Assembly: GCA_035516965.1 (NCBI GenBank)
Contig: DATIZR010000041.1
Span: 1 to 64,000 of the forward strand
Reading direction: 5' to 3'
Origin: Nitrospirota bacterium
GTDB taxonomy: Bacteria > Nitrospirota > UBA9217
Length of the DNA stretch: 64,000 bases
A program made the position numbers and the translations under genes. How positions within the stretch are numbered: position 1 is the stretch's first letter; each line of letters starts with the position of its first letter. Below are positions 1 to 64,000 of the stretch, piece by piece. Below the pieces are notes generated by a model. That model did not search any database. It was not told the DNA's origin and saw nothing but the letters and a program-made list of their open reading frames with translations.

Positions 1-713
1 TCAATGGTCTCGGCATGACCCTTACCTTCTTCATTCTCGCATCCGTGACGGTGCTCAAATTCCACGAGGGAGGATGGATCACGCTGCTGCTTACCGGGGC
101 TTTGGTCGTCATCGCCCTGCTCACGCAGCGCCACTACCGGAATACCTTCAAGATGCTCCACAGGCTCGACGAGCTCGTGAAGGTGGCCGAGGCCTCCTGC
201 CCCATCAACCCGGAGAAAGCCCCCACCGAACAGGAGCAGAAGGTGAAATATGATCCCCAGGACAAGACGGCCATCCTGCTCGTGAACGGGTTCAACGGCC
301 TGGGCCTCCATACCCTGTTCAGCATCATCCGTCTGTTCGGGGGGACCTTCAAGAACTTCGTGTTCATCCAGGTCGGCGTCGTGGACGCGGGCAACTTCAA
401 GGGAACCGATGAAATGACCCATATGAAGGCCACGGTGAAGAAGGAGCTGGACCGCTACGTGCACTATATGCGGTGCCACGGTTATTACGCCGCCGGCTAT
501 TATTCCTTCGGCAACGACGTCGTCGATGAGATCGCACGGCTCGTCCCCGAGATCCTGGAGCGCTTCCCCAATGCCATCCTGTTCGGAGGACAGCTGGTGT
601 TCCCGAAGACCGGCTTCCTATCCGGCGTGTTCCACAACTACACGATCTTCTCGGTGCAGAGGCGGTTCTACAGCCAGGGCCTGCCGGTCGTGGTCCTCCC
701 GATCCGCGTCTGA
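1..713 (+). CDS. APC-family amino acid permease, C-terminal part (5' end outside window)
   Basis: The reading frame is open from position 3 to the stop at 711-713, so this is the end of a longer gene; the first ATG at 15 is internal. The visible part begins with one hydrophobic helix (about LTFFILASVTVL) and a second (WITLLLTGALVVIALL), followed by a soluble tail of about 180 residues with an alternating hydrophobic pattern (TAILLVNGFNG, FVFIQVGVVDAG) resembling the universal-stress-like cytoplasmic domain found after some APC permeases. It would act in the inner membrane importing an amino acid or polyamine. Substrate cannot be told because the transport core is missing. Family assignment is from overall resemblance of this C-terminal part. 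Confidence 0.6.
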   Translation, partial: NGLGMTLTFFILASVTVLKFHEGGWITLLLTGALVVIALLTQRHYRNTFKMLHRLDELVKVAEASCPINPEKAPTEQEQKVKYDPQDKTAILLVNGFNGLGLHTLFSIIRLFGGTFKNFVFIQVGVVDAGNFKGTDEMTHMKATVKKELDRYVHYMRCHGYYAAGYYSFGNDVVDEIARLVPEILERFPNAILFGGQLVFPKTGFLSGVFHNYTIFSVQRRFYSQGLPVVVLPIRV

Positions 714-765
714 AGCGTGCCGTGCCCGATCATCACCGCGAACAAGGCTGCGACCACTTTTTTCA

Positions 766-792
766 TTGACCCTCCTTCCTGCCTGGTATAGT
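766..792 (+). promoter_or_regulatory. possible promoter with -10 close to the start codon
   Basis: TTGACC at 766-771 and TATAGT at 787-792 are separated by 15 bp, shorter than ideal. The -10 ends 11 bp before the ATG at 804 of the following kinase gene, and there is no convincing Shine-Dalgarno sequence, so the transcript would have almost no leader. Confidence 0.35.
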
Positions 793-803
793 ATGAAAAT
801 CCT

Positions 804-3800
804 ATGCTTCCCTGGCGGCTCCACACCAAGTTCCTGTTCCTGGTCCTCGGCAGCCTCGTCCTTTTCCTGGGCACCCTCTCCGTGTACCTCGTGAACCGGG
901 AGGCCCGTCTCCTCCAGCGAAAGGCGGAGGAGAAGCAGCATCTGCTTGCCTTTACCATCTATTCCGATCTGCGGGAAAACATGATCCAGGGGACCCCGCG
1001 CAGCACGCTGAAGCTCATGGACAGTCTCCGCGGGACCTACGGGCTCGTTCAGCTCGAAGTGCTCAGAAAGGACGGCACTCCGGCCTTCGGGGTCAAGGGC
1101 AGGGACATCGCGCTCCCCCAGCTGGCGCAGGCGTTCGAGACGGGGTCGGAATTCTCGTTCCGGCACTATGAAGGTCAGCCGCTGCATACCATTCTCTATC
1201 CGTTGAAGAACGAACGGGTATGCAGCCCGTGCCACGGCAGCAGTCAGCCGGTCCTCGGCGTCCTTCTCGTGTCCCTGTCCTGGGAGGATTCGCTCCGGGA
1301 GATCGTCAACAGCAGGCGTACGCTCACCCTTTTGTTCGCGGCGCTCATCCTTGCGATCGGCGGCATTCTGTATTTCCTGGTCCGCAGGGTCGTGCTGCAG
1401 CCTCTCGCCATCCTGCATGACGGGGCCAGGCGGATCGGCAGGGGCGAGATGACGCACCGGATCAGCCTGGCGACTGGCGACGAGATGCAGGACCTGTCAC
1501 GGTCCTTGAACGAAATGGCCGGCCGCCTCGAGGGATCCTACTCGGTGCTGGAACAGCGGATCCGCGAGCGGACTGCGGAAGTCGAAGAGCGGATGATCCG
1601 CCTCTACGAGTACAGCCGCGACATGGCCACGATCTCGCGGCTTTCCACCAGGGTTTTCAGCGTCGGGCAGCCCCTCGACGGGATGCTGGACCGTTTCATG
1701 TGGGCGGTATCGCGCGGGCTCGGGTATCGAAGATCGTTCCTCTGCCTGGTCGACCGCAGGCGGGCCTGGCTCGAAGTGAAGCGCGATTCGGGACTCGGAG
1801 AACTGCTGGGGATCACGAGCCGGCCGCTTTCCGGAGACGATCCTTTCGCCGCGCTCGTCCGCACGGGAAAAGAGCGGCTCATCGAGGACGGCTCACGGGA
1901 CGAGGTCTTCGGCAGGCGCCAGGCTGGCGGCGAAGGCAGGGGAGAGCAACTCCTCATGGTGCCCATCCGGACCGGCGGTCAGGACAAATTCTGCTGGGAA
2001 GCGAACAACTGCATCCGCGCCGACTGCCCGGCATATAAGCGGGAGGATGAATCATGCTGGCTCGTCCCGGACACGAGTTGCGGCAATGATCTCATCGAGT
2101 CCTACGGTGACAAGCTGGCCTACTGCATGACCTGCAGCGTCTTCCCGGTTCTCGGCGTCCTGGTGGTCGCCGCGCGCGGGGGCAGGCCCTTCCGGCGAAG
2201 GGACATAAGCGTTCTCCGCATTCTGGCCGCTGATATGGGGGCGGCGCTCGAGAACCTCCGGCTCCATGACGACAACCGGCAGATGGTGAGGGAACTTCTC
2301 GAACTCCACAAGAGCACCGCTTCAGCGCTCGCCGAGCTCTCCCTGGAAAAGGCGCTCGAGACATTCACCGATGCGGCCCTGAAGTTCTCCGGTCTCGATG
2401 CCTGCAATTTCTGGCTTCTTTCCCAGGACCGTCTCGGCCTCGTCCATCGCGCGGGGGGGTGCCCCGGTCCCGGAGACCACGATGCGTGCCCAAAGAGCCT
2501 TCCGCTCGATCAGGGCGCCGTGGGACGGGCCTTCCGGGAAAACCGGATCATCACGGAGTATAATCTGCCCTTGCACGATACGACGGAGCTTGGCAGGACC
2601 GCCGGTGCACAGGGAATGCCCGCGCTGCTTGCCCTGCCGCTCAAGAGCGAGGGCCGGCCGATCGGCGTGTTCACCGTTCACAAGCGGAGCAGCACGCCAT
2701 TCCTCGAGAGCGAGATCGCGGCTTTCATGCTGCTGGCCAACCATGCCGCCATGGCCATCAATGTCTGCCAGCTGAACGATGCATTGAAAGCGCAGAACCG
2801 GGAGCTGGCAAGCAGCGGCAGCCTGATGAGCGGGATCCTGGGGAGCATGACGAGCGGGATCATGCTGCTCGGCTACGATGGAAGCGTCAAGCTCATAAAC
2901 GAGGCGGGCGCGGCGCTCCTGGGCAGCCGCCCCGGAGACCTGATCGACCAGCGGTTGGCCGATCTGTTCCCCGATGCCGAAGTGTTCCTGTCGGCGTCCC
3001 CGGGGCCCTATCAGGAAACGGAGATCAGGAGACGCGACGGCACGAGCCTCCCCATCGGCTTCACGGCCACGTCTTTCCAGGGAGGAGACAAGCGGGAAGG
3101 CACCATCGTGGCCTGGCGCGACCTGACAGAGATCAAGGCGCTCCAGGCAGCAGTGCTCAGCAAGGAACGGTTTGCGGCCGTGGGACAGGTGGTCGCGGGC
3201 GTGGCCCATGAGATCAGGAACCCGTTGTTCGGGATCAGCTCCATCGGCCAGATCTTCGAGCGGCAACTGACCAGTCCTGCGCACGTGGAACTGGCCCAAG
3301 CCCTTCTCTCGGAAACGAAGCGGCTCAACCAGCTCGTCGAGGAGCTCCTGATCTACGGCCGGCCGATCAAGCTGTCGCTCGTCGAATGTGACCTTGTTGA
3401 TCTTTGGGAAGAGGTCATCGGTATGCACCGGGAAGAGCTTGTCCGGAAGGGAATTACCGTGCGGGGAGACCAGGACCGTCCGCACGCCCTTGCCTACGTG
3501 GACCCGCACCAGATCAGGCAGGTGATCCTGAACCTTCTCAGGAACGCCATCGACGCCTGCGCAACGGGCGGGACGATCAGTATCAGGTTTCTGCTGGAAG
3601 ACCGGTTCATCATCTTTGTGCTGGCGGACTCGGGAGCGGGGATACCCGCAGAACATCTGGCCCGGGTATTCGATCTCTTCTTTACGACGAAAGCCCGGGG
3701 GACGGGCCTTGGGCTCGCGATCTGCAAGAAGATCGTCGAGGACCACGGCGGGTCGATATTCGTGGAGAGCCGGGACGGGAAGAATCCCGGGGAGCAACCG

Positions 3801-3875
3801 GGAACGACGGTGACCGTCAAGCTTCTCCACCGGGTGATTACCGGCAACCTCGGCACGACAGGCGCGAATTCCTGA
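804..3875 (+). CDS. large membrane sensor histidine kinase with periplasmic CXXCH and Cys/Trp-rich GAF insert
   Basis: A 1023-residue kinase. In order: TM1 (about 8-28); periplasmic domain holding C140-S-P-C143-H144, a c-type heme attachment motif; TM2 (about 171-194); HAMP (about 195-245); coiled coil; GAF (about 280-475); second GAF (about 510-660); PAS (about 680-790); HisKA with phospho-acceptor H802 (VAHEIRNP); HATPase with the N box at about 910-914 and a GTGLGLAI box. The first GAF is interrupted by Cys 397, 403, 408, 418, 426, 441 and 444, with Trp directly after C397 and C418, resembling the two-CW motif seen in anaerobe signalling proteins. Known families suggest redox or ligand sensing by the periplasmic heme domain; metal or cluster binding by the insert is inference. 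No receiver domain is attached. Start chosen because TM1 follows at once. Confidence 0.85.
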   Translation: MLPWRLHTKFLFLVLGSLVLFLGTLSVYLVNREARLLQRKAEEKQHLLAFTIYSDLRENMIQGTPRSTLKLMDSLRGTYGLVQLEVLRKDGTPAFGVKGRDIALPQLAQAFETGSEFSFRHYEGQPLHTILYPLKNERVCSPCHGSSQPVLGVLLVSLSWEDSLREIVNSRRTLTLLFAALILAIGGILYFLVRRVVLQPLAILHDGARRIGRGEMTHRISLATGDEMQDLSRSLNEMAGRLEGSYSVLEQRIRERTAEVEERMIRLYEYSRDMATISRLSTRVFSVGQPLDGMLDRFMWAVSRGLGYRRSFLCLVDRRRAWLEVKRDSGLGELLGITSRPLSGDDPFAALVRTGKERLIEDGSRDEVFGRRQAGGEGRGEQLLMVPIRTGGQDKFCWEANNCIRADCPAYKREDESCWLVPDTSCGNDLIESYGDKLAYCMTCSVFPVLGVLVVAARGGRPFRRRDISVLRILAADMGAALENLRLHDDNRQMVRELLELHKSTASALAELSLEKALETFTDAALKFSGLDACNFWLLSQDRLGLVHRAGGCPGPGDHDACPKSLPLDQGAVGRAFRENRIITEYNLPLHDTTELGRTAGAQGMPALLALPLKSEGRPIGVFTVHKRSSTPFLESEIAAFMLLANHAAMAINVCQLNDALKAQNRELASSGSLMSGILGSMTSGIMLLGYDGSVKLINEAGAALLGSRPGDLIDQRLADLFPDAEVFLSASPGPYQETEIRRRDGTSLPIGFTATSFQGGDKREGTIVAWRDLTEIKALQAAVLSKERFAAVGQVVAGVAHEIRNPLFGISSIGQIFERQLTSPAHVELAQALLSETKRLNQLVEELLIYGRPIKLSLVECDLVDLWEEVIGMHREELVRKGITVRGDQDRPHALAYVDPHQIRQVILNLLRNAIDACATGGTISIRFLLEDRFIIFVLADSGAGIPAEHLARVFDLFFTTKARGTGLGLAICKKIVEDHGGSIFVESRDGKNPGEQPGTTVTVKLLHRVITGNLGTTGANS

Positions 3876-4063
3876 CGCTCCGGGAAGCAGGCAGAGCCCG
3901 AGCGTGTCGATGTCGTCCCCGGGGTGGAGCAAGGCGCGATGCAGGCAGCGTAACCCTCACCTCGCGCTCAACGGGGTCTGACCAGTTGAAGCGATGCGGG
4001 ATGGTGTGACAGGAGGGCGCCAATGACGGCGCGGGAGTCTCTTTCTTCCGGAGGATGCGGAAC

Positions 4064-5836
4064 ATGATGACGCGGACCATAGCCAGTCTGAAGCGATTGA
4101 ACCCCTGGCATTTCATCTGGGTGTCCGCCGTGATTTCCGAAATATTCACGGCGCTGCTCAATGTCGTCCAGAGCTATCTTTGGTTCGGCAGTGTATCCGG
4201 GGACCTGATGCTGATAGGCGCCATCGACGCGCTGTTCGTGCCGTTGATCGCGGCCCCCATTGCCATTTATTTTGTGAAGGAGACTCGTCTCCAGAAGGAA
4301 ATCAACGCAGGGCTGGCGCGGGAAATTACGGAGCGCAGGCGCGCGGAAGAGGCGCTGGCGCGGAACGAAGCCCGGTACCGCGCCATGATCGACGCTTTTG
4401 ACGGGTTCATCTATATCTGTTCTGCAGACTACCGGATCGAGTTCATGAACGACCGGCTCAAGGTGCGGACCGGTCGTGACGCCACCGGAGAGTCCTGCTT
4501 TACCGCGCTGCATGAGAGGGACTCGGTCTGCCCCTGGTGCGTCAACGAGAGGGTCCTCAAGGGAGAGACGGTCCGGTGGGAGGTGAAAAGTCCCAAGGAT
4601 GACCGCTGGTACTTCATCACCAACACGCCCATCAGCAACGCTGATGGAACGGTATCCAAACAGGCCATGATCATTGACATCACGGAGCGCAAGATCATGG
4701 AAGAAGAGCTGCTGAACGCGCGAAAGCTCGAATCCGTCGGCATGCTGGCCGGCGGGATCGCCCATGATTTCAACAACCTGTTGTCGGGGATCCTGAGCAA
4801 TATCGAGCTGGCAAAGATGCATTCAGTTCACCTGAACAAGGTCTATGAGCGGCTGGAGGAGGCGGAGCAGGCGACGATCATGGCAAAGGACCTGACCCAG
4901 CAGCTGCTGACGTTTGCGAAGGGAGGAGCTCCCGTCAAGAGGACCCTCGCACTGGGAGCACTCATCAGGGAATCGGCCCGGCTTGCCGTGCGGCGGAGAG
5001 AGATAAAATGCGAATGTTCGGTCCCGGAAGATTTGTGGCCCATTGACGCCGACGAAGGGCAAATGAATCAGGTCTTCAGCAACATGATCATGAATGCGGA
5101 CCACGCCATGCCCGAGGGCGGCACGATCAGCGTTCTCTGCGAGAACCTGATGCTCGGCGAGTCCGATGTCCCTCCCCTGCCGGGAGGGAGCTACGTGAGG
5201 ATTTCCATACGGGACCAGGGCATCGGCATCGCACAGGATTTTCTTTCCCGGATATTCGATCCTTACTTCACGACCAAGAACCGGGGGAGCGGTCTCGGCC
5301 TGGCGACGTCATACTCCATCATCAGCAAGCATCAGGGACATATTACCGTTGAGTCGGAACTGGGGAAGGGCACCGTCTTCCACATCTATCTTCCGGCTTC
5401 CGAGGCAAAGAACCGGAAAAGCGGGGAGGAACAGGAGTGGCTGACGCCCGGCGAGGGGCGCATCCTGGTCATGGATGACGACGACATCATTCGGGATGCG
5501 ATCGAGAAGATCCTCCAGGCGCTGGGATACGAGGCGGTCCTCACCCGCGAGGGAAACGAGGCGCTCGCGGTCTACCGGGAGGAGCGGGAATCGGGGCGCG
5601 CCTTCGAAGCCATCATTCTGGATTTGACGGTGCCCGGCGGCATGGGCGGCAGGGAAACTGGTGAAAAGCTGCTCGCCCTCGATCCCGCAGCCAGGATCAT
5701 CATCTCGAGCGGCTATTCAAGCGACCCCGTGATGGCAAACTACCGGAGCCACGGCTTTCACGGCGTGGTGGCAAAACCGTACCGGATCAAGGACCTGGGC
5801 GAGGTTCTGCACCAGGTCATCCAGGAAGAGCGGTAG
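4064..5836 (+). CDS. hybrid sensor histidine kinase (2-TM module, PAS, HisKA, HATPase, receiver)
   Basis: About 590 residues. The GGAGG at 4050-4054 sits 9 nt before the ATG at 4064; the ATG at 4055 would touch it, so 4064 is preferred. N-terminal residues 10-72 form a two-helix membrane module (PWHFIWVSAVISE, then IGAIDALFVPLI) that recurs in the kinase at 43852-44859. Then a PAS domain with C145 and C156-P-W-C159, HisKA with H234 (GIAHDFNNLL), HATPase with RGSGLGLATS, and a C-terminal receiver with acidic pocket at 471-473, phospho-acceptor D520 and K571. The NtrB-like HDFNNLL motif plus receiver is typical of hybrid kinases of Desulfobacterota and Nitrospirota. It follows the first kinase by about 190 bp, so the two may share a transcript. 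The signal is unknown. Confidence 0.85.
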   Translation: MMTRTIASLKRLNPWHFIWVSAVISEIFTALLNVVQSYLWFGSVSGDLMLIGAIDALFVPLIAAPIAIYFVKETRLQKEINAGLAREITERRRAEEALARNEARYRAMIDAFDGFIYICSADYRIEFMNDRLKVRTGRDATGESCFTALHERDSVCPWCVNERVLKGETVRWEVKSPKDDRWYFITNTPISNADGTVSKQAMIIDITERKIMEEELLNARKLESVGMLAGGIAHDFNNLLSGILSNIELAKMHSVHLNKVYERLEEAEQATIMAKDLTQQLLTFAKGGAPVKRTLALGALIRESARLAVRRREIKCECSVPEDLWPIDADEGQMNQVFSNMIMNADHAMPEGGTISVLCENLMLGESDVPPLPGGSYVRISIRDQGIGIAQDFLSRIFDPYFTTKNRGSGLGLATSYSIISKHQGHITVESELGKGTVFHIYLPASEAKNRKSGEEQEWLTPGEGRILVMDDDDIIRDAIEKILQALGYEAVLTREGNEALAVYREERESGRAFEAIILDLTVPGGMGGRETGEKLLALDPAARIIISSGYSSDPVMANYRSHGFHGVVAKPYRIKDLGEVLHQVIQEER

Positions 5837-5858
5837 CGTTCGCAGGTCGCATTTTTTC

Positions 5859-5887
5859 TTGATTTTTTCCCCTGTTCATACGATAAT
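5859..5887 (+). promoter_or_regulatory. sigma70-type promoter for adk
   Basis: TTGATT at 5859-5864 and GATAAT at 5882-5887 are spaced 17 bp. The predicted start site near 5894 gives a leader of about 45 nt before adk, which has the good ribosome site GAGGAGG. This matches the gap after the kinase gene, so adk is probably its own unit. Confidence 0.55.
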
Positions 5888-5938
5888 GTCCGACTTGAAA
5901 CACCCATTCCAATTCATGCTGATGAGGAGGTTAGTTCC

Positions 5939-6592
5939 ATGCGTATCATCTTATTAGGCGCTCCGGGCGCAGGCAAGGGAACGGTCGCGAAGCTTTTGAC
6001 GGCGCTGGACGGCTCGGTTCAGATATCCACCGGCGACATCCTGCGCGGGGCGGTCAAGGCGGGAACGCCGCTCGGCAGGGAGGCGCAGGGCTACATGGAC
6101 CGGGGCGACCTCGTCCCCGATTCCCTGATCATGGGCATCATGGAACAGCGGCTCCAGGAGAAGGACTGCCAGAAGGGGTTCCTGCTCGACGGATTCCCGC
6201 GCACGATCCCGCAGGCCGACGCGCTTGGCGAGCTGCTGAAGAAGATCAACATCAAGCTTGACCTCGTGGCGAGCATCGAAGTGCCGCGCGATGTGATCCT
6301 CGACCGTCTGACGACCCGCCGCACCTGCTCCAACCCCGCCTGCCAGGAGATCTACAACGTCAAGAGCAACCCGCCGGCCCCCGGCGACAAGTGCAAGAAG
6401 TGCGGCAGCCCCGTGGTCCAGCGCGCCGACGAGACCGTGGAGGCCATCAGCAAGCGGCTTGACGTGTACAACGAAAAGACCGCACCGCTCATCGGCTACT
6501 ACGACAAGAAGGGCATGCTCCTGACGATCCGGGAGACGAGCAGCGACGGCGTGGTCAACGCGATCAAGAAGGGCATTGCTGCGAAGAAGTAG
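5939..6592 (+). CDS. adk: adenylate kinase
   Basis: Interconverts AMP + ATP and 2 ADP in the cytoplasm. The 217-residue protein has the usual length of the long bacterial form. It opens with the P-loop GAPGAGKGT, followed by the AMP-binding region (STGDILR) and DGFPRT. The LID carries a zinc-type Cys4 set: C-S-N-P-A-C, then C-K-K-C about 20 residues on. GAGGAGG lies about 10 nt upstream of the ATG. In many bacteria adk lies between secY and map in the ribosomal protein operon; here it stands alone between signalling genes. The assignment is firm. Confidence 0.97.
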   Translation: MRIILLGAPGAGKGTVAKLLTALDGSVQISTGDILRGAVKAGTPLGREAQGYMDRGDLVPDSLIMGIMEQRLQEKDCQKGFLLDGFPRTIPQADALGELLKKINIKLDLVASIEVPRDVILDRLTTRRTCSNPACQEIYNVKSNPPAPGDKCKKCGSPVVQRADETVEAISKRLDVYNEKTAPLIGYYDKKGMLLTIRETSSDGVVNAIKKGIAAKK

Positions 6593-6666
6593 CGCCTCTC
6601 CGGCGCGGTCCTGAGCCGACAGGATCTTCAGCAGGCATTCGTTGCGTCACCCAGATTGGAATCAGA

Positions 6667-6692
6667 CAGGCGGGATGAAGCCATCCCGCCTG
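6667..6692. terminator. perfect 11-bp inverted repeat after adk
   Basis: CAGGCGGGATG at 6667-6677 pairs exactly with CATCCCGCCTG at 6682-6692 across a 4-nt loop. It lies 75 bp past the adk stop and before the next promoterless gap. There is no T-run, so it may be a terminator helped by Rho or simply a transcript-end hairpin. Confidence 0.5.
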
Positions 6693-6756
6693 CGTCATCT
6701 CGACGCCCGCCGGGATGCTAAACTTGGTTAAACGAGGTTGAAGGAATCGGATCATT

Positions 6757-7146
6757 ATGTTTGGTTTTCCCGGCAAGTCGATACTCGTCGTCGATGATTC
6801 GGCGATCATGCGCATGTTCCTCGTCATGAACCTGAAGCGGATGGTGAAGGTGAATATCGTCGAGGCCGTGAACGGGCTGGATGCGCTGGTAAAATTGAAG
6901 AGCGGAACCTTCGATCTGCTCCTCACGGACATGAACATGCCCGGGATGGACGGCGCGCAGCTGGTCAGGCATGTGCGGATCGGCTTGAAAAGCGACATGC
7001 CCATCGTGATCATCACGACCAAAGGCGAGCGGGGGGACCGGGAGCGGGGGATGTCGATGGGCGCGAACAGTTATCTCACGAAACCGGTCAATCCCGCGGA
7101 TTTGATCAAAACGGTGCTGAAGCATCTCGGAGGGTACCAGCTGTAG
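6757..7146 (+). CDS. single-domain CheY-like response regulator
   Basis: A 129-residue stand-alone receiver: acidic pocket D13-D14, phospho-acceptor D58 (LLLTDMNMPGMDG), switch Thr near 87-88, and invariant K109 (LTKPV). There is no output domain, so it works by protein contact, as CheY-like regulators do. It could receive phosphate from one of the kinases upstream, neither of which is complete as a phosphorelay on its own in the case of the first kinase; that pairing is inference. No strong Shine-Dalgarno is visible (GAAGGAATCGG lies 10-20 nt upstream). Confidence 0.9.
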   Translation: MFGFPGKSILVVDDSAIMRMFLVMNLKRMVKVNIVEAVNGLDALVKLKSGTFDLLLTDMNMPGMDGAQLVRHVRIGLKSDMPIVIITTKGERGDRERGMSMGANSYLTKPVNPADLIKTVLKHLGGYQL

Positions 7147-7250
7147 ATAGGACGGCGCGGCAGCACGATGAACGGACGCGCTGGATCCTGAAGTCGGTAT
7201 TCTTTCTGCCTAACCCAGACAAGCCGGATCAAAACCAGAAGCTAAAGGCG

Positions 7251-7357
7251 TCTCTCGCGGAGCACGCGGAGGACCCGGAGTTTAAAACCAAAACCCGAAA
7301 GTCTTTCATGGCGAATTATTTTTTGATTTTCTCTGCGAGCTCTGCGCCTCTGCGAGA
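7251..7357. repeat. palindromic intergenic repeat, hisF downstream gap
   Basis: The 7147-7403 gap holds no gene. Left arm 7251-7281 (CTCGCGGAGCACGCGGAGG core) and right arm 7329-7357 (CTCTGCGAGCTCTGCG core) are imperfectly complementary, and each arm is itself a run of degenerate GCGGAG/CTCTGCG units of about 9-12 bp. Same family as the elements at 8294-8416 and related to those in the other his gaps. Confidence 0.7.
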
Positions 7358-7403
7358 TATTTTCTTGCCGTTTTGTAAAGAATTTTATTTGTAAGTAACT
7401 ACG

Positions 7404-8261
7404 TTACAATCTCACGGGCACTCCCCGCTCCTTTAAATAATCCTTTGCCTGCCTGATAGTATACTCCCGGAAGTGAAAGATCGATGCCGCGAGCGCGGCG
7501 TCCGCCTTGCCCGCGGTCAACCCCTGATAGATATGCTCCAGGTTCCCGACGCCGCCCGACGCGATGACCGGGACCGACACCGCCTCCGCGACGGCCCGCG
7601 TGAGTGAAAGGTCATAGCCGTTCTTCTGGCCGTCCTGGTCCATGCTCGTAAGCAGGATCTCGCCGGCTCCGTACTCCTCCATCATCCGCGCCCACGCAAC
7701 CGCATCGATGCCCATGGGCTTTCTGCCGCCGTGGGTGTAGACCTCCCATTTACGTTCGGCGCCTGGAGTTTCGAGTTCTGAGTGTGAGAGGAAGAGCTGC
7801 CTGTATTTCGGATCGTCTGCCCACGCAAGCGGGGGCTTGAAGTCCCGGTCATGGGCAACGACCTGCTTTGCGTCGATGGCGACCACGATGCACTGGCTGC
7901 CGAAGCGCATGGAGGCCGCCTTGATGAACTCGGGGTCGTGGACCGCGGTGGTATTGATCGAGACCTTGTCGCAGCCGGCGAGGAGGAGGTTCCTGATGTC
8001 GTCGAGGGTCCTGATACCGCCGCCGACCGTGAGCGGCATGAAGACCTGCTCCGCGGTGCGGCGGACGATGTCGAGTATGATGCCGCGTTCCTCATGGGAC
8101 GCCGTGATGTCCAGGAACGTGAGTTCGTCGGCGCCCTGCTCGTCGTAGACCTTCGCGATCTCAACCGGGTCGCCGGCATCTCGCAGGTTCACGAAGCTCA
8201 CGCCCTTGACGACCCTTCCCGCCTTCACATCGAGGCAGGGTATGATTCGTTTTGTCAGCAT
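7404..8261 (-). CDS. hisF: imidazole glycerol phosphate synthase, cyclase subunit
   Basis: HisF uses ammonia from HisH to turn PRFAR into imidazole glycerol phosphate and AICAR. The start is the codon at 8261 ([12 protein letters not shown]), which matches the family N-terminus; frame upstream of it is unrelated. Catalytic aspartates D11 (PCLDV) and D130 (VAIDAK) are present, as are VGGGIR and ASGGVGN. At 285 residues it is about 30 longer than usual: between AIDAK and KWEVYTHGG lies an extra stretch, about residues 135-168 (DNA 7758-7859), that normal HisF lacks. The frame stays open, so the gene looks functional. It is the last gene of the his cluster, reached through repeat-filled gaps. 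Confidence 0.96.
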
Positions 8262-8293
8262 GATGAGTTCTACTCCAGAAAAGTAAAATCCCG

Positions 8294-8416
8294 TTTCTCG
8301 CGGAGGCGCGGAGGACGCCGAGAACTGCAAGAACCTTTTCGAGCTTTCAACACAAAGGATTCTTGACGGTCTTCGCCTTGCTTTTCTCTGCGAGCTCTGC
8401 GTCTCTGCGAGAAAAA
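8294..8416. repeat. palindromic intergenic repeat between hisF and hisA
   Basis: Left arm 8294-8323 (TCTCGCGGAGGCGCGGAGG core) and right arm 8384-8416 (CTCTGCGAGCTCTGCGTCTC core) are complementary with a few mismatches. They fill nearly the whole gap. The right arm ends just before the hisA stop, so it would appear as a hairpin in the his mRNA. Confidence 0.7.
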
Positions 8417-8420
8417 AGGT

Positions 8421-9167
8421 TTATCTCACGCACCGGTTATCGTTCATCTTGATGAAGAGGATCGCCTCCCGCAGGTCGAGCGAGCCGCTGTAGATGGCCT
8501 TGCCGGTGATCACCCCGCTCACGCCGGAATAGCGCACGGTCAGCAGGTTTTCGATGTCCTTCATCGTATGGACGCCGCCGGACGCGATGACCGGGATGTG
8601 GAGCGCTTTTGCCAGGGCCTGCGTGGCCTCGATGTTCGGACCCGAGAGCATGCCGTCCCGCCTGATGTCCGTGTAGATGATGGCGATGACCCCGTAGTCC
8701 TGCATCTTCTGCGCGAGTTCCACGGCTTTCACCTTCGTGACCTCCGCCCAGCCCTTGATCGCGACCAGGCCGTCCTTTGCATCGATCCCGACGATGATCC
8801 TGCCCGGGAATCTTTTGCAGGCATCCCGGACGAAGTCCGGATTTTCGATCGCGGCCGTGCCGAGGATGATCCGGTCGATCCCGATCGACACCAGGGTCTC
8901 GATAGTCGCGATATCGCGGATGCCGCCGCCGACCTCGATCGGCATCCTGACCGCGGAGCGGATGGCCTTGATCGCCTCGAGGTTCTTCGGAATGCCGGCG
9001 AATGCTCCGTTCAGGTCCACCACGTGCAGGATCTCGGCGCCCTGGGACTCCCAGTGCTTCGCCGTGGTCGCCGGGTCGTCGGAGTAGACCGTGGCCTTGT
9101 CCATGAGCCCCTGTTCGAGCCGGACGCACTTGCCTTCTTTCAGATCGATAGCCGGGATAATTAGCAT
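8421..9167 (-). CDS. hisA: phosphoribosylformimino-AICAR ribotide isomerase
   Basis: HisA is a TIM-barrel isomerase converting ProFAR to PRFAR, the substrate of HisF. The 248-residue protein starts [17 protein letters not shown], with catalytic Asp in AIDL and the second in IYTDIRRDG; phosphate-binding loops VGGGIR and ASGGV are intact. The last residues (NDNRCVR) run up to the repeat element, so the C-terminus may have been set by that insertion. A weak AAGG precedes the start. It lies in the order hisB-hisH-hisA-hisF along the minus strand. Confidence 0.96.
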
Positions 9168-9178
9168 GAAGACCTTTA

Positions 9179-9306
9179 TTTACCACGGAGGCACGGAGGA
9201 CACAGAGAAGAGCGAGAGACAATTCTATCTTATCCGTGAAAATCCGTGTTCATCCGTGGCGAAGAAGAGATTTGGTTCTCTCCGTGTCCCTGTGTCTCCG
9301 TGGTGG
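9179..9306. repeat. nested palindromic repeat between hisA and hisH
   Basis: Outer arms 9179-9210 (ACCACGGAGGCACGGAGG core) and 9276-9306 (TCCGTGTCCCTGTGTCTC core) are complementary. Inside lies a second subtype, 9231-9262, made of ATCCGTG units. Both subtypes found in other his gaps are therefore combined in one gap. Confidence 0.7.
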
Positions 9307-9309
9307 ATG

Positions 9310-9927
9310 TTACGCCTTTTGCTCTCCGAAATGCTTCAGGATCGACAGCCCCAGCGCCTGGCTCTTCTCGGGATGGAACTGGACCGCGAAGATGTTGTCC
9401 TTCCAGACGCTGGACACGAAGTCGATGCCGTAGCCTGTCGTGGTCGCGATCACGGATTTGTCCTCGGGCACCACATGAAAGGAGTGGACGAAGTAGACGT
9501 AGCTGTTCTCGGGCACATCCGCGAGCGCCGGCGGACGCCGCTTGACCGTTATCGAGTTCCAGCCCATGTGAGGAATCTTGAGGTCGGAGAACTCCGGACC
9601 CTTGAAGCGGATGACCCGGCCCTTGATGATGTCCAGTCCCTTCGACAGCCCGAACTCCTCGCTCTCGGTAAAGAGCAGCTGCAGTCCCAGGCAGATGCCG
9701 AGGAAAGGCTTGCCGGAGCCGATGGATTTGAGGACAGCCTCGATCAGCCCGTACTCCTGCAGGTTGCGCATGCAGTCCGGGAAGGCGCCCACGCCGGGCA
9801 GGACGACCTTGGAGGCGCTCAGGATCGTCTTGGCATCGCTCGTGACCACTGCCTCGCGGCCCACGCGTTCGAAGCCCTTCTGGACGCTCCGCAGGTTACC
9901 CATTCCGTAATCGATGATCGCTATCAT
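9310..9927 (-). CDS. hisH: imidazole glycerol phosphate synthase, glutaminase subunit
   Basis: A class-I glutamine amidotransferase that supplies ammonia to HisF through a protein tunnel. The 205-residue protein shows the nucleophile C79 (LGICLGLQ) and the other two members of the triad, H185 and E187 (VQFHPEKS), plus the conserved start IIDYGMGN. Length is normal. It is transcribed with hisB upstream and hisA downstream. Confidence 0.96.
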   Translation of the reverse strand: MIAIIDYGMGNLRSVQKGFERVGREAVVTSDAKTILSASKVVLPGVGAFPDCMRNLQEYGLIEAVLKSIGSGKPFLGICLGLQLLFTESEEFGLSKGLDIIKGRVIRFKGPEFSDLKIPHMGWNSITVKRRPPALADVPENSYVYFVHSFHVVPEDKSVIATTTGYGIDFVSSVWKDNIFAVQFHPEKSQALGLSILKHFGEQKA

Positions 9928-9937
9928 TGATAGACCT

Positions 9938-10018
9938 TAACCACAGAGGGCACCGAGGTGAGGCCGGCAAACAGCTGCTCTGTGAACTCCGTTAAACCTC
10001 CGAGTCCTCTGTGGTGAA
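9938..10018. repeat. palindromic intergenic repeat between hisH and hisB
   Basis: Left arm near 9938-9960 (TTAACCACAGAGGGCACCGA) and right arm near 9998-10018 (CCGAGTCCTCTGTGGTGAA) are complementary. The same terminal motif, TTAACCACAGA, borders other elements in this cluster. Confidence 0.65.
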
Positions 10019-10021
10019 TAA

Positions 10022-10612
10022 TTAAATTTTCCCCTTGGTCGAGAGCACGCCCCTGATCCGCGGATCGATGCTCGTCGCCTGATCGAGGGCGCGGCCGAAG
10101 GCCTTGAAAATGGCCTCGAGCATGTGGTGGACATCGCGGCCGTAGTGGAGGCGGACATGGAGGTTCATCCCTGCATGGTTCACCACGGACTGGAAGAAAT
10201 CTTCCGCGAGCCCGGGGTCGAAGTCCTTCAGCTTGTATTTCTTCGGCAGTTCCACCTGGTAGGCGAGATAAGGCCTGCCGGAAAGGTCCATGACGACCTG
10301 CGCCAGTGTCTCGTCCATGGGAACCGTCACATCCCCGTAGCGGCGGATGCCGCGGCTCTCGCCGAGCGCCTTCTTGAGCGCCTGGCCGAAGGCGATGCCC
10401 AGATCTTCCACCGTATGATGATCGTCGATCTCCGTATCGCCCGTTGCCTTGACGGTCAGGTCGAAGAAGCCGTGTTTCGCGATATGCGAGAACATGTGGT
10501 CCATGAAAGGGACCGACGTCTTGATCTTGTATGCGCCGGTGCCGTCGAGGTCCAGCGATATCTTGATGTCCGTTTCCTTGGTTTTGCGTTCGATCGTCGC
10601 TCTGCGTTTCAT
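10022..10612 (-). CDS. hisB: imidazoleglycerol-phosphate dehydratase
   Basis: Monofunctional manganese-dependent IGP dehydratase, 196 residues, acting after HisHF. Both halves of the duplicated fold are visible, with the metal-binding motifs DHHTVED in the first half and [10 protein letters not shown] in the second. There is no phosphatase domain, so histidinol phosphatase must be encoded elsewhere (no candidate was seen in the cluster). GAGG lies just upstream of the ATG. Confidence 0.96.
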
Positions 10613-10624
10613 AGAAAATCCTCT

Positions 10625-10704
10625 TTATTAACCACGGATGAACAGGGTAAAAAGAATAGCCACGGAGAGGTTCTCAATCTGCGCTCATCTGCGCAAATCT
10701 GCGG
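10625..10704. repeat. repeat element overlapping the end of hisC
   Basis: Starts TTAACCACGGATGAACAGGG at 10628-10647 and contains GCCACGGAGAGG. Its other arm (CTGCGCTCATCTGCGCAAAT and following) runs to about 10704, past the hisC stop at 10685. The final HisC residues (DLRR) are thus encoded inside the repeat, as if the element had landed on the end of the gene and supplied its stop codon. Confidence 0.6.
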
Positions 10705-11776
10705 CCAAAATGGTTTTCAGTTTATTTAAAAACTCCCGATTCTCTTCCGGCGTGCCGATGGTCACGCGCAGGCAGTTTTTGAGCGGACCCGGCCTGTCCA
10801 AGTTCTTGACCAGTATTCCGGACCGCTTTAATTTCTTATGGATGGCCGTAGCGTCCGATTTGCTTCGTATCAGGATGAAGTTGGTCTCAGACGGGTAGGC
10901 AACGACCCCCGGCATACGCGAGAGTGCATTATAGAGCTTTTGACGCTCTGAAATCAACAGGCCTATCTGGCGGTCGATGACATCCCTGTGCTCCAGGGCC
11001 GCAACCGCGACCGCCTGGGACAGGCTGTTGATGTTGTAGGGCAACCGGATTTTGTTCAGCTCGTTTACGATCTCTTCGGACGCGGTCAATACGCCAATCC
11101 GGAGCCCGGCGAACCCGATCTTGGAGAGCGTCCGGAGAATGATCAGGTTCGGATACTTCTTCATCTGCGCCAGCCACGTCCTGCCCGAAAAACTGTAATA
11201 GGCTTCATCAATGACGACAGCGGCTCCGCTTCTCTCCATGATCGCTCGGACCGCCCTGTCAGAGAACCGGTTTCCCGTGGGATTGTTCGGGACGGCAAGG
11301 AAGATCAGCCTGGCCCGGCTCTTCTTCGCCGCCCGGATCATTGCGTCGGCGTCAAGGTCGAAGTTTTCATCCAGGGGGGCCGTGACGACGCCTTGTGCCA
11401 GTGCCCGCGAGGTGATGTCGTACATTGCGAAGGTCGGAACCGGGACCAGCACCGGACCGCCGAAAGCGAGGATAATGGTCTGGATCAGCTCATCGGACCC
11501 GTTGCCGAGGATCATCTGTTCCGGCTTCATACGCCAGAGCGACGCGATGGCCTTTTTCAGATCCTTTGCCGAAGGGTCGGGGTACAGGTTGATCCGCGCG
11601 TTTCCGGCAACAGCGGCGATCTGTTTCCGCACGGTATGCGGCAGAACGTAGGGGTTCTCCATCGCGTCGAGCTTGATTCGGACCGGCGTTTCATCCACGT
11701 GGTATGCTGCGAGCTTCCTGACCGCTGGCCTCACGAGCCTCAGGATATTGCCTGTTCTTGTCGATTTTGTGCTCAT
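10685..11776 (-). CDS. hisC: histidinol-phosphate aminotransferase
   Basis: PLP-dependent transamination of imidazole acetol phosphate with glutamate. The start at 11776 (MSTKSTRTGN) is chosen because the frame upstream is unrelated and because a promoter -10 ends 8 bp before it. Visible are the GNGSDELI motif, NNPTGN, DEAYYSFSG and the PLP-lysine region TLSKIGFAGLR near residue 220. About 363 residues, normal for the family. It lies apart from hisG/hisD, separated by the divergent pair at 11823-14065, so it probably heads its own transcript through hisB, hisH, hisA and hisF. The C-terminus is encoded within a repeat element. Confidence 0.95.
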   Translation of the reverse strand: MSTKSTRTGNILRLVRPAVRKLAAYHVDETPVRIKLDAMENPYVLPHTVRKQIAAVAGNARINLYPDPSAKDLKKAIASLWRMKPEQMILGNGSDELIQTIILAFGGPVLVPVPTFAMYDITSRALAQGVVTAPLDENFDLDADAMIRAAKKSRARLIFLAVPNNPTGNRFSDRAVRAIMERSGAAVVIDEAYYSFSGRTWLAQMKKYPNLIILRTLSKIGFAGLRIGVLTASEEIVNELNKIRLPYNINSLSQAVAVAALEHRDVIDRQIGLLISERQKLYNALSRMPGVVAYPSETNFILIRSKSDATAIHKKLKRSGILVKNLDRPGPLKNCLRVTIGTPEENREFLNKLKTILAADLRR

Positions 11777-11813
11777 TTTCCGATAATATACAGTAAACAT
11801 GCAGCAGGTACAA
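11758..11813. promoter_or_regulatory. overlapping divergent promoters (hisC and the exported thioredoxin-domain gene)
   Basis: Minus strand: TTGTAC (11813-11808) and TATATT (11790-11785), 17 bp apart; the -10 ends 8 bp before the hisC ATG, so that message would be essentially leaderless. Plus strand: TTGTCG (11758-11763) and GATAAT (11782-11787), 18 bp apart, leading to a message with an AGGAG site for the ATG at 11823. The two -10 boxes overlap, so the two promoters should compete. Confidence 0.55.
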
Positions 11814-11822
11814 GGAGAAAAA

Positions 11823-13673
11823 ATGGCGAAACGCCTGTTATCGCACGCCATTATGCTCGGGATCTTCATCATCGTGCTTGCTCATCAGACGTCCTTTGCC
11901 TCGGATTTCCGGTTCTCGCCAAGACCTAACACGGCTCATCTGGTCCAGTGGAGAACCTGGGGCAAGGAAGCACTGGGCGAAGCGCGGAACAGGAACAGGC
12001 CGATCCTGCTCTCCCTCAGCGCGGTCTGGTGCCACTGGTGCCACGTGATGGATGAGACAACGTACTCCGATGAGGCGGTTATTCGGTATATCAACGACCA
12101 CTTCATACCCATCAGGGTCGATGCGGACCTGCGGCCCGACATCGACGGCCTGTACAACCAGGGAGGCTGGCCGAGCACGGTCTTCCTCACGCCTGAGGGC
12201 GAGGTGATCTCGGGCGGCAATTACATCCCTGTCGATGCAATGAGGACGCGCATGGAACAGGTGGTGGAGGTCTTCACGAATGACAAGGGGAGGATCTCGA
12301 AGAGGATCGAAGCCTTCCGGGAGAGGCGATCGTCGCCGGTATTCAGCGAAGGAGAATTCCGGAGCGCCGATGTCATCGACAATATCATCCAGAAAACGAA
12401 GAACTCCTTCGATGAAGAGCACGGCGGTTTCGGTTCAGGCCAGAAGTTCCCAAGCCCCCCGACGCTGGACCTGTTGCTTTCGATCTTCGTGAAGACCAAC
12501 GATCGGGAAGTCAAAAAAGTAATGACAGCGACCCTGGATCACATGGCTGCGGGAGAGATCCATGACCGCGTAGAGGGCGGGTTCTTCCGGTATGCAACGG
12601 AGCCGGATTGGAGCAAGCCTCACTATGAGAAGATGCTCGACGTGAACGCCGGGCTCATCAGGAACTACGCGGATGCAGGGCGTGTCTTTGGCCGGGAGGA
12701 TTACCGCCGCATCGCGGACCAGACCATTCGCTATGTCAGGGCCAGCCTCTTTGACCGGAGATCAGGGGCTTTCTATGGCAGTCAGGACGCCGATGAGGAA
12801 TACTACCGGCGCCATGACCGGAAGGGCCTGAAAATTCCCGGGATAGACAGGACCGTATATGCTGATTCCTCTGCGCTTATGATCACCTCGCTAGCAGCGG
12901 CCTCGTCATCGACGGGGAATGGCGACTATCTGGCAATGGCGAAGCAGGGCGCTGACTTCCTGCTCGACAGGCTGTATTCCGTTGACCAGGGGGTCTTTCA
13001 CTCGTACCATGACGGTCACCGGGCATTGTCCGGACAGCTTCTGGACAATGCTCTCGTCGGTTCCGCACTGCTCGACCTGTACGAACTGACCGCGGAAAAA
13101 CGATATCGTGCGATTGCGACCGCGCTGGGAGTCCTGATCCTGCGGAAATTTTTCGATCCCAAGGCAGGGGCATTCAAACCGAACCTCGGGACGACGGGCG
13201 CGGAGCCGGTCACTGCAGGCATCATGGCGGACGTGAGCCGGCCGGCCGCCAATTACCGCGCCCTCCAGTTCCTCGGCAGGCTGCACCATCTGAACAGGGA
13301 CAAAGAAATGAAGCTCGTGGTCGAAAAGGTTGCCGCGATCTTTTCCGGCGAATACAAGCGGTATCCTCCATACTCCGCGCTCTACGGCAACGCGGTCCTG
13401 TGGGTGAATGAAGACATCCCGGAGATCACCATCATGGCGGAGAAGCCACATTTCGGGCCCTACCTGAGGGCATTACAAGGGGTGTTTTTCCCGCTCAAGA
13501 CTGTTCGGTATCTGTCGCTCTCCGATGATGAGCAGGAGATAAAGGCACTGGGATATCCTATGCAGGAAGCGGCCTATGTCTGCCGGGGAAAACGATGCTC
13601 TGCTCCCGTCAGGAAACCCGGGAGGCTCAAGGATGAGCTGGGGCTGGTCGTGCAGCAGGGGGGCGTACCGTGA
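11823..13673 (+). CDS. exported thioredoxin-domain protein of the YyaL/DUF255 family
   Basis: Start at 11823 has AGGAG 5 nt upstream and gives a signal peptide or anchor (about residues 3-26, LLSHAIMLGIFIIVLAHQ). The 616-residue protein then has a DUF255 thioredoxin-like domain with C70-H-W-C73 and the cis-Pro region GGWPSTVFL, followed by a long alpha/alpha-barrel-like region of the N-acylglucosamine-epimerase type. YyaL/SSP411 relatives are usually cytosolic and about 650-700 residues, so an export signal is unusual. Function of the family is not established; a redox role is inference from CHWC. It overlaps the next gene by 4 nt and interrupts the his cluster on the opposite strand. Confidence 0.8.
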   Translation: MAKRLLSHAIMLGIFIIVLAHQTSFASDFRFSPRPNTAHLVQWRTWGKEALGEARNRNRPILLSLSAVWCHWCHVMDETTYSDEAVIRYINDHFIPIRVDADLRPDIDGLYNQGGWPSTVFLTPEGEVISGGNYIPVDAMRTRMEQVVEVFTNDKGRISKRIEAFRERRSSPVFSEGEFRSADVIDNIIQKTKNSFDEEHGGFGSGQKFPSPPTLDLLLSIFVKTNDREVKKVMTATLDHMAAGEIHDRVEGGFFRYATEPDWSKPHYEKMLDVNAGLIRNYADAGRVFGREDYRRIADQTIRYVRASLFDRRSGAFYGSQDADEEYYRRHDRKGLKIPGIDRTVYADSSALMITSLAAASSSTGNGDYLAMAKQGADFLLDRLYSVDQGVFHSYHDGHRALSGQLLDNALVGSALLDLYELTAEKRYRAIATALGVLILRKFFDPKAGAFKPNLGTTGAEPVTAGIMADVSRPAANYRALQFLGRLHHLNRDKEMKLVVEKVAAIFSGEYKRYPPYSALYGNAVLWVNEDIPEITIMAEKPHFGPYLRALQGVFFPLKTVRYLSLSDDEQEIKALGYPMQEAAYVCRGKRCSAPVRKPGRLKDELGLVVQQGGVP

Positions 13674-14065
13674 AGAGCATTCACGTGGCCTGCGCGATCA
13701 TAGAGCATGACGGAAGGGTACTCTGCACCCAGCGAAGCGAGATCATGAGCCTGCCCCTGAAATGGGAGTTCCCGGGCGGAAAGATCAAGGAAGGAGAAAC
13801 GCCCGAGGAATGCCTCAAGCGGGAATTGCGCGAAGAACTGGATGTGGAGATCACTGTCGGCCGGGCGCTCACCCTGACGACTCATCGGTATCCGGAGTTC
13901 ACGGTCACGCTCTATCCCTTCCTCTGCACGATCATCTCGGGAACGATCACGCTGCATGAGCACGCGGCGCTCGCCTGGATGCGCCCGGAGGAAATGCCTA
14001 AGCTGGACTGGGCTGAAGCGGACTGGCCGGTGATCGAGGAATACCGGAAAAGAAACCTGACATAG
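13670..14065 (+). CDS. Nudix hydrolase, MutT-like (8-oxo-dGTP/CTP pyrophosphohydrolase)
   Basis: A 131-residue Nudix protein with the full box (GKIKEGETPEECLKRELREE, residues about 36-55), preceded by EFPGG. It resembles the MutT/NudG group that removes oxidised or modified nucleotides. The GTG start at 13670 overlaps the stop of the upstream gene in the GTGA arrangement, indicating translational coupling. A bidirectional terminator follows. Confidence 0.9.
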   Translation: MKSIHVACAIIEHDGRVLCTQRSEIMSLPLKWEFPGGKIKEGETPEECLKRELREELDVEITVGRALTLTTHRYPEFTVTLYPFLCTIISGTITLHEHAALAWMRPEEMPKLDWAEADWPVIEEYRKRNLT

Positions 14066-14095
14066 ACGGGCGGCGACGGAAGAACTGAGAAGAAA

Positions 14096-14120
14096 AAAGG
14101 CGGCCGTTGGGGCCGCCTTT
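14096..14120. terminator. bidirectional terminator between mutT-like gene and hisG
   Basis: AAAGGCGGCC (14096-14105) pairs with GGCCGCCTTT (14111-14120) across a 5-nt loop, with an A-run on the left and T-rich sequence on the right. It can end transcripts from both convergent genes, which separates hisG/hisD from hisC. Confidence 0.85.
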
Positions 14121-14125
14121 CTGAT

Positions 14126-15049
14126 TTACGGGATGACTTTGTTCAGGGGATACTCGATGATCCCCGAGGCTCCCCGGCGCTTGAGCCGGGGGATGAGGTT
14201 CCGGGCCTGCTTCTCGTCAAGCATGACCTCGAGGCTCACCCACTCGGGGTCGGCCTGGTGGGAGATCGTCGGCGAGTGCATCGCCGGGAGGATGCCGCAT
14301 ATCTCCTTGAGCGCCTTCTTCGGCACGTTCATCTTGAGGCCGACCTTCTCCTCGGCAGCGAGCGCTCCCTGGAGCAGCATGGCCATGTTCTCGATCTTTT
14401 TCCGCTTCCAGGGATCCGCCCAGGCCTTCCTGTTCGCGATGAGCCGCGTGGTGGACTCGAGCATCGTCTCCACGATCCTGAGCTTGTTCGCCTTGAGCGA
14501 GCTGCCGGTCTCGGTCAGCTCCACGATGGCGTCGGCGAGCTTCGGCGGCTTCACTTCCGTGGCGCCCCAGGAGAACTCGATATCGGCGGTCACGCCCTTG
14601 GATTTGAGGTAGCGCTTCGTATACCCCACGAGCTCGGTGGCGATACGCTTGCCCTTCAGCTCCTTGATGGTCTTGATAGGCGAGTCCTCGGGCACGGCCA
14701 CGACCCAGCGCACCGGGTTCAGCCCGCCTTTGGCGTAGCGCAGCTCGGCGACTTCGACAACGTCGGCGTTCTGCTCCAGGATCCAGTCCTTGCCGGTGAG
14801 GCCCACGTCGAAGATCCCGTTGTCCACGTACCGGGCCATCTCCTGGGCGCGGACCATGATGCATTCTATGTCCGCGTCGTCGATGCTCGGGTAGTAGCTC
14901 CGCGAGCTCACCTGGATGCGGTAGCCGGCCTTGCCGAAGAGCTTGAACGTCGATTCCTGGAGGCTCCCCTTGGGGAGGCCGAGCTTGAGCTTGGGAGCAA
15001 CTGGCGCAACCACGGTTTTCGGTGATATTACTTTCGCTTTTTTCGGCAT
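14126..15049 (-). CDS. hisG: ATP phosphoribosyltransferase, long form
   Basis: First step of histidine synthesis: ATP + PRPP to phosphoribosyl-ATP. Start at 15049 (MPKKAKV) has AAGGAG 6 nt upstream. The core begins [14 protein letters not shown] and contains GLTGKDWI, the PRPP loop region around [10 protein letters not shown], and [10 protein letters not shown]. At 307 residues with the C-terminal domain (about 225-300), it is the long, histidine-inhibited form, which does not need HisZ; no hisZ is present nearby. The first 20 residues are a family-atypical Lys/Val/Pro-rich extension. Confidence 0.95.
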
Positions 15050-15086
15050 GCAATGCTCCTTCAACCGCTGCTAAAAAGTGACTTCA

Positions 15087-15155
15087 TTTAACCACAGATG
15101 AACACGGTAAAGCAAGAAGCTTTTGAATTTTTAAACCGTGTTTATCCGTGGTTAC
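15087..15155. repeat. palindromic repeat between hisG and hisD
   Basis: Left arm 15087-15108 (TTAACCACAGATGAACACGG) pairs with right arm 15132-15155 (ACCGTGTTTATCCGTGGTTA). This is the GATGAACACGG subtype, among the cleanest copies in the window. Confidence 0.75.
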
Positions 15156-15158
15156 AAT

Positions 15159-16451
15159 CTATTTTTTCGCCATCCGCACCCGGATCGTGTTCCCGTGCGC
15201 TTCGAGGCCCTCCACGTCGGCGATCTGCATGACCGCCTCGCTCACCTTGTCCAGCCCGTCCCGCGTATAGAAGATGAGGCTGGACTTCTTCATGAAGCTG
15301 TCCGTGGACAGGGGAGAGAAGAACCTTGCCGTTCCCCCGGTGGGCAACACGTGGTTCGGTCCGGCAACGTAATCGCCGACCGACTCAGGCGTGTAGTGGC
15401 CGAGGAAGATGGCCCCCGCATTCCTGATCAGTCCGAGCAGCTCAAAGGGCTTTTCAACGGCGAGTTCGAGGTGTTCCGGAGCGATGGAGTTCGAGACTTC
15501 GGCGGCCTGCTGCAGGTCCTCGACCAGCACGATGGCGCCGAACCGGTCGATGGCCTTGCGGGCGATCTCTTTCCGGGACAGATTCGCGAGCTGGCGTTCG
15601 ACTTCGGCGTTGACCTTCTCCGCGAGCTCCCGCGAGGTCGTGATCAGGATCGACGAGGCAAGCTCGTCGTGCTCGGCCTGTGAAAGCAGGTCCGAGGCGA
15701 CGAACGCGGGGTCTGCGCTCAGGTCCGCGATGACCAGGATCTCGCTGGGTCCCGCGATCATATCGATGTCGACCTGGCCGAAGACGTAGCGCTTTGCGGT
15801 AGCAACGTAGATGTTCCCGGGTCCCACGATCTTGTCCACCTTGGGGATTGTGGCGGTCCCGTAAGCCATGGCCGCGATGGCCTGAGCGCCCCCGATCTTG
15901 TAGATCTCGGAGACGCCGGCGATGTCCGCCGCCACCAGGATGTAGGGGTTCAAGGTGCCGCCCGGCACCGGCGAGCACATCACGAGCTGATCAACACCGG
16001 CCACCTTCGCGGGGATAACGTTCATGAGGACCGACGACGGATAGCAGGCCTTTCCGCCGGGCACGTACACCCCGGCGCTCCGGATGGGGCGCGCGAGCTG
16101 GCCGAGGATCACGCCGTCCGCCTCCTGGCTGACCCAGGAGCTGAGCTTCTGCTTCTCATGGAAGGCGCGTATATTCCGGGCCGCGAGCTTGAGCGCCTCA
16201 ACTTTGGTCGCGTCAACCTTCGTGTAGGCGTCCCTGACATCCTCGGCGGAGACCCGGATATCCTTCAGCGTGAGCCTGACCTTGTCGAACTTCTCCGTAT
16301 ATTCAAGGACAGCGGGGTCGCCCTCCTTGCGCACGCGCTCCACGACCTCTTTCACAGTGACGGCCACTTCCTCGGTCGCGGTCTCGCCGCGGTTCACGAT
16401 GCGCTTGAGCTCCGCCCCGATGTCCTTCTGCTGCGAGTCAATGATCTTCAT
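15159..16451 (-). CDS. hisD: histidinol dehydrogenase
   Basis: Zinc- and NAD-dependent oxidation of histidinol to histidine in two steps. The 430-residue protein has normal length, with the signature region around GPSEILVIAD and the zinc-site motif SQAEHDELA; HVLPTGGTARF and EHLEL motifs are also intact. GAGG precedes the ATG. It follows murA on the minus strand with a repeat element in the gap. Confidence 0.97.
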   Translation of the reverse strand: MKIIDSQQKDIGAELKRIVNRGETATEEVAVTVKEVVERVRKEGDPAVLEYTEKFDKVRLTLKDIRVSAEDVRDAYTKVDATKVEALKLAARNIRAFHEKQKLSSWVSQEADGVILGQLARPIRSAGVYVPGGKACYPSSVLMNVIPAKVAGVDQLVMCSPVPGGTLNPYILVAADIAGVSEIYKIGGAQAIAAMAYGTATIPKVDKIVGPGNIYVATAKRYVFGQVDIDMIAGPSEILVIADLSADPAFVASDLLSQAEHDELASSILITTSRELAEKVNAEVERQLANLSRKEIARKAIDRFGAIVLVEDLQQAAEVSNSIAPEHLELAVEKPFELLGLIRNAGAIFLGHYTPESVGDYVAGPNHVLPTGGTARFFSPLSTDSFMKKSSLIFYTRDGLDKVSEAVMQIADVEGLEAHGNTIRVRMAKK

Positions 16452-16471
16452 GATAATACCTCAAATCAGTA

Positions 16472-16541
16472 TGAACCACGGATGAACACGGATAAACCTA
16501 AACTTCTTGTCTTGTCATGAACCGTGAGAATCGGTGGTTGA
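16472..16541. repeat. palindromic repeat between hisD and murA
   Basis: Left arm 16472-16498 (GAACCACGGATGAACACGGA) and right arm 16518-16541 (GAACCGTGAGAATCGGTGGT) are complementary with a few mismatches. It fills most of the 90-bp gap and abuts the murA stop. Confidence 0.7.
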
Positions 16542-17789
16542 CTAAACTCTCTTAATATCCGCTCCCAGCGCTGACAGCTTTTCCTCGATGCTCTCGTAGC
16601 CCCGGTCGAGGTGGTAGATGCGCGATATCTCGGTCTGGCCTTCCGCCGCGAGCCCGGCGAGGATGAGCGATGCGCTCGCGCGGAGGTCCGTTGCCATCAC
16701 CGGGGCCCCGGACAGTTTTGCGACGCCCTTGACCACGGCGCTCCGCCCCTCGATCACGATGTTCGCCCCCATGCGCCTGAGCTCCGCCACATGGGTGAAC
16801 CGGTTCTCGAAAATGGTCTCGTTGATCACGCTCGTTCCGCCCGCCAGTGCCATGAGGCTCATGAACTGGGCCTGCATGTCCGTCGGAAACCCCGGATAGG
16901 GAAGGGTCTTGACGTCCACCGGTCTGATATCCCTGTTGCCGTGGACCGTGATCGTACCATTGCCCGGCCTGATCTCCGCGCCCGTTTCGCTCACTTTCGT
17001 CAGCAGTGCGTCCAGGTGCCCGGCATTGCAGTCCCTGATGGTAACAGCCCCGCCCGTGATGGCTGCCGCGATCACGAAGGTCCCCGTCTCGATCCGGTCC
17101 GGCAGGACCCGGTAGTTCATGGGCTTCAGCGTTTCGACGCCCGTGATCCTGATGACATCGGTCCCGGCTCCCTCGATCTTCGCCCCCATCTGGACCAGCG
17201 CGTGCGCAAGGTCCACGACCTCGGGCTCCCGCGCCGCGTTCTCGAGGATCGTTTCACCCTCGGCCAGCGTTGCCGCCATCATCAGGTTCTCGGTGCCCGT
17301 TACGGTCACGATATCGAAGTAGATATGCGCGCCCTTGAGCCGTTTTGCCCGGGCAACGACGTAGCCATGCTCGATATCGACAACGGCACCCATCTTCTGG
17401 AGGCCCATGATATGCAGATTGACGGGCCTGGCGCCGATGGCGCAGCCGCCGGGGAGCGAGACGCGGGCTTTGCCGAAGCGGGCCACGAGCGGGCCGAGAA
17501 CGAGTACGGACGCCCTCATGGTCCTGACGAGGTCATAGGGCGCCTCCGGGCTCGCGAGCCTGGAGGAGTCGAGGACCGCAGCGTGATCCGTGAGCTCAAT
17601 GTCCACGCCCATGTTCCGCAGGATCCTTGCGAGCGTTTTCACATCCACCAGCGAGGGCACGTTCGCTATCCGGTGCTCGCCCTCGCACAGCAGGGATGCC
17701 GTGATGATCGGCAGCGCCGCGTTCTTGGCCCCGCTGATCGTGACTTCGCCTTCCAGTTTTTTGCCGCCGTTGATGATGATAGATTTCAT
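16542..17789 (-). CDS. murA: UDP-N-acetylglucosamine 1-carboxyvinyltransferase
   Basis: First committed step of peptidoglycan synthesis, adding enolpyruvate from PEP to UDP-GlcNAc. The 415-residue protein contains the catalytic cysteine in [13 protein letters not shown] (about residue 118; fosfomycin target), the N-terminal [17 protein letters not shown] and the typical double-domain repeat. murA directly before his genes is a conserved order in Desulfobacterota and Nitrospirota. No clear Shine-Dalgarno is seen; a repeat element lies upstream. Confidence 0.97.
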
Positions 17790-17850
17790 GGTTTAACCGC
17801 AGGGACGCGCGGATGAGTACAGGAATGCTCAAAACCTGTTGATCCGTGCT
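17790..17850. repeat. degenerate repeat between murA and prmC
   Basis: Begins GGTTTAACCGCAGGGACGCG and ends CTGTTGATCCGTGCTTC, with a CGCGGATGA core. It is a worn copy of the TTAACCACGGATGAA family; pairing of the arms is partial. Confidence 0.5.
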
Positions 17851-17852
17851 TC

Positions 17853-18713
17853 CTACTTCTTTTGCATTCTCATGACCCGGTCAATGCCGGCCAGGTCCTT
17901 CAGTATCTCCGTCCCGGCATATGCTCCGGATCGGGCAGCCATGGCGATCAGCGTCTCGGCCTGCCCGATACCCATTTCCATGATCAGCGAGCCATGCCTC
18001 TTCAAAAAGGGAGAAGCTTCCGAGATGATCCGTTCATGAAATTCGGTACCATCGGGGCCGGCGATCAGCGCCTGCTCCGGTTCGAAATCCCTGACCTCGG
18101 GCTGCAGTGCAGGCATATCCTTTGTCGGTATGTAAGGCGGATTCGCTGTTATCAGGTCAACCTGTCCCCGGATATCGAGCTCTTCGAGAGGTTGGAACAG
18201 ATCTCCCTCCAGGAAGCGGATCCGTTCTGTTACACCGTGCATCCGGGCATTCTCCCTCGCGATGCCGAGGGCTCGATCTGATGTATCGCTTGCGAAGATG
18301 CGCGACGCCGGAAATTCTTTTGCCAGGCTGACCGCAATGCATCCCGATCCCGTGCAGAGATCGATGATTGCCGGCTTGGGAATGTCCTGCAGCGAACGAA
18401 TCGCCGTTTCCACCACGAGTTCCGTTTCGGGCCGCGGGATCAGGACATCGCGGGTAACAATGAATTCCAGCCTCCAGAACTCCTGTCTGCCGACGATATA
18501 CTGGAGCGGCTCCCTCTGCGCCCTGCGATCAACGAGCTCCTGATACAGCCTTTCCTCCCCGGCATCCAGGACGTCGTCAATGTGAGTAAAGACCCAGGCC
18601 CGGTCCTTGACCAGGATATGGGAAAGAAGGAGCTCTGCGTCGAGCCGGGCTGTACTTATGCCGCTCTTCAAGAAGACCTGTGATGCGTGATGGAGTGCGT
18701 CAGCGACTGTCAA
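17853..18713 (-). CDS. prmC: peptide chain release factor N5-glutamine methyltransferase
   Basis: Methylates the Gln of the GGQ motif of release factors. The 286-residue protein has the N-terminal helical domain, the SAM motif DLCTGSGCIA (about 118-127) and the substrate motif NPPYIP near 190. It follows prfA, its substrate, as in most bacteria. The start is a TTG at 18713 (MTVADALHHA by initiation); there is no better in-frame start and no obvious ribosome site. Confidence 0.95.
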   Translation of the reverse strand: MTVADALHHASQVFLKSGISTARLDAELLLSHILVKDRAWVFTHIDDVLDAGEERLYQELVDRRAQREPLQYIVGRQEFWRLEFIVTRDVLIPRPETELVVETAIRSLQDIPKPAIIDLCTGSGCIAVSLAKEFPASRIFASDTSDRALGIARENARMHGVTERIRFLEGDLFQPLEELDIRGQVDLITANPPYIPTKDMPALQPEVRDFEPEQALIAGPDGTEFHERIISEASPFLKRHGSLIMEMGIGQAETLIAMAARSGAYAGTEILKDLAGIDRVMRMQKK

Positions 18714-18720
18714 AGGATTA

Positions 18721-18815
18721 AAGGGGACACGGATTCATGCGGACAAGGCGAATAAAAAATGCCTGAAAAAATCAGTTCTGCTCTGCCCGAATGTTCAGAC
18801 CTGATCCGTGTCCAA
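18721..18815. repeat. degenerate repeat between prmC and prfA
   Basis: GGGACACGGATTCATGCGGA at 18724-18743 pairs in part with CTGATCCGTGTCC at 18801-18813. The sequence between the arms is unrelated. A decayed member of the same family. Confidence 0.45.
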
Positions 18816-18822
18816 AGGGTTC

Positions 18823-19890
18823 TTACAGGTTCTTCAGCCGTTCCGCATTGTCCGCGGCTGTCAGGGCGTCGATGAACTCGTCGATGTCACCGTCCATGAC
18901 CGCGTCTATCTTGTACAGCGATACGCCGACGCGGTGGTCCGTCACCCTGCTCTGCGGAAAATTGTAGGTCCTGATCTTCTCGCTGCGGTCGCCGGTGCCG
19001 ACCTGCAGTTTGCGCGCTGCAGCCTCTTCGGCATCCTGCTTTTCGCGCTCCTTTTCGAGCAGCCGGGACTTCAGGATCTTCATGGCCTTCTCGCGGTTTT
19101 TGAGCTGAGACCGCTCGTCCTGGCAGGCCACGACCTCGCCGGTCGGGATGTGGGTGATGCGGACCGCGGAGTAGGTGGTGTTTACGCTCTGGCCTCCCGG
19201 GCCGGAGGAGCAGTACGTATCGATGCGAAGGTCCTTCTGCTCGATCTGGACGTCAACATCCTCGGCCTCGGGGATCACGGCAACGGTGACCGTCGACGTA
19301 TGGATCCTGCCGCTGGCCTCCGTCGCCGGCACGCGCTGCACGCGGTGCACGCCGCTCTCGTACTTGAGCTTGCTGAACACGCCCTTGCCCTGGATCTGGG
19401 CGATGACTTCCTTTGCGCCGCCCACGCCGGTCGTGCTCATGTCAAGCAGCGTCACCTTCCAGCGCTTCTTCTCGGCATAGCGGGAATACAGGCGGAAGAG
19501 CTCAGCCGCGAACAGGGCGGCCTCGTCGCCGCCCGCGCCCGCGCGGATCTCGAGGAAGATGTTCTTGTCGTCCCGCGGGTCCTTGGGCACGAGCATGAGC
19601 CTGAGCTCATGCTCCATGGGTTCGACCTTCGCGCGGAGCTCCTTGAGCTCGGTATCCGCCATGGCGCGGAACTCGGGGTCGGCCTGTTTGTCCTGGACGA
19701 TCTCCTCGGCATCCCTGATCTGCTTCAGGACGCTCCGGTAGGACCGGTAGTGGGTTACCACGTCCTCGATCTCCGACCGCTCCCTCGAATACTTCTGGTA
19801 CTGCTGGTGGTCGGCGGCGACGCCGGGATCGGAGAGGAGCCTCGTCAGCTCGTCGAATTTTTCTGCGACAGCGTCAAGTTTGCTCAGCAT
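18823..19890 (-). CDS. prfA: peptide chain release factor 1
   Basis: Recognises UAA and UAG and triggers peptide release. Start at 19890 (MLSKLDAVAEKF) fits the family; an upstream frame comes from a repeat. The 355-residue protein carries the GGQ motif (GPGGQSVNTT), the anticodon-like PATEASGR (the PxT tripeptide of RF1 is PAT here) and the acidic coiled N-terminal domain. prmC follows. Confidence 0.97.
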   Translation of the reverse strand: MLSKLDAVAEKFDELTRLLSDPGVAADHQQYQKYSRERSEIEDVVTHYRSYRSVLKQIRDAEEIVQDKQADPEFRAMADTELKELRAKVEPMEHELRLMLVPKDPRDDKNIFLEIRAGAGGDEAALFAAELFRLYSRYAEKKRWKVTLLDMSTTGVGGAKEVIAQIQGKGVFSKLKYESGVHRVQRVPATEASGRIHTSTVTVAVIPEAEDVDVQIEQKDLRIDTYCSSGPGGQSVNTTYSAVRITHIPTGEVVACQDERSQLKNREKAMKILKSRLLEKEREKQDAEEAAARKLQVGTGDRSEKIRTYNFPQSRVTDHRVGVSLYKIDAVMDGDIDEFIDALTAADNAERLKNL

Positions 19891-19900
19891 AATTACGAGA

Positions 19901-19986
19901 GTTAACCACAGATGAACACGGATGAACACAGATTGAGGCAATAAATAGACTGTTTGGTTTAAACCGTGCTAATCCGGGGTTCAATT
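19901..19986. repeat. palindromic repeat between prfA and the DUF1385 gene
   Basis: Left arm 19901-19934 contains three tandem units (CACAGATGAA, CACGGATGAA, CACAGATT) and right arm 19955-19986 reads GGTTTAAACCGTGCTAATCC. The tandem 10-bp units show that the arms grew by internal duplication. Confidence 0.7.
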
Positions 19987-20017
19987 GATCTGAACTGTTA
20001 TTGTTTCCCCAACAAAA

Positions 20018-20037
20018 AACCCCGCCTCAGCGGGGTT
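20018..20037 (-). terminator. terminator hairpin with the stop codon in its loop
   Basis: On the minus strand AACCCCGC (20037-20030) pairs with GCGGGGTT (20025-20018), followed by TTTTTTG. The 4-nt loop TGAG contains the TGA stop (20029-20027) of the DUF1385 gene. The last sense codons form the upstream stem. Confidence 0.9.
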
Positions 20038-20932
20038 CCATCGCAATGGCTTCTTCGAGGGCCTTGAGGGCTACCTCGATCTGGTCGTCCGACGGTTCCC
20101 GCGTTGTCAGCCGCTGGAGCCAGAGCCCCGGCAGCATCAATCCTCTTATGGCCGGGCTGGCGCAGTGCTTCGCGCTGTACTTGATGAACTCGTATCCCAG
20201 TCCCGCGATGACCGGCAGCAGGGCGATCCGGGAAAGGGCCTTTGCCCAGAGCGGCCAGGTCCCCGGGATGAGCGAGAAGAGCAGGATCGAGAGCACGACG
20301 ACGGTCAGCAGAAAACTCGTGCCGCACCGGGGGTGAATGCGGGAATAGGGGCGCGCGTTCTGCACCGTGAGATCCACTCCGGCCTCGAATGCCGCGATGG
20401 CCTTGTGCTCGGCACCGTGGTACTCAAAGACCCTGCGGATGTCCTTCATGAAGGAGATGCCGGATACGTAGCCCAGAAAGAGGGCGACCCGGAACGCGCC
20501 GTCGGTAAGGTTGAACAACAGGCCGTTCGTACCCACGGCGCCGTACTTCGATCCCAGGAGATTGGTGAGCAGGAGGGGGAGCGCCAGGAAAAGACCGAGG
20601 GCGAAGGCGAGGGCGACGACCATGGTGCCTGCCATGGCGAGCGGGCTGATCTCCTCCTTCTTGCCATCCGTTTCCTCCAGCGCCTCGTTCGCCGAGAAAT
20701 TGAGCGCCCGCATGCCGAGCCACAGCGCCTCGAAAAGCGCGGCCGAGCCACGGATGATCCTTTTCTTGAGCAGCGGGAACCGCTCCCCCAAGGGCTGGAG
20801 CGGCTGCGTGTACAGGGCGATGCCGGCTTCGGGCTTTCCGCCTTTTCGTACGGCGACCGTGAAAGCCCGCGGAGAGCGCATCATCACGCCCTCGAGCACG
20901 GCCTGGCCGCCTATGGTCAATTTCTCGGACAA
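20027..20932 (-). CDS. DUF1385 membrane protein (YqhQ-like)
   Basis: A 301-residue protein opening with the family hallmark IGGQAVLEGVMMR, with several membrane helices (about 95-130, 140-160, 205-250) and conserved YHGAEHKAI and HPRCGTSF motifs. Members lie beside prfA or rpmE in many phyla; the biochemical role is unknown, though the His/Glu/Cys motifs suggest metal binding. The start is a TTG at 20932 with GAGG 8 nt upstream. Its stop codon lies in the terminator loop. Confidence 0.88.
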   Translation of the reverse strand: MSEKLTIGGQAVLEGVMMRSPRAFTVAVRKGGKPEAGIALYTQPLQPLGERFPLLKKRIIRGSAALFEALWLGMRALNFSANEALEETDGKKEEISPLAMAGTMVVALAFALGLFLALPLLLTNLLGSKYGAVGTNGLLFNLTDGAFRVALFLGYVSGISFMKDIRRVFEYHGAEHKAIAAFEAGVDLTVQNARPYSRIHPRCGTSFLLTVVVLSILLFSLIPGTWPLWAKALSRIALLPVIAGLGYEFIKYSAKHCASPAIRGLMLPGLWLQRLTTREPSDDQIEVALKALEEAIAMEPR

Positions 20933-21045
20933 GACAACAACCTCTTGTTCAGCCGGAACGCAAATGTCGGATGGTCAGATGACGGACTGGATTCAGAGCC
21001 GCGGTCTGCGATCGGGCATCCGTATCCGGTCTGCTCTCGTTTGTC

Positions 21046-21246
21046 TTACGCCTTGTTGTATTTCTTCCGGAACTTGTCCACGCGGCCTTCGGTGTCGATG
21101 AGCTTCTGCTTGCCCGTGAAGAAGGGGTGGCAGACCGAGCAGATATCGAGCCTGATGTCCTGCTTGGTAGAGCGCGTCTCGAACGCTTCCCCGCAGGCGC
21201 AGTGAACTTTTGTTACCTTGTAGCCGGGATGAATATCCTGTTTCAT
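21046..21246 (-). CDS. rpmE: 50S ribosomal protein L31, zinc-binding form
   Basis: 66 residues beginning [10 protein letters not shown]. Cysteines in CACG and [10 protein letters not shown] form the zinc site of the C+ paralogue, as opposed to the zinc-independent form made under zinc limitation. AAGGAG lies 8 nt before the ATG. It follows rho, as in many Proteobacteria and Nitrospirota. Confidence 0.97.
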
Positions 21247-21288
21247 GGTCCTGTCTCCTTAGTCCGGTCATTCTCGAATAGAAAAGCC

Positions 21289-21313
21289 AAGCCACAGCAT
21301 TCAGCTGTGGCTT
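21289..21313. terminator. hairpin in the rho-rpmE gap
   Basis: AAGCCACAG (21289-21297) pairs with CTGTGGCTT (21305-21313) over a 7-nt loop, 43 bp before the rpmE start on the minus strand. No T-run follows on the minus strand except TTTTCTATTC, so it could weakly terminate rho transcripts or be a regulatory hairpin in the rpmE leader. Confidence 0.5.
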
Positions 21314-21381
21314 GCGCGGTCGAGGCCGAAATAATATACCAAAGGCTCTTAAATTACAAGAGAAAAATTTACCGATGGGAC

Positions 21382-21452
21382 GCAGGGCAGCCACAAGGGA
21401 CTGCCCCTTGCTCATGGAATCGAGGATGCAGGGCAGCCGCAAGGGACTGCCC

Positions 21453-21473
<21 letters not shown>
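21382..21473. repeat. direct duplication including the 3' end of rho
   Basis: Copy 1 (21382-21424) and copy 2 (21428-21473) share GCAGGGCAGCC.CAAGGGACTGCCCC followed by TCATGGAATCGAG, with one substitution and a 3-nt difference. The second copy overlaps the last codons of rho (minus strand). Each copy contains an imperfect palindrome, AGGGCAGCC/GGACTGCCCCT. Confidence 0.75.
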
Positions 21474-22700
<1,227 letters not shown>

Positions 22701-23014
22701 GAGATTTGCTCCTTGGCCCGCGGTGTTCATGGGCGGATGAGGTCACTACCGTCCAGGGGAGGGGTGATCCGTCTTCAACTCCTGTAGTAATGGCGCAGTA
22801 AGATTAAGATAGTGTTTGATAGGCGAGTAGGTTCCTTGACGATGTCCTGTCGCGTGATTGTTAACCGTGGCGCTGCCTAAGGTCGTGATTTATTCCGGAG
22901 ATCGATGTCCTTCTATAATTCGGTGTCAGTTACGGTATGTTTTCAACCTGGTTGCGTACGCTGGGTTTGACGATAACAGGAGTTGTGTGGTCAGGGTTTA
23001 CTGAATATGATTCA

Positions 23015-23043
23015 TTTATACCCGAGAAGAGGGGGTTTGTCAA
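23015..23043 (-). promoter_or_regulatory. strong sigma70-type promoter for rho, with a ~310-nt leader
   Basis: On the minus strand TTGACA (23043-23038) and TATAAA (23020-23015) are spaced 17 bp. The start site near 23008 leaves about 308 nt before the rho ATG at 22700. That gap (22701-23014) contains no gene. A long rho leader is common and is used for autogenous control by Rho; here that is inference. Confidence 0.7.
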
Positions 23044-23128
23044 CATTTTCTTTCGCGCCCGTGCGCGCTGACCCATTCCCCGATGGCCGCCGCACCGTCT
23101 CCGGCGCAGCGACGCCAGACAAATACCG

Positions 23129-23158
23129 TTGACACTCCCCTGTCCGCTGGCGTACTAT
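23129..23158 (+). promoter_or_regulatory. promoter of the Rieske/cytochrome b operon, -10 next to the start codon
   Basis: TTGACA at 23129-23134 and TACTAT at 23153-23158, 18 bp apart. The -10 ends 8 bp before the ATG at 23167 and no Shine-Dalgarno exists in between, so the message should begin at or within a nucleotide or two of the start codon. Confidence 0.6.
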
Positions 23159-23166
23159 GGCGTTCC

Positions 23167-23619
23167 ATGGAAACGAGCAGACGGAAGTTCGTGAAGAGAT
23201 CGCTGTACGCCGTGCTTGCGCTCTTCGGAATCGGCTATCTGGTCCCGGCCGTGTCCCTCTTCGTTCCCGCGGAGCGCCGGGCCCGGGAGCTTGCTTACTT
23301 CCCGCTGTTATCCGAGGACGAAGTTCCCCGGTCGGGAGTGAAGAAAGCCGAACTGGTCTATACGGTATCGGGCAAGGAGCGGAAAGCCCGGGTCTTCATC
23401 GTTTCCTCACAGGAAGGCATGATTGTGCTGTCTGCCGTCTGTTCCCACCTCGGCTGTCTCGTGAACTACAATAAAGAGAAGGGGGAGTTCATCTGCCCCT
23501 GCCACGGCGGCCGCTACGACCGTACCGGGGCCAACATTGCCGGTCCGCCGCCGGCGCCCCTGAGCCGGCTGCCCGTAAGGACCGTTGCGGGTATGGTCAT
23601 GGTCGGGATCAAGGCATAG
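23167..23619 (+). CDS. Rieske iron-sulfur subunit of a quinol-cytochrome c reductase
   Basis: Carries the 2Fe-2S cluster that takes an electron from quinol at the positive side of the membrane. Start at 23167 (METSRRKFVKRS) gives a twin-arginine-like N-terminus (SRRKFVK) and one membrane helix (about 14-34), the usual Rieske anchor. Cluster ligands C92, H94, C110 and H113 and disulfide cysteines C97 and C112 are all present (CSHLGC, CPCHGG). The 150-residue length is normal. Cytochrome b genes follow within 21 bp. The start upstream in the same frame is rejected because it lies before the promoter. Confidence 0.95.
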   Translation: METSRRKFVKRSLYAVLALFGIGYLVPAVSLFVPAERRARELAYFPLLSEDEVPRSGVKKAELVYTVSGKERKARVFIVSSQEGMIVLSAVCSHLGCLVNYNKEKGEFICPCHGGRYDRTGANIAGPPPAPLSRLPVRTVAGMVMVGIKA

Positions 23620-23639
23620 CGCGGATCCGGCACTAACCC

Positions 23640-24287
23640 ATGATGCGCCTATTCGACTATATCAATGTCCGTCTCGGGTTGACGAGGCGGCACCGAAGGA
23701 TCATTGACCGACCGCTGCCTGCGGGACTCAATTATTTCTTTTGTCTGGGCGGTATAACCTTTACGCTGTTCCTTCTTCAGGTGCTGACCGGACTCCTGCT
23801 CTCTATCCACTATACCCCCTCCGAAGCCGAGGCATACCAAAGTATCCAGCGGCTGCACCACGCGGTGCCGCTCGGCGAGACGCTCCGTTCCCTCCATCAT
23901 TGGGCTGCAAACCTCATGGTCGTCATGGTCGTGCTCCACATGCTGAGAGTGTTCGTCACCGGGTCGTACAAGAATCCCCGGGAATTGAACTGGATCGCGG
24001 GAGCGGCCCTTTTGCTGCTCACCCTCGCGTTCGGGTTCACCGGCTACCTTCTGCCCTGGGACCAGAAGGCGTACTGGGCAACGGTCGTGGGGACCAACAT
24101 GCTGGGGTCCGTGCCGTTCGCCGGTCCCGCTCTCTCCGGGCTCATCAGGGGCGGCGCCGACGTGAGCGGTCAGACCCTTCTCCGGTTCTACAGCATACAT
24201 GTCCTCTGGCTCCCGCTCCTGACGGGCCTCTTCCTCTGGGTGCACTTTCACATCCTGCGGAGGGTCGGGATCTCGGGAGGGCTGTGA
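23640..24287 (+). CDS. cytochrome b6-type subunit (split cytochrome b, N-terminal half)
   Basis: 215 residues with four membrane helices and two bis-His heme b sites (HH in SLHHWAANL with VLHML; IHVLW and VHFHI). PWDQKAYWA is the quinol-site region. The split into a four-helix protein plus a separate subunit IV is the b6f layout rather than the fused bc1 type. C35 in NYFFCLGGIT matches the cysteine that binds heme ci in b6f and Firmicutes-type complexes. It would serve a menaquinol:cytochrome c reductase; no cytochrome c gene follows here. No ribosome site is visible; the ATG follows the Rieske stop by 20 nt. Confidence 0.93.
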   Translation: MMRLFDYINVRLGLTRRHRRIIDRPLPAGLNYFFCLGGITFTLFLLQVLTGLLLSIHYTPSEAEAYQSIQRLHHAVPLGETLRSLHHWAANLMVVMVVLHMLRVFVTGSYKNPRELNWIAGAALLLLTLAFGFTGYLLPWDQKAYWATVVGTNMLGSVPFAGPALSGLIRGGADVSGQTLLRFYSIHVLWLPLLTGLFLWVHFHILRRVGISGGL

Positions 24288-24376
24288 TGAGGGCGGAACG
24301 AAGAAGAAAGCGCTATAACAGCGAGAAGCTCCTGGCCCCCTCTTGCAATGAATTATGTTGCGCCGCGGACGCCTGA
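24287..24376 (+). CDS. possible 29-codon gene coupled between the two cytochrome b genes
   Basis: ATG at 24287 shares its A with the TGA of the b6-type gene, and the TGA at 24374-24376 shares its A with the ATG of the next gene; each junction reads TGATG. The product, beginning MRAERRRKRYNSEK, is basic in its first half and ends with three cysteines (SCNELCCAADA). It has no membrane helix, unlike the tiny subunits of plant b6f. Exact 1-nt overlaps on both sides favour real translation or at least use as a coupling device, but the 90-bp open stretch could be chance. No homologue is recognised. Confidence 0.35.
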   Translation: MRAERRRKRYNSEKLLAPSCNELCCAADA

Positions 24377-24765
24377 TGGCTACTACCGAAAAAAATCAGA
24401 AAAAGTTCTTTCCCGATTTCCTGCTCGAGATCTCGGTGATCTCGCTCTTCACCCTGGAGGCGGTCCTGATCCTTGCCGTTCTGTTCCCGTCGTCGCCAGG
24501 CAGGGAGATCGATTTCTCGGCGCCATACCAGCCGCGGCCTGAATGGTACTTTCTGTTCCTGTATCAGTTGACCAAGTATTTCCCCGGGCAATGGACCTTC
24601 GTGGGCGCCGTGCTCCTGCCCGGTCTTGCCTTCAGCCTGATGCTCCTTGCGCCGTTCCTCGATACCGGACCCGGCACCGAGCTTCGGCAGAGAAAGGCCG
24701 CGGCTCTCACCGGCTTCGGCCTGCTCATGGTGGTGATCGTGCTGACGGTCCTCTCGCTGCTATAA
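24376..24765 (+). CDS. subunit IV-type cytochrome b C-terminal half
   Basis: 129 residues with three membrane helices (about 20-45, 75-100, 108-129) and the PEWY quinol-site motif (RPEWYFLFLYQLTKYF), which marks the Qo site of bc/b6f complexes. Pairs with the upstream four-helix protein to make the complete cytochrome b. Start at 24376 (MATTEKNQKK) is preferred for its 1-nt overlap; an ATG at 24355 would add MLRRGRL. Confidence 0.92.
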   Translation: MATTEKNQKKFFPDFLLEISVISLFTLEAVLILAVLFPSSPGREIDFSAPYQPRPEWYFLFLYQLTKYFPGQWTFVGAVLLPGLAFSLMLLAPFLDTGPGTELRQRKAAALTGFGLLMVVIVLTVLSLL

Positions 24766-24842
24766 GTTCATCGGATGTGCCTATAATGAACGTAAATAGC
24801 CGTGTTTCCTGATTTCTAATCTGCGAAATCGCAAAAGGAGTA

Positions 24843-24871
24843 TTGACAGGGAACCGGGATTTTGATAAGGT
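24843..24871 (+). promoter_or_regulatory. promoter for the TusA/DsrE sulfur operon
   Basis: TTGACA at 24843-24848 and TAAGGT at 24866-24871 with 17-bp spacing. The start site near 24878 gives a leader of about 175 nt. In the leader are a GGAGGTGATG followed by a six-codon frame (24948 region) and a hairpin (25002-25017). Confidence 0.5.
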
Positions 24872-25001
24872 AACTCACCTTTTCCTCAGGTTAAGGTTGC
24901 ATCCGCTTTTTGTTCCTCATTGTTACGAACTTACTCACTGGAGGTGATGCTCCGGCACAGTACGTGAGTGAATCTTTTTCGTCATCCCCGATGCAAAGAG
25001 G

Positions 25002-25017
25002 CGGGCTCTTCAGCCCG
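25002..25017 (+). other. short hairpin in the leader of the sulfur operon
   Basis: CGGGCT (25002-25007) pairs with AGCCCG (25012-25017) around the tetraloop CTTC, about 36 nt before the TusA-like ATG. Too short and without a T-run to call a terminator; may shape the ribosome site. Confidence 0.35.
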
Positions 25018-25053
25018 AATTTGTAGCTATCATATTCCCAAGGAGGATTAACC

Positions 25054-25302
25054 ATGTCAGTCAAGACCGCATCGCCCGATCAGACCCTGGACACGCTCGG
25101 AAGAGTTTGCCCCTATCCGTTGCTCCTCACGAAGAAGGCCCTCGAGAAACTTGCGAGCGGTCAGACCCTCAAGGTCCTCTGCGATGCTCCGGCATCGGCC
25201 GAGGACAGCATTCCCCGGTATGCCGAAAAGCAGGGCTACAGCTTTGAATCAGTGAAGCTCGACGACAAGGGCTACTGGGAGCTCTTCATCAAAAAATCGT
25301 AA
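25054..25302 (+). CDS. TusA/SirA-family sulfur carrier protein
   Basis: 82 residues with the family motif C19-P-Y-P, followed by the helix LLLTKKALEKL. TusA-type proteins carry persulfide on this Cys, passing sulfur to DsrE-type acceptors, to molybdenum enzyme assembly or to tRNA thiolation. AGGAGG sits 7 nt before the ATG. Next in line are YedE and three DsrE/TusBCD-like proteins, so a dedicated sulfur or selenium delivery role is likely; direction of flow cannot be told. Confidence 0.92.
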   Translation: MSVKTASPDQTLDTLGRVCPYPLLLTKKALEKLASGQTLKVLCDAPASAEDSIPRYAEKQGYSFESVKLDDKGYWELFIKKS

Positions 25303-25378
25303 TACCGGAACACCTGTGCTCAGAAGCCAGATCGTACTTGCAGGAAACCACTGAGGGGGGAAATTTCAAGGAGGGAGA

Positions 25379-26464
25379 ATGGTTTCTACAATTGCGTATA
25401 TTGTGTCCGGCCTGCTGATCGGAGCGGCCTTCGGGTTCGTTCTGCAGCGCGGACGGTTCTGCGTGAACTCGGCGTTTCGTGAGGTGCTCTTCGAGGATTA
25501 CACGATGTTCCGTGCGTATCTGCTCGCGGTCGCTGTCGCTATGATCGGTGCCAACCTGATCGAAGACATGGGCTGGCTTGGACATTACGAGAGCGGTGCC
25601 TTTGTCGCGGGCCAGCTTTACCGCCAGGGCTTTGCGCCCTTCGCGAACGTCATCGGCGGATTCATCTTCGGCATGGGCATTGTGCTTGCCGGTGGCTGCG
25701 GCAGCGGCATCCTGTACCGCGTGGGTGAGGGCAACCTGGCCTATGTGCTGGCGGTATGCGGTTTCTTTTTCGGCATCGCCATGACGAAGTTCGGCATCCT
25801 GAAGCCCGTGTACGATGCGCTCACCTCCTACCAGGTGTTCGTGGGCGAGGATACGGTCCCGACGCTCAACAACATCATCGGCATCAACAAGTGGATCGTG
25901 ATCGCGGTCGCAGCTGCGATTATGCTGTACTTTGTGTTCCAGGGGAAACCGTTCCAGAAGGCAAAAAAGGGATATTCCTGGTCCCTTGCCGGCCTCCTGG
26001 TCGGCATCCTTGCCGTCGCCGCCTTCTGGGCCTCGGACTATTTCGGCGGCAGGGCGCGCGGCCTTTCCTTTACCGGTCCGGTCCGTGAGTTCTTTCTTGC
26101 CGTGTTCTTCGGAAATTCCCAGGCCGGTGCATCGGACAGGACCATGACGCTCCTCGGGATCACGTTCTCCTGGAGCTCGCTCTATGTGCTGGCCGTGCCG
26201 ATTGGCGCTTTTATCAGCGGCAAGCTCTTGAACGAAGTGAAGCTCAAGGTGCCGCCGGCCGACGAGCTTCTGAAGGTCTTCCTCGGCGGGGCGGTCATGG
26301 GAATCGGCGCGCAGATCGGCGGCGGCTGCAACATCGGCCACAGCCTTACCGGCGTGTCCACGCTCGCGGTTTCGAGCTGGGTGGCGAACCTCTTCATCAT
26401 CCTGGGGAACTGGACCATGGTTTATTTCCTGCTCATCAGACCCATGCGGGAATTGGAAGCATAG
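25379..26464 (+). CDS. YedE/YeeE-family (DUF395) membrane transporter
   Basis: 361 residues, about nine membrane helices, arranged as two related halves. Conserved cysteines lie in RGRFCVNSAFRE (N-terminus), GGCGSG and GGGCNIGHS. The family includes thiosulfate importers (TsuA type) and the selenium-linked YedE. Position directly after a TusA-like gene fits uptake of a sulfur compound that is handed to the carrier. GGAGGG lies 5 nt before the ATG; a terminator follows. Confidence 0.88.
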   Translation: MVSTIAYIVSGLLIGAAFGFVLQRGRFCVNSAFREVLFEDYTMFRAYLLAVAVAMIGANLIEDMGWLGHYESGAFVAGQLYRQGFAPFANVIGGFIFGMGIVLAGGCGSGILYRVGEGNLAYVLAVCGFFFGIAMTKFGILKPVYDALTSYQVFVGEDTVPTLNNIIGINKWIVIAVAAAIMLYFVFQGKPFQKAKKGYSWSLAGLLVGILAVAAFWASDYFGGRARGLSFTGPVREFFLAVFFGNSQAGASDRTMTLLGITFSWSSLYVLAVPIGAFISGKLLNEVKLKVPPADELLKVFLGGAVMGIGAQIGGGCNIGHSLTGVSTLAVSSWVANLFIILGNWTMVYFLLIRPMRELEA

Positions 26465-26480
26465 AGAAAGATGTTCGGGG

Positions 26481-26515
26481 GAGCCGGGCGGGACATCCCG
26501 TTCGGCTCTCTTTTT
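26481..26515 (+). terminator. Rho-independent terminator after the YedE-type gene
   Basis: GAGCCGGGCGGG (26481-26492) pairs with CCCGTTCGGCTC (26497-26508), using two G-U pairs, then TCTTTTTC. It lies between the transporter and the DsrE genes, so the downstream genes would be expressed at a lower level or from their own promoter. Confidence 0.75.
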
Positions 26516-26602
26516 CGGCCAAGGCGCCAGTAAAACAACTGTTAGAAAACCAACAAGGCCGGATTCAGTTGTCCGATCACATTGCGAAAGGAGGTGAGGA
26601 GA

Positions 26603-26905
26603 ATGGCTGAGACATTGGGAATCATGATCACCCGTTATGATAACCTGGACCACATTGCCGGAACCGTCAAGGCCGCACGTGCGGCAGGGAAGTCCGTGAT
26701 GATATTTATGACCGACGAGGGAGTCCGTTTCACGCAAGACCCCAAGTTCCTGGAACTGCTCAAGGTGGAGGGCGTTGATTTCTCGTGCTGCGACCACAGC
26801 TGCGAGCGGGTCGGGCTCCATGAAAAGACCGACGGCATTTCGTATGGCAGTCAGTACAATAATGCCGGCATGCTGCATGACAGCGCGCGCGTGCTGGTGT
26901 TCTAA
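26603..26905 (+). CDS. DsrE/TusD-like sulfurtransferase-family protein with Cys cluster
   Basis: 100 residues; start at 26603 (MAETLGIMIT) follows AAAGGAGGTGAGGA. The Rossmann-like pattern VMIFMTDEGV and the region around residue 60 fit the DsrE fold. Cysteines C62, C63 and C67 (FSCCDHSCERVG) lie where the active-site Cys of DsrE/TusD sits; two extra cysteines are unusual. It would receive persulfide from the TusA-like protein. Followed after 30 nt by a second DsrE-family protein. Confidence 0.82.
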   Translation: MAETLGIMITRYDNLDHIAGTVKAARAAGKSVMIFMTDEGVRFTQDPKFLELLKVEGVDFSCCDHSCERVGLHEKTDGISYGSQYNNAGMLHDSARVLVF

Positions 26906-26935
26906 TCTCATCGGAAAGGAACAAGGGGCTACATA

Positions 26936-27214
26936 ATGGGAGATACGAAAAAAATCGCTGTTATCGTGCGGGACCGTCAGGGCGAGGCGCTCCGCGTAGC
27001 CGGCGGATTGACGCTCGCCGACGATACGATCGAAGTCTTCGTGCTGGACAACAAGCTCGACAAGGGCAATCCCGAGATCGCACAGCCGCTCGAACTCGTC
27101 ACCGAACTGGACCTGAAGGTCTATTCCAACAATCCGGACAATGGCTTCACGATGATCACGCTCGAGGATATGGCGAAGAAGCTGCTTGAGTATGATATCG
27201 TGGTGCCTTACTAG
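26936..27214 (+). CDS. cysteine-free DsrE/TusC-like protein
   Basis: 92 residues (MGDTKKIAVIVRDRQGEALR), with alternating strands and helices like DsrE/DsrF (IEVFVLDNKLD, LKVYSNNPDNGF). It contains no cysteine at all, so it cannot carry a persulfide and would be a structural partner in a heterohexamer with the neighbours, as TusC is for TusD. This partner role is inference from gene order. Confidence 0.7.
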   Translation: MGDTKKIAVIVRDRQGEALRVAGGLTLADDTIEVFVLDNKLDKGNPEIAQPLELVTELDLKVYSNNPDNGFTMITLEDMAKKLLEYDIVVPY

Positions 27215-27229
27215 CAGGGAGGACATGGT

Positions 27230-27400
27230 ATGAAAATTCTGTACCTGTTAAAAAAAGCGCCTGACGCGAGCACGAAGAAGATCATCGAGGTCCAGGCCGC
27301 GGGGAATCAGGTTAAGACAATAGAGCTGTACAAGGGCGGCGTGGCCTATGACGCGCTGGTGGCGGACGTGTTCAGCCACGATAAGGTGTTCTGCTGGTAA
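27230..27400 (+). CDS. small TusB/DsrH-like protein
   Basis: 56 residues, MKILYLLKKAPDA at the start and KVFCW at the end. AGGGAGG sits 7 nt before the ATG and the gap to the previous gene is 15 nt, so it is the third member of a DsrE-F-H-like set. The N-terminus matches the beta-strand start of TusB/DsrH (MLHTLHRSP in E. coli) but it is about 40 residues shorter. The only Cys is C55, next to last. A strong terminator follows. Family assignment is tentative. Confidence 0.65.
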   Translation: MKILYLLKKAPDASTKKIIEVQAAGNQVKTIELYKGGVAYDALVADVFSHDKVFCW

Positions 27401-27451
27401 GCGGAGCAGCTCCGGCGGCTCCTGAGGGCGGGGCTGTCTCGGAGCGATGAG

Positions 27452-27498
27452 GGGACCGCTGTTTGCGGGGGATGGAGAGCGGTCCCGTCTTTTTTTTC
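27452..27498 (+). terminator. Rho-independent terminator of the sulfur operon
   Basis: GGGACCGCT (27452-27460) pairs exactly with AGCGGTCCC (27478-27486); the loop is 17 nt and GTCTTTTTTTTC follows. Clear end of the transcript that contains the TusB-like gene. The gap beyond it to 27800 shows no gene I can support. Confidence 0.88.
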
Positions 27499-27800
27499 AA
27501 TAGGATTGTCTGAACATAACTAGACCTCTGCAGAGCAGTTTCAAGGTGGGCATTGCATGCTGCGACCGTGCTCTCCATGATCGCCTTCAGGCAGTTTGGC
27601 GGACGGGCGCACGTGCAGGTGCAGGTGGACCAGGTCAGCCGCGCCTTGTCGGGCCGCTGCTGCGACTGAACCGGACGAAGATCATCGTGATATCTTCTGC
27701 GCGTTTCGAGGCCTCTGTCTTTTCTCCTGTCCCGTCTGTATCAAATGACACAGCCTGCTCTACGGGCAACATTTCATCTCTTTGTTTTTCCTCATGATGC

Positions 27801-27850
27801 TTATCTGGCAGGGTAATTGCAAACTATAATAAATAATTATCGAATTATCG
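27801..27850 (+). promoter_or_regulatory. promoter with tandem AATTATCG repeat for the zinc-ribbon operon
   Basis: TTATCT (27801-27806) and TATAAT (27825-27830) are 18 bp apart. Immediately downstream, over the expected start site, AATTATCG occurs twice in tandem (27835-27842 and 27843-27850), a possible operator. The gene starts at 27894. Confidence 0.5.
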
Positions 27851-27893
27851 AGCCCTGCAGAAGATGTCCTGCCTGGCATGAGGAGGGAATCTA

Positions 27894-28847
27894 ATGCTTT
27901 GCCCACAGTGCAAAATTGAGAACGAACCTGATGCCCGGTTCTGCAGTGAGTGCGGCTCCGCCATGCAGGAAGGACCGCAGGCGCCGTCAACGCTCAAGAC
28001 GCGGAGAGTCTATCTCTATGCTCTCCTGCTCGTCCCTGTTCTCGCCATTGCGGGCTGGATTGGCTACTATAAATATATTCTGCCCGGCGGAGTCGCGGCC
28101 GTTGTGAACGGAGAGACGATCAGCCTCCGCGAACTCGATGCCGAGGCGGCCCGCACAGCAGGCAGCCGCGAAGCGGTGGATGCCAGGCTCAGATACGCGG
28201 TCCTGAACTCGCTGATCACCCAGCGGCTGGTCCTGCAGGAAGCGCGCAAGGCAGGGGTCTCCGTCTCGCGCGAGGAGATCGCATCAACAGCGGCCCGAGC
28301 GCGGTCGGCGTCGGGTTTCGATGAGGCAGTGTTCAACCAGCGCGTGGTATCGCAGTACGGCAGCATGAAGGACTTCGAGCAGGCGGTCGAGCGAGGTCTG
28401 CTGGTCAACAAGTTCATCGAAGAAAAGGTTATCCCGGTGAGCGCCGATCCCCGCACGGGCCGGGCAGCCCTGGACCAGTGGCTGCAGGATCATACTGCTG
28501 CGGCTTCGGTCCGCGTCACGCTGGCCGAGCAGTGGTCCGGAGCAGGGTGCGGATGCTGCGGCAGCGGGGCCGGGGCTTCAACAGCCCCCCGGGCAGGGAG
28601 CGGCGGATGCCGGACAGCGAGGAGCGGGTGCGGCATGGCGAACCGGGGAGCGGCCCGTTCAACGGACCCGTTGAACGCGGGCGAGGCCGCGGACGCAGCG
28701 CTCCGGTACTGGCATGAAAAGCACGGGGCGGAGGCCGTATCCGCGAAGGTCATTGATTTCGGCTGTCATATGCAGGTGGACATCATCAAGGACACCAGAA
28801 TCATCAGCTCCCTCCGGTATCAGGGGGGAAGCATATCTGAACTGTAG
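27894..28847 (+). CDS. zinc-ribbon membrane protein with SurA-like domain and Cys-rich linker
   Basis: 317 residues. A cytoplasmic zinc ribbon (C3, C6, C17, C20) is followed by one membrane helix (about 41-58), then VNGETISLRELD and a helical region to about 200 that resembles the N-terminal domain of SurA/PrsA-type chaperones, without a prolyl-isomerase domain. Residues 215-250 form a low-complexity Gly/Ala/Cys linker with C219, C221, C222, C239 and C246. The C-terminal 55 residues (about 262-317) contain C291-H. GAGGAGGG precedes the ATG. The next gene shares the zinc-ribbon plus helix layout, so the two products probably sit together in the membrane. Role unknown; metal handling is inferred from context. 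Confidence 0.65.
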   Translation: MLCPQCKIENEPDARFCSECGSAMQEGPQAPSTLKTRRVYLYALLLVPVLAIAGWIGYYKYILPGGVAAVVNGETISLRELDAEAARTAGSREAVDARLRYAVLNSLITQRLVLQEARKAGVSVSREEIASTAARARSASGFDEAVFNQRVVSQYGSMKDFEQAVERGLLVNKFIEEKVIPVSADPRTGRAALDQWLQDHTAAASVRVTLAEQWSGAGCGCCGSGAGASTAPRAGSGGCRTARSGCGMANRGAARSTDPLNAGEAADAALRYWHEKHGAEAVSAKVIDFGCHMQVDIIKDTRIISSLRYQGGSISEL

Positions 28848-28862
28848 GGGAGGAAATGAAGC

Positions 28863-29495
28863 ATGAGCACGTGTGGAAAATGTGGTGCAGAATTAAAGGA
28901 GAGCGCCAGGTTCTGCAAGTCCTGCGGGACCGGTCAGTCGGGCGCATCGTTGCATGATAAAAAGGCCCGCGTCATGGGCCGGGAAAAGACCTGGGTGAAG
29001 CCCACCGTGATCGCGGCAGCCGTGGTCGCGGTCGTCGCGGGTGGCATCCTGTTCCAGCAGTTCCGTGCGGCGCGCATGGGAGGTCATCCCCTGTTCCCGC
29101 CCCATCGCGATGCATCGGCAAGGCTGACAAAGGCCGTGATGGTCACTCCCCAGAACGGCGACGTGCGCATCCCGATCGCGAGCGTCGAGGACGGCAGTGC
29201 CCATTTCTTCGCCTATGCGACGGGAGGCAAGACCGTCACCTTCTTCGTGATGAAGGCCTCCGACGGGAGCATCAGGACCGCCTTCGACGCCTGCGTGGCC
29301 TGCAATCATGCCAAGCTCGGCTACCGGCAGGAGGGGGACCTCGTGGTCTGCAACAACTGCGGCATGGGATTCACGCCCGCGGACATCGGCAAGCTGACCG
29401 GAGGCTGCAACCCTATCCCGGTTGAAAAGGCCGCAGACGGCCCGATGCTGGTGCTGAAGGCGAAGGATCTCGACTCCGGCGTGCAGTATTTTTAA
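28863..29495 (+). CDS. zinc-ribbon DUF2318 protein (FtrD-like, Cys-rich)
   Basis: 210 residues: zinc ribbon (C4, C7, C18, C21), membrane helix (about 46-66), then the DUF2318 domain with C144-V-A-C147, C163-N-N-C166 and C182, the set proposed to bind an iron-sulfur cluster or metal. DUF2318 proteins lie with FTR1/P19 iron uptake genes (FtrD of Brucella, the Cj1660 region of Campylobacter). Here FTR1 and P19 are not next to it; instead an FtsX-type permease and ATPase follow, as in the second half of the Campylobacter locus. Start overlaps a GGAGG region of the previous gene's end. Confidence 0.85.
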   Translation: MSTCGKCGAELKESARFCKSCGTGQSGASLHDKKARVMGREKTWVKPTVIAAAVVAVVAGGILFQQFRAARMGGHPLFPPHRDASARLTKAVMVTPQNGDVRIPIASVEDGSAHFFAYATGGKTVTFFVMKASDGSIRTAFDACVACNHAKLGYRQEGDLVVCNNCGMGFTPADIGKLTGGCNPIPVEKAADGPMLVLKAKDLDSGVQYF

Positions 29496-29535
29496 ATGGA
29501 ACGAGTCAAGGCAAGCTCTTAAAGAGACTGAAACC

Positions 29536-29606
29536 TGCCACAGAGCACACCGAACGCACAGAGTAAAGAATAATAAAATTATCTCTGTGTCCTCTGTGGT
29601 TAATAA
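29536..29606. repeat. palindromic CACAGAG/CTCTGTG repeat before the permease gene
   Basis: Left arm 29536-29563 (GCCACAGAGCACACCGAACG core) pairs with right arm 29582-29606 (TCTCTGTGTCCTCTGTGGTT). It is the same family as in the his cluster, showing that the element is not limited to that operon. The right arm ends 26 bp before the permease ATG. Confidence 0.7.
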
Positions 29607-29631
29607 AGTGGAGGCTTATCAAGGATAGCAT

Positions 29632-30798
29632 ATGAAGCTAATCGACATCTCGCTGAACAACCTCCTCCGCAAGAAAGGCCGCACCTTTTTCCTGGTCTCG
29701 GGACTCGCCATCGGCATCGGTGCCGCCGTTGCCATGACCTCGGTCGGCGACGCCATGAACCGCGAGGTGATGCATGCCTTGGACGAGTTCGGGGCGAACA
29801 TCCTCGTGCTTCCGGCATCGGAGGGCCTGCCGCTCTCCTACGGCGGCCTTACGGTCTCGGCAGTGAATACCGGCGGCAGGGAACTGACCACGATCGACGT
29901 GGACAAGATCCGGACGATCAAGAACCGGGAAAACATCAGCACCATTGCGCCGAAGCTCCTGGTCCAGACCGAGGTGAAGGGCACGAAGGTGCTGCTTGCG
30001 GGCGTCGATTTCAAGGCCGAGCGGAGGCTCAAGAAATGGTGGCGCATCGCGGCGGGCTTGAATCCCCAGGAGAGCGGCGAGGCGCTGATCGGCAAGGACG
30101 CGGCAGCACGGCTGCAGCTCGCACCCGGCGACCGGATCGCTCTCGGCCGGAATGGGTCCCTTCGCGTGGCGGGCGTGCTCGGCGCGACCGGCTCGCAGGA
30201 CGACGGCCTGATATTCGCGGACATGCAGTGGGTCCAGAAGCAGTTCAACAAGGGCAATTCCGTCAGCCTTATCGAGCTTTCGGCGCTCTGCAGCGGCTGT
30301 CCCATCGAGGACATGGTGACGCAGGTGAACAACGTTCTGCCCGGCGCCCGGGCCGTGGCGGTCAAGGAGACCGTCGAGCTCAAGATGCAGGCCATGCATT
30401 ACTTCCACAAGTTTTCGCTCGGGATCTCGGTGCTGCTCCTGATCGTGGCGGGCATGATCATCTTCTTCGCCATGACGGCGTCCGTGAAGGAGCGCGTGCA
30501 GGAGATCGGCCTGTTCCGCGCCATCGGGTTCCGCACCGGGCATATCATCCAGGTGCTGCTGATCGAGGCTTTTATCGTGAGCCTGCTGGCCGGCTTCGCG
30601 GGCTCCGTCATCGGGATCATCAGCCCCCGGTTCGTCGCGCCCTACCTCATGAACGCGTACAACCTGAAATTCGAGTTCGACCCGATGCTGGCCGTGGCCG
30701 CCCTTGCCGCATCGGTCTCGGTCGGGATCGTTGCGAGCGTTTACCCGGCGGTCCGCGCAGGCCGGCTTGATCCGGTCGAGGCGCTCAAAACGCTCTAA
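29632..30798 (+). CDS. ABC transporter permease, FtsX/MacB type
   Basis: 388 residues with one N-terminal helix (FFLVSGLAIGIGAAVAMTSVG), a large periplasmic MacB-like domain (about 45-255) and three C-terminal helices, including SVYPAVRAGRLDPVEALKTL at the end, the classic FtsX C-terminus. Works with the ATPase encoded 38 bp downstream. In the comparable Campylobacter locus such permeases accompany DUF2318 and P19 proteins in iron acquisition or periplasmic redox work. Mechanotransmission rather than solute transport is typical of this class. Confidence 0.9.
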   Translation: MKLIDISLNNLLRKKGRTFFLVSGLAIGIGAAVAMTSVGDAMNREVMHALDEFGANILVLPASEGLPLSYGGLTVSAVNTGGRELTTIDVDKIRTIKNRENISTIAPKLLVQTEVKGTKVLLAGVDFKAERRLKKWWRIAAGLNPQESGEALIGKDAAARLQLAPGDRIALGRNGSLRVAGVLGATGSQDDGLIFADMQWVQKQFNKGNSVSLIELSALCSGCPIEDMVTQVNNVLPGARAVAVKETVELKMQAMHYFHKFSLGISVLLLIVAGMIIFFAMTASVKERVQEIGLFRAIGFRTGHIIQVLLIEAFIVSLLAGFAGSVIGIISPRFVAPYLMNAYNLKFEFDPMLAVAALAASVSVGIVASVYPAVRAGRLDPVEALKTL

Positions 30799-30836
30799 GA
30801 ACGCGCCAGTTCAGGGCACAGAGTAAAGGAACCGTC

Positions 30837-31511
30837 ATGCCATTCATAGATCTGAACAATGTGAAGAAAATTTTCCACGCCGGCGACGAGGAATACGCTG
30901 CGCTCAAGGGCATCTCGCTCGGCATCGATACGGGCGAGTTCGTGGCCGTGATGGGGCCGTCGGGTTCGGGCAAGAGCACCCTGCTTTCGATCATGGGCGG
31001 CTTGAGCCACCCGACGTCGGGGTCCATTATTGTCGACGGGATCAGCCTTGGCAGCCTCGGGCAGAACAAGCTTTCAGACTTCCGCCGGGAGTACCTGGGT
31101 TTCGTGTTCCAGTCGTTCTATCTCGTGCCCTATCTTACGGCCGCCGAGAACGTGATGCTGCCGCTGGCGATCCAGCCGGGCCTGAACGGGGCCGCAAAGG
31201 CGAGGGCGATCGAAGCCCTCTCCCGGGTCGGTCTGGAAAGCAAGGCGGGACGGCTTCCGTCCCAGCTCTCGGGCGGCGAACAGGAACGCGTGGCGATCGC
31301 CCGGGCCATCGTGAACAATCCGGCGCTCATCCTTGCCGATGAACCCACGGGCAACCTCGATACGAAGACCGGCGACAAGGTGCTGGAGATGCTGGAGGGC
31401 CTTCACGCGGAAGGTCACACCATCGTCATGGTGACGCACAGCAGAGAGAATGCGAAGAGGGCGGGAAGGACCATCGAGATCAGGGATGGGGAAGTGGTGG
31501 ATGGAACGTGA
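30837..31511 (+). CDS. ABC transporter ATPase, LolD/MacB type
   Basis: 224 residues with Walker A (GPSGSGKST), Q loop ([14 protein letters not shown]), signature ([14 protein letters not shown]) and Walker B ([12 protein letters not shown]). It energises the permease encoded just upstream. AAAGGA lies before the ATG. Last gene of the DUF2318 operon; the 108-bp gap to 31619 holds nothing recognisable. Confidence 0.95.
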
Positions 31512-31619
31512 AGGGGAAGCAGGATGATTTCTTGCTCAGTGGAGCCCCCACCGGCAGGAGCCGGGCGATTGCGAGTCGCGGGATTCGCGCAGCATGAAGC
31601 CTGAATTACATATCGTCGT

Positions 31620-32282
31620 CTAAAACTCGAACAAAAATCCCGCGAGCAGGCTCTTCCCCCCGATATTGACCGACTGGCCTGGCGTGCTCGCCGTACCGGC
31701 AGTATCGACCATCACCCGCGTATATTTCGCCTCGAAGAACAGGTAGGTGTGATAGATCCCGTAGTCGCGGACCATGTTATTCGCCGCTTGCGGATCGAGG
31801 CCGTCCAACAGCAGCTGAAGCCCGCCCCTGACGTGATAGCCGTTCTCGGCCCCCCGGATAATTTCCTGATCCGTGATATCTTCCCGGTAGAATATCCTCG
31901 TCCAGCCTCCTCCTGCATACGGCACCAGCCACTGCTGCTCACTCAAAACGCCGCGGGCGAGCACAAACACATTCAGCGGGTAGAGGTCATACTTCACATT
32001 GCCGGAAAGAATGCCATGCACGGGAGCAAAGCCCTGCCCCGAGCCATGAACGAACGAGCCCTCAACACCTGCTTCCACCTGCCTAATTATTTTGTATGCA
32101 AGGGTGCCGCCGAATTCGGTCATATTCCTGCTGCCGTAAAACAGGGACCAGTTGTCAAGAGCGGGAATGAACCACCCGCCTTTCATCTCGAGAGACCAAT
32201 GGGGCCGTTCGTTCAGTTCATCTGCTGCGAAGGCGGCCGCGGGCAGAGCAACGAGGATCAGGACCAATACGAGCTTTTTCAA
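31620..32282 (-). CDS. outer-membrane beta-barrel protein
   Basis: 220 residues from a TTG at 32282 whose GGAGG lies 6 nt upstream; that start overlaps the previous stop as TTGA, so translation is coupled. Signal peptide about 1-22 (KKLVLVLILVALPAAAFA). The mature part alternates short amphipathic strands (WSLEMKGGWFIP, KYDLYPLNVFVLARG, YHTYLFFEAKYTRVM) and ends GFLFEF with a terminal Phe, the usual outer-membrane assembly signal. An eight-stranded OmpA/OmpW-sized barrel is likely. It may anchor or export partners for the secreted protein encoded before it; this is inference. Confidence 0.8.
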   Translation of the reverse strand: MKKLVLVLILVALPAAAFAADELNERPHWSLEMKGGWFIPALDNWSLFYGSRNMTEFGGTLAYKIIRQVEAGVEGSFVHGSGQGFAPVHGILSGNVKYDLYPLNVFVLARGVLSEQQWLVPYAGGGWTRIFYREDITDQEIIRGAENGYHVRGGLQLLLDGLDPQAANNMVRDYGIYHTYLFFEAKYTRVMVDTAGTASTPGQSVNIGGKSLLAGFLFEF

Positions 32283-34126
32283 CGCGCGCCTCCGCTTCGT
32301 AACGAATTTCTCCTCCGAATGATAAAGACCGGCAGCAGAACCAGACAGAACAGCGTCGCCATCTGGATTGGCAGCGGCGTATAGAGGAGGAAGTAGGCGC
32401 CTCCGAGCAGCGGCAACAGTGCGGCCCGGACCACAGGTTTGAGCCAGGGATGATTCGTTATGAAGGAAGCCGCTCCGGGACCGACGCGGTAATACCACTG
32501 GACAAAGGCCCTGCCCGGGCCGTTCGTCATCAGGAACCGGTCCCGGAACTCGCGCAACACCTGCACCTGGGGAGCCGAATAGTAACCATAGGCCGCCGTC
32601 GCGATGAAACAGCCCTTGTTCGGCAGGTTCGGATAGGGATTAATGCCTTCGGGAAACTCGCTCAGAACGTTTGATATTAAGCTTTCCAGGGGCGAACCGA
32701 CGGTAAACGGAATATCCGTAGAAAAAACACTCTCGTAGCTGATTCCCGGAACGGGTGATCCGCCGCTGTTGGTCGACGTCATCGCGATATGGTAAGTCGT
32801 CTGAGCAACGGCCGACACAGCCACATAATAGGTTTGTAAATTTGTCAGGCCCGGCAAGGTAAAGGGGCTGACGGTAGCGGGGAAAAACGGGGTCGTCGAC
32901 GTGGGCGCGGAAAACGGCGCGGTATCGTAATAAATTTTATACCCCGATGCTCCCGACGACATAACCCAACTGACCAGGAGGCTGTTGTTCATCGGGCTGA
33001 GCGCGAGAATCGTCGGTGGATCAGGCGTCGTCACTGCCAGGGAAACCAGGTTGCTTAAGGTCTGCGATGTCGTAGTAGCGCCGGAAACGGTGATGGGAGA
33101 CGTGCCTTCCGCGGCGTTGGTGCCAGTGTAAGTGGTGTCCGTTCCATAATACACATGATAGCCGCTGACCAAGTAGCTGTTATTCTGGATCCAGTTCAGA
33201 GAGACGGAAAACGATCCCGTCGTTTCCGATTTAAGACCTGCCACGGGGAGCGGCACCGTATCCGTGTCCGGACCGCCAAAGGCGCCCATGTCGAAGGTGC
33301 TGCTGTCAAAGAAGTTGGGGTAGCTGGGATTCCCACTGGGATTCCCCGAATTTTTGATGCAAGGTGATGCGGCCAGGAGATGGAAATCGCCGTTCAAGGC
33401 ATCGACAAAAAGAGGGTCCGTATTCTGCACCTGGGTGTTCGGAAATGAATGAGCATCCAGCAATACCCCGTCAGTCGTATTATTGAAATAATCATTGTAC
33501 GTGACATTGGCAGTCGGGACACCGGCCGGATTCGATATTGCCAACTGATTGCCGGAAAAAATATTATTCGTGACGATGATATCCTGGTCCCTGGTGATGG
33601 CCGAGCCGGCTTGATAAAAAACGTTATTAATGATTGAAGAATTCGGCGAGGCTGAAACCTGAACGCCTGTCGTTAGTCCGGTCCCAAATACATTGTTCGC
33701 AACTTTTACCTGGGAATTGTTCAATAAGCTGATGCCTGTATTTGCATTCTTGAACGTGAAATTCTTGATGGTGATGTTGCCCGTCACTCCACTGGCCGTA
33801 ATGATAGGCCCGCTGCTGGTTCCGATCAGGATCGTCCGCGATGTTTCGCGTCCAATGAGAGGAACATTGCTGATGAGCGTGATTGGGCCGCTGTAAGGAG
33901 TAGAGTTATTCGATTCAACGATGACTCGAAACGTGGTTGTCGTGGGGGTCGGACCGGTCAGCAGGTTGTTTGCGTAAGTGATCGCCGATTGAATCGTCGA
34001 AAAGTGGGTATTATCAGTCGTGACGTTAGGATCAACGAAGAGGTCAAGGGCCAGTGCTGTGACCGGAGTGAATGCGGCAAGAATAAGGACTGTAATTAAC
34101 GACCGCCTGAATAGAGTCATCTTCAT
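32279..34126 (-). CDS. secreted beta-helix/fibronectin protein with CFI-box C-terminus
   Basis: 615 residues from ATG 34126, with a signal peptide (about 1-27). Residues about 30-275 are a right-handed beta-helix rich in Asn, Thr and Ser (ANTGISLLNNSQVKV, NNIFSGNQL). Two fibronectin-type III-like domains follow (about 285-385 and 385-480). From C506 comes CFIATAAYG, then LREFRDRFLM, a YYR motif and FITNHP, the CFI-box C-terminal module, ended by one more membrane helix (about 586-603) and RRRN. The composition is clearly more A+T-rich than its neighbours, especially the beta-helix part. It is a surface or extracellular protein; ligand unknown. Confidence 0.8.
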   Translation of the reverse strand: MKMTLFRRSLITVLILAAFTPVTALALDLFVDPNVTTDNTHFSTIQSAITYANNLLTGPTPTTTTFRVIVESNNSTPYSGPITLISNVPLIGRETSRTILIGTSSGPIITASGVTGNITIKNFTFKNANTGISLLNNSQVKVANNVFGTGLTTGVQVSASPNSSIINNVFYQAGSAITRDQDIIVTNNIFSGNQLAISNPAGVPTANVTYNDYFNNTTDGVLLDAHSFPNTQVQNTDPLFVDALNGDFHLLAASPCIKNSGNPSGNPSYPNFFDSSTFDMGAFGGPDTDTVPLPVAGLKSETTGSFSVSLNWIQNNSYLVSGYHVYYGTDTTYTGTNAAEGTSPITVSGATTTSQTLSNLVSLAVTTPDPPTILALSPMNNSLLVSWVMSSGASGYKIYYDTAPFSAPTSTTPFFPATVSPFTLPGLTNLQTYYVAVSAVAQTTYHIAMTSTNSGGSPVPGISYESVFSTDIPFTVGSPLESLISNVLSEFPEGINPYPNLPNKGCFIATAAYGYYSAPQVQVLREFRDRFLMTNGPGRAFVQWYYRVGPGAASFITNHPWLKPVVRAALLPLLGGAYFLLYTPLPIQMATLFCLVLLPVFIIRRRNSLRSGGAR

Positions 34127-34242
34127 GAGCCCATCCCTTTTGTGCCAAATTTCCCTCACGATATCACAACATATGATAGAAAGTCAAAAAATTCCCCTTG
34201 GAAAGCCGACTATAAACATAAAATTATGTTAAGAAAAATAAT

Positions 34243-34271
34243 TTGGGTATTTGGTACTTTTGTGGTACAAT
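34243..34271 (+). promoter_or_regulatory. promoter for the NHL/transglutaminase-like gene
   Basis: TTGGGT at 34243-34248 and TACAAT at 34266-34271 with 17-bp spacing. A direct repeat TGGTAC (34252 and 34263 regions) overlaps the spacer and -10. It lies in the A+T-rich gap shared with the divergent beta-helix gene, so the two genes could be controlled together. Confidence 0.55.
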
Positions 34272-34359
34272 GAATGTGCTTATAACTTATCGAATGTCTC
34301 CGGCAGGAGGAGTGACCGGTCGTCACGGTTCTTTTCCCTCTGTCACTTCGGAGGAGCAC

Positions 34360-37300
34360 ATGAAGTGGACCACATTCAAGCGCAGCATTCCCATTTTTCT
34401 CATCCTGTTCCTTTCCTCACGATCATACGCCTACCAGCAGATCGAGTTTATCCGTGAGGGCGGCGAGCTCGATAAAAAGACAAGGCAGCACCAGCTGAAT
34501 GAGCCCCGGGCCGTAGCAATTTCCGGAGACAGGCTGTACGTGGCGGACTCCGACGCCCATCGCGTGGTTGTCATGGACCAGGCCGGGAAGACTGTCCTTT
34601 CCTGGGGCGCGAAAGGCGACAAGCCGGGCCAGTTCAAATCGCCGGCTGGCATCGCGATCGACGAACAGGGACTCGTCTACATTGCTGACACCGGGAACCA
34701 CCGGATCCAGGTGTTCGATGCTGAAGGCAGATCCATCCGCAGTTTCGGCGCAAAGGGGAGCGCTCCCCGCGAGTTCAACAGCCCTGCAGGGCTTTTCGCG
34801 CAGCGCGGCCTCCTGTACGTCGCTGACCGGGGGAACGGCCGCGTGCAGGTCCTGACCACCAACGGCATATTCGTGAGGCTGATCGAGGTGAAGAACAAGA
34901 ACGAGATGAAGGCTCCGGTGGCAGTCGCAGCGGATGTCCAGAACAAGATCTACGTGCTCGACCGGGACGGAAATTCGGTCAGGATCTTCGACCATGACGG
35001 CGTGCAGCTGGAGCAGTTCGGCACGAAGGGCAAGGGAAGTGAGGGCTTTAACTATCCCCAGGGGCTCGCCGTGGACCAGACCGGCAGCATCTTTGTGGCA
35101 GACACCGGGAACTATAAACTGAAGAAGTTCGATCCCCAGGGCAGGCTCGTGGCCTCCCTCGGCTCCGAGGGCAGCGGCCCGGGCCAGTTCCGCGAGGCGG
35201 CCGGCCTCGCCGTGGACAAGGACGGCAAAGTCTTTGTGCTCGACGCGGAAAAGCACACGTTCCAGGTGTTCACCTGCGAGATCGAGGGCAAGCCGGTCGT
35301 GCCTGCCTCTCCGCCGGCGATCGTTGAATTCGCCCGGGAGATCCCGGGAGAGGTGGCCGCCTTTGGCATGGACAAACGCGTGTATGGCCTGGCCGCCGAT
35401 TCGATCATCGCGGTCGGGGTGAGCGCGGGGCGCAGGATCGGGTCGCGGGGCAGCGAGCCGGGCATGTTCAACAATCCCCGCGGGCTTGCCCTGGACGCAT
35501 CGGGAAAGTTCTGGGTCGTCGATACGGGCAATGGCCGCCTGCAGAAGTTCAGCATCGAGGGGAACCTCCTGCAGGTGATCGGGAAGCCGGGTTCAGGGGA
35601 GGGAGAGTTCGATTCTCCCGGCAGCGTCGCCATCAGCCGCAAGGGTAATCTTTTTGTGGCTGACACGGGCAACAAGCGCGTGCAGGTGTTCAACGCCAGG
35701 GGCATGTTCCTCGGCATGTTCGGCAAGCCGGGCAAGCTCTCCGGCCAGTTCTCGGAACCCGCGGACATCACCGTCGACGCCGGCGAGCATGTCTACATCG
35801 CAGACCGCGGCAACAACAGGATCGCGAAATACGACAGCAACGGGACCCTCGTCTGGGAGGCGGGAAGGGCCGGGAAACAGGACGGCGAGTTCAGCAGCCC
35901 GTCGAATATCCTGGTCTCCCAGGACAACGAGGTCTTCGTGCTCGACGCCGGGAACGCGCGCGTCCAGGTATTCGACACGGACGGCAAGTTCCTTCGCGCC
36001 TTCGGCAGCGAGGGGAAGGGGCCGGGCGAGTTCAAGTCGCCCCAGGGCCTCGCCCTGGAGGGCGGCCTACGGCTCTACGTGGGCGACCGGGGCAACAACA
36101 GAGTGCAGGTCTTCACACTCCGCCAGACCCCGTCCGTGCCGCAGGACTTGATGACCCAGGCGCGCGTCAATGAGATACAGCTGGGCTGGAAGGGCGGCGG
36201 CGAGAGCTATCTCGAGCAGTATCATATCTACCGGGGCGAGTCGGCCGGGGGTCCGTTCCAGCTCGTTGGTACGGCCACGGACCCCTTCTTTGTAGACAGG
36301 GGCCTGCCCAGCGATAAGACCTTTTACTATCGCATCGCGAGCAAGGCAAAGGAGGGACATGAGAGCGCGGCTTCGACGATCGTCTCGGCCGTAACACCGA
36401 AGCTCATTCCCGCAGCTCCGAAAAAAGTTCGGATCGAGGCGCTCGAAAAGCAGGCAACGCTTTCCTGGCTCCCGAACCTCGAACCCTTTGTCGCCCACTA
36501 CCGAATCTACCGGACCAAGCAGCTGGCGTCGGGCTTCGAGCTGCTCGCTCAGGCTGACAGCACCCTGTTCATCGACAGCCCCCTCGCGGACGAGACCGTT
36601 TACTACTACCAGGTCACGGCCGTCGGAAAAGAAGGCGATGAAAGCCCGGCAGGCGAGGTCGTGTTCGCGTCCACTCCGAAAGCGTCGCTGACCGTGCCGC
36701 CGCTCGAGATCGCAACCATCGAGGTGGGCGCGATCTTCTCATCATCCTACAAGTACTACGAGTCCCATCCCGCGGGCAGGGTCGTCGTCAGGAACAATAC
36801 GGACAGCGCCTATCCCAAGGTCAAGCTGAGCTTCTCCATCAAGGATTTCATGGATTATCCGAGCGAGATCGAGATCGAACAGGTCCCCGCCAGGGAGCAG
36901 GTGGCGGTGCAGCTCAAGCCGGTGTTCAGCAACAGGATACTGGAGGTGACCGAAAACACGCCGGTCCAGAGCGAGATAGCTCTCACGTACTACATAGCGG
37001 GAGAAGCAAAACAAGTGACCCGGAGCTTCCCGGTGATGCTGTACGAACGGCATGCGATGGTCTGGGACCAGAAGGCCAAGCTGGGCGCCTTTGTGACGCC
37101 CAAGGACCCGCCGGTCGTTGACTTCAGCCGCGCCGTCATACGGCCCTACGTGGACACGAACCCCAATCTGCATCAGTCGCTGGTCTATGCGCGCGCCCTG
37201 TATGACGCGCTCGGCGTGCTCGGCCTCAAGTACATTGTGGACCCGACCAGTCCGTTCCAGGAATTCTCCGAGAAGCCGGCGAGCGTCGACTATCTCGCGT

Positions 37301-38157
37301 ACCCGCGCGACACGCTTTCGCGGAAAAGCGGGGACTGCGACGATCTCTCGATCCTGTTCGCGGCGTGCATGGAGGACATCGGGATCTCCACGGCGTTCAT
37401 TGATGTTCCGGGGCACGTGTTCGTCATGTTCAACACGGGCGTGACGGAAAAGGACAAGGCAACACTGGGCTTTGACGACCAGATGATCGTATCGTACCAG
37501 GGAACGATCTGGATCCCCGTTGAGATGACCATGGTCGGGTCGTCGTTCACCCGGGCCTGGCAGAAGGGCGCCGAGGAATACCGGGACTGGTCGGCCAGGG
37601 GCAAGATCGACCTCATCGAAACGCAAAAGGCATGGGACGTGTTCAAGCCGGTCACGCTGCCGAACGGGGACTCGAAATCGGCCAGGGTGCCCCGGGAAGC
37701 GATCGAGGCCGCGTTCCCCGAGGAGCTCGAAGCGCTCGGAAGCCAGCGGCTTGCCCTCCTGTCAGCAGCATATGTCGCGCAGCTCAAGAAGGATCCGAAC
37801 GATGTTGCGGCCCTTGCCCAGCTCGGCATCCTGTACGGCGAGAACGGCCTCTATGCCGAGTCTCTCGTACAGTTCCAGAAGGTCCTTGCCCTTGATAAGA
37901 ACAGCGCGCTCGCGTACAACAATATCGGCAACGTCAGCTTCCTGCAGGAGCGGTATGAGGACGCCAGAAAGGCCTATGAAGCATCCCTTGCGGACTGTCC
38001 CGATGACACGGGCATCATGGCAAACCTGACCCGCGTCCTGCTGCGGCTTGGCAGGAAAGAGGAGGCGAAGAAGCTGTTCCAGAACGCCGCGGCTCTGGAT
38101 CCGCGTGTGCTGCGTCAGTGCGGCGATCTTGTCGCGAGTCTGGGGATCGTGCAATAG
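34360..38157 (+). CDS. secreted NHL-repeat / fibronectin III / transglutaminase-like / TPR protein
   Basis: 1265 residues; start at 34360 has GGAGGA just upstream and a signal peptide (about 1-25). About 11-12 NHL repeats (residues about 40-590, typical unit VADTGNxRxQVF) can form two six-bladed propellers. Two fibronectin III domains follow (about 590-690, 690-785), then a beta-rich region and a transglutaminase-like core at about 960-1080 with C993 (GDCDDLS), H1019 (GHVFVMF) and a third site in WIPVEMT, where the usual Asp is Glu. Two or three TPR units close it (about 1150-1265). The order suggests an envelope protein that binds a partner and cleaves or links it. Neighbour is the CFI-box protein, divergently encoded. 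Confidence 0.85.
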   Translation: MKWTTFKRSIPIFLILFLSSRSYAYQQIEFIREGGELDKKTRQHQLNEPRAVAISGDRLYVADSDAHRVVVMDQAGKTVLSWGAKGDKPGQFKSPAGIAIDEQGLVYIADTGNHRIQVFDAEGRSIRSFGAKGSAPREFNSPAGLFAQRGLLYVADRGNGRVQVLTTNGIFVRLIEVKNKNEMKAPVAVAADVQNKIYVLDRDGNSVRIFDHDGVQLEQFGTKGKGSEGFNYPQGLAVDQTGSIFVADTGNYKLKKFDPQGRLVASLGSEGSGPGQFREAAGLAVDKDGKVFVLDAEKHTFQVFTCEIEGKPVVPASPPAIVEFAREIPGEVAAFGMDKRVYGLAADSIIAVGVSAGRRIGSRGSEPGMFNNPRGLALDASGKFWVVDTGNGRLQKFSIEGNLLQVIGKPGSGEGEFDSPGSVAISRKGNLFVADTGNKRVQVFNARGMFLGMFGKPGKLSGQFSEPADITVDAGEHVYIADRGNNRIAKYDSNGTLVWEAGRAGKQDGEFSSPSNILVSQDNEVFVLDAGNARVQVFDTDGKFLRAFGSEGKGPGEFKSPQGLALEGGLRLYVGDRGNNRVQVFTLRQTPSVPQDLMTQARVNEIQLGWKGGGESYLEQYHIYRGESAGGPFQLVGTATDPFFVDRGLPSDKTFYYRIASKAKEGHESAASTIVSAVTPKLIPAAPKKVRIEALEKQATLSWLPNLEPFVAHYRIYRTKQLASGFELLAQADSTLFIDSPLADETVYYYQVTAVGKEGDESPAGEVVFASTPKASLTVPPLEIATIEVGAIFSSSYKYYESHPAGRVVVRNNTDSAYPKVKLSFSIKDFMDYPSEIEIEQVPAREQVAVQLKPVFSNRILEVTENTPVQSEIALTYYIAGEAKQVTRSFPVMLYERHAMVWDQKAKLGAFVTPKDPPVVDFSRAVIRPYVDTNPNLHQSLVYARALYDALGVLGLKYIVDPTSPFQEFSEKPASVDYLAYPRDTLSRKSGDCDDLSILFAACMEDIGISTAFIDVPGHVFVMFNTGVTEKDKATLGFDDQMIVSYQGTIWIPVEMTMVGSSFTRAWQKGAEEYRDWSARGKIDLIETQKAWDVFKPVTLPNGDSKSARVPREAIEAAFPEELEALGSQRLALLSAAYVAQLKKDPNDVAALAQLGILYGENGLYAESLVQFQKVLALDKNSALAYNNIGNVSFLQERYEDARKAYEASLADCPDDTGIMANLTRVLLRLGRKEEAKKLFQNAAALDPRVLRQCGDLVASLGIVQ

Positions 38158-38269
38158 AAAAGTAGTGAGTTCGGAGCGTGGAACGAATCGGATGAAAAAG
38201 GAGCACTTTGCGGATTATTTTCTCCGGACCTCGAACTCCGAACCTTATGCAAAAAAACGGGAGGCTACT

Positions 38270-38725
38270 ATGAAAAAAGTGTTTTTTGTCATTCTGATGC
38301 TCATCCTGTCCGGCAGCATGGTCCTCGCCCTTGAACAGGAAAAGAGATCGGGGTCTGTTATGACCGACTGGCTCAAGAGCCTGCAGCAGAAGATCGCCCA
38401 GCTTGTGCCGAAGAAGTCAATGCCGATGAGCACCAGCGTCGCCGGAGTGCGCGGCGGCAGGGAAAACAGCCAGGCGGCGCTCTACTGGAAGGGGAAAAAG
38501 GGCGACGAGGCCGTGAGCGAGGAGGAGCTGACCGAGTTTAAGGATGGGCTTGAAGCCATCGAGAAGGGCGATGGCCCAAAGGCCATCCATGAGCTGGAAG
38601 AATTTATGAAGCTGTACCCGGACAGCGTGCTGATCCCCGATGTCAAGAAGACGCTGGACCTGGTGAAGGCGGAGCCACTAAAACCGGAAGAGAAGAGGGA
38701 AGAGCAGAAGGAAGAGCAGAAGTAA
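38270..38725 (+). CDS. small exported protein with a TPR-like C-terminus
   Basis: 151 residues with signal peptide (about 1-21) from the ATG at 38270, which has GGGAGG 7 nt upstream. The C-terminal half (ELTEFKDGLEAIEKGDGPKA, then a second helix pair) looks like a single TPR-type pair, and the end is Lys/Glu-rich. Same strand and 112 bp after the NHL/TPR gene, so likely its partner. Function unknown. The gap upstream holds a short inverted repeat, GTTCGGAG/CTCCGAAC (38169-38243). Confidence 0.7.
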   Translation: MKKVFFVILMLILSGSMVLALEQEKRSGSVMTDWLKSLQQKIAQLVPKKSMPMSTSVAGVRGGRENSQAALYWKGKKGDEAVSEEELTEFKDGLEAIEKGDGPKAIHELEEFMKLYPDSVLIPDVKKTLDLVKAEPLKPEEKREEQKEEQK

Positions 38726-38750
38726 TAGAATTGCTTATGGGGAAGAATTC

Positions 38751-38780
38751 AAAAGGCAGGGACGTCATCCCTGCCTTTTT
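38751..38780. terminator. bidirectional terminator
   Basis: AAAGGCAGGGA (38752-38762) pairs perfectly with TCCCTGCCTTT (38768-38778) over a 5-nt loop, with A- and T-runs on the two sides. Ends the 34360-38725 transcript. Confidence 0.9.
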
Positions 38781-38819
38781 CTATGGAACTTTGCCGATCA
38801 TTCTGCTACTCTTACGCCC

Positions 38820-40088
38820 ATGACACGACAGCCCGCCTCCCGCAACCCCTGGACCTTCCTGCCCACGCTCTATTTCGCCGAAGGCCTGCCCTACGTGCTC
38901 ATCAACACCGTGTCGGTCATCCTGTACAAGCGAATGGGCATCGACAACGCGCACATCGCCTTCTGGACGAGCTGGCTCTACCTCCCGTGGGTCATCAAGA
39001 TGTTCTGGGGCCCCCTCGTGGACATCACCTCCACGAAGCGGACCTGGATCCTCTCGACCCAGCTCGCCATGGGGCTTTCGCTCTTCGTTGTCGCCTGGTC
39101 GCTGCAGACCTCCGGCTTCTTCGTTCTTTCCCTTGCGGCCTTCGTCCTCGGCGCCTTCATTTCCGCTACCTATGACATCGCCACCGACGGGTTCTACATG
39201 CTTGCCCTGTCGGAAAAGGACCAGGCGTTGTTCGTGGGGCTTCGGGCGGCCTTCTACCGGCTCGCGATGATCTTCGGGTCGGGGTTCCTGGTCTATCTCG
39301 CGGGAAGGTTCGAAACCTCGACGGGGAACATTCCCTTGAGCTGGTCGATCGTGTTCTCGATCGCGGGAGCGCTGTTCCTGATCGCTTTCGGCTACCACCG
39401 GCTCATGCTGCCTTATCCACCGGCAGACGGGCGGCGGACCGCTCAGGACCGTTCCTCCGGGGCTTCCTTTGGCGAGGTCTTTGCCGCCTATTTCAGGCAG
39501 GAGCGGGTCGGCGTGGTCATCGCGTTCATCCTTTGCTACCGGCTGGGCGAGGCCATGCTGCTCAAACTGGTCCCGCCGTTCCTGCTGGACAAGGCGGGCT
39601 CGGGCGGGCTCGGTCTGTCCACATCGGACGTTGGCCTTGTGTACGGTACCGTAGGCGTTCTCTCTCTCGTTACCGGCGGCATCCTGGGGGGATGGGTCCT
39701 CTCGCGCTTCGGGTTCCGGCGTGCCGTGTGGCCCATGGTCGCTGCCATGCATCTGCCAGATATCTTCTTCGTGTATTTGGCGTCTTCTCAGCCTTCGATC
39801 GCACTGGTGTATCCGCTCGTGGCGCTCGAGCAGTTCGGGTACGGGATGGGCTTTACTGTTTTCACGGTCTACCTCATGTACTCAGCGCAGGGAAACTATA
39901 AGACGTCCCACTATGCCATCTCGACGGGGATCATGGCCCTCGGCATGATGGTGCCGGGACTCGTGAGCGGCTATTTGCAGCAAATGGTCGGTTACCGGAC
40001 GTTCTTCATCATCGTTTGTTTCCTCACCATCCCGGGCATGCTGACCATTCCGTTCCTGCCGAAGAAGGGGATGGAAAAGAACGGCTGA
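38820..40088 (+). CDS. MFS transporter, AmpG/PAT-like
   Basis: 422 residues, about twelve membrane helices. The opening FLPTLYFAEGLPYVLINTVSV and WLYLPWVIKMFWGPLVD are typical of the AmpG-related group (muropeptide permeases and acetyl-CoA transporter-like proteins). Some members import anhydromuropeptides for cell-wall recycling; assignment of substrate is not possible here. No ribosome site precedes the ATG; TACTCT at 38807-38812 could be a -10 giving a nearly leaderless message, with a weak -35. A terminator follows at 40202. Confidence 0.8.
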   Translation: MTRQPASRNPWTFLPTLYFAEGLPYVLINTVSVILYKRMGIDNAHIAFWTSWLYLPWVIKMFWGPLVDITSTKRTWILSTQLAMGLSLFVVAWSLQTSGFFVLSLAAFVLGAFISATYDIATDGFYMLALSEKDQALFVGLRAAFYRLAMIFGSGFLVYLAGRFETSTGNIPLSWSIVFSIAGALFLIAFGYHRLMLPYPPADGRRTAQDRSSGASFGEVFAAYFRQERVGVVIAFILCYRLGEAMLLKLVPPFLLDKAGSGGLGLSTSDVGLVYGTVGVLSLVTGGILGGWVLSRFGFRRAVWPMVAAMHLPDIFFVYLASSQPSIALVYPLVALEQFGYGMGFTVFTVYLMYSAQGNYKTSHYAISTGIMALGMMVPGLVSGYLQQMVGYRTFFIIVCFLTIPGMLTIPFLPKKGMEKNG

Positions 40089-40201
40089 ACCGGGAAAGGA
40101 TAACGGAGGGGTTCTGTTGATCAGGGCGCTCCCCGCTTCATGATGTTCCGCGGTCCATCACGTTCCGTGGCATCGGCCTTCCCGCACAAGAAGGGACAAC
40201 A

Positions 40202-40233
40202 AAAAAGGCAGGCCATGGCAGGCCTGCCTTTTT
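40202..40233. terminator. bidirectional terminator after the MFS gene
   Basis: AAAAAGGCAGGCC (40202-40214) pairs with GGCCTGCCTTTTT (40221-40233), a 13-bp perfect stem with loop ATGGCA. It also ends the small gene encoded opposite (40253-40504). Confidence 0.92.
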
Positions 40234-40252
40234 CCAGTAATACCGTCTGAAA

Positions 40253-40504
40253 TCAGCCCTGCGACTCCCTGCCGAAACCCGTCAAGACGAAGCCGATAAT
40301 GACGCCGATCACCGTACCGATGGTCTCCGCGTGCAGGATCCCGAACAGGCCGAGGACCATCATGAGCGGAAGGATCAGGACGATCGCCGCGAAATGAATG
40401 GTCTTGATGCCGAGTGTCGCGTTCTGCTTGATGATAAGGTAATAGATGCCTGCCAGCCCTCCCAGCATGATGAGCGCTCCGATTAATCCGATCCATAATT
40501 GCAT
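40253..40504 (-). CDS. small integral membrane protein of unknown function
   Basis: 83 residues with two or three helices (LWIGLIGALIMLGGLAGIYYL, IHFAAIVLILPLMMVLGLFGIL, IGTVIGVIIGFVLTGF). GGGAGG lies 7-8 nt before the ATG, and a shared terminator follows, so it is a real, separately transcribed gene. No family recognised; small size and position next to carriers give no function. Confidence 0.7.
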   Translation of the reverse strand: MQLWIGLIGALIMLGGLAGIYYLIIKQNATLGIKTIHFAAIVLILPLMMVLGLFGILHAETIGTVIGVIIGFVLTGFGRESQG

Positions 40505-40610
40505 GTGATATCCTCCCTGGTATTGGATTCATTCCCGGGATGTATGAAGTCCGGGACAGGCGTCATTATAGACAAGGCGGAAGTTTTTGTCAAAGGGATC
40601 AAAAAAAATC

Positions 40611-40640
40611 TTGGAAACTTTTATTGAAAGCGGCTACAAT
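40611..40640 (+). promoter_or_regulatory. promoter for the AEC transporter gene
   Basis: TTGGAA at 40611-40616 and TACAAT at 40635-40640, 18 bp apart, in an A+T-rich stretch. The transcript would start near 40647, well before 40706, which supports a gene start upstream of the GTG at 40796. Confidence 0.5.
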
Positions 40641-40705
40641 TGTCGGTAGACAGCTACCTTCGGAAGGGGCAGCGCGATCCGGCATCATGATCTCGGGGAG
40701 AACGT

Positions 40706-41632
40706 ATCAATAAGGTCCTCTATTCATTCGGCCTGATCATCGCGGCCGGATACGCCTGGCGTTTCTTCGACCCCGGCGGCATCGACCGGCACCGCGTGCG
40801 CCACGCCCTGAGCGTAAGCGTGCTGCATTTTTTCCTGCCCGCGCTCGCCTTCGGCCTTGTGGCAACGGCACACGCCGACCGGAGCTTCATCGCCGTGCCC
40901 GTGACTGCTGCGCTCGTGACCCTTGCGTCGATCGGCGCCGGCTTCGCGTTGTATGCGCTGCTCCCCCGGTTCAGATCGATGGATCGCCGTGCCCTCGGCG
41001 TGCTGATCCTCTCGTCGTCCTTCGGCAACGTCACCTATCTCGGGCTGCCGGTCATCACGCAGATGATGGGGTCCCGCTTCGGCTATGTGGCGATCCTGTA
41101 CGATCTCCTGGCGACGACACCGGTCCTGCTCACGCTCGGGGTGTTCATCGCCGCGCGGTACGGAAGCGGGGCGTCGGCCTCCCTGGGAGATTCCCTGGGC
41201 AGGGTGCTCAGGCTCCCGCCGCTCTGGGCCGTAGCCGGGGGGCTCGTCGTCAACCTCGGCGGCGTACCGGTGCCGGAGATCGTGCTTGATGCGGCGCAAT
41301 TGATGGGCAGGGCGGTCATCCCGGTCATGACATTCACGGTCGGGCTGGCGCTCGACTTTCAGGACGTGAAACGGCTGCCGTTAGCGGCCCCGGCCCTTGG
41401 CGTCAAACTGCTCGCGTCTCCGGTCCTGGCATGGTGGATCGGCTCGCGGGCCGGTCTTTCCGGGGACGCCCTCAGGGCGGTCGTGATCGAAGGTGCGATG
41501 CCGGTCATGGTGCTCTCACTCGTGATAGCCGATGAGTTCGATCTCGACGTGCCCCTGGCCGCCGTCTGTGTCGCCGCATCGACCGTTGCGCTGTTCTTCA
41601 CCCTGCCGGTGATGATGAAAATGCTCTTTTAG
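40706..41632 (+). CDS. AEC-family transporter, apparent ATC start
   Basis: A ten-helix carrier of the auxin-efflux-carrier family (about 308 residues). The first usual start codon in frame, GTG at 40796, would remove helix 1 (SFGLIIAAGYAWRFF). Coding-type sequence is open from 40691, bounded by a stop at 40688, and contains no ATG, GTG or TTG before 40796. The family N-terminus (I/M)NKVLYSFGLI begins at the ATC codon 40706, with GGGGAG 5 nt upstream. Either ATC is used as a start or an assembly error hides one. Substrate probably a small carboxylate or amino acid derivative; unknown. Confidence 0.75.
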   Translation: MNKVLYSFGLIIAAGYAWRFFDPGGIDRHRVRHALSVSVLHFFLPALAFGLVATAHADRSFIAVPVTAALVTLASIGAGFALYALLPRFRSMDRRALGVLILSSSFGNVTYLGLPVITQMMGSRFGYVAILYDLLATTPVLLTLGVFIAARYGSGASASLGDSLGRVLRLPPLWAVAGGLVVNLGGVPVPEIVLDAAQLMGRAVIPVMTFTVGLALDFQDVKRLPLAAPALGVKLLASPVLAWWIGSRAGLSGDALRAVVIEGAMPVMVLSLVIADEFDLDVPLAAVCVAASTVALFFTLPVMMKMLF

Positions 41633-41760
41633 CCGCAGAGGCCACGGAGAGAATCAGAACAGGCTGCCGCCGATTTCACCCTTCGGCGGCGGTGCGGTCA
41701 TCTTCCTTCGATCCGGCCTTTTTCCGTGCACCCTGTGGCAGAAGGAATCCGAGGTATACT

Positions 41761-42012
41761 ATGAACGACAAACACGGTCATTCCCATGAGCACAACGAGC
41801 ACTGCGGCCATAACGGCCACGATCATCATGATCACAGCGAACACGAGCACGGCCTCGTGGAGGTCACGATCGAGCTCGAGGACGAACACATCCCCGCGCT
41901 GGACGAGGTGGCGGCGGAGCTCACGAAAGAGCTGAAACAGCCCTGGGACCGGGGCGCCGTCATCCGCCTCGCGCTGAGCGAGTTCTTTTCGAGGCGCGGG
42001 AAGATCACGTAA
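41761..42012 (+). CDS. His-rich N-terminus plus ribbon-helix-helix-like protein
   Basis: 83 residues. Residues 1-31 contain 13 histidines among Asn, Glu and Asp (HGHSHEHNEHCGHNGHDHHD), a likely nickel, zinc or cobalt ligand tail. The rest (VEVTIELEDEHIPALDEVAA, then RGAVIRLALSEFF) has the strand-helix-helix pattern of a ribbon-helix-helix DNA-binding protein. The combination recalls metal-responsive repressors such as NikR, but lacks its ACT-like domain. The ATG directly follows GAGGTATACT, which offers both a weak ribosome site and a -10. No metal transporter gene is adjacent. Confidence 0.6.
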   Translation: MNDKHGHSHEHNEHCGHNGHDHHDHSEHEHGLVEVTIELEDEHIPALDEVAAELTKELKQPWDRGAVIRLALSEFFSRRGKIT

Positions 42013-42098
42013 AGCAAACGCGGAGATGGGAAGACGGGGGGACGCGGTGAGAAGTATGTTGGCCATGTCTCCGAGTCGTTTTTCTGCAGGAGTTAAGT

Positions 42099-42977
42099 AT
42101 GGCCTATGTAAAGACGGTGGGGAAACACTATCTGATCGACATCCATGTGCACGGCGCCGATGACTGTGATACGCGCACGAGGAGACAGGACGACATCCTG
42201 AGGATGGCGGTCCGCCACGCCGAGCGCGGCACGGCGGCGGTCCTGCCCACGGTCTACCCCAATGCGCTCGAGCTCATGCGCGAGAATATGGGCGCGGTCC
42301 GGCGCGCCATGGAATCGCGGCGTCAGGGGGCCGAGATCCTCGGCGTCCACCTGGAGGGCCCGTTCCTGAACCCCGAGCGGGCGGGTTCCCTTGACGGAAA
42401 AAGCTTCGCCGACCCTTCGCTGGATGCATTGACGCGGCTGATCGAGGGGTTCGAAGACATCATCAGGGTCATCACCATAGCACCGGAGCTGCCGGGGGCG
42501 CTCAAGCTGATCGAGGCATGCCGGGCGAAGGGGATACTCGTCCACATGGGGCACAGCGACGCGTCCTTCGAGCAGGCGGAGGAGGGAAAGCGCGCCGGCG
42601 CAACGGGCATCACGCACATCTTCAACGCCATGCGCGGGTTCCATCACCGGGAGCCGGGTCTGGCCGGATTCGGGCTCATGGACGAGGACATCCACGTCGA
42701 GGTCATCGCCGACCTGGCCCATCTCCATCCCCAGAGCATAAAAATGCTATTAGAGATGAAGCCGCCCGGGAAGATCATCCTCATCTCCGACGCGATCAAG
42801 GGTGCCGGGTGGGGCAGCGGGCCCGTGCGGGGACCGGGAGGGACGCTTCTGGGCAGCGGGATCGCCCTAGCCGATGCGGTCAAGAACCTCATCACCCTCG
42901 GTGTTCCTCAGGAGCGGGCGTTCCAGTTCGCTTCTGACAATCCCCGAAAGTATCTGGGCCTGCCGACCGTGGTCTGA
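42099..42977 (+). CDS. NagA-like amidohydrolase lacking the N-terminal beta domain
   Basis: 292 residues with the motifs of N-acetylglucosamine-6-phosphate deacetylase: IDIHVHGADDCDT (metal H16, H18), GVHLEGPFLNPERAG (metal Glu), HMGHSDAS, THIFNAMRGFHHREPG and ISDAIKGAG with the catalytic Asp. Normal NagA is about 380 residues and has a beta-sandwich before and after the barrel; here the protein begins just before the first metal motif, so only the barrel is left. It may act on a different N-acyl sugar or cyclic amide. AGGAG lies 8 nt before the ATG; the phosphatase gene follows after about 100 bp. Confidence 0.75.
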   Translation: MAYVKTVGKHYLIDIHVHGADDCDTRTRRQDDILRMAVRHAERGTAAVLPTVYPNALELMRENMGAVRRAMESRRQGAEILGVHLEGPFLNPERAGSLDGKSFADPSLDALTRLIEGFEDIIRVITIAPELPGALKLIEACRAKGILVHMGHSDASFEQAEEGKRAGATGITHIFNAMRGFHHREPGLAGFGLMDEDIHVEVIADLAHLHPQSIKMLLEMKPPGKIILISDAIKGAGWGSGPVRGPGGTLLGSGIALADAVKNLITLGVPQERAFQFASDNPRKYLGLPTVV

Positions 42978-43079
42978 TCAGGCTCCTTGCGTTCAATCCG
43001 TGATTTCAGATTCACCGAAACAGGCTGTTTCCGGCGCATCCGGTGGGAGCGTCTGCCTGGCCCCGGGACCTGTCTTTCT

Positions 43080-43733
43080 ATGCTCTCCGTCAGCCTCTTC
43101 ATATTCGACCTCGACGGCACGCTCGTGAACACCCTCGAGGACATCACCGCGTCGCTCAACTACACCCTGACAGCGCTCGGCAGGCCGCAGCTGCCTCCGG
43201 ACACGGTGCGGCAGTACGTCGGGGACGGCCTCACGATGCTCCTGTCCCGGGCCCTCGGCGGCTCGCAGGAGTTGCTCGGCGAGGCCAGGGGCATCTACGC
43301 GGCCCATCACGGCCGGAACCTTCTGGCCCGCTCGCAGCTCTATCCGGGCGTGCGCGAGACGCTTGAGCATTTCAAAGCAGTACCGATGGCGGTGATCAGC
43401 AACAAGGCAACAGAATTCGTCGAGCCGCTGCTCCGGGGGCTCGGCATTGCGCACTATTTCAGGAGCGTGGTCGGCGCGGACCGCGGTCTCCCGCTCAAGC
43501 CCGCCCCCGATGCGGTGCTCACCATTATGGCCGCGTTCGGCGCGCCCCGGGAGCGGACGGTGATGGTGGGCGACGGCACCACCGACGTCAAGGCAGGCAA
43601 GGCAGCGGGCGTCATCACGTGCGCCGTGACCTATGGTTTCCGGTCCGAAGCGGAACTGCGGCAGGCCGGCCCTGACCATATTCTCCATGATTTTGCGGGG
43701 CTGATGGATTTGTTCCGGCCAGCAACGGGCTGA
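43080..43733 (+). CDS. HAD-family phosphatase, phosphoglycolate phosphatase-like
   Basis: 217 residues; nucleophile and acid-base pair D10 and D12 (FDLDGTLVNT), motif II region VISNK, Lys in LKPAP and acidic motif GDGTTD. The cap inserted after motif I is the small helical type of Gph/PGP enzymes. Likely hydrolyses 2-phosphoglycolate or another small phosphate. The start at 43080 is chosen because the family begins just there; no ribosome site is visible. Confidence 0.9.
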   Translation: MLSVSLFIFDLDGTLVNTLEDITASLNYTLTALGRPQLPPDTVRQYVGDGLTMLLSRALGGSQELLGEARGIYAAHHGRNLLARSQLYPGVRETLEHFKAVPMAVISNKATEFVEPLLRGLGIAHYFRSVVGADRGLPLKPAPDAVLTIMAAFGAPRERTVMVGDGTTDVKAGKAAGVITCAVTYGFRSEAELRQAGPDHILHDFAGLMDLFRPATG

Positions 43734-43851
43734 ACGCATGAGACGGGCCGCTTCGCGATGAGTCCGGGAAAAATCCGGCGCCGGGATATTCAGGGAATGT
43801 GCCTGTTCTGCGTGTTTCCGGGCGGGTGCTGATGAGGTCGCCGCGCCAGGA

Positions 43852-44859
43852 TCAGCGCCTGGCAGAGAAAGAGCGGTCGCCCCGTGGTCCAATCGGCAGG
43901 GTGAATGAAAAAATGCTTCCTTTGCCATAGGCGCTCGTAGCCCAGATCCTGCCGCCATGGTGTTCGACGATCTGCCGGGCTATGGCGAGGCCGAGTCCCG
44001 AGCCTTCTACTGTATTGACGAACCGGTCGCCCGACCTTTGAAATTTCTCGAATATCAGCTCAAGATCCGCAGCCCCGATCCCCACACCGTTGTCCGAGAT
44101 CTCCACGACGATCTGCGAAAGGGGTGCCCGCTCTTCCCTGGCCGTGACATGGATCAAGCCGCCCGCTGGCGTAAACTTGACGGCATTGGAAAGGATGTTC
44201 GTCACAACCTGGACGAGACGGTCGCGGTCTCCGGTTACCGTGGGAAGGAGCGGGCTGATTGACGAGGTCACCTGGAGAACCTTGTTCTCAAACAGCGGCC
44301 CCATGCTCTCGATCGAGCCCTGGATGATGTCATCGACGGCGATCTCCTCGATCCGCCAGAGCAGGTCGCCTGATTCTATCCTTGCCAGGTCGAGGAGGTC
44401 GTTGATCAGCCGCGTGAGGCGGTCGGATTCGATCTTGATGGAACCCATCAGCTTGTCCTTCCTCTGCTGGGCCATTCCCGGCTTCATGATAAGAAGCTCG
44501 TTGAACGCTTTGATCGTTGTCAGGGGTGTACGGAGCTCGTGGGAAACGACGGAAATGAAGTCCGATTTGAGCTGGTCGATCTCCTGCAGCTTCCGGTTCG
44601 CTTCCTGCAGCTGCTCGTTGACCCGCTGCAATTCCGCGGTCCGCTTCACGGAATAAATGACGACCGAGGCGACGATCAGCGGCACCACGAGAGCGTCCAC
44701 GGCGCCTATGATCAGGGTCTCGCGGGAAACACCGCCCCACCAGACGCGTCCCTGCGCGAAGCTCAGGACCAGCGTGATTACTTCCGAGCTCACGATCGAT
44801 ATCCAGATGAAATGCCAGGGGCTGACCTGCTTCAGTTTGTCGATCAATCCGGTCGTCAT
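43852..44859 (-). CDS. membrane sensor histidine kinase with the same 2-TM module as the hybrid kinase
   Basis: 335 residues: a two-helix membrane module (residues about 13-72, PWHFIWISIVSSE and IGAVDALVVPLI) closely similar to that of the kinase at 4064-5836; a short coiled coil (75-98); HisKA with H107 (SVVSHELRTPL); HATPase with the N box (NILSNAVKF), GVGIG and GSGLGLAIAR. There is no PAS or receiver, so any sensing must come from the membrane module or partner proteins. TATAAT (44945-44940, minus strand) lies about 80 bp upstream. No response regulator is adjacent. Confidence 0.9.
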   Translation of the reverse strand: MTTGLIDKLKQVSPWHFIWISIVSSEVITLVLSFAQGRVWWGGVSRETLIIGAVDALVVPLIVASVVIYSVKRTAELQRVNEQLQEANRKLQEIDQLKSDFISVVSHELRTPLTTIKAFNELLIMKPGMAQQRKDKLMGSIKIESDRLTRLINDLLDLARIESGDLLWRIEEIAVDDIIQGSIESMGPLFENKVLQVTSSISPLLPTVTGDRDRLVQVVTNILSNAVKFTPAGGLIHVTAREERAPLSQIVVEISDNGVGIGAADLELIFEKFQRSGDRFVNTVEGSGLGLAIARQIVEHHGGRIWATSAYGKGSIFSFTLPIGPRGDRSFSARR

Positions 44860-45226
44860 CGTCGAAACGTCCCGTCCTTAGTCGCGAGCGTCCATTCCCG
44901 AGAGGAGCCATATAGCCGTGCCTGCCGGGAGAATGGTTCATTATAGCAAAGTAGCACTGGTAAGGAAATGGAGATTGCAGGGAACGGTGGCGCGGCAGGG
45001 GACCGGGCGGGCCGTCAATCCCATTTTTCTTTGTCTTCAAAGTGGTCCGGGCGTGTACGCCGCCAGTCATGCCGGACCTCTCCTATTATGAACAAATTCC
45101 CCTCGGTGAGGAAGGGAGGCCGGGAAATGTGTTCGAACGTGATGGCTGGTTTTTACGACATCATTTCGGATGCGCTCCTTGCCGCTCCTGGGCAAACCCC
45201 GCCGGATATTTGTTGCGCGAACGCAG

Positions 45227-45255
45227 TTGACTATTCACGCCTGATTGGTTAATAT
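45227..45255 (+). promoter_or_regulatory. promoter for the radical SAM gene (gap 44860-45298)
   Basis: TTGACT at 45227-45232 and TAATAT at 45250-45255 with 17-bp spacing. The start site near 45262 gives a leader of about 37 nt with AAGGAG. The rest of the gap from 44860 contains only the opposing kinase promoter and short open frames without support. Confidence 0.6.
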
Positions 45256-45298
45256 GGTCCGATTCTGACCCCTGTCCTGTTCCGGCAAAGGAGCCCCC

Positions 45299-46408
45299 AT
45301 GTCTCATCCTCATACCATGAAAGCGCCCCATGGCCAAGGCCATCCCGGCGGCGAAAAGAAATATCTTCCCCGGCTGATCGCCTGGGAGGTGACCAGGAGC
45401 TGCGTGCTGAACTGCGTGCACTGCCGCGCGGCCGCAAAATACGGTCCCTACCGGGGAGAACTCGATACCGAGGCGTGTTACCGGTTCCTGGACGATGTCA
45501 AGTCCTTCAGCGACCCCATCATCATCCTGACCGGTGGCGAGCCCATGATGCGGCCCGACATCTACGACATCGCTAAGTACGGCACGAAGCTCGGCCTCCG
45601 CATGGTCATGGCGCCCTGCGGCCTGCTCGTGACCGAGGAACTGGCCCGGAAGATCAAGGACGCGGGCATCATGCGCGTGTCGCTCTCGATCGACGGCCTG
45701 ACCGCCGAGAGCCACAACGCGTTCCGGCGCGTCGAAGGCGCCTTCGAGGGCGTCATGAAAGCCATCGAGAACTTCAAGAAGGTCGGCGTGGAGTTCCAGG
45801 TGAACACGACCATCACCAAGCACAACGTGAAGGACCTTCCCAAGCTCCTCGAGATGGTGATCAAACTCGGCGCCGTGGCGTACCATCCCTTCCTGCTCGT
45901 GCCCACGGGCCGCGGCAAGGACCTCGCGGACCAGGAGATCCCTCCGGAAGAGTACGAAAGCACCCTGAAATGGTTCTATGAAATGCGCGACAAGGTGCCG
46001 ATCCAGTTCAAGCCCACGTGCGCCCCGCACTACTACCGCATCTTCCGGCAGGGAGAGAAGGAGAAGGGAAAGACCGTGACCCCCGAGTCCCACGGGTTCG
46101 ATGCCATGACCAAGGGCTGCATGGGAGGCCAAAGCTTTGCCTTCGTGTCCCACGTGGGCAAGGTCCAGATCTGCGGTTTCCTCGAGGAGGAGGCTGGCGA
46201 CGTCAAGAAAGAGCCCTTCTCGAAGATCTGGGAGCACTCGACGCTCTTCAAGCAGATGCGCGACCTCGACCACTACCACGGCAAGTGCGGCATCTGCGAG
46301 TACCGGAGGGTGTGCGGCGGTTGCCGCGCCCGGGCCTTCGCCATCTCGGGCGACTACCTCGCGGCCGAGCCGTTCTGCACCTACGAACCGGTGAAAGCCC
46401 GCTTATAA
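45299..46408 (+). CDS. radical SAM/SPASM enzyme, AhbD/NirJ-like (alternative heme synthesis)
   Basis: 369 residues. The radical SAM cluster motif is C35-V-L-N-C39-V-H-C42, with GGEPM following. The C-terminal cysteines CGICEYRRVCGGCRARAF and a further Cys (EPFC) form the SPASM-type auxiliary cluster site. The pattern is that of AhbD, which oxidatively decarboxylates Fe-coproporphyrin III to heme in sulfate reducers and archaea, or NirJ. Other ahb genes are not in this window, so the exact role is open. AAGGAG lies 5 nt before the ATG. The His-rich N-terminus (MSHPHTMKAPHGQGHPGG) is unusual. Confidence 0.85.
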   Translation: MSHPHTMKAPHGQGHPGGEKKYLPRLIAWEVTRSCVLNCVHCRAAAKYGPYRGELDTEACYRFLDDVKSFSDPIIILTGGEPMMRPDIYDIAKYGTKLGLRMVMAPCGLLVTEELARKIKDAGIMRVSLSIDGLTAESHNAFRRVEGAFEGVMKAIENFKKVGVEFQVNTTITKHNVKDLPKLLEMVIKLGAVAYHPFLLVPTGRGKDLADQEIPPEEYESTLKWFYEMRDKVPIQFKPTCAPHYYRIFRQGEKEKGKTVTPESHGFDAMTKGCMGGQSFAFVSHVGKVQICGFLEEEAGDVKKEPFSKIWEHSTLFKQMRDLDHYHGKCGICEYRRVCGGCRARAFAISGDYLAAEPFCTYEPVKARL

Positions 46409-46547
46409 TCTGACCGCCCATGACAGGGGATGATGCAGTTCATCATCCCTTTCTGTGTGCTCGTGCGGGAACAACTGCCCACTACTCGGGATTGTCCGAG
46501 TTCATCTCCGCCAATCCGCGTCTCATTCCCGGAAAAGGACGTGTCTC

Positions 46548-47387
46548 ATGATGGAAAGACCCAGGATCGGACATCTCCTCGTCAAGCTCGACAGGCTGCT
46601 CGACCGCTACGTGGACGGCGGGCCGGAGGCGCCCGCATTCCCGAAGAACCGGGCCTATGTCTGGGACGGCAAGCGGAAGAGCCTGAAGCCCGTCAAGCGG
46701 CCGGCCACCATCTGCCACGATGACCTGCTCGGGATTGACTCGATCAAGCAGGAGATCGTCAGGAATACGAAGAACTTCATCAAGGGGCTGCGCGCCAACA
46801 ATATACTGCTCTGGGGCGAGCGGGGCACAGGCAAGTCATCGGTCGTCAAGTCGCTCCTCACGACCTTTGCCGGAACGAACCTGCGGCTGATCCAGGTCTA
46901 CAAGCACGACATCCTGACGATCCAGGACATGTACGACATGATCGTCGGGAGCCGGGACTTCCGGTTCATCATCTTCATCGACGACCTGTCCTTCGAGGAG
47001 AACCAGACCGACTACAAGGAAATGAAGACGATCATGGACGGCGGGCTGGAGGAAATACCGGAGAACGTCCTGTTCTATGCCACCTCGAACCGGAAGCACC
47101 TGATCCCCACGAAATTTTCGGACAACGACAGCGACGAGATCAGGCCGTCGGACACGGTCGAGGAAAAGGTGTCGCTCGTGGACCGGTTCGGGCTGAGACT
47201 CGGATTCTACCATTTTTCCCAGGACACCTACCTCGAGATCGTCGCCTCCTACGCGAAGAAATACGGCGTCCGGCTGGAGGAGGGGAAACTGAACAGCCTC
47301 GCAATCCAGTGGGCCACCGCTGCGGGCGGCAGGAACGGACGCATCGCCGAGCAGTTCGTGCGGGCCGTGCTGGACGGCACGGTCTGA
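46548..47387 (+). CDS. DUF815-type ATP-binding protein (AAA fold)
   Basis: 279 residues. P-loop GERGTGKSS, Walker B FIIFIDDLSFEE, sensor-like LFYATSNRKHLIP and an arginine region (DRFGLRLGFYHFSQ) define the DUF815 family of stand-alone AAA ATPases, whose cellular role is unknown. It lies 140 bp after the radical SAM gene. Start at 46548 or 46551; the ATG pair follows AAGGACGTG. Ends 14 bp before the next promoter. Confidence 0.88.
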   Translation: MMERPRIGHLLVKLDRLLDRYVDGGPEAPAFPKNRAYVWDGKRKSLKPVKRPATICHDDLLGIDSIKQEIVRNTKNFIKGLRANNILLWGERGTGKSSVVKSLLTTFAGTNLRLIQVYKHDILTIQDMYDMIVGSRDFRFIIFIDDLSFEENQTDYKEMKTIMDGGLEEIPENVLFYATSNRKHLIPTKFSDNDSDEIRPSDTVEEKVSLVDRFGLRLGFYHFSQDTYLEIVASYAKKYGVRLEEGKLNSLAIQWATAAGGRNGRIAEQFVRAVLDGTV

Positions 47388-47400
47388 TGCTTCCCCCGCC

Positions 47401-47430
47401 TTGCATTTTCCGCTTTCTTTATGCTATTCT
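47401..47430 (+). promoter_or_regulatory. promoter for the universal stress gene
   Basis: TTGCAT at 47401-47406 and TATTCT at 47425-47430, 18 bp apart; leader of about 60 nt to the ATG at 47499, with GAAAGGGG as ribosome site. Confidence 0.5.
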
Positions 47431-47498
47431 ATTTCCAGAGGCTGTTCTTGACGAGACGCGAATTCTGGCGTGAACTGAGGGAAAGGGGCTTGAGAATC

Positions 47499-47969
47499 AT
47501 GAAAAAACTGCTTATAGCACTGGATGACTCCGCGAGCGCGATGAAGGCCGCTGAATATGCCGCGGCCCAATTGTCCGGCGACAACCTGCAGGTCGGGCTC
47601 GTGCATGTGCTTCCGAACCTGCCGGCCATCTTCTGGGACGAGGGGCATATTCTGAGCGACGCGGAGAAGAAGGAGCGGAAGAACGTGGTCGACAAATGGG
47701 TCGCTGACCGGAAGGCGAAGATGGATCCGATATTCAAAAAAGCCGTTGAGGTCCTGGCCAGAGCGGGCATCAAGGCGCAGAGCATCACGACGAAATCCAT
47801 ATCCGATTCAACGGACGTGTCGGACAGCATCCTGGAAGAGGCAAAGGACGGAGGATATCAGACGATCCTCGTCGGCCGGTGCAACCGGTCGGCGCGGCAT
47901 TTGCTCGGGAGCGTCTCGGGCAAGATCGTGAACCACGCCGAGGGCATTGCCGTGACCGTGGTCGGGTAG
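47499..47969 (+). CDS. universal stress protein (UspA family)
   Basis: 156 residues, beginning KKLLIALDDSASAMKAAEYA and ending with the ATP-binding-type pattern GRCNRSARHLLGSVSGKIVN, the G-2x-G-9x-G(S/T) loop of the ATP-binding Usp class. Cytoplasmic; roles in stress and starvation survival. Stand-alone gene between its own promoter and terminator. Confidence 0.92.
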   Translation: MKKLLIALDDSASAMKAAEYAAAQLSGDNLQVGLVHVLPNLPAIFWDEGHILSDAEKKERKNVVDKWVADRKAKMDPIFKKAVEVLARAGIKAQSITTKSISDSTDVSDSILEEAKDGGYQTILVGRCNRSARHLLGSVSGKIVNHAEGIAVTVVG

Positions 47970-47993
47970 CGATTGTAAGAACAGATGAGCTTC

Positions 47994-48027
47994 AAAAGGC
48001 TGGTGCTGTCATGACCTGCCTTTTTTT
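47994..48027 (+). terminator. terminator after the universal stress gene
   Basis: AAAAGGC (47994-48000) pairs with GCCTTTT (48018-48024) with an inner GGT/ACC pairing, followed by more T residues. The gap from here to 48183 shows nothing else I can support. Confidence 0.75.
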
Positions 48028-48183
48028 GTGCCTTCAGGCCCCTGTCCCCGTATTGTATGAGGTCGTACATTCTCGATATGGCGGATGTGCTGCGGACAAC
48101 GGGCAGTACGAGAGGCGAAGAGGTCGACGAACATCCGGACTAAGCGAGCAGCCCGGCGTCGACGATGGGCTTATCAGACCAAC

Positions 48184-49443
48184 TCAGGCGCCTGGAGATG
48201 CAAGTGCGGCTTCCACTGCGTCATGCGCTACTTCCGGACAGATCGATCGGACAAGCAACTCGTTCAGATGGTAGACCTTCATGCCGGAAGCCGCCTCCTT
48301 GGTGCCGTTCAACAGCCCCTGATAGCATGTCTGACAGGGGGTCACGATCGCTTCAGCCCCGGTTGCTTCGGCTTCGCGGATGCGCGCGGCTGCCATCTTG
48401 TGCTGGATCTCCGGACTGACCGCCTTCAGGCCTCCTCCCATGCCGCAGCAGGATGAAAAAGCCCGGTGCCTGGGCATTTCTACGAGATCGATGCCGGGAA
48501 CGGACCGGAGCACACGCCGCGGCTGGTCGTAGACCTGGTTGTGACGGCCTAAATGGCAGGGGTCGTGATAGGTGACGAGGAGAGGCGTTTCTCTTCTGAA
48601 GCGCAGGCGCCCCTCCAGGATCAATTGATCGAGGTACTGGCTGAGATGCACGACCTTCTGCGCTCCCGGCCATAACCGGGCATAGTCCGAATGGAACCCC
48701 TTGAAACAGCCGGCGCAGGAGACGATGACCGTGTCGATGCCCATACGGGTAAACTGGTCGGCCCGCTTCCGCGCCTCGTCCGAAAAGGCGCCGTCGCCCA
48801 TTCTCCTCAACTTGCTCATGCAGCACGGCTCATCCTCGCCCAGGATGGAAAAATCAACGCCTGCCTCCTGCAGCAACCGCGCCGTCTGGACGGCGACCGG
48901 CTGGAGCGAAGGCTCAAAGCTTGCCATGCAGCCCGCAAAATAGACGACCGGGGTCTGCCGCTCATGCCAGAGCCGCAGAGGGGATTTCAGCAGCCCTGCC
49001 TCCCAGGCCGAACGGGCCCAGCGGGACCGTTCTGCCTGGGGCTTGCCGAAGGGGTTGTTAAACTCCTTGATCGCGGAGAGCTGTTTGATCTGGCCCTCCG
49101 GCTGGGGGATGCCCGCATTCACGAGGGACATTCTCGCCTGCTCCCACAGGTCATGGGTATTGATGCGCACCGGGCAGACAACATGGCACTGCCCGCAGGC
49201 CGAGCATTCATAGAGGCTCTTGATGAAGTCTTCTCGTTCGGCTTCGGGAAGTGAGCCCTCCACAAGGCGGCGAAGCGAGTGCAGCTTGCCCCGCGCCGTA
49301 ATGGATTCCCGGCGGTCCTGGGCATAGACGGGACACCACGCCTGGCACTCGCCGCACCGGGCACAGGCGTTCAGCTCGGTGAGCTGTCGCCGGGTCAGTC
49401 CCGCGGCGATCTTGTTGCCCTGTATTTTTTCATCTCGGGCCAA
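48184..49443 (-). CDS. HdrD/DsrK-like iron-sulfur protein with two CCG domains
   Basis: About 419 residues from a TTG at 49443 (MARDEKIQGN by initiation) with AGAGG upstream. Two 4Fe-4S ferredoxin motifs (CARCGECQAWCP, CSACGQCHVVCP) are followed by two CCG domains (AGCMASFEP with EPCCMS and SCAGC; DPCHLGRHN with SCCGMGGG). This is the catalytic layout of HdrD, DsrK and related respiratory subunits that reduce disulfides or pass electrons from menaquinol. The gene overlaps the cytochrome b-type gene upstream by 49 nt. Genuine substrate unknown. Confidence 0.85.
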   Translation of the reverse strand: MARDEKIQGNKIAAGLTRRQLTELNACARCGECQAWCPVYAQDRRESITARGKLHSLRRLVEGSLPEAEREDFIKSLYECSACGQCHVVCPVRINTHDLWEQARMSLVNAGIPQPEGQIKQLSAIKEFNNPFGKPQAERSRWARSAWEAGLLKSPLRLWHERQTPVVYFAGCMASFEPSLQPVAVQTARLLQEAGVDFSILGEDEPCCMSKLRRMGDGAFSDEARKRADQFTRMGIDTVIVSCAGCFKGFHSDYARLWPGAQKVVHLSQYLDQLILEGRLRFRRETPLLVTYHDPCHLGRHNQVYDQPRRVLRSVPGIDLVEMPRHRAFSSCCGMGGGLKAVSPEIQHKMAAARIREAEATGAEAIVTPCQTCYQGLLNGTKEAASGMKVYHLNELLVRSICPEVAHDAVEAALASPGA

Positions 49444-50228
49444 TAGAGGTCCTCTCGGGTATGTTCTTCGGCGGCGTTGACGGCAATGATGACGGGAGCA
49501 AGCAGACTGTGCATCAGTTTGCTGTGGGGCAGATACCCTAACAGCGTTGCTACGAGCAGGAAATGAACGGTCCAGCAGGCCGTAAGCCACGGCTGCAGCT
49601 GTACCAGCGCATGCGCTTCCCGGGGCGTGAACAGGCGAGCGACATAAGAATAGCGCGCGATCTCAGCAGGCACGAGGGAGCAGCGCAACCCTTCCAGTGC
49701 GAACCCCGAGAGGGCCACTGATAAAAGCAGCGCCAGCAGCAGAGCGTCCATCTGATTGCTGGATTGCTTTGCCTCCCGCTGCACGATGCGCCGGATGCCG
49801 GCCAGAACAAGACCGAGGAGCAGCATCAGGCCGAAGCTGTCGCCCCAGACCTTCATCATGACATAGCCTTGCGGATGAATATAGAAGCGGGGGAAGGTGT
49901 CGCTGATCGCAAGATAACCCGAGCTTCTCAAGACAAAGGCGACTCCGGGAAGGACTGCGAGGCCGATGAATCCGTAGAATATCAGAATATGGATTAACCA
50001 CCGGGAAAACGAGAGCGCGTACAATTGCCGGTGGAGAAGAACTTCGGCCAGCCAGATCTTTACCGCTCTTCGGAAATCACGCTCTTCCGAAACCGGCTCG
50101 CTGAATCCCCGGGACCATCCTTGCCATTTCCGGAAAAATGCAAAAGCCATGTACAGCAAGGACAGCGTCATTGCCGCGTAAAACAGAAGCCATGGTTTCG
50201 GGAAATCAATCAACTCGATCTGTGCCAA
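49395..50228 (-). CDS. HdrE/NarI-like membrane cytochrome b subunit
   Basis: 277 residues, five or six helices (for example PWLLFYAAMTLSLLYMAFAF and WLIHILIFYGFIGLAV), with histidines in the second and fifth helices suited to bind heme b. It is the usual membrane partner of HdrD/DsrK-like proteins and takes electrons from menaquinol. A TTG start at 50228 has GAGG 6 nt upstream. Co-expressed with the iron-sulfur gene, whose start lies inside its 3' end. No dsrJOP or cytochrome c genes are adjacent, so it is not a full Dsr or Hmc operon. Confidence 0.82.
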   Translation of the reverse strand: MAQIELIDFPKPWLLFYAAMTLSLLYMAFAFFRKWQGWSRGFSEPVSEERDFRRAVKIWLAEVLLHRQLYALSFSRWLIHILIFYGFIGLAVLPGVAFVLRSSGYLAISDTFPRFYIHPQGYVMMKVWGDSFGLMLLLGLVLAGIRRIVQREAKQSSNQMDALLLALLLSVALSGFALEGLRCSLVPAEIARYSYVARLFTPREAHALVQLQPWLTACWTVHFLLVATLLGYLPHSKLMHSLLAPVIIAVNAAEEHTREDLYWPEMKKYRATRSPRD

Positions 50229-50344
50229 ACGCTACCTCAGCATGGGGGATTCATGGCAGGAGACCTCATCGCCAAGGGGTCACGCATCAGGGCGTCCCCA
50301 CCTGTTCTTATCGGCTCAAGGAGGAAATAACTATAGCTTACCCG

Positions 50345-50410
50345 ATTCATCTCTGTCATGCAAGAGATGAATTGAGTCATAACCCGCACTGAGTCAAATC
50401 CGGAGTGCGG
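50345..50410. repeat. two inverted repeats in the gap 50229-50411
   Basis: ATTCATCTCT (50345-50354) pairs with AGAGATGAAT (50363-50372) over 8 nt, and CCGCACT (50384-50390) pairs with AGTGCGG (50404-50410) immediately after the helicase stop (minus strand). The second is a likely terminator hairpin; the first could be an operator or a second hairpin before the hdr genes. Confidence 0.55.
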
Positions 50411-50411
50411 A

Positions 50412-52835
50412 TCACGCCGGGAATAACGGCGGAGGCGAAGGGCCCTTTGCCCAGAACTCTGATACGTCCTTTAAGATGCTCCGGGAAACCAGTTCGTTCA
50501 CGTTGGTCTCGAACCAGTCCTTTGGCATGGAACGGGAACAGGCGGATTGGACGAAACGGTTGTCCATCAGAACGATCAAGCCGCGATCGGTCTCGGAACG
50601 GATGACCCTTCCCGCAGCCTGGATCGCCTTGGACATGGCAGGGATCGCGTAAGCGTAGTCGAAGCCAGCGTTGTACTGCTTCTGGTAATATGTCCGCATC
50701 TCTTCGCGCTCGAGATCGAAGTTCGGGAGCGGCGGGCCGATCACGAAGGCGCCAATGGCCATCTCCCCCGGGTAGTCTACGCCTTCCGAGAACGTGCCCC
50801 CCTGGACTGCAAACAGGATTGTCGGGACGGTCCCGCCACGGAGTTGATCAAGGATCTCCTCGACGCGCTTCGCCTTCATTTCACGGTCCTGTTTCAGCAC
50901 TCCGAAACCCTCAGGAGGCAGGAACAGCGCGAGCACCCGTTCGAGAAATTCGAAGCTCGGGAAGAAGGCAAAGTAATTTCCCCGCTTCAACGCCGTGATC
51001 CGGTGAATCCCCTCGGCTATCTTCGCGTAGTTACGCTCACGGTCCGAGTATTTCGTCGAGATCTGGGGAATGATCAAAAGCTTGCGATGCTCCCGGGGGA
51101 AAGGACTCTGGAATTCTGCTGTCTTCACCGTATCGGGATCGAGCCCGGAGAGTTTCGTGTAATAATCGAAAGGCTTGAGCGTCGCCGAGAACCCGACGAC
51201 CTGATCGTACTCGTCGTAGCGGTCCTTCAGCATGGCCGAGGCATCGCAGCAGGTGATCTTGATGAGTCCGCCCGTGGGGTGGGGATGAAAGGTCGAGAAG
51301 AACTCATGATGATCGGGGTCGCCGATGAATTCGAGGGCGTCCGTAAATTCGGACCAGTATAAGCAGAGACCCATGACGACGTCCCGCGGCCGGATCTCGA
51401 CGTCTGAATCAAGATACCGGGAAAGGAACGCCCGGAGTTTCGCGTCCTGCTCGAGAAAGGGGTCCCTCGGCGGGTCGATCTTTGAGGGCGTTGATATTCG
51501 CCCGGGGCTGCACGCGGCGATCGTCCGGATGCAGCCGTCGAGGAGCTCTTCCGCCTCGCGATGGAATCGGTCCGGCAGCTGGCGGATCCCGGCGCGCATG
51601 CTCTCGAGCGTGATGCTCGAAAGAGCCGGGGAGTAGTAGCCCATGGCGCGGGACGGCAGGTTGTGGGCCTCGTCGATCACGAGGTTCGGCCTGCCTGACT
51701 GGTCGATCTCGACCCCCGTCATCCGCCTGAGGGCCGAGCGGGGGGCAAAGACATAGTTGTAGTCGCAGATCACGACGTCGGCATCCCGGGCGGCGTCGAG
51801 CTGCAGTTCGAAGGGGCAGACCTGGTACTGCTCTCCAAGGTTGCGGAACGAGCGGGCCGTCAGCTTCTTTTTTTTCGCGAGAAGGTCCAGGATGCCGTGC
51901 TCGCGGAGCTTGGTGTAATAATCGTCGCCGTATTCGCAGAAGCCGGGGTCGCAGAGCGGCTCGTTCTTGAAGCAGATCTTGCCCTTCGCGGTGATCGAGA
52001 GGGACGTGACCCTGGAGCCGGCCTCCTGGAGCCGCATGACCGCGTCCTCGGCAACGCTGTGCTGGCTGTTCTTCGGCGTGACATAGACCACCTGCTGACC
52101 ACGGGAAAGCGCATCCTTCAGGACCGGGTGAAGCACGCCAGCGGTCTTCCCTAGGCCCGTCGGCGCCTGGATAAGCATTCTCCGTCCCCCGCCGATTCCC
52201 TCCTCCACGTTCTGCATGAGCTCGGTCTGTCCGGGCCGCGGCCGCTCGAAGGGGAAGGCGAATTCGGCTGAAATCTTCCTGCGCCGCGCCGAACGCTTCA
52301 CTGCTTTTTTTGCCTCCTGAACGAGTTCGTCAAGACGGAGGTCCAACCATTGCTCATAAGCGGGGAGTTCGAGCGCGACTTCGAGGTCCTCGGAGCGCCC
52401 GTTCCGGGTCGAGACGAGATGGAACGAGAGCGACGGAATGATGTTGTGTTCGAGCCAGAAAAAGTAGCCGTAGGTCAGGAGCTGCAGGCAGTAGGGGTGG
52501 CCCAGCGGACCCCGTGACAGGCGGGATGAAAGGTCGCTGACCGCAAAGGCCGTTTTGATCTCCTCGATGGCAGGCGGGTTGCGTCGGAAGATGCCGTCCA
52601 TCCTGCCCTCGATCCTGAAACGGCAGCCGGCCCTCTGGAATTCATGCGACACGGGGACTTCGGATTCATAGGAAGGATCGGATTTTGCCCGTTTCCTTTG
52701 CACCCGGACGTGGATGTCCTGTCCTTCAGCGGCTGCGCGCCCGTAGCCGGAATGGGCCTCGATGCTGCCAATGCGCGGGCAGGGCAATGCGAAATCGCGG
52801 AGCGATACGGTGATGAGTTTGAGGTCAGCATTCAT
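50412..52835 (-). CDS. PD-(D/E)XK nuclease fused to XPD/DinG-type iron-sulfur helicase
   Basis: 807 residues from ATG 52835. The N-terminal ~210 residues hold a Cas4/RecB-like nuclease pattern: GRMDGIF, then IEEIKTA, then a HPYCLQLLTYGY helix. The helicase part follows: PTGLGKT (motif I), the four-Cys cluster region (ICFKNEPLCDPGFC, later QVCPFE), DEAH box VIDEAHNLP, motif V/VI GTFSEGVDYPGE and AAGRVIRS. XPD/DinG enzymes are 5'-3' DNA helicases in repair; fusion to a nuclease would let one protein unwind and cut. A promoter lies 11 bp upstream. Not linked to CRISPR genes here. Confidence 0.85.
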   Translation of the reverse strand: MNADLKLITVSLRDFALPCPRIGSIEAHSGYGRAAAEGQDIHVRVQRKRAKSDPSYESEVPVSHEFQRAGCRFRIEGRMDGIFRRNPPAIEEIKTAFAVSDLSSRLSRGPLGHPYCLQLLTYGYFFWLEHNIIPSLSFHLVSTRNGRSEDLEVALELPAYEQWLDLRLDELVQEAKKAVKRSARRRKISAEFAFPFERPRPGQTELMQNVEEGIGGGRRMLIQAPTGLGKTAGVLHPVLKDALSRGQQVVYVTPKNSQHSVAEDAVMRLQEAGSRVTSLSITAKGKICFKNEPLCDPGFCEYGDDYYTKLREHGILDLLAKKKKLTARSFRNLGEQYQVCPFELQLDAARDADVVICDYNYVFAPRSALRRMTGVEIDQSGRPNLVIDEAHNLPSRAMGYYSPALSSITLESMRAGIRQLPDRFHREAEELLDGCIRTIAACSPGRISTPSKIDPPRDPFLEQDAKLRAFLSRYLDSDVEIRPRDVVMGLCLYWSEFTDALEFIGDPDHHEFFSTFHPHPTGGLIKITCCDASAMLKDRYDEYDQVVGFSATLKPFDYYTKLSGLDPDTVKTAEFQSPFPREHRKLLIIPQISTKYSDRERNYAKIAEGIHRITALKRGNYFAFFPSFEFLERVLALFLPPEGFGVLKQDREMKAKRVEEILDQLRGGTVPTILFAVQGGTFSEGVDYPGEMAIGAFVIGPPLPNFDLEREEMRTYYQKQYNAGFDYAYAIPAMSKAIQAAGRVIRSETDRGLIVLMDNRFVQSACSRSMPKDWFETNVNELVSRSILKDVSEFWAKGPSPPPLFPA

Positions 52836-52846
52836 GCCGGTGTACT

Positions 52847-52876
52847 CTTTTACCCCAGAGGACGCCGGGAAAGCAA
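52847..52876 (-). promoter_or_regulatory. promoter for the nuclease-helicase, -10 near the start codon
   Basis: Minus strand TTGCTT (52876-52871) and TAAAAG (52852-52847), 18 bp apart; the -10 ends 11 bp before the ATG at 52835 and no ribosome site intervenes, so the leader would be 4 nt or less. The gap 52877-53066 shows nothing else. Confidence 0.4.
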
Positions 52877-53066
52877 ATAAAAAAGAAATCATGGCGGCTG
52901 ATGCACAGTTCATGGTGGGCGGTGGGAGGGTCCTTGCGATGCGTAGGGGTTTGGCGAAGTTCTTTACGGCGGGGCCTCTGCGCCGTCGGCCCGCACGGCC
53001 GAAGGGGGAGGCGGCAACTGTCGACCCGTTTCTGAAGGATCTGCGGCGGGGTGCAGCTCTCGCCCG

Positions 53067-53978
53067 TCAGGTTCCCTTGAAGAACCGCGCAAGCCTTGCC
53101 GGGAGCCGCGTCTCGAGGATAACGCGGTGCTCCGCGCGGTCCAGGGCAGCCGTCCGGATCTCTTCCGCGCTGTCGTAGTATGGCTTGTCGTTCACCCGGA
53201 GGCCGGCCCGCCTCGCTTCCTCGACGAGGATCTGCATGTATTCTGCGATGTGCTGCGCGGTATGCGAGTTCGTATCGTGGAATGTCACGATGACGGGGAT
53301 CACGCCGTTCACGACCGGCAATTCGCCGCGTCCTATCCTGCCGCGCACACGCTGGAGTTCGGACAGCATGCTCCCGTGACGCTGGCTGCTTAGAACATTG
53401 CTGAACTGAAAGAAGCCGCCGCTCCCGTCGTAGGCCTTAATGTCGGAAAGGACCATGTACAGCCCATTGTTCTCGTACCGCCCGAGGGTCTTGGCGTTGT
53501 AACGCCAGAAGGTGGGCCGGACAAAGAGGGGAAGGCTGCCCGTGATCCGGGCGATGTCGTCCATGCCGTCCGTGAGCGACTGCTGGAGCTCTTCGGGCGC
53601 CATCAAGGTATGGTTGATGTGGCCGCGAACAGATCCGCTGTGCAGGGCGAGCACATGGCCCTCGGCATGTTCGCGCTTCATGAGCGCCTTGCCCGCCTCT
53701 GCCCCGCCATGCTTCGGCTCCCTGGTCTGGACGAAGAAGATGGCTTTGACATTGCGCTGCACCGCGTTGGATCTGAGGCTGTCGAGCACGCTAACCGTCG
53801 GGCAGGGAGTAGTCGAGGCAGCCGGACCGTCGTCGAAGGTCAGGAGGAACCTGATCCCGGCATCAGCGCGCGGCAGAGTAAGCGGTCTTTCCGGGGCCAG
53901 GGTCTGACACGAGGTTAGCAGGGGGAAAAGGCCTAGAAAGGAAATGGAATATAGAATATTTCGGAAAATATGGTGCAT
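53067..53978 (-). CDS. NodB-like polysaccharide deacetylase lipoprotein
   Basis: 303 residues. Signal with lipobox LLTSC (C24) for lipidation, then LLTFDDGP (D49, D50; catalytic base and metal ligand) and HSGSVRGHINH, where the usual HxxxH spacing is wider (H113, H120, H123), followed by HDTNSHT as the late catalytic motif. Likely removes N-acetyl groups from peptidoglycan or a surface polysaccharide at the periplasmic face; the changed His spacing leaves activity uncertain. Its promoter lies at 54010-54038. Confidence 0.75.
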   Translation of the reverse strand: MHHIFRNILYSISFLGLFPLLTSCQTLAPERPLTLPRADAGIRFLLTFDDGPAASTTPCPTVSVLDSLRSNAVQRNVKAIFFVQTREPKHGGAEAGKALMKREHAEGHVLALHSGSVRGHINHTLMAPEELQQSLTDGMDDIARITGSLPLFVRPTFWRYNAKTLGRYENNGLYMVLSDIKAYDGSGGFFQFSNVLSSQRHGSMLSELQRVRGRIGRGELPVVNGVIPVIVTFHDTNSHTAQHIAEYMQILVEEARRAGLRVNDKPYYDSAEEIRTAALDRAEHRVILETRLPARLARFFKGT

Positions 53979-54009
53979 GTTCTCATCCTGTCACAGTAAA
54001 GAGGCTCCT

Positions 54010-54038
54010 ATTTTACAAAAAATAGTTATTTTTGGCAA
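54010..54038 (-). promoter_or_regulatory. promoter for the deacetylase lipoprotein (gap 53979-54292)
   Basis: Minus strand TTGCCA (54038-54033) and TAAAAT (54015-54010), 17 bp apart; AGGATGAG precedes the ATG. The rest of the A+T-rich gap to 54292 contains no supported gene; TATAAA near 54273 may serve the plus-strand gene at 54293. Confidence 0.6.
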
Positions 54039-54292
54039 GTATTTTTTGTATGCCCCGTATTCCTGGTATACGCAAGTTCTAAAAGCTTCGCATCTTTTTT
54101 CAGGTGACATAAACGTGTCGGAAACGATACACGCCCGCGCAGACGGGGACGGACTGAAGCCATAATAAACGTGAAACGTCAGTCTTGATCATCCTCCATC
54201 CGGGGCATGGCATTGACCCTTTCTGGCTATGGTGAGCGGAACCCAGCCCCGATCGGATTAAAGAAATTTCCTATAAAATCCGACAAGAAGAC

Positions 54293-54913
54293 ATGCTTGC
54301 TCAGCCCGTCAAGCGGCGCCGCGGGAGGATTAGTGCCTTCATCGCCGCGATGCTGCTCGCCTCATGCATGACCATGCCCCAGGGGCAGGTGCGACGCTTC
54401 ATCGATATGCCGGATCAAAAGGTCCTGCTGGTGGGCAAGGTTGCCATTTCACCGCCGCTTCAGCCCAGGGAGCAAATGTTGAAAACATCCCTCGGCGAGC
54501 GTTTTCGAAACAAACTCCTCCTGTACTGTGCAGCACAATTCAGGGATTTCCGGACGTCGCGGCCCGACGCCTACGAAGGATCATACGAGGTTACCCCCGA
54601 TGAGACATTCTATATCGAGGTGAACAAGGGCACGACGATCTATGTCAGCGGCGTCCTGTTCTACACCGAGTTCGACCCTCCGTACAGCATCGTTTCCCAT
54701 GTCTATCCCGGACTCTCCCGGGTCGAAATAAGCAGCGATGATGAGGCTGTGTATGTCGGCACGATCCAGTTCTCCCGGGACGAACACGATGATCTCGTCC
54801 TGATGGCAATCCGCGACGACTACCGGGGGGCGGAGCAGGAGTTCAAAGAACGCTTCACGACGAGCACGACCCTCCGGAAAGCCCTGCTCGAGCCCGTGAG
54901 CATAGGCAAATGA
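54293..54913 (+). CDS. hypothetical lipoprotein
   Basis: 206 residues with Arg-rich N-terminus, helix AFIAAMLLASC and lipobox C25. The mature part is mixed alpha/beta with no recognised motif; VTPDETFYIEVNKGTTIYVS and VSGVLFYTEFDPPY suggest a beta-rich domain. Encoded divergently from the deacetylase lipoprotein, so both may be envelope functions. No clear ribosome site precedes the ATG. Confidence 0.65.
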   Translation: MLAQPVKRRRGRISAFIAAMLLASCMTMPQGQVRRFIDMPDQKVLLVGKVAISPPLQPREQMLKTSLGERFRNKLLLYCAAQFRDFRTSRPDAYEGSYEVTPDETFYIEVNKGTTIYVSGVLFYTEFDPPYSIVSHVYPGLSRVEISSDDEAVYVGTIQFSRDEHDDLVLMAIRDDYRGAEQEFKERFTTSTTLRKALLEPVSIGK

Positions 54914-55051
54914 TCCGGCTTCCGGCGTGACCGCCGCGGCCGGACGAGCCGTGTTCGCTCCCTCGTGGACGCTCATCGTTTTCATCTTGCCTTTTCAGGC
55001 CGCTTATACTATCTTTTCCCCGGGAGAGAGTTCCTGTTCTCAGGGGGGGAG

Positions 55052-55558
55052 ATGAAGATCAACATGCGTCTGGTAGCGCTGTTCACGGCAGCCGTTGCGC
55101 TGGCGGCTGGATTCTATATTGTCCAGCAGGCAAGCGCTCCGGAAAGCTCGATCATCGCGCGGGAGAAGAAACGAATCGCAGCGTCGTTCGACAAAAGCCG
55201 CGTCGAGAAGGACCCCGTGTATGCGATCGAGTTCCAGGACAAACTCCAGGTCCTGGACTACCGGCTGGCCATGGCCTACAAGAGCGAGGACAAGCCGGAC
55301 GCAGCCATCGCCGTGCTCCAGAAGTTGATCGCCGACGAAGAGGGCGGGAGCAGCCAGGGCGGCGTGCGGCGGTCCGCCAGCTATCTCAAGGAGGTCCGCT
55401 ACTATGATGCCCTGCAGGCCTTGTACGGGATGAAGCATGACGAGGCCACAGCGGAACGGGCGATGGAGCGCCGGAACGATCTCATGGCCCGCGCTGAGGC
55501 GGCAAAGCGCAGGGAGCGGATGGAAGAGGGAAAATCCATCGGCGTGGGAGGAGAGTAG
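55052..55558 (+). CDS. membrane-anchored helical protein of unknown function
   Basis: 168 residues from ATG 55052 (an ATG at 55064 is also possible). One N-terminal helix (RLVALFTAAVALAAGFYIV), then a helical region with a TPR-like stretch (YRLAMAYKSEDKPDAAIAVL) and a charged C-terminus. TTGCCT and TATCTT, 17 bp apart, lie just upstream (54987-55015 region). No family recognised. A terminator follows. Confidence 0.6.
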   Translation: MKINMRLVALFTAAVALAAGFYIVQQASAPESSIIAREKKRIAASFDKSRVEKDPVYAIEFQDKLQVLDYRLAMAYKSEDKPDAAIAVLQKLIADEEGGSSQGGVRRSASYLKEVRYYDALQALYGMKHDEATAERAMERRNDLMARAEAAKRRERMEEGKSIGVGGE

Positions 55559-55571
55559 CGGCAATTGATGC

Positions 55572-55608
55572 TCCGGGGATGGTCGGAACGGCCCCGGATC
55601 TCTTTTTT
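55572..55608 (+). terminator. Rho-independent terminator
   Basis: TCCGGGG (55572-55578) pairs with CCCCGGA (55592-55598) over a 13-nt loop, followed by TCTCTTTTTT. Confidence 0.85.
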
Positions 55609-55732
55609 GCGAACAGGTTGAACGGATATTCAGGCATTGCAGGAAGGGTTGACTCCGCCTGCAGGAACAAACGGTAGCGCCCTCGCGGCTTCTGCCGCGT
55701 GTATACATCATACCGGAACAAGGAGAACGCGG

Positions 55733-57325
55733 TTGACACCCATGATGGAATCGAACCAAGCAAACACCAAGCCATTCTCAGATGCGTCGCCCGGGAGTCC
55801 GGCGCGCGATCCCATAGACATATTGCTGAAGCACATGAGGCCCGGCTATAGGGGCGTTATCGGCAGCCCGCTGAACCTTTGCCGCGTTTTATGCGAGATC
55901 ACGGAAGGCATGATCGGGAGAACGGGCCGGCAGAACGGCCTGCTCTACGGATGGTACGCTGAAGGCGGGAAGAAAAAGGACATCATTCAATTCAGGGCAA
56001 CCTCGGCCTTCGAGATTTTTCGTGAGATGAACGGAGAGATAGCCCTGCATTCGATCGAGCAGCAGGAGTACCAGCTGTTGCGAAGACGTCTCGCCGTACT
56101 TCCCGTGCCTGTGTTGATCAATAAACTGGGGATCGAGAAGGAGTACAAGACGGCGCTGGACATTTACCGGAAGGACCAGTTGAATCTGCGGCAGCGCAGA
56201 GAGGCCGAGAAGAAAAGGCTGGAGCGGGAAAACAGCATTGAATCGGTGCTCAAGAGGATCGAGAGCGCCCGCAGCGGCGATATTCTCTTCCCCCTGCGCG
56301 GCATGAAGACTATCTCGGCACTCATGGACAGGGGATTCGAGCCCGGGATCTGCGATAATCCCGACCTCTGGGTGGATGCGGAGGAATTCGCAAGCCTCTA
56401 CTGTAAGAACAAAGCGACCGGTGAAGAACTCTTATTGATCGGCAGGGAAAAACTGCAGGCCGTAACGGAACAGGACAGGATCGAATACAAATTTGTTGTT
56501 GCGAAAAGCAAAGACAAACCGGACGACTTCAGGGTGCGGTACAGCAGGTTCAACAGAACGCGGGAGGAGGATTCGCAAAGGAACTGGAGAGAGGAGTTCT
56601 TTCAGGGTCTTGCCGTGTTAACCACGTACCCGGAAGAGCTGATGAACAGGACCGTCGCCGACCTGGAAGTCATGGCGAAGGCTATCGACGGCGTGATCGA
56701 TGAAAGAAGCCGGATCGAGGAGGGATTGCTGCCCTATGACAGTCTGTTCAAGAAGCAAACACGAGCGATCCTGGTGGACATGCTGACGGCCAAGAAGCCG
56801 CTCCCCGAGATAAGAAAAAACCTGGACTATTTTGAACACACCGGCATTATCGAGCCGGCGTACCGGGACAGCCTCTATGAATTGATACGACTGGAGCAGG
56901 CAGGCGTGACGCTCTACGATCATCTCGCCAGCGGGGACCGGGACAAGACGCTTGAACTCGTACAAACAATGGGGAAACAGCAATCCGTCGATATCAGGAA
57001 GATCCTGGAGGGAATCGAGATACGCGGGGTCTCAGAGAACCAGGCGTTCAAAGACTACATTTATTCCCACGGATCGATACGCTCATCGGAAGTCCATAAG
57101 AAGCGGGTAAAGGAAATCGTTACGCTCATCCTGAAAAACATTCCCGGCGAGATCAATGCGGAAAACATCATGATAGCCATGCGGCCCTTTGTGGAGGAAC
57201 TTGGTCTGGAGGAACTGGACCGGATACGGCAAAGAATATTGGAGCTGAAAAAAGTAGTGGCCATGAGGCAGGAACAGCAGCAGGACAGTGGCGGAACGCC
57301 GGTTCCGGAAGAACAGCGGAGGTAG
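55733..57325 (+). CDS. large soluble protein of unknown function
   Basis: 530 residues from a TTG at 55733 with AAGGAG exactly 7 nt upstream; ATGs at 55742 and 55745 are alternatives. It has no signal peptide or membrane helix. The middle (about residues 150-175) is a short charged coiled-coil region (RQRREAEKKRLERENSIES), and the C-terminal half is helical, rich in Glu, Lys and Arg, with leucine-spaced helices. The N-terminus contains a compact region with RPGYRGVIGSPLNLCRVL. No family recognised. Followed by a 148-bp gap and a convergent GGDEF-EAL gene. Confidence 0.6.
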   Translation: MTPMMESNQANTKPFSDASPGSPARDPIDILLKHMRPGYRGVIGSPLNLCRVLCEITEGMIGRTGRQNGLLYGWYAEGGKKKDIIQFRATSAFEIFREMNGEIALHSIEQQEYQLLRRRLAVLPVPVLINKLGIEKEYKTALDIYRKDQLNLRQRREAEKKRLERENSIESVLKRIESARSGDILFPLRGMKTISALMDRGFEPGICDNPDLWVDAEEFASLYCKNKATGEELLLIGREKLQAVTEQDRIEYKFVVAKSKDKPDDFRVRYSRFNRTREEDSQRNWREEFFQGLAVLTTYPEELMNRTVADLEVMAKAIDGVIDERSRIEEGLLPYDSLFKKQTRAILVDMLTAKKPLPEIRKNLDYFEHTGIIEPAYRDSLYELIRLEQAGVTLYDHLASGDRDKTLELVQTMGKQQSVDIRKILEGIEIRGVSENQAFKDYIYSHGSIRSSEVHKKRVKEIVTLILKNIPGEINAENIMIAMRPFVEELGLEELDRIRQRILELKKVVAMRQEQQQDSGGTPVPEEQRR

Positions 57326-57473
57326 TACGCTGAGGAGTGTTCTTTCCGGGTGTTCCCGGCTGCACAGATTCAGGGATGCGTCATCGTATGAGCTTTGGCT
57401 TGACTGGTAAGCCCTTCCCGCCGCCCCCCAAGGGCGGCGACACTTCGTCCGCCCTTCGCGCCACATTGTCCCT

Positions 57474-60158
57474 TTAGCCCATCAGCTGTTCGAACTCCCG
57501 GGGAAGGACCGCGAGGCTGAAGTAGAAGCCCTGGCCCATGTCGCATTTGAGCAGGCGTAGTATTTTCCACTGCTCTTCGGACTCGATGCCCTCGGCGATG
57601 GTCTTCAGGTTCAGGCTGTGCGCCATGGATATGATGGCCGAGACGAGGGAGGTAGTGTCCGGGTCCACGGCCACGTCGCGGACGAAGGACTGGTCGATCT
57701 TGATCGCGTCAACGGGAAATTTCTTGAGATAGCTGAGCGATGAATAGCCGGTGCCGAAGTCATCGATGGAGATGGAGACCCCGATGCCCTTCAGCCGCTT
57801 GAGCACCGCCACGGCGAAGTCCTGGTCCCTCATGAAGGTGCTTTCGGTGACCTCCAGCGTGAGCCTGTGGGGGTCGATCCCGTGCTCGCGGACCGCATTC
57901 TCCACGGTCTCCGCCAGGTAGTCGTACCGGAACTGGGCCGGTGAAAGGTTCACCGCCACCGGCAGGTGCGACTTCCCATTCGACCATTCCCGGATCTGCC
58001 GGCATGCGGTCCTGAGCACCCAGGCCCCCACCTCGTTGATCATTCCGGTCTCCTCGAGCATGGGGATGAACTTCGCCGGTGACACCCTTCCGAATTCCTC
58101 GTTGTTCCATCTGAGCAGCGCTTCCGCTCCCGCTACGTTCCGCGTGCTGAGGTGATAGTAGGGCTGATAGGCCAGGACGTACTCCTTGTTCTGCAGCGCG
58201 TCGGTGAGGCGGCGCTCCATGAACACGAGCTCCGTCATGCCCTCGTTCATGCCGGGGGTATAGAAGTGGTAGCGGTTCCGGCCGAGGGCCTTTGCCTTGG
58301 CCAGCGCCGCGTCGGCGTTCTTCATGAGCGCGAGGGCATTGTTCCCGTCGGACGGGCAAACGGAGATGCCCACGGCAAGGGTCACGGCGATCTCCTTTCC
58401 CCCGGACATGACGATCTGGGGGACGTTCTTCATGATCATCTTGACGAACAGGATTGCGTCGGCAGGCTTGGCCACGTCGTGCAGGACGATGCCGAACTCG
58501 TCGCTGCCGAGGCGTCCCACGATGTCGCCCTTGTTCACGGAGACCGACAGGCTTTCCGCAACCTGCTTGAGCACGCTGTTCGCCGCCTCGACGCCGTAGA
58601 TCTCGTTCAGGTATTTGAAGCGGTCGATATCGATCATCAGCACCGCCAGGGTTCTCCGGACCGCGGCATCGCTCATCAGTTCCCGGTTCAGGCGGTCGGT
58701 GAAGAGGTCGCGGTTCGGCAGCCCCGTCAGCGTGTCATAGGAAGCAAGGTAGTCGAGCTTGTCCCGCATATGCTTGACCGGGGTGAGATCGCTTCCCGTG
58801 AAGACCACATGGGTCACGCTTCCCGAAAGGTCCGTGATAGGGGCGGCGGCCTGGTCGAGGAATATTAATTCACCGTTCTTGCGGACCGCGGTCATTTCGG
58901 CATGGAAGGTCCTGCCCGCGAGCGCGGTATCCCACATTTCACGGTAGCGCCGGCCATCATGCTGGTCCATCAGGAGCAGTCCCATGCCCCCGGCAATGAA
59001 CTCGTCCCGCGTGAACCCCGTCACGTCTTCGACGGCCCTGTTGACGAACTCCACTCTCCCGGAGCGGTCCGTGATCACCACGAGGTTCCCCGCCTGCTCC
59101 ACGGTCAACGACAGCTTCTTCAGCAGGTCCCCGGTCATTTTCTGCTCCGTCACGTCCCGTACGGAGACCGCATAGCCCCGGAGCCGACCATCTTCCCTCC
59201 GCAGCGCGGTGATCATGCTCTGGGCCTGGAACGCTGAGCCATCCTTGCGCCTGCGGGGGCCTGCCTGCTCGAACCGGCCCTCCGTCTCCGCGGTTCTGAG
59301 GCCGTGACCGGGACGTCCGAGCTTTACGTCCTCGTCCAGGAAGCAGAGTTCATAGCGCCTTCCGACAATGTCCCGTTCAGAGAACCCGAGCAGGCGCTCT
59401 GCGGCCGGGTTCCACGATGATATGGTGCCGTTTGCGGCAACCAGGAACTGTGCCATGTCCTTCTGCCCCTCAAAAAGGATACGGAACTGCTCCTTGAGAT
59501 CCTGCAGTTCCAGGCGCGCCTGGCGGGAGCTTTTATATTCCCATCCGATAAACAGGAGGGACAGGACGACGATGAGCAGCGCGGCCCCGTAGGCGGCAGC
59601 GACCAGGGAGATGTTGCGCTGGACGCCCTGCTCGAGCATGCGGTCCTGGTCGAGGCTTGCCCGGACGCCATTCTGCTCGAGGCCTGAAAGTTCCCTGCCG
59701 ACCTGACCGGCAAGCCGTTTTTCTTCACCGGCCTTGATCAGGGTCGCGGCCGCGTTCCGGCCTTCCCGGGAGCGCGCGGATACGACCTGTTCCGCCAGCC
59801 GGAGCCGCTGGTCCACCAGGAGGGAGACGGCCTCGATCACGCGAAGGCTGTCGACCGAGTCCCGGCAGAGGGCCTTGAGTTCGCTGAGATGCCGCATCAG
59901 GTCGCCCGAAGCGGTGCCGAACTCGATGAAGTACGTCTGCTCCCCGGACAGGGCGTAGCCCAATTCGGCTGCCTCGATTTCCTGCAGAGCGGAGCGAAGG
60001 AGGCCGATCGTTCTCAGCATCTTGAGATCCTGGGCGTTGGCTCCTGGCGGGCCGGCACGGAGCGGGTTGTGGGTGTACAGAATATAACCGATGGATCCGA
60101 CGACCAGCAGTCCCAAGACTAAAAGGAGCGCCAGTTTTTTTCTGAAGGCCAGGCTCAT
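57474..60158 (-). CDS. CHASE3-PAS-PAS-GGDEF-EAL cyclic-di-GMP protein
   Basis: 894 residues from ATG 60158. TM1 (about 9-30), CHASE3-like periplasmic helical domain (about 40-190), TM2 (about 193-215), two PAS domains (about 240-355 and 365-480), a GGDEF domain with IDIDRFKYLNE and the signature GSDEF (first G changed context, second G to S), then an EAL domain (AEALLRWNN) with conserved DDFGTGYSS and ESTF. The cyclase site is degenerate but GSDEF can still be active; the EAL residues look complete, so hydrolysis of cyclic-di-GMP is likely. TTGACA-16-TACAAT lies upstream. Confidence 0.92.
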   Translation of the reverse strand: MSLAFRKKLALLLVLGLLVVGSIGYILYTHNPLRAGPPGANAQDLKMLRTIGLLRSALQEIEAAELGYALSGEQTYFIEFGTASGDLMRHLSELKALCRDSVDSLRVIEAVSLLVDQRLRLAEQVVSARSREGRNAAATLIKAGEEKRLAGQVGRELSGLEQNGVRASLDQDRMLEQGVQRNISLVAAAYGAALLIVVLSLLFIGWEYKSSRQARLELQDLKEQFRILFEGQKDMAQFLVAANGTISSWNPAAERLLGFSERDIVGRRYELCFLDEDVKLGRPGHGLRTAETEGRFEQAGPRRRKDGSAFQAQSMITALRREDGRLRGYAVSVRDVTEQKMTGDLLKKLSLTVEQAGNLVVITDRSGRVEFVNRAVEDVTGFTRDEFIAGGMGLLLMDQHDGRRYREMWDTALAGRTFHAEMTAVRKNGELIFLDQAAAPITDLSGSVTHVVFTGSDLTPVKHMRDKLDYLASYDTLTGLPNRDLFTDRLNRELMSDAAVRRTLAVLMIDIDRFKYLNEIYGVEAANSVLKQVAESLSVSVNKGDIVGRLGSDEFGIVLHDVAKPADAILFVKMIMKNVPQIVMSGGKEIAVTLAVGISVCPSDGNNALALMKNADAALAKAKALGRNRYHFYTPGMNEGMTELVFMERRLTDALQNKEYVLAYQPYYHLSTRNVAGAEALLRWNNEEFGRVSPAKFIPMLEETGMINEVGAWVLRTACRQIREWSNGKSHLPVAVNLSPAQFRYDYLAETVENAVREHGIDPHRLTLEVTESTFMRDQDFAVAVLKRLKGIGVSISIDDFGTGYSSLSYLKKFPVDAIKIDQSFVRDVAVDPDTTSLVSAIISMAHSLNLKTIAEGIESEEQWKILRLLKCDMGQGFYFSLAVLPREFEQLMG

Positions 60159-60222
60159 GCGGGATTCCCTTTGCGTGCGACGGCGCCATGACGGGCCCTG
60201 GTGCCGCAGAACGGGACACCGT

Positions 60223-60250
60223 ATTGTAACGGATAGAGCGGTTTTGTCAA
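60223..60250 (-). promoter_or_regulatory. promoter for the GGDEF-EAL gene
   Basis: Minus strand TTGACA (60250-60245) and TACAAT (60228-60223), 16 bp apart; leader about 58 nt with AAGGGA before the ATG. Confidence 0.65.
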
Positions 60251-60333
60251 TTTTTATTGTTGCCCGCGGAGCGTGATACAGTCGTTGTCGTTGCTCTTTA
60301 TTTTTCCGCGGTTCTGTTGTATGATTGATCCCA

Positions 60334-61440
60334 ATGGAAAAGCCTGACCCGCAGATACTGTCTCTTGCAGAAAGCGTGAAGCAGCTTTCAAAACTGCTCA
60401 CGTCGGACCGGGAGAGCCTGCCCGCCGCCTACCTGAAGGATCCGCAGCTCCGCACTGCCTACCTCCGCTACTATCTTCCCGCGAATATGAAGAAGGTCCA
60501 CCTGGCACTGACGGACCTTTCGCTCCATCCCGAGTGGCTGCTGTCCCGGCCGAGGCTGAGGGTCCTCGATCTGGGGGCCGGACCCGGAACGGCCCTGCTC
60601 GGGCTGCTCGCGTTCTTCGCGCAGCGGCAGCAGCGGCCGTCGATCACCTGCGTGGCCGTGGACCGCGTGGCGGAGAACCTCCGCATCGCCGAGGACCTGT
60701 TCAATTCGTACCGGACGAACAAGAAGCTCGATGCCTCGCTCAAGACGATCCGGGGAGACATCGAGAGCGCGGAGTTCGCCGCGGAAGAGCCCTTCGACCT
60801 CGTCATCTTCTCGAACGTCTTGAACGAGCTGTTCCCCTTCGACGAGGACCGCACCGCCCGGCGGATCGACATTGTCAATACGGCGCTGAGCAAGAGCCTC
60901 GCCGAGGGAGGGAGCTGCATCATCATCGAGCCCGCCCTCCGGGAAACCTCGCGTGACCTGCTCGAGGTCAGGGATGGCCTCCTGCAGCAGGGCTTCTTCG
61001 TTTTCTCCCCGTGCCTCATCGGCACGAAATGTCCCGCCTGCGAAAACCCGCGCGACTGGTGCCACGAGGACATTCCCTGGGACCCCCCGCAGCTCATCAA
61101 GCAGATCGACAAGCTGGCGGGTCTGCGGAAGGATTCCCTCAAGTTCTCCTATCTCGTTCTGCGGAAGGACAGCCGCTCCCTGTCCGACATGTTCGGCCCC
61201 GACGCGTACCGTGTCGTGAGCGAGCCTCTGATCACGAAGGGCAAGATCGAATTCTACCTCTGCGGCCTGGAAGGGCGCAAGCTTGTCACCCGGCTTGACA
61301 AGGACCGCTCCCCGCTGAACGTCCACTTCGAGAAGCTGAGCCGGGGCGCCATCGTGAGCTTCGAACGGCTGCGCAACGAAGGGACGCGGTTCAAGGTCGA
61401 GCAGCTGACCGAGGTCATCATCCACAAGCATTTGCAATAA
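60334..61440 (+). CDS. Rsm22/METTL17-like methyltransferase with Cys cluster
   Basis: 368 residues from ATG 60334. SAM-binding motif LDLGAGPGTALLGLLA (about residues 77-93), acidic motif CVAVDRV, then NVLNELF. A later block, KCPACENPRDWCHEDIPW, with an upstream Cys (CLIGTKC), matches the cysteines that bind a 4Fe-4S cluster in the Rsm22/METTL17 family of mitochondrial and bacterial small-ribosomal-subunit assembly factors. Catalytic activity in that family is debated; a role in 30S biogenesis is likely. Next gene is greB, then rsmE. Confidence 0.85.
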   Translation: MEKPDPQILSLAESVKQLSKLLTSDRESLPAAYLKDPQLRTAYLRYYLPANMKKVHLALTDLSLHPEWLLSRPRLRVLDLGAGPGTALLGLLAFFAQRQQRPSITCVAVDRVAENLRIAEDLFNSYRTNKKLDASLKTIRGDIESAEFAAEEPFDLVIFSNVLNELFPFDEDRTARRIDIVNTALSKSLAEGGSCIIIEPALRETSRDLLEVRDGLLQQGFFVFSPCLIGTKCPACENPRDWCHEDIPWDPPQLIKQIDKLAGLRKDSLKFSYLVLRKDSRSLSDMFGPDAYRVVSEPLITKGKIEFYLCGLEGRKLVTRLDKDRSPLNVHFEKLSRGAIVSFERLRNEGTRFKVEQLTEVIIHKHLQ

Positions 61441-61482
61441 TATTCTCCCCTGTCCTCGTTCTCTCCCGGACGCGGACCGCGC

Positions 61483-61511
61483 TTGCTTTTCTCCCGCATT
61501 TTTTCTATAGT
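61483..61511 (+). promoter_or_regulatory. promoter for greB giving a leaderless message
   Basis: TTGCTT (61483-61488) and TATAGT (61506-61511), 17 bp apart. The -10 ends 6 bp before the ATG at 61518, so transcription should begin at the start codon; no ribosome site exists. Confidence 0.6.
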
Positions 61512-61517
61512 TCACCC

Positions 61518-62024
61518 ATGAGCAGATACCGTCCGCCACAACAACCCGGATCGAAATACATCACGCCGGAAGGGAAGAAGCGCCTGGCTGACGAGTTCGA
61601 ATTTCTCTGGCGCGAAAAGCGGCCCGAGGTGACCGCGGCGCTGGCTGCCGCGGCTGCGGAGGGAGACCGCTCCGAGAACGCCGAGTACATCTACCGGAAG
61701 AAGCAGCTGCGCGAGATCGACGCCAGGCTCCAACACCTCAAGGATCGGCTCGAACACATCATGGTCGTTTCGGGCAGGCCGGCCGATCCATCGAAGGTCT
61801 TCTTCGGAGCCTGGGTGCGGCTCGAGGACGGGGGGGGGAACGTGTCGGAATACCGGATCGTCGGTCCCGACGAGTTCGACCATTCGAAGGGGCTTATCAG
61901 CATGGACTCCCCCATGGCGAGGGCCCTCATGAAAAAGGGCGAGGGCGACGAGGTGGTGGTAAAACGCCCCAAGGGCGAGGCAGTCTTCACGATCATCGCG
62001 GTCCGATACGAGGTACTCGGATAG
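61518..62024 (+). CDS. greB: transcript cleavage factor GreB-like
   Basis: 168 residues. The N-terminal coiled coil (RRPEVTAALAAA region) contains the acidic tip motif GDRSENAEYIYRKKQL characteristic of GreA/GreB, and the C-terminal domain has the FKBP-like fold (VRLEDGGGNVSEYRIVGPDE). SENAEY and length favour GreB. Rescues backtracked RNA polymerase by stimulating cleavage of the 3' end. Start at 61518 sits directly after its promoter. Confidence 0.88.
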   Translation: MSRYRPPQQPGSKYITPEGKKRLADEFEFLWREKRPEVTAALAAAAAEGDRSENAEYIYRKKQLREIDARLQHLKDRLEHIMVVSGRPADPSKVFFGAWVRLEDGGGNVSEYRIVGPDEFDHSKGLISMDSPMARALMKKGEGDEVVVKRPKGEAVFTIIAVRYEVLG

Positions 62025-62132
62025 AGCAACTGTGCTGATTGCAGGTGTACGGGATTAGCAGGAAGAGGGATGTATTGCCCCCTGCTCGTCCGTGCGCATT
62101 CGCGACAAACCGGGGCTTCCGGAGCTGAACTG

Positions 62133-62843
62133 ATGAATCTTATCCTGCTGTTCAAAGAAGATTTCGTGGACGGCACATCCCGCGTGCGGCTCGAGGGCCG
62201 GAGGCTGAAGCACGTCCTCGAAGTGCACCGGGCGCGCGTGGGCGACGAGCTCTGTGTGGGTCTGGCCGATGACCTAATAGGGACCGGAAGGGTCATTCTG
62301 CTCGACCGTGGCAGTCTCGAGATGGAGGTCAGGCTCGAGCAAAAACCGCCTGACCCGCTTCCTGCAACGCTCATCCTCGCCCTGCCCAGGCCGAAAGTTC
62401 TTCGAAGGGTACTCCGGTCCGTGACGGCAATGGGTGTGAAACGCATCGTGCTCTTGAACGCCTACCGGGTCGAGAGAAGCTACTGGTCGAGCCCGGTGCT
62501 CGGTCCCGGGAGTCTGCGGCAGGAGTTGATCACGGGTCTCGAGCAGTCCCGGGACACGATGATGCCTGAAGTGTTGGTCCAGCCCCTGTTCAAACTGTTC
62601 GTGGAAGATGAACTGCCCCGCCTCAGCAAGGACACGCTGACATTGGTCGCCCATCCCGGAGCTTCCTCGCCCTGTCCACGCGGTGCGCAGGGCCCCGTCA
62701 CCCTGGCCGTCGGGCCTGAAGGCGGCTTCATTCCCTACGAGATCGAGAAACTCGAATCCGCTGGGTTCTCTCCTGTTCATTGCGGCGAACGCATCCTGAA
62801 CGTCGAGGCCGCGGTGCCCGCCCTGCTCGCGCGGCTGTGGTGA
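62133..62843 (+). CDS. rsmE: 16S rRNA (uracil1498-N3)-methyltransferase
   Basis: 236 residues from ATG 62133 (GGAG 8 nt upstream). N-terminal PUA-like region (HVLEVHRARVGDEL), then the SPOUT core with the trefoil-knot signature VGPEGGFIPYEIEKL and GERILNVEAAVPALLA. Methylates U1498 in the decoding centre of the 30S subunit. Fits with the neighbouring ribosome-assembly factor. Confidence 0.93.
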   Translation: MNLILLFKEDFVDGTSRVRLEGRRLKHVLEVHRARVGDELCVGLADDLIGTGRVILLDRGSLEMEVRLEQKPPDPLPATLILALPRPKVLRRVLRSVTAMGVKRIVLLNAYRVERSYWSSPVLGPGSLRQELITGLEQSRDTMMPEVLVQPLFKLFVEDELPRLSKDTLTLVAHPGASSPCPRGAQGPVTLAVGPEGGFIPYEIEKLESAGFSPVHCGERILNVEAAVPALLARLW

Positions 62844-62874
62844 CACCCTGCCGGCCCTGTGGCGCCGGTTTTTC

Positions 62875-62903
62875 TTGTGCATTGGCTCCTCATCGGGTAA
62901 AGT
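62875..62903 (+). promoter_or_regulatory. promoter for arfB giving a leaderless message
   Basis: TTGTGC (62875-62880) and TAAAGT (62898-62903), 17 bp apart. The -10 ends 6 bp before the GTG start at 62910, with no ribosome site. Confidence 0.6.
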
Positions 62904-62909
62904 ACCGTC

Positions 62910-63329
62910 GTGATCGCTGTCACCAGAAATATCGCACTGGACGAAAAAGAGATCGAGCTTCACTTTGTCCGGGCCTCGGGTCCGGGCGGTCAGAACGTGA
63001 ACAAGGTCTCGAGTGCGGTCCAGCTCAGGTTCGACATCGGGAATTCGCCCTCCCTTCCCGGAGATGTGCGCAACCGCCTGGTCCGGCTCGCGGGCCGGCG
63101 CATCACGCAGGACGGAATCCTCATCCTCGAAGCGCGCCGGCATCGCACGCAGGAGCGAAACCGCGAGGATGCGCTCCTGCGACTCATCGAACTGGTCCGA
63201 GAGGCAGCGCGCAGGCCCACGCCGAGGAAAAAGACAAGGCCTTCGAAGGCGTCGAGGGAAAAACGGATCGAGAGCAAGAAGAGAAGGGCAGACGTAAAGA
63301 AGAAGCGCAGGCCCGCACCATTCGACTGA
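62910..63329 (+). CDS. arfB: peptidyl-tRNA hydrolase ArfB (ribosome rescue)
   Basis: 139 residues from a GTG at 62910. Holds the release-factor-type GGQ motif (ASGPGGQNVNKVSSAV, about residues 25-40) and a C-terminal Lys/Arg-rich tail (KKTRPSKASREKR and KKKRRPAP) that inserts into the mRNA channel of stalled ribosomes. Releases peptide from non-stop complexes. Length fits the YaeJ/ArfB family, which is distinct from full release factors. Confidence 0.93.
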   Translation: MIAVTRNIALDEKEIELHFVRASGPGGQNVNKVSSAVQLRFDIGNSPSLPGDVRNRLVRLAGRRITQDGILILEARRHRTQERNREDALLRLIELVREAARRPTPRKKTRPSKASREKRIESKKRRADVKKKRRPAPFD

Positions 63330-63345
63330 TGCGCAGCCGGCAAGC

Positions 63346-63364
63346 AGGTTAACCTGTTACAATC
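63346..63364 (+). promoter_or_regulatory. possible operator and -10 before the last gene
   Basis: CAGGTTAACCTG (63346-63357) is a perfect 12-bp palindrome directly followed by TACAAT (63359-63364). No good -35 is visible, which suits an activator- or repressor-controlled promoter. The gene starts at 63469. Confidence 0.35.
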
Positions 63365-63468
63365 CCGGAGTCCCCGAAAGCTCCCATTCCTGGCTGAAGA
63401 ACATCGGTGGCTGGCTTTTGAGGTTTGCTTCGAACGTTGAGTATTGAAGGCTGTCCTTTTCCGACACC

Positions 63469-64000
63469 ATGGCCAAGCCCTGGCATACCATAGACAAGGC
63501 GGATACACCCGACGGCGTTCTTGAGCTTCGGCAGCGCGGAGAAGGCGATTTCCTGATCCTGATCAACGGACGGGTGCTCATGAACAGCAGCGCCAGCCGG
63601 TCGGAGCTTGCGCTTGGCCGGGTTGCCGGGCTTGCCGCGGGAATGCCCCGACCGCGCGTGCTCATCGGCGGTCTCGGCATGGGCCTCACTCTGCGCGCGG
63701 CGCTCGATGTCCTGCCTCCTGCCTCACGCGTGGTTGTCGCAGAACTGAACCCCATCATCCTGCGGTGGTGCCAGGGCCCGCTTTCGGGACTGACGAAAAA
63801 CGCCGTTCACGACACCCGCGTGATGATCCTGCTAGAGGACGTTTCCCGGGTGATTACGCAGGCAGCTCAACCCCATGCGGAAAAGTTCGGCGCCATCCTC
63901 ATCGATCTGTACGAAGGGCCCCATGCGAAGACAGATCCGGTCAATGACCGCTTCTACGGGTCCGGGGCGCTGGAGGCAACGGCGGATGCTCTTTCAACGG
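63469..64000 (+). CDS. spermidine synthase-like protein (3' end outside window)
   Basis: The ATG at 63469 (MAKPWHTIDKADTPDGVLEL) opens a frame that stays open to position 64000. The visible 177 residues have the spermidine-synthase fold motifs: beta-rich N-terminus (GDFLILINGRVLM), the nucleotide-binding loop VLIGGLGMGLTLRAAL, VAELNPIIL and ILIDLYEGP where the aminopropyl acceptor Asp would be. Polyamine-binding residues are changed, so it may be one of the SAM-dependent spermidine-synthase-like proteins without known substrate. GenBank-style truncation at the 3' end. Confidence 0.8.
   Translation, partial: MAKPWHTIDKADTPDGVLELRQRGEGDFLILINGRVLMNSSASRSELALGRVAGLAAGMPRPRVLIGGLGMGLTLRAALDVLPPASRVVVAELNPIILRWCQGPLSGLTKNAVHDTRVMILLEDVSRVITQAAQPHAEKFGAILIDLYEGPHAKTDPVNDRFYGSGALEATADALST

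What the first reader, a model, noticed from the sequence alone, without database searches (positions are those of the whole stretch)
31620..38725. Divergent envelope locus: outer-membrane barrel, CFI-box protein, NHL/transglutaminase-like protein
Seen: four exported proteins in one block, with fibronectin III domains on both large ones, TTGA-coupled translation of barrel and beta-helix protein, and divergent transcription from one gap. Inference: a surface system in which the transglutaminase-like protein cuts or links the CFI-box protein and the barrel assists its export or anchoring. I do not know of a described system with this set.
Basis: partly seen in the sequence, partly recalled or inferred. 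Interest (0 to 1): 0.5.

Follow-up and report, generated by a model that had tools for sequence, protein, structure and literature searches.

The report
Surface protein with built-in membrane-barrel partner
In many bacteria an exported protein with a cysteine-marked tail is made together with, or even joined to, one small outer-membrane barrel, probably as a matched pair for displaying the protein on the cell surface.

Summary
The block is real, but its core is two genes, not four. A beta-helix/FN3 protein ending in a CFI-box-CTERM tail (NF041770) overlaps by four bases (TTGA) with an 8-strand MXAN_2562-family barrel (NF040596). Searching by the barrel model in three samples (245, 345 and 274 genomes) gave 40 barrels: 33 lie directly downstream of a full CFI box, 6 of a reduced Cys box recognised by eye, 1 at a contig end. 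In eight cases passenger, tag and barrel are one reading frame, with a second signal-peptide-like stretch before the barrel. Three of these carry a short Cys-TM-Arg tag instead of the CFI domain, and several passengers match NCBIfam's MYXO-CTERM-anchored 'MXAN_2561 family', which suggests a natural tag swap. The closest known system is TraA/TraB of Myxococcus. The transglutaminase-like gene is a lineage-specific neighbour: 8 of 16 Nitrospirota barrel genomes lack a strong relative. Neither a CPBP (myxosortase-type) protease nor an exosortase tracks the system. Surface display, Cys maturation and physical contact are inferred, not shown.

The parts
32279..34126 (-). Passenger: signal peptide, parallel beta-helix, FN3, CFI-box-CTERM tail (615 aa)
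   Evidence: Beta_helix 43.9 bits, fn3 29.4 bits, NF041770 99.8 bits
33425..33781 (-). Right-handed beta-helix region (residues 116-234)
   Evidence: PF13229
32798..33019 (-). FN3 domain (best of two stretches)
   Evidence: PF00041
32408..32611 (-). CFI-box-CTERM domain; starts at the invariant Cys of GCFIATAAYG
   Evidence: NF041770; AF2 model all helical, mean pLDDT 90.9
32294..32374 (-). Last helix of the tail (model residues 90-116), putative transmembrane anchor running into the Arg-rich C-terminus
   Evidence: orientation inferred from the single-ORF relatives
32279..32282 (-). TTGA overlap: stop of passenger, candidate start of barrel
31620..32282 (-). MXAN_2562-family 8-strand outer-membrane beta-barrel (220 aa with signal peptide)
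   Evidence: NF040596 127.3 bits; AF2 mean pLDDT 87.6, 8 long strands; Foldseek to OmpA/OmpX/OmpW/NspA
34127..34359 (.). Divergent intergenic gap
   Evidence: same divergent order in relatives L051, L055, L056, L066
34360..38157 (+). NHL propeller / FN3 / transglutaminase-like / TPR protein; lineage-specific neighbour, probably not part of the core module
38270..38725 (+). Small exported protein (151 aa) following the TGase-like gene; a similar small exported ORF follows it in relative L066

Best explanation
A two-part display module that works like TraA/TraB of Myxococcus. The passenger goes through Sec, folds in the periplasm, and is held at the inner membrane by its helical CFI tail with the Arg-rich end in the cytoplasm. 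The invariant Cys at the membrane face marks the site where it is matured (lipidated and/or cut) or handed on, possibly to the type II secretion system. The barrel, made 1:1 with it by stop/start overlap or as one chain released by signal peptidase, goes into the outer membrane and is the passenger's dedicated docking partner there. Shown here: pairing of the barrel with a Cys-box passenger in all resolvable cases, overlap or fusion, and different tags at the same place between FN3 passenger and barrel. Inferred: contact, surface location, Cys chemistry, T2SS route. The transglutaminase-like gene is a family-specific neighbour.
For: Nitrospirota: 16 of 17 barrels downstream of a CFI hit on the same strand, the 17th near a contig end with the CFI gene of that genome at another contig's end. 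Phylum of Geomonas sp. Red32: 13 barrels, 7 after a full CFI domain, 6 after a reduced Cys box. Class of a Gammaproteobacteria record: 10 of 10 after a full CFI domain. A barrel-frame start codon overlaps the passenger's stop by four bases in 12 of 16 Nitrospirota pairs (candidate starts). Eight single-ORF passenger-tag-barrel chains with a second signal-peptide-like stretch between Arg cluster and barrel. Three of them carry a short Cys-TM-Arg tag instead of the CFI domain. Five of nine scanned relatives (L226, L227, L231, L232, L158) match NF045522 'MXAN_2561 family MXYO-CTERM-anchored protein' at E 1.6e-7 to 9.3e-15. CFI genes without barrel lie inside T2SS gene clusters in nine loci. Published parallels: traA/traB overlap by four bases (PMC3325183, passages), TraA:TraB 1:1 (PMC12045341, passages), MXAN_5598 with an internal MYXO-CTERM followed by a barrel (PMC11980579, discussion).
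Against: No localisation or biochemical data. Known sorting enzymes do not track it: CPBP in 25 of 52 CFI genomes against 123 of 186 CFI-free ones, and no match in 5 of 16 barrel genomes (two of these five only 85% and 74% complete); exosortase in 4 of 14 family genomes. Rhomboid is too common to judge. The tail models as a confident folded helical domain, which fits a lasting anchor as well as a discarded tag. CFI domains occur in Chloroflexota-named loci (15 of 80), which have no outer membrane by general knowledge. L227, L231 and L232 keep the Cys box but have only 20-30 residues after it and no TM. No invariant Cys in the barrel alignment. The six reduced boxes were recognised by eye: none scores with NF041770, and the short tags of L228-L230 are not scored by any MYXO-CTERM model either. 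The NF045522 matches are all below its cut-off and lie on the FN3-to-linker part, so common FN3 ancestry could explain part of them; L228, L230 and L131 have none. The T2SS secretin model hits 239 of 245 genomes, so presence at that level does not discriminate.
Confidence: 0.55

Rival explanations
1. Envelope-spanning tether: the CFI tail is a permanent inner-membrane anchor, nothing is cleaved or lipidated, and the passenger spans the periplasm to dock on the barrel, linking the two membranes or gating the barrel.
For: Tail is a well-predicted helical domain; no CPBP or exosortase association; CFI domains also in Chloroflexota-named loci.
Against: L227, L231, L232 keep the Cys box but no TM; a much shorter Cys-TM-Arg tag in L228-L230; several relatives' passengers resemble a family NCBI names as MYXO-CTERM-anchored.
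Confidence: 0.25
2. One reading: the transglutaminase-like protein cuts or crosslinks the CFI-box protein.
For: Conserved divergent neighbourhood in the home family: same contig in G000, G015, G041, G048, G053, G068 (broken frame in G068), and cut by a contig end in G076; catalytic-type residues largely conserved.
Against: 8 of 16 Nitrospirota barrel genomes lack a strong relative; none in the fetched flanks of the 80 named CFI loci; present in G032 and G100 away from their CFI genes.
Confidence: 0.07
3. Autotransporter-like: the barrel itself carries the passenger across the outer membrane.
For: Single-ORF forms end in the barrel.
Against: Only 8 strands, OmpA/OmpX/OmpW class; a hydrophobic anchor, Arg cluster and second signal-peptide-like stretch lie between passenger and barrel; separate ORFs in most cases.
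Confidence: 0.05
4. Co-expressed but functionally separate envelope proteins kept together by operon inheritance.
For: Barrel-linked CFI tails cluster on the tree: 12 label changes against 36.3 in shuffles.
Against: Pairing, overlap or fusion in three samples from different phyla and with different tags.
Confidence: 0.08

Closest known systems
TraA/TraB of Myxococcus xanthus
   Same: Exported passenger with C-terminal Cys-TM-Arg tag; downstream gene overlaps by four bases and encodes an outer-membrane barrel protein; 1:1 complex (PMC3325183 and PMC12045341, passages).
   Different: TraA has a PA14-like domain, Cys-rich repeats and MYXO-CTERM; TraB carries an OmpA cell-wall domain. Here beta-helix/FN3, CFI box, and a barrel without OmpA domain.
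MXAN_2561 / MXAN_2562 (NCBIfam NF045522 / NF040596)
   Same: Same barrel family; some relatives' passengers match the MXAN_2561 model over the FN3-to-linker region. That the two are neighbours in M. xanthus is inferred from consecutive locus tags, not seen.
   Different: Named MYXO-CTERM-anchored there; CFI box here. The window's own passenger does not reach NF045522 at E<=0.1.
MXAN_5598
   Same: Internal sorting tag followed by a barrel in one ORF (PMC11980579, discussion).
   Different: MYXO-CTERM tag and OmpA domain.
MYXO-CTERM / myxosortase MrtX
   Same: Invariant Cys, TM helix, Arg-rich cytoplasmic end (PMC11980579); T2SS link there, T2SS gene clusters around some CFI genes here.
   Different: CFI tail is a folded helical domain of about 105 residues; no CPBP association.
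GlyGly-CTERM / rhombosortase
   Same: C-terminal tag on T2SS-exported surface proteins (abstracts in listings).
   Different: Gly/Ser-rich motif (listing); absence of an invariant Cys is recalled.

Membership tests
MXAN_2562 family barrel (NF040596) | Model score over curated cut-off | tested here: met
   127.3 bits against 100
CFI-box-CTERM (NF041770) | Model score over curated cut-off near the C-terminus | tested here: met
   99.8 bits against 40, residues 506-573 of 615
MXAN_2561 family (NF045522) | Model score over cut-off 150 | tested here: not met
   P0002 not listed at E<=0.1; six of nine relatives 19-55 bits, below cut-off, three without a match at E<=1
MYXO-CTERM / myxosortase system | Invariant Cys, TM helix, Arg-rich end | tested here: met
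   Sequence, alignment and model; TM assignment by eye
MYXO-CTERM / myxosortase system | NCBIfam MYXO-CTERM model (TIGR03901, named in PMC11980579) hits the tail | tested here: not met
   No such hit in P0002 at E<=0.1 nor in nine relatives at E<=1
MYXO-CTERM / myxosortase system | CPBP-type sorting protease in the same genome | tested here: not met
   Own genome has one PF02517 match, but 5 of 16 Nitrospirota barrel genomes have none (three of them 97-100% complete); 25 of 52 CFI genomes have one
MYXO-CTERM / myxosortase system | Cys lipidation and cleavage | not testable with these tools
   -
TraA/TraB | Overlapping passenger-barrel gene pair | tested here: met
   TTGA overlap
TraA/TraB | OmpA cell-wall domain on the barrel protein | tested here: not met
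   No Pfam hit in P0001 at E<=0.1
PEP-CTERM / exosortase | Exosortase in genomes that carry the pair | tested here: not met
   PF09721 in 4 of 14 family genomes at E<=0.001, 3 over cut-off; the window's genome is one of the 4
Autotransporter (type V) | Passenger and barrel one chain | tested here: not met
   Separate ORFs in the window; barrel of 8 strands
CFI domain as a known fold | Match to a solved structure | tested here: inconclusive
   Foldseek best E 7.2; VIA-align best Z 3.2

The most novel reading that the evidence does not exclude
The CFI box is a general C-terminal, Cys-dependent sorting and anchoring device used across diderm and possibly monoderm phyla, processed by a so far unidentified enzyme that is neither CPBP nor exosortase, and in one branch it is coupled to a dedicated outer-membrane docking barrel, with the tag interchangeable with a MYXO-like tag.
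Probability: 0.4. Interest if true: 0.75.

Novelty: new variant of a known kind. Interest (0 to 1): 0.55.

Why it matters
It gives two families that NCBIfam names without a function (CFI-box-CTERM and the MXAN_2562 barrel) a joint, testable role, and it suggests that the TraA/TraB layout is not special to myxobacteria but recurs in Nitrospirota, Geomonas relatives and Gammaproteobacteria. The single-ORF forms and the different tags fix the likely topology and offer natural constructs for finding the processing enzyme.

Tried and rejected
TGase-like gene as part of the core: rejected on distribution. CPBP myxosortase as a required processing enzyme: rejected on distribution. Exosortase: rejected on distribution in the home family. 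Rhomboid: cannot tell, in 13 of 14 family genomes and in all 14 controls. T2SS secretin as a co-occurrence marker: matches 239 of 245 genomes at E<=0.001; 107 are over the model's cut-off, which I did not cross-tabulate with CFI. A joint alignment of single-ORF and separate rows (A3) misaligned the barrel-only rows and was not used; tail and barrel were modelled apart, so no interface was predicted. Solved-structure sequence search with the TGase region: nothing at E<=1. Fold search with the CFI tail: nothing useful in PDB. The weak antiphage_ProA match of the TGase-like protein led to no relevant paper. Paper searches for CFI-box-CTERM, MXAN_2562 and the CFIATAAYG letters found none in the open-licence library; a combined search for MXAN_2561, three accessions, CFI-box and MXAN_5598 found two papers, both for MXAN_5598 only. 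L135, the nearest row to the window on the tail tree, has no barrel in its short, disrupted downstream region. L186 is titled Streptomyces griseus, which is probably a mislabelled MAG. In counting T2SS clusters I left out L093 (one weak GspE match) and L179 (GspE and GspF about 4 kb away).
Full report
WHAT IS THERE. The four ORFs are confirmed. NCBIfam and Pfam give an MXAN_2562-family outer-membrane barrel (127.3 bits, cut-off 100), a beta-helix protein with a CFI-box-CTERM tail (99.8 bits, cut-off 40), a 1265-residue NHL/transglutaminase-like/TPR protein and a small exported protein; fn3 is over threshold in both large proteins. Passenger and barrel overlap in TTGA. The genome gives a single CFI-box match. 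The phylum is taken to be Nitrospirota because two relatives' contigs, G033:C172 and G024:C64, have the same lengths as contigs titled Nitrospirae (L130, L143).

PAIRING. I searched whole genomes with the barrel model and then asked what lies upstream. In 245 genomes of the home phylum there are 17 barrels in 16 genomes. By coordinates 16 follow a CFI hit on the same strand; in G041 the gap is 679 bases and holds an ORF on the other strand. The last, in G053, lies near the end of a contig of 8090 bases, and the CFI gene of that genome ends at the edge of another contig. In 345 genomes of the phylum of G246 (Geomonas sp. Red32) there are 13 barrels, 7 over the model's cut-off: those 7 follow a full CFI domain, the 6 below cut-off a reduced Cys box that I recognised by eye and that the CFI model does not score. 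In 274 genomes of the class of G249 (a record titled Gammaproteobacteria) 10 of 10 follow a full CFI domain. Three of these 40 (the window, one in G246, one in G249) are seeds, and the two outside groups were chosen because CFI-barrel loci had been seen there. The reverse does not hold: CFI boxes occur in 59 of 245 home-phylum genomes (52 over cut-off), barrels in 16.

OVERLAP AND FUSION. In 12 of 16 home-phylum pairs examined a start codon in the barrel frame overlaps the passenger's stop by four bases (candidate starts, not proven; in L060 the barrel frame is broken). In Geomonas silvestris (L131), L152, L158, L222 and L223 passenger, CFI tail and barrel are one ORF; between the Arg cluster after the last tail helix and the barrel stands a second signal-peptide-like stretch. 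The simplest reading is a polyprotein cut by signal peptidase; it puts the tail's C-terminus in the cytoplasm and gives equal dose. L228-L230 are single ORFs with a much shorter Cys, hydrophobic, Arg tag in the place of the CFI domain.

TAG SWAP. Of nine relatives scanned, L226, L227, L231, L232 and L158 match NF045522, 'MXAN_2561 family MXYO-CTERM-anchored protein', at E 1.6e-7 to 9.3e-15 and L229 at 9.3e-4, all below its cut-off of 150 bits; L228, L230 and L131 do not match. The matched part is the FN3 and linker up to the box, so shared FN3 ancestry may account for part of it; in L158 it covers model positions 20-279 of 304. With the name of the barrel family this suggests that MXAN_2561/MXAN_2562 of Myxococcus is the same module with a MYXO-CTERM tag (inference from consecutive locus tags; I could not fetch that genome, and the MYXO-CTERM model itself scored in none of the nine). 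The recurring parts are FN3, a G-C-F-[IVL]-x-[ST]-like box and the barrel; the N-terminal part is a beta-helix or a beta-propeller. L226 is a variant (GCFVAA), and G156 has CFIASLAFG.

STRUCTURE. The CFI tail models as five helices at mean pLDDT 90.9 from 73 sequences, the box itself being the first helix; no useful PDB match. The barrel models with eight long strands (mean pLDDT 87.6, 12 sequences) and matches OmpA, OmpX, OmpW and NspA folds. It is too small to pass a folded passenger (general knowledge), so docking is likelier than transport.

T2SS. CFI genes without barrel lie within type II secretion gene clusters in nine loci (L090, L095, L105, L113, L116, L118, L119, L120, L177) out of 151 loci with a CFI motif; the 151 include duplicates and related species, and L113 and L118 are one genus. 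[quoted passage not shown] abstract, introduction and part 1 of 2 of the discussion read). No barrel-linked locus shows T2SS genes in its fetched flanks, and the secretin model at E<=0.001 is too widespread to test co-occurrence.

ENZYMES. CPBP proteases match in 25 of 52 CFI genomes and 123 of 186 CFI-free ones, and not in G005, G015, G048, G063 and G080, which carry the pair (completeness 100, 97, 97, 85 and 74%). Exosortase matches in 4 of 14 family genomes, the window's included. So the known Cys-tag protease is not required; either another enzyme acts or the tail stays.

TRANSGLUTAMINASE-LIKE GENE. Of 245 genomes 19 have some match and 12 a strong one: ten of the home family, of which seven show the divergent order beside the CFI gene (G068 with a broken frame, G076 cut by a contig end), and G032 and G100, where it is away from CFI genes. 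Eight of 16 barrel genomes lack a strong relative, and no named CFI locus carries it in its fetched flanks.

COMPARISON. traA and traB overlap by four bases and act together (PMC3325183, passages); TraA and TraB form 1:1 complexes (PMC12045341, passages); MXAN_5598 has an internal MYXO-CTERM followed by a barrel (PMC11980579). The module here has this layout with another tag, another passenger and a smaller barrel without OmpA domain. It works like TraA/TraB by layout; it is not a member.

LIMITS. No experiment was possible. Signal peptides, TM segments and reduced boxes were judged by eye. Many genomes are MAGs with broken contigs. Chloroflexota-named loci with CFI domains (15 of 80) may be true or mis-binned. 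The tail tree has few columns for its 171 rows.

Noticed in passing
window 27894-31511: A SurA-like/zinc-ribbon ORF, a DUF2318-like ORF and a MacB/FtsX-type ABC transporter (named by eye) lie next to the barrel; similar ABC or zinc-ribbon ORFs lie by the barrel in relatives L050, L057 and L059.
   Followed up: partly
L076 and L102 (also L199): Two CFI genes in a row followed by a much diverged barrel-like gene (E about 1e-7 to the barrel profile).
   Followed up: partly
L090, L095, L105, L113, L116, L118, L119, L120, L177: CFI-box genes inside type II secretion gene clusters, beside GspF and pseudopilins or between GspK and a GspL/PilM-like gene.
   Followed up: partly
window 36760-37659: Region before and within the TGase-like domain matches NCBIfam 'anti-phage protein ProA' (NF058533) at E 2.9e-13, 48.2 bits against a cut-off of 1500.
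   Followed up: no
L075, L077, L108: The gene just upstream of the CFI gene ends in a similar GVCLI(A/G)(A/S)L C-terminus in three loci.
   Followed up: no
L138, L146, L147, L154, L159 and other loci: CFI-box tails of one distinct type (CFIATAAYGTPMA) in loci titled Dehalococcoidia or Chloroflexi, and in one titled Rhodobacteraceae.
   Followed up: no
G000:C21:54512-55255: The window's genome has a strong exosortase (EpsH) match; 10 of 14 family genomes have none and two others only weak ones.
   Followed up: no
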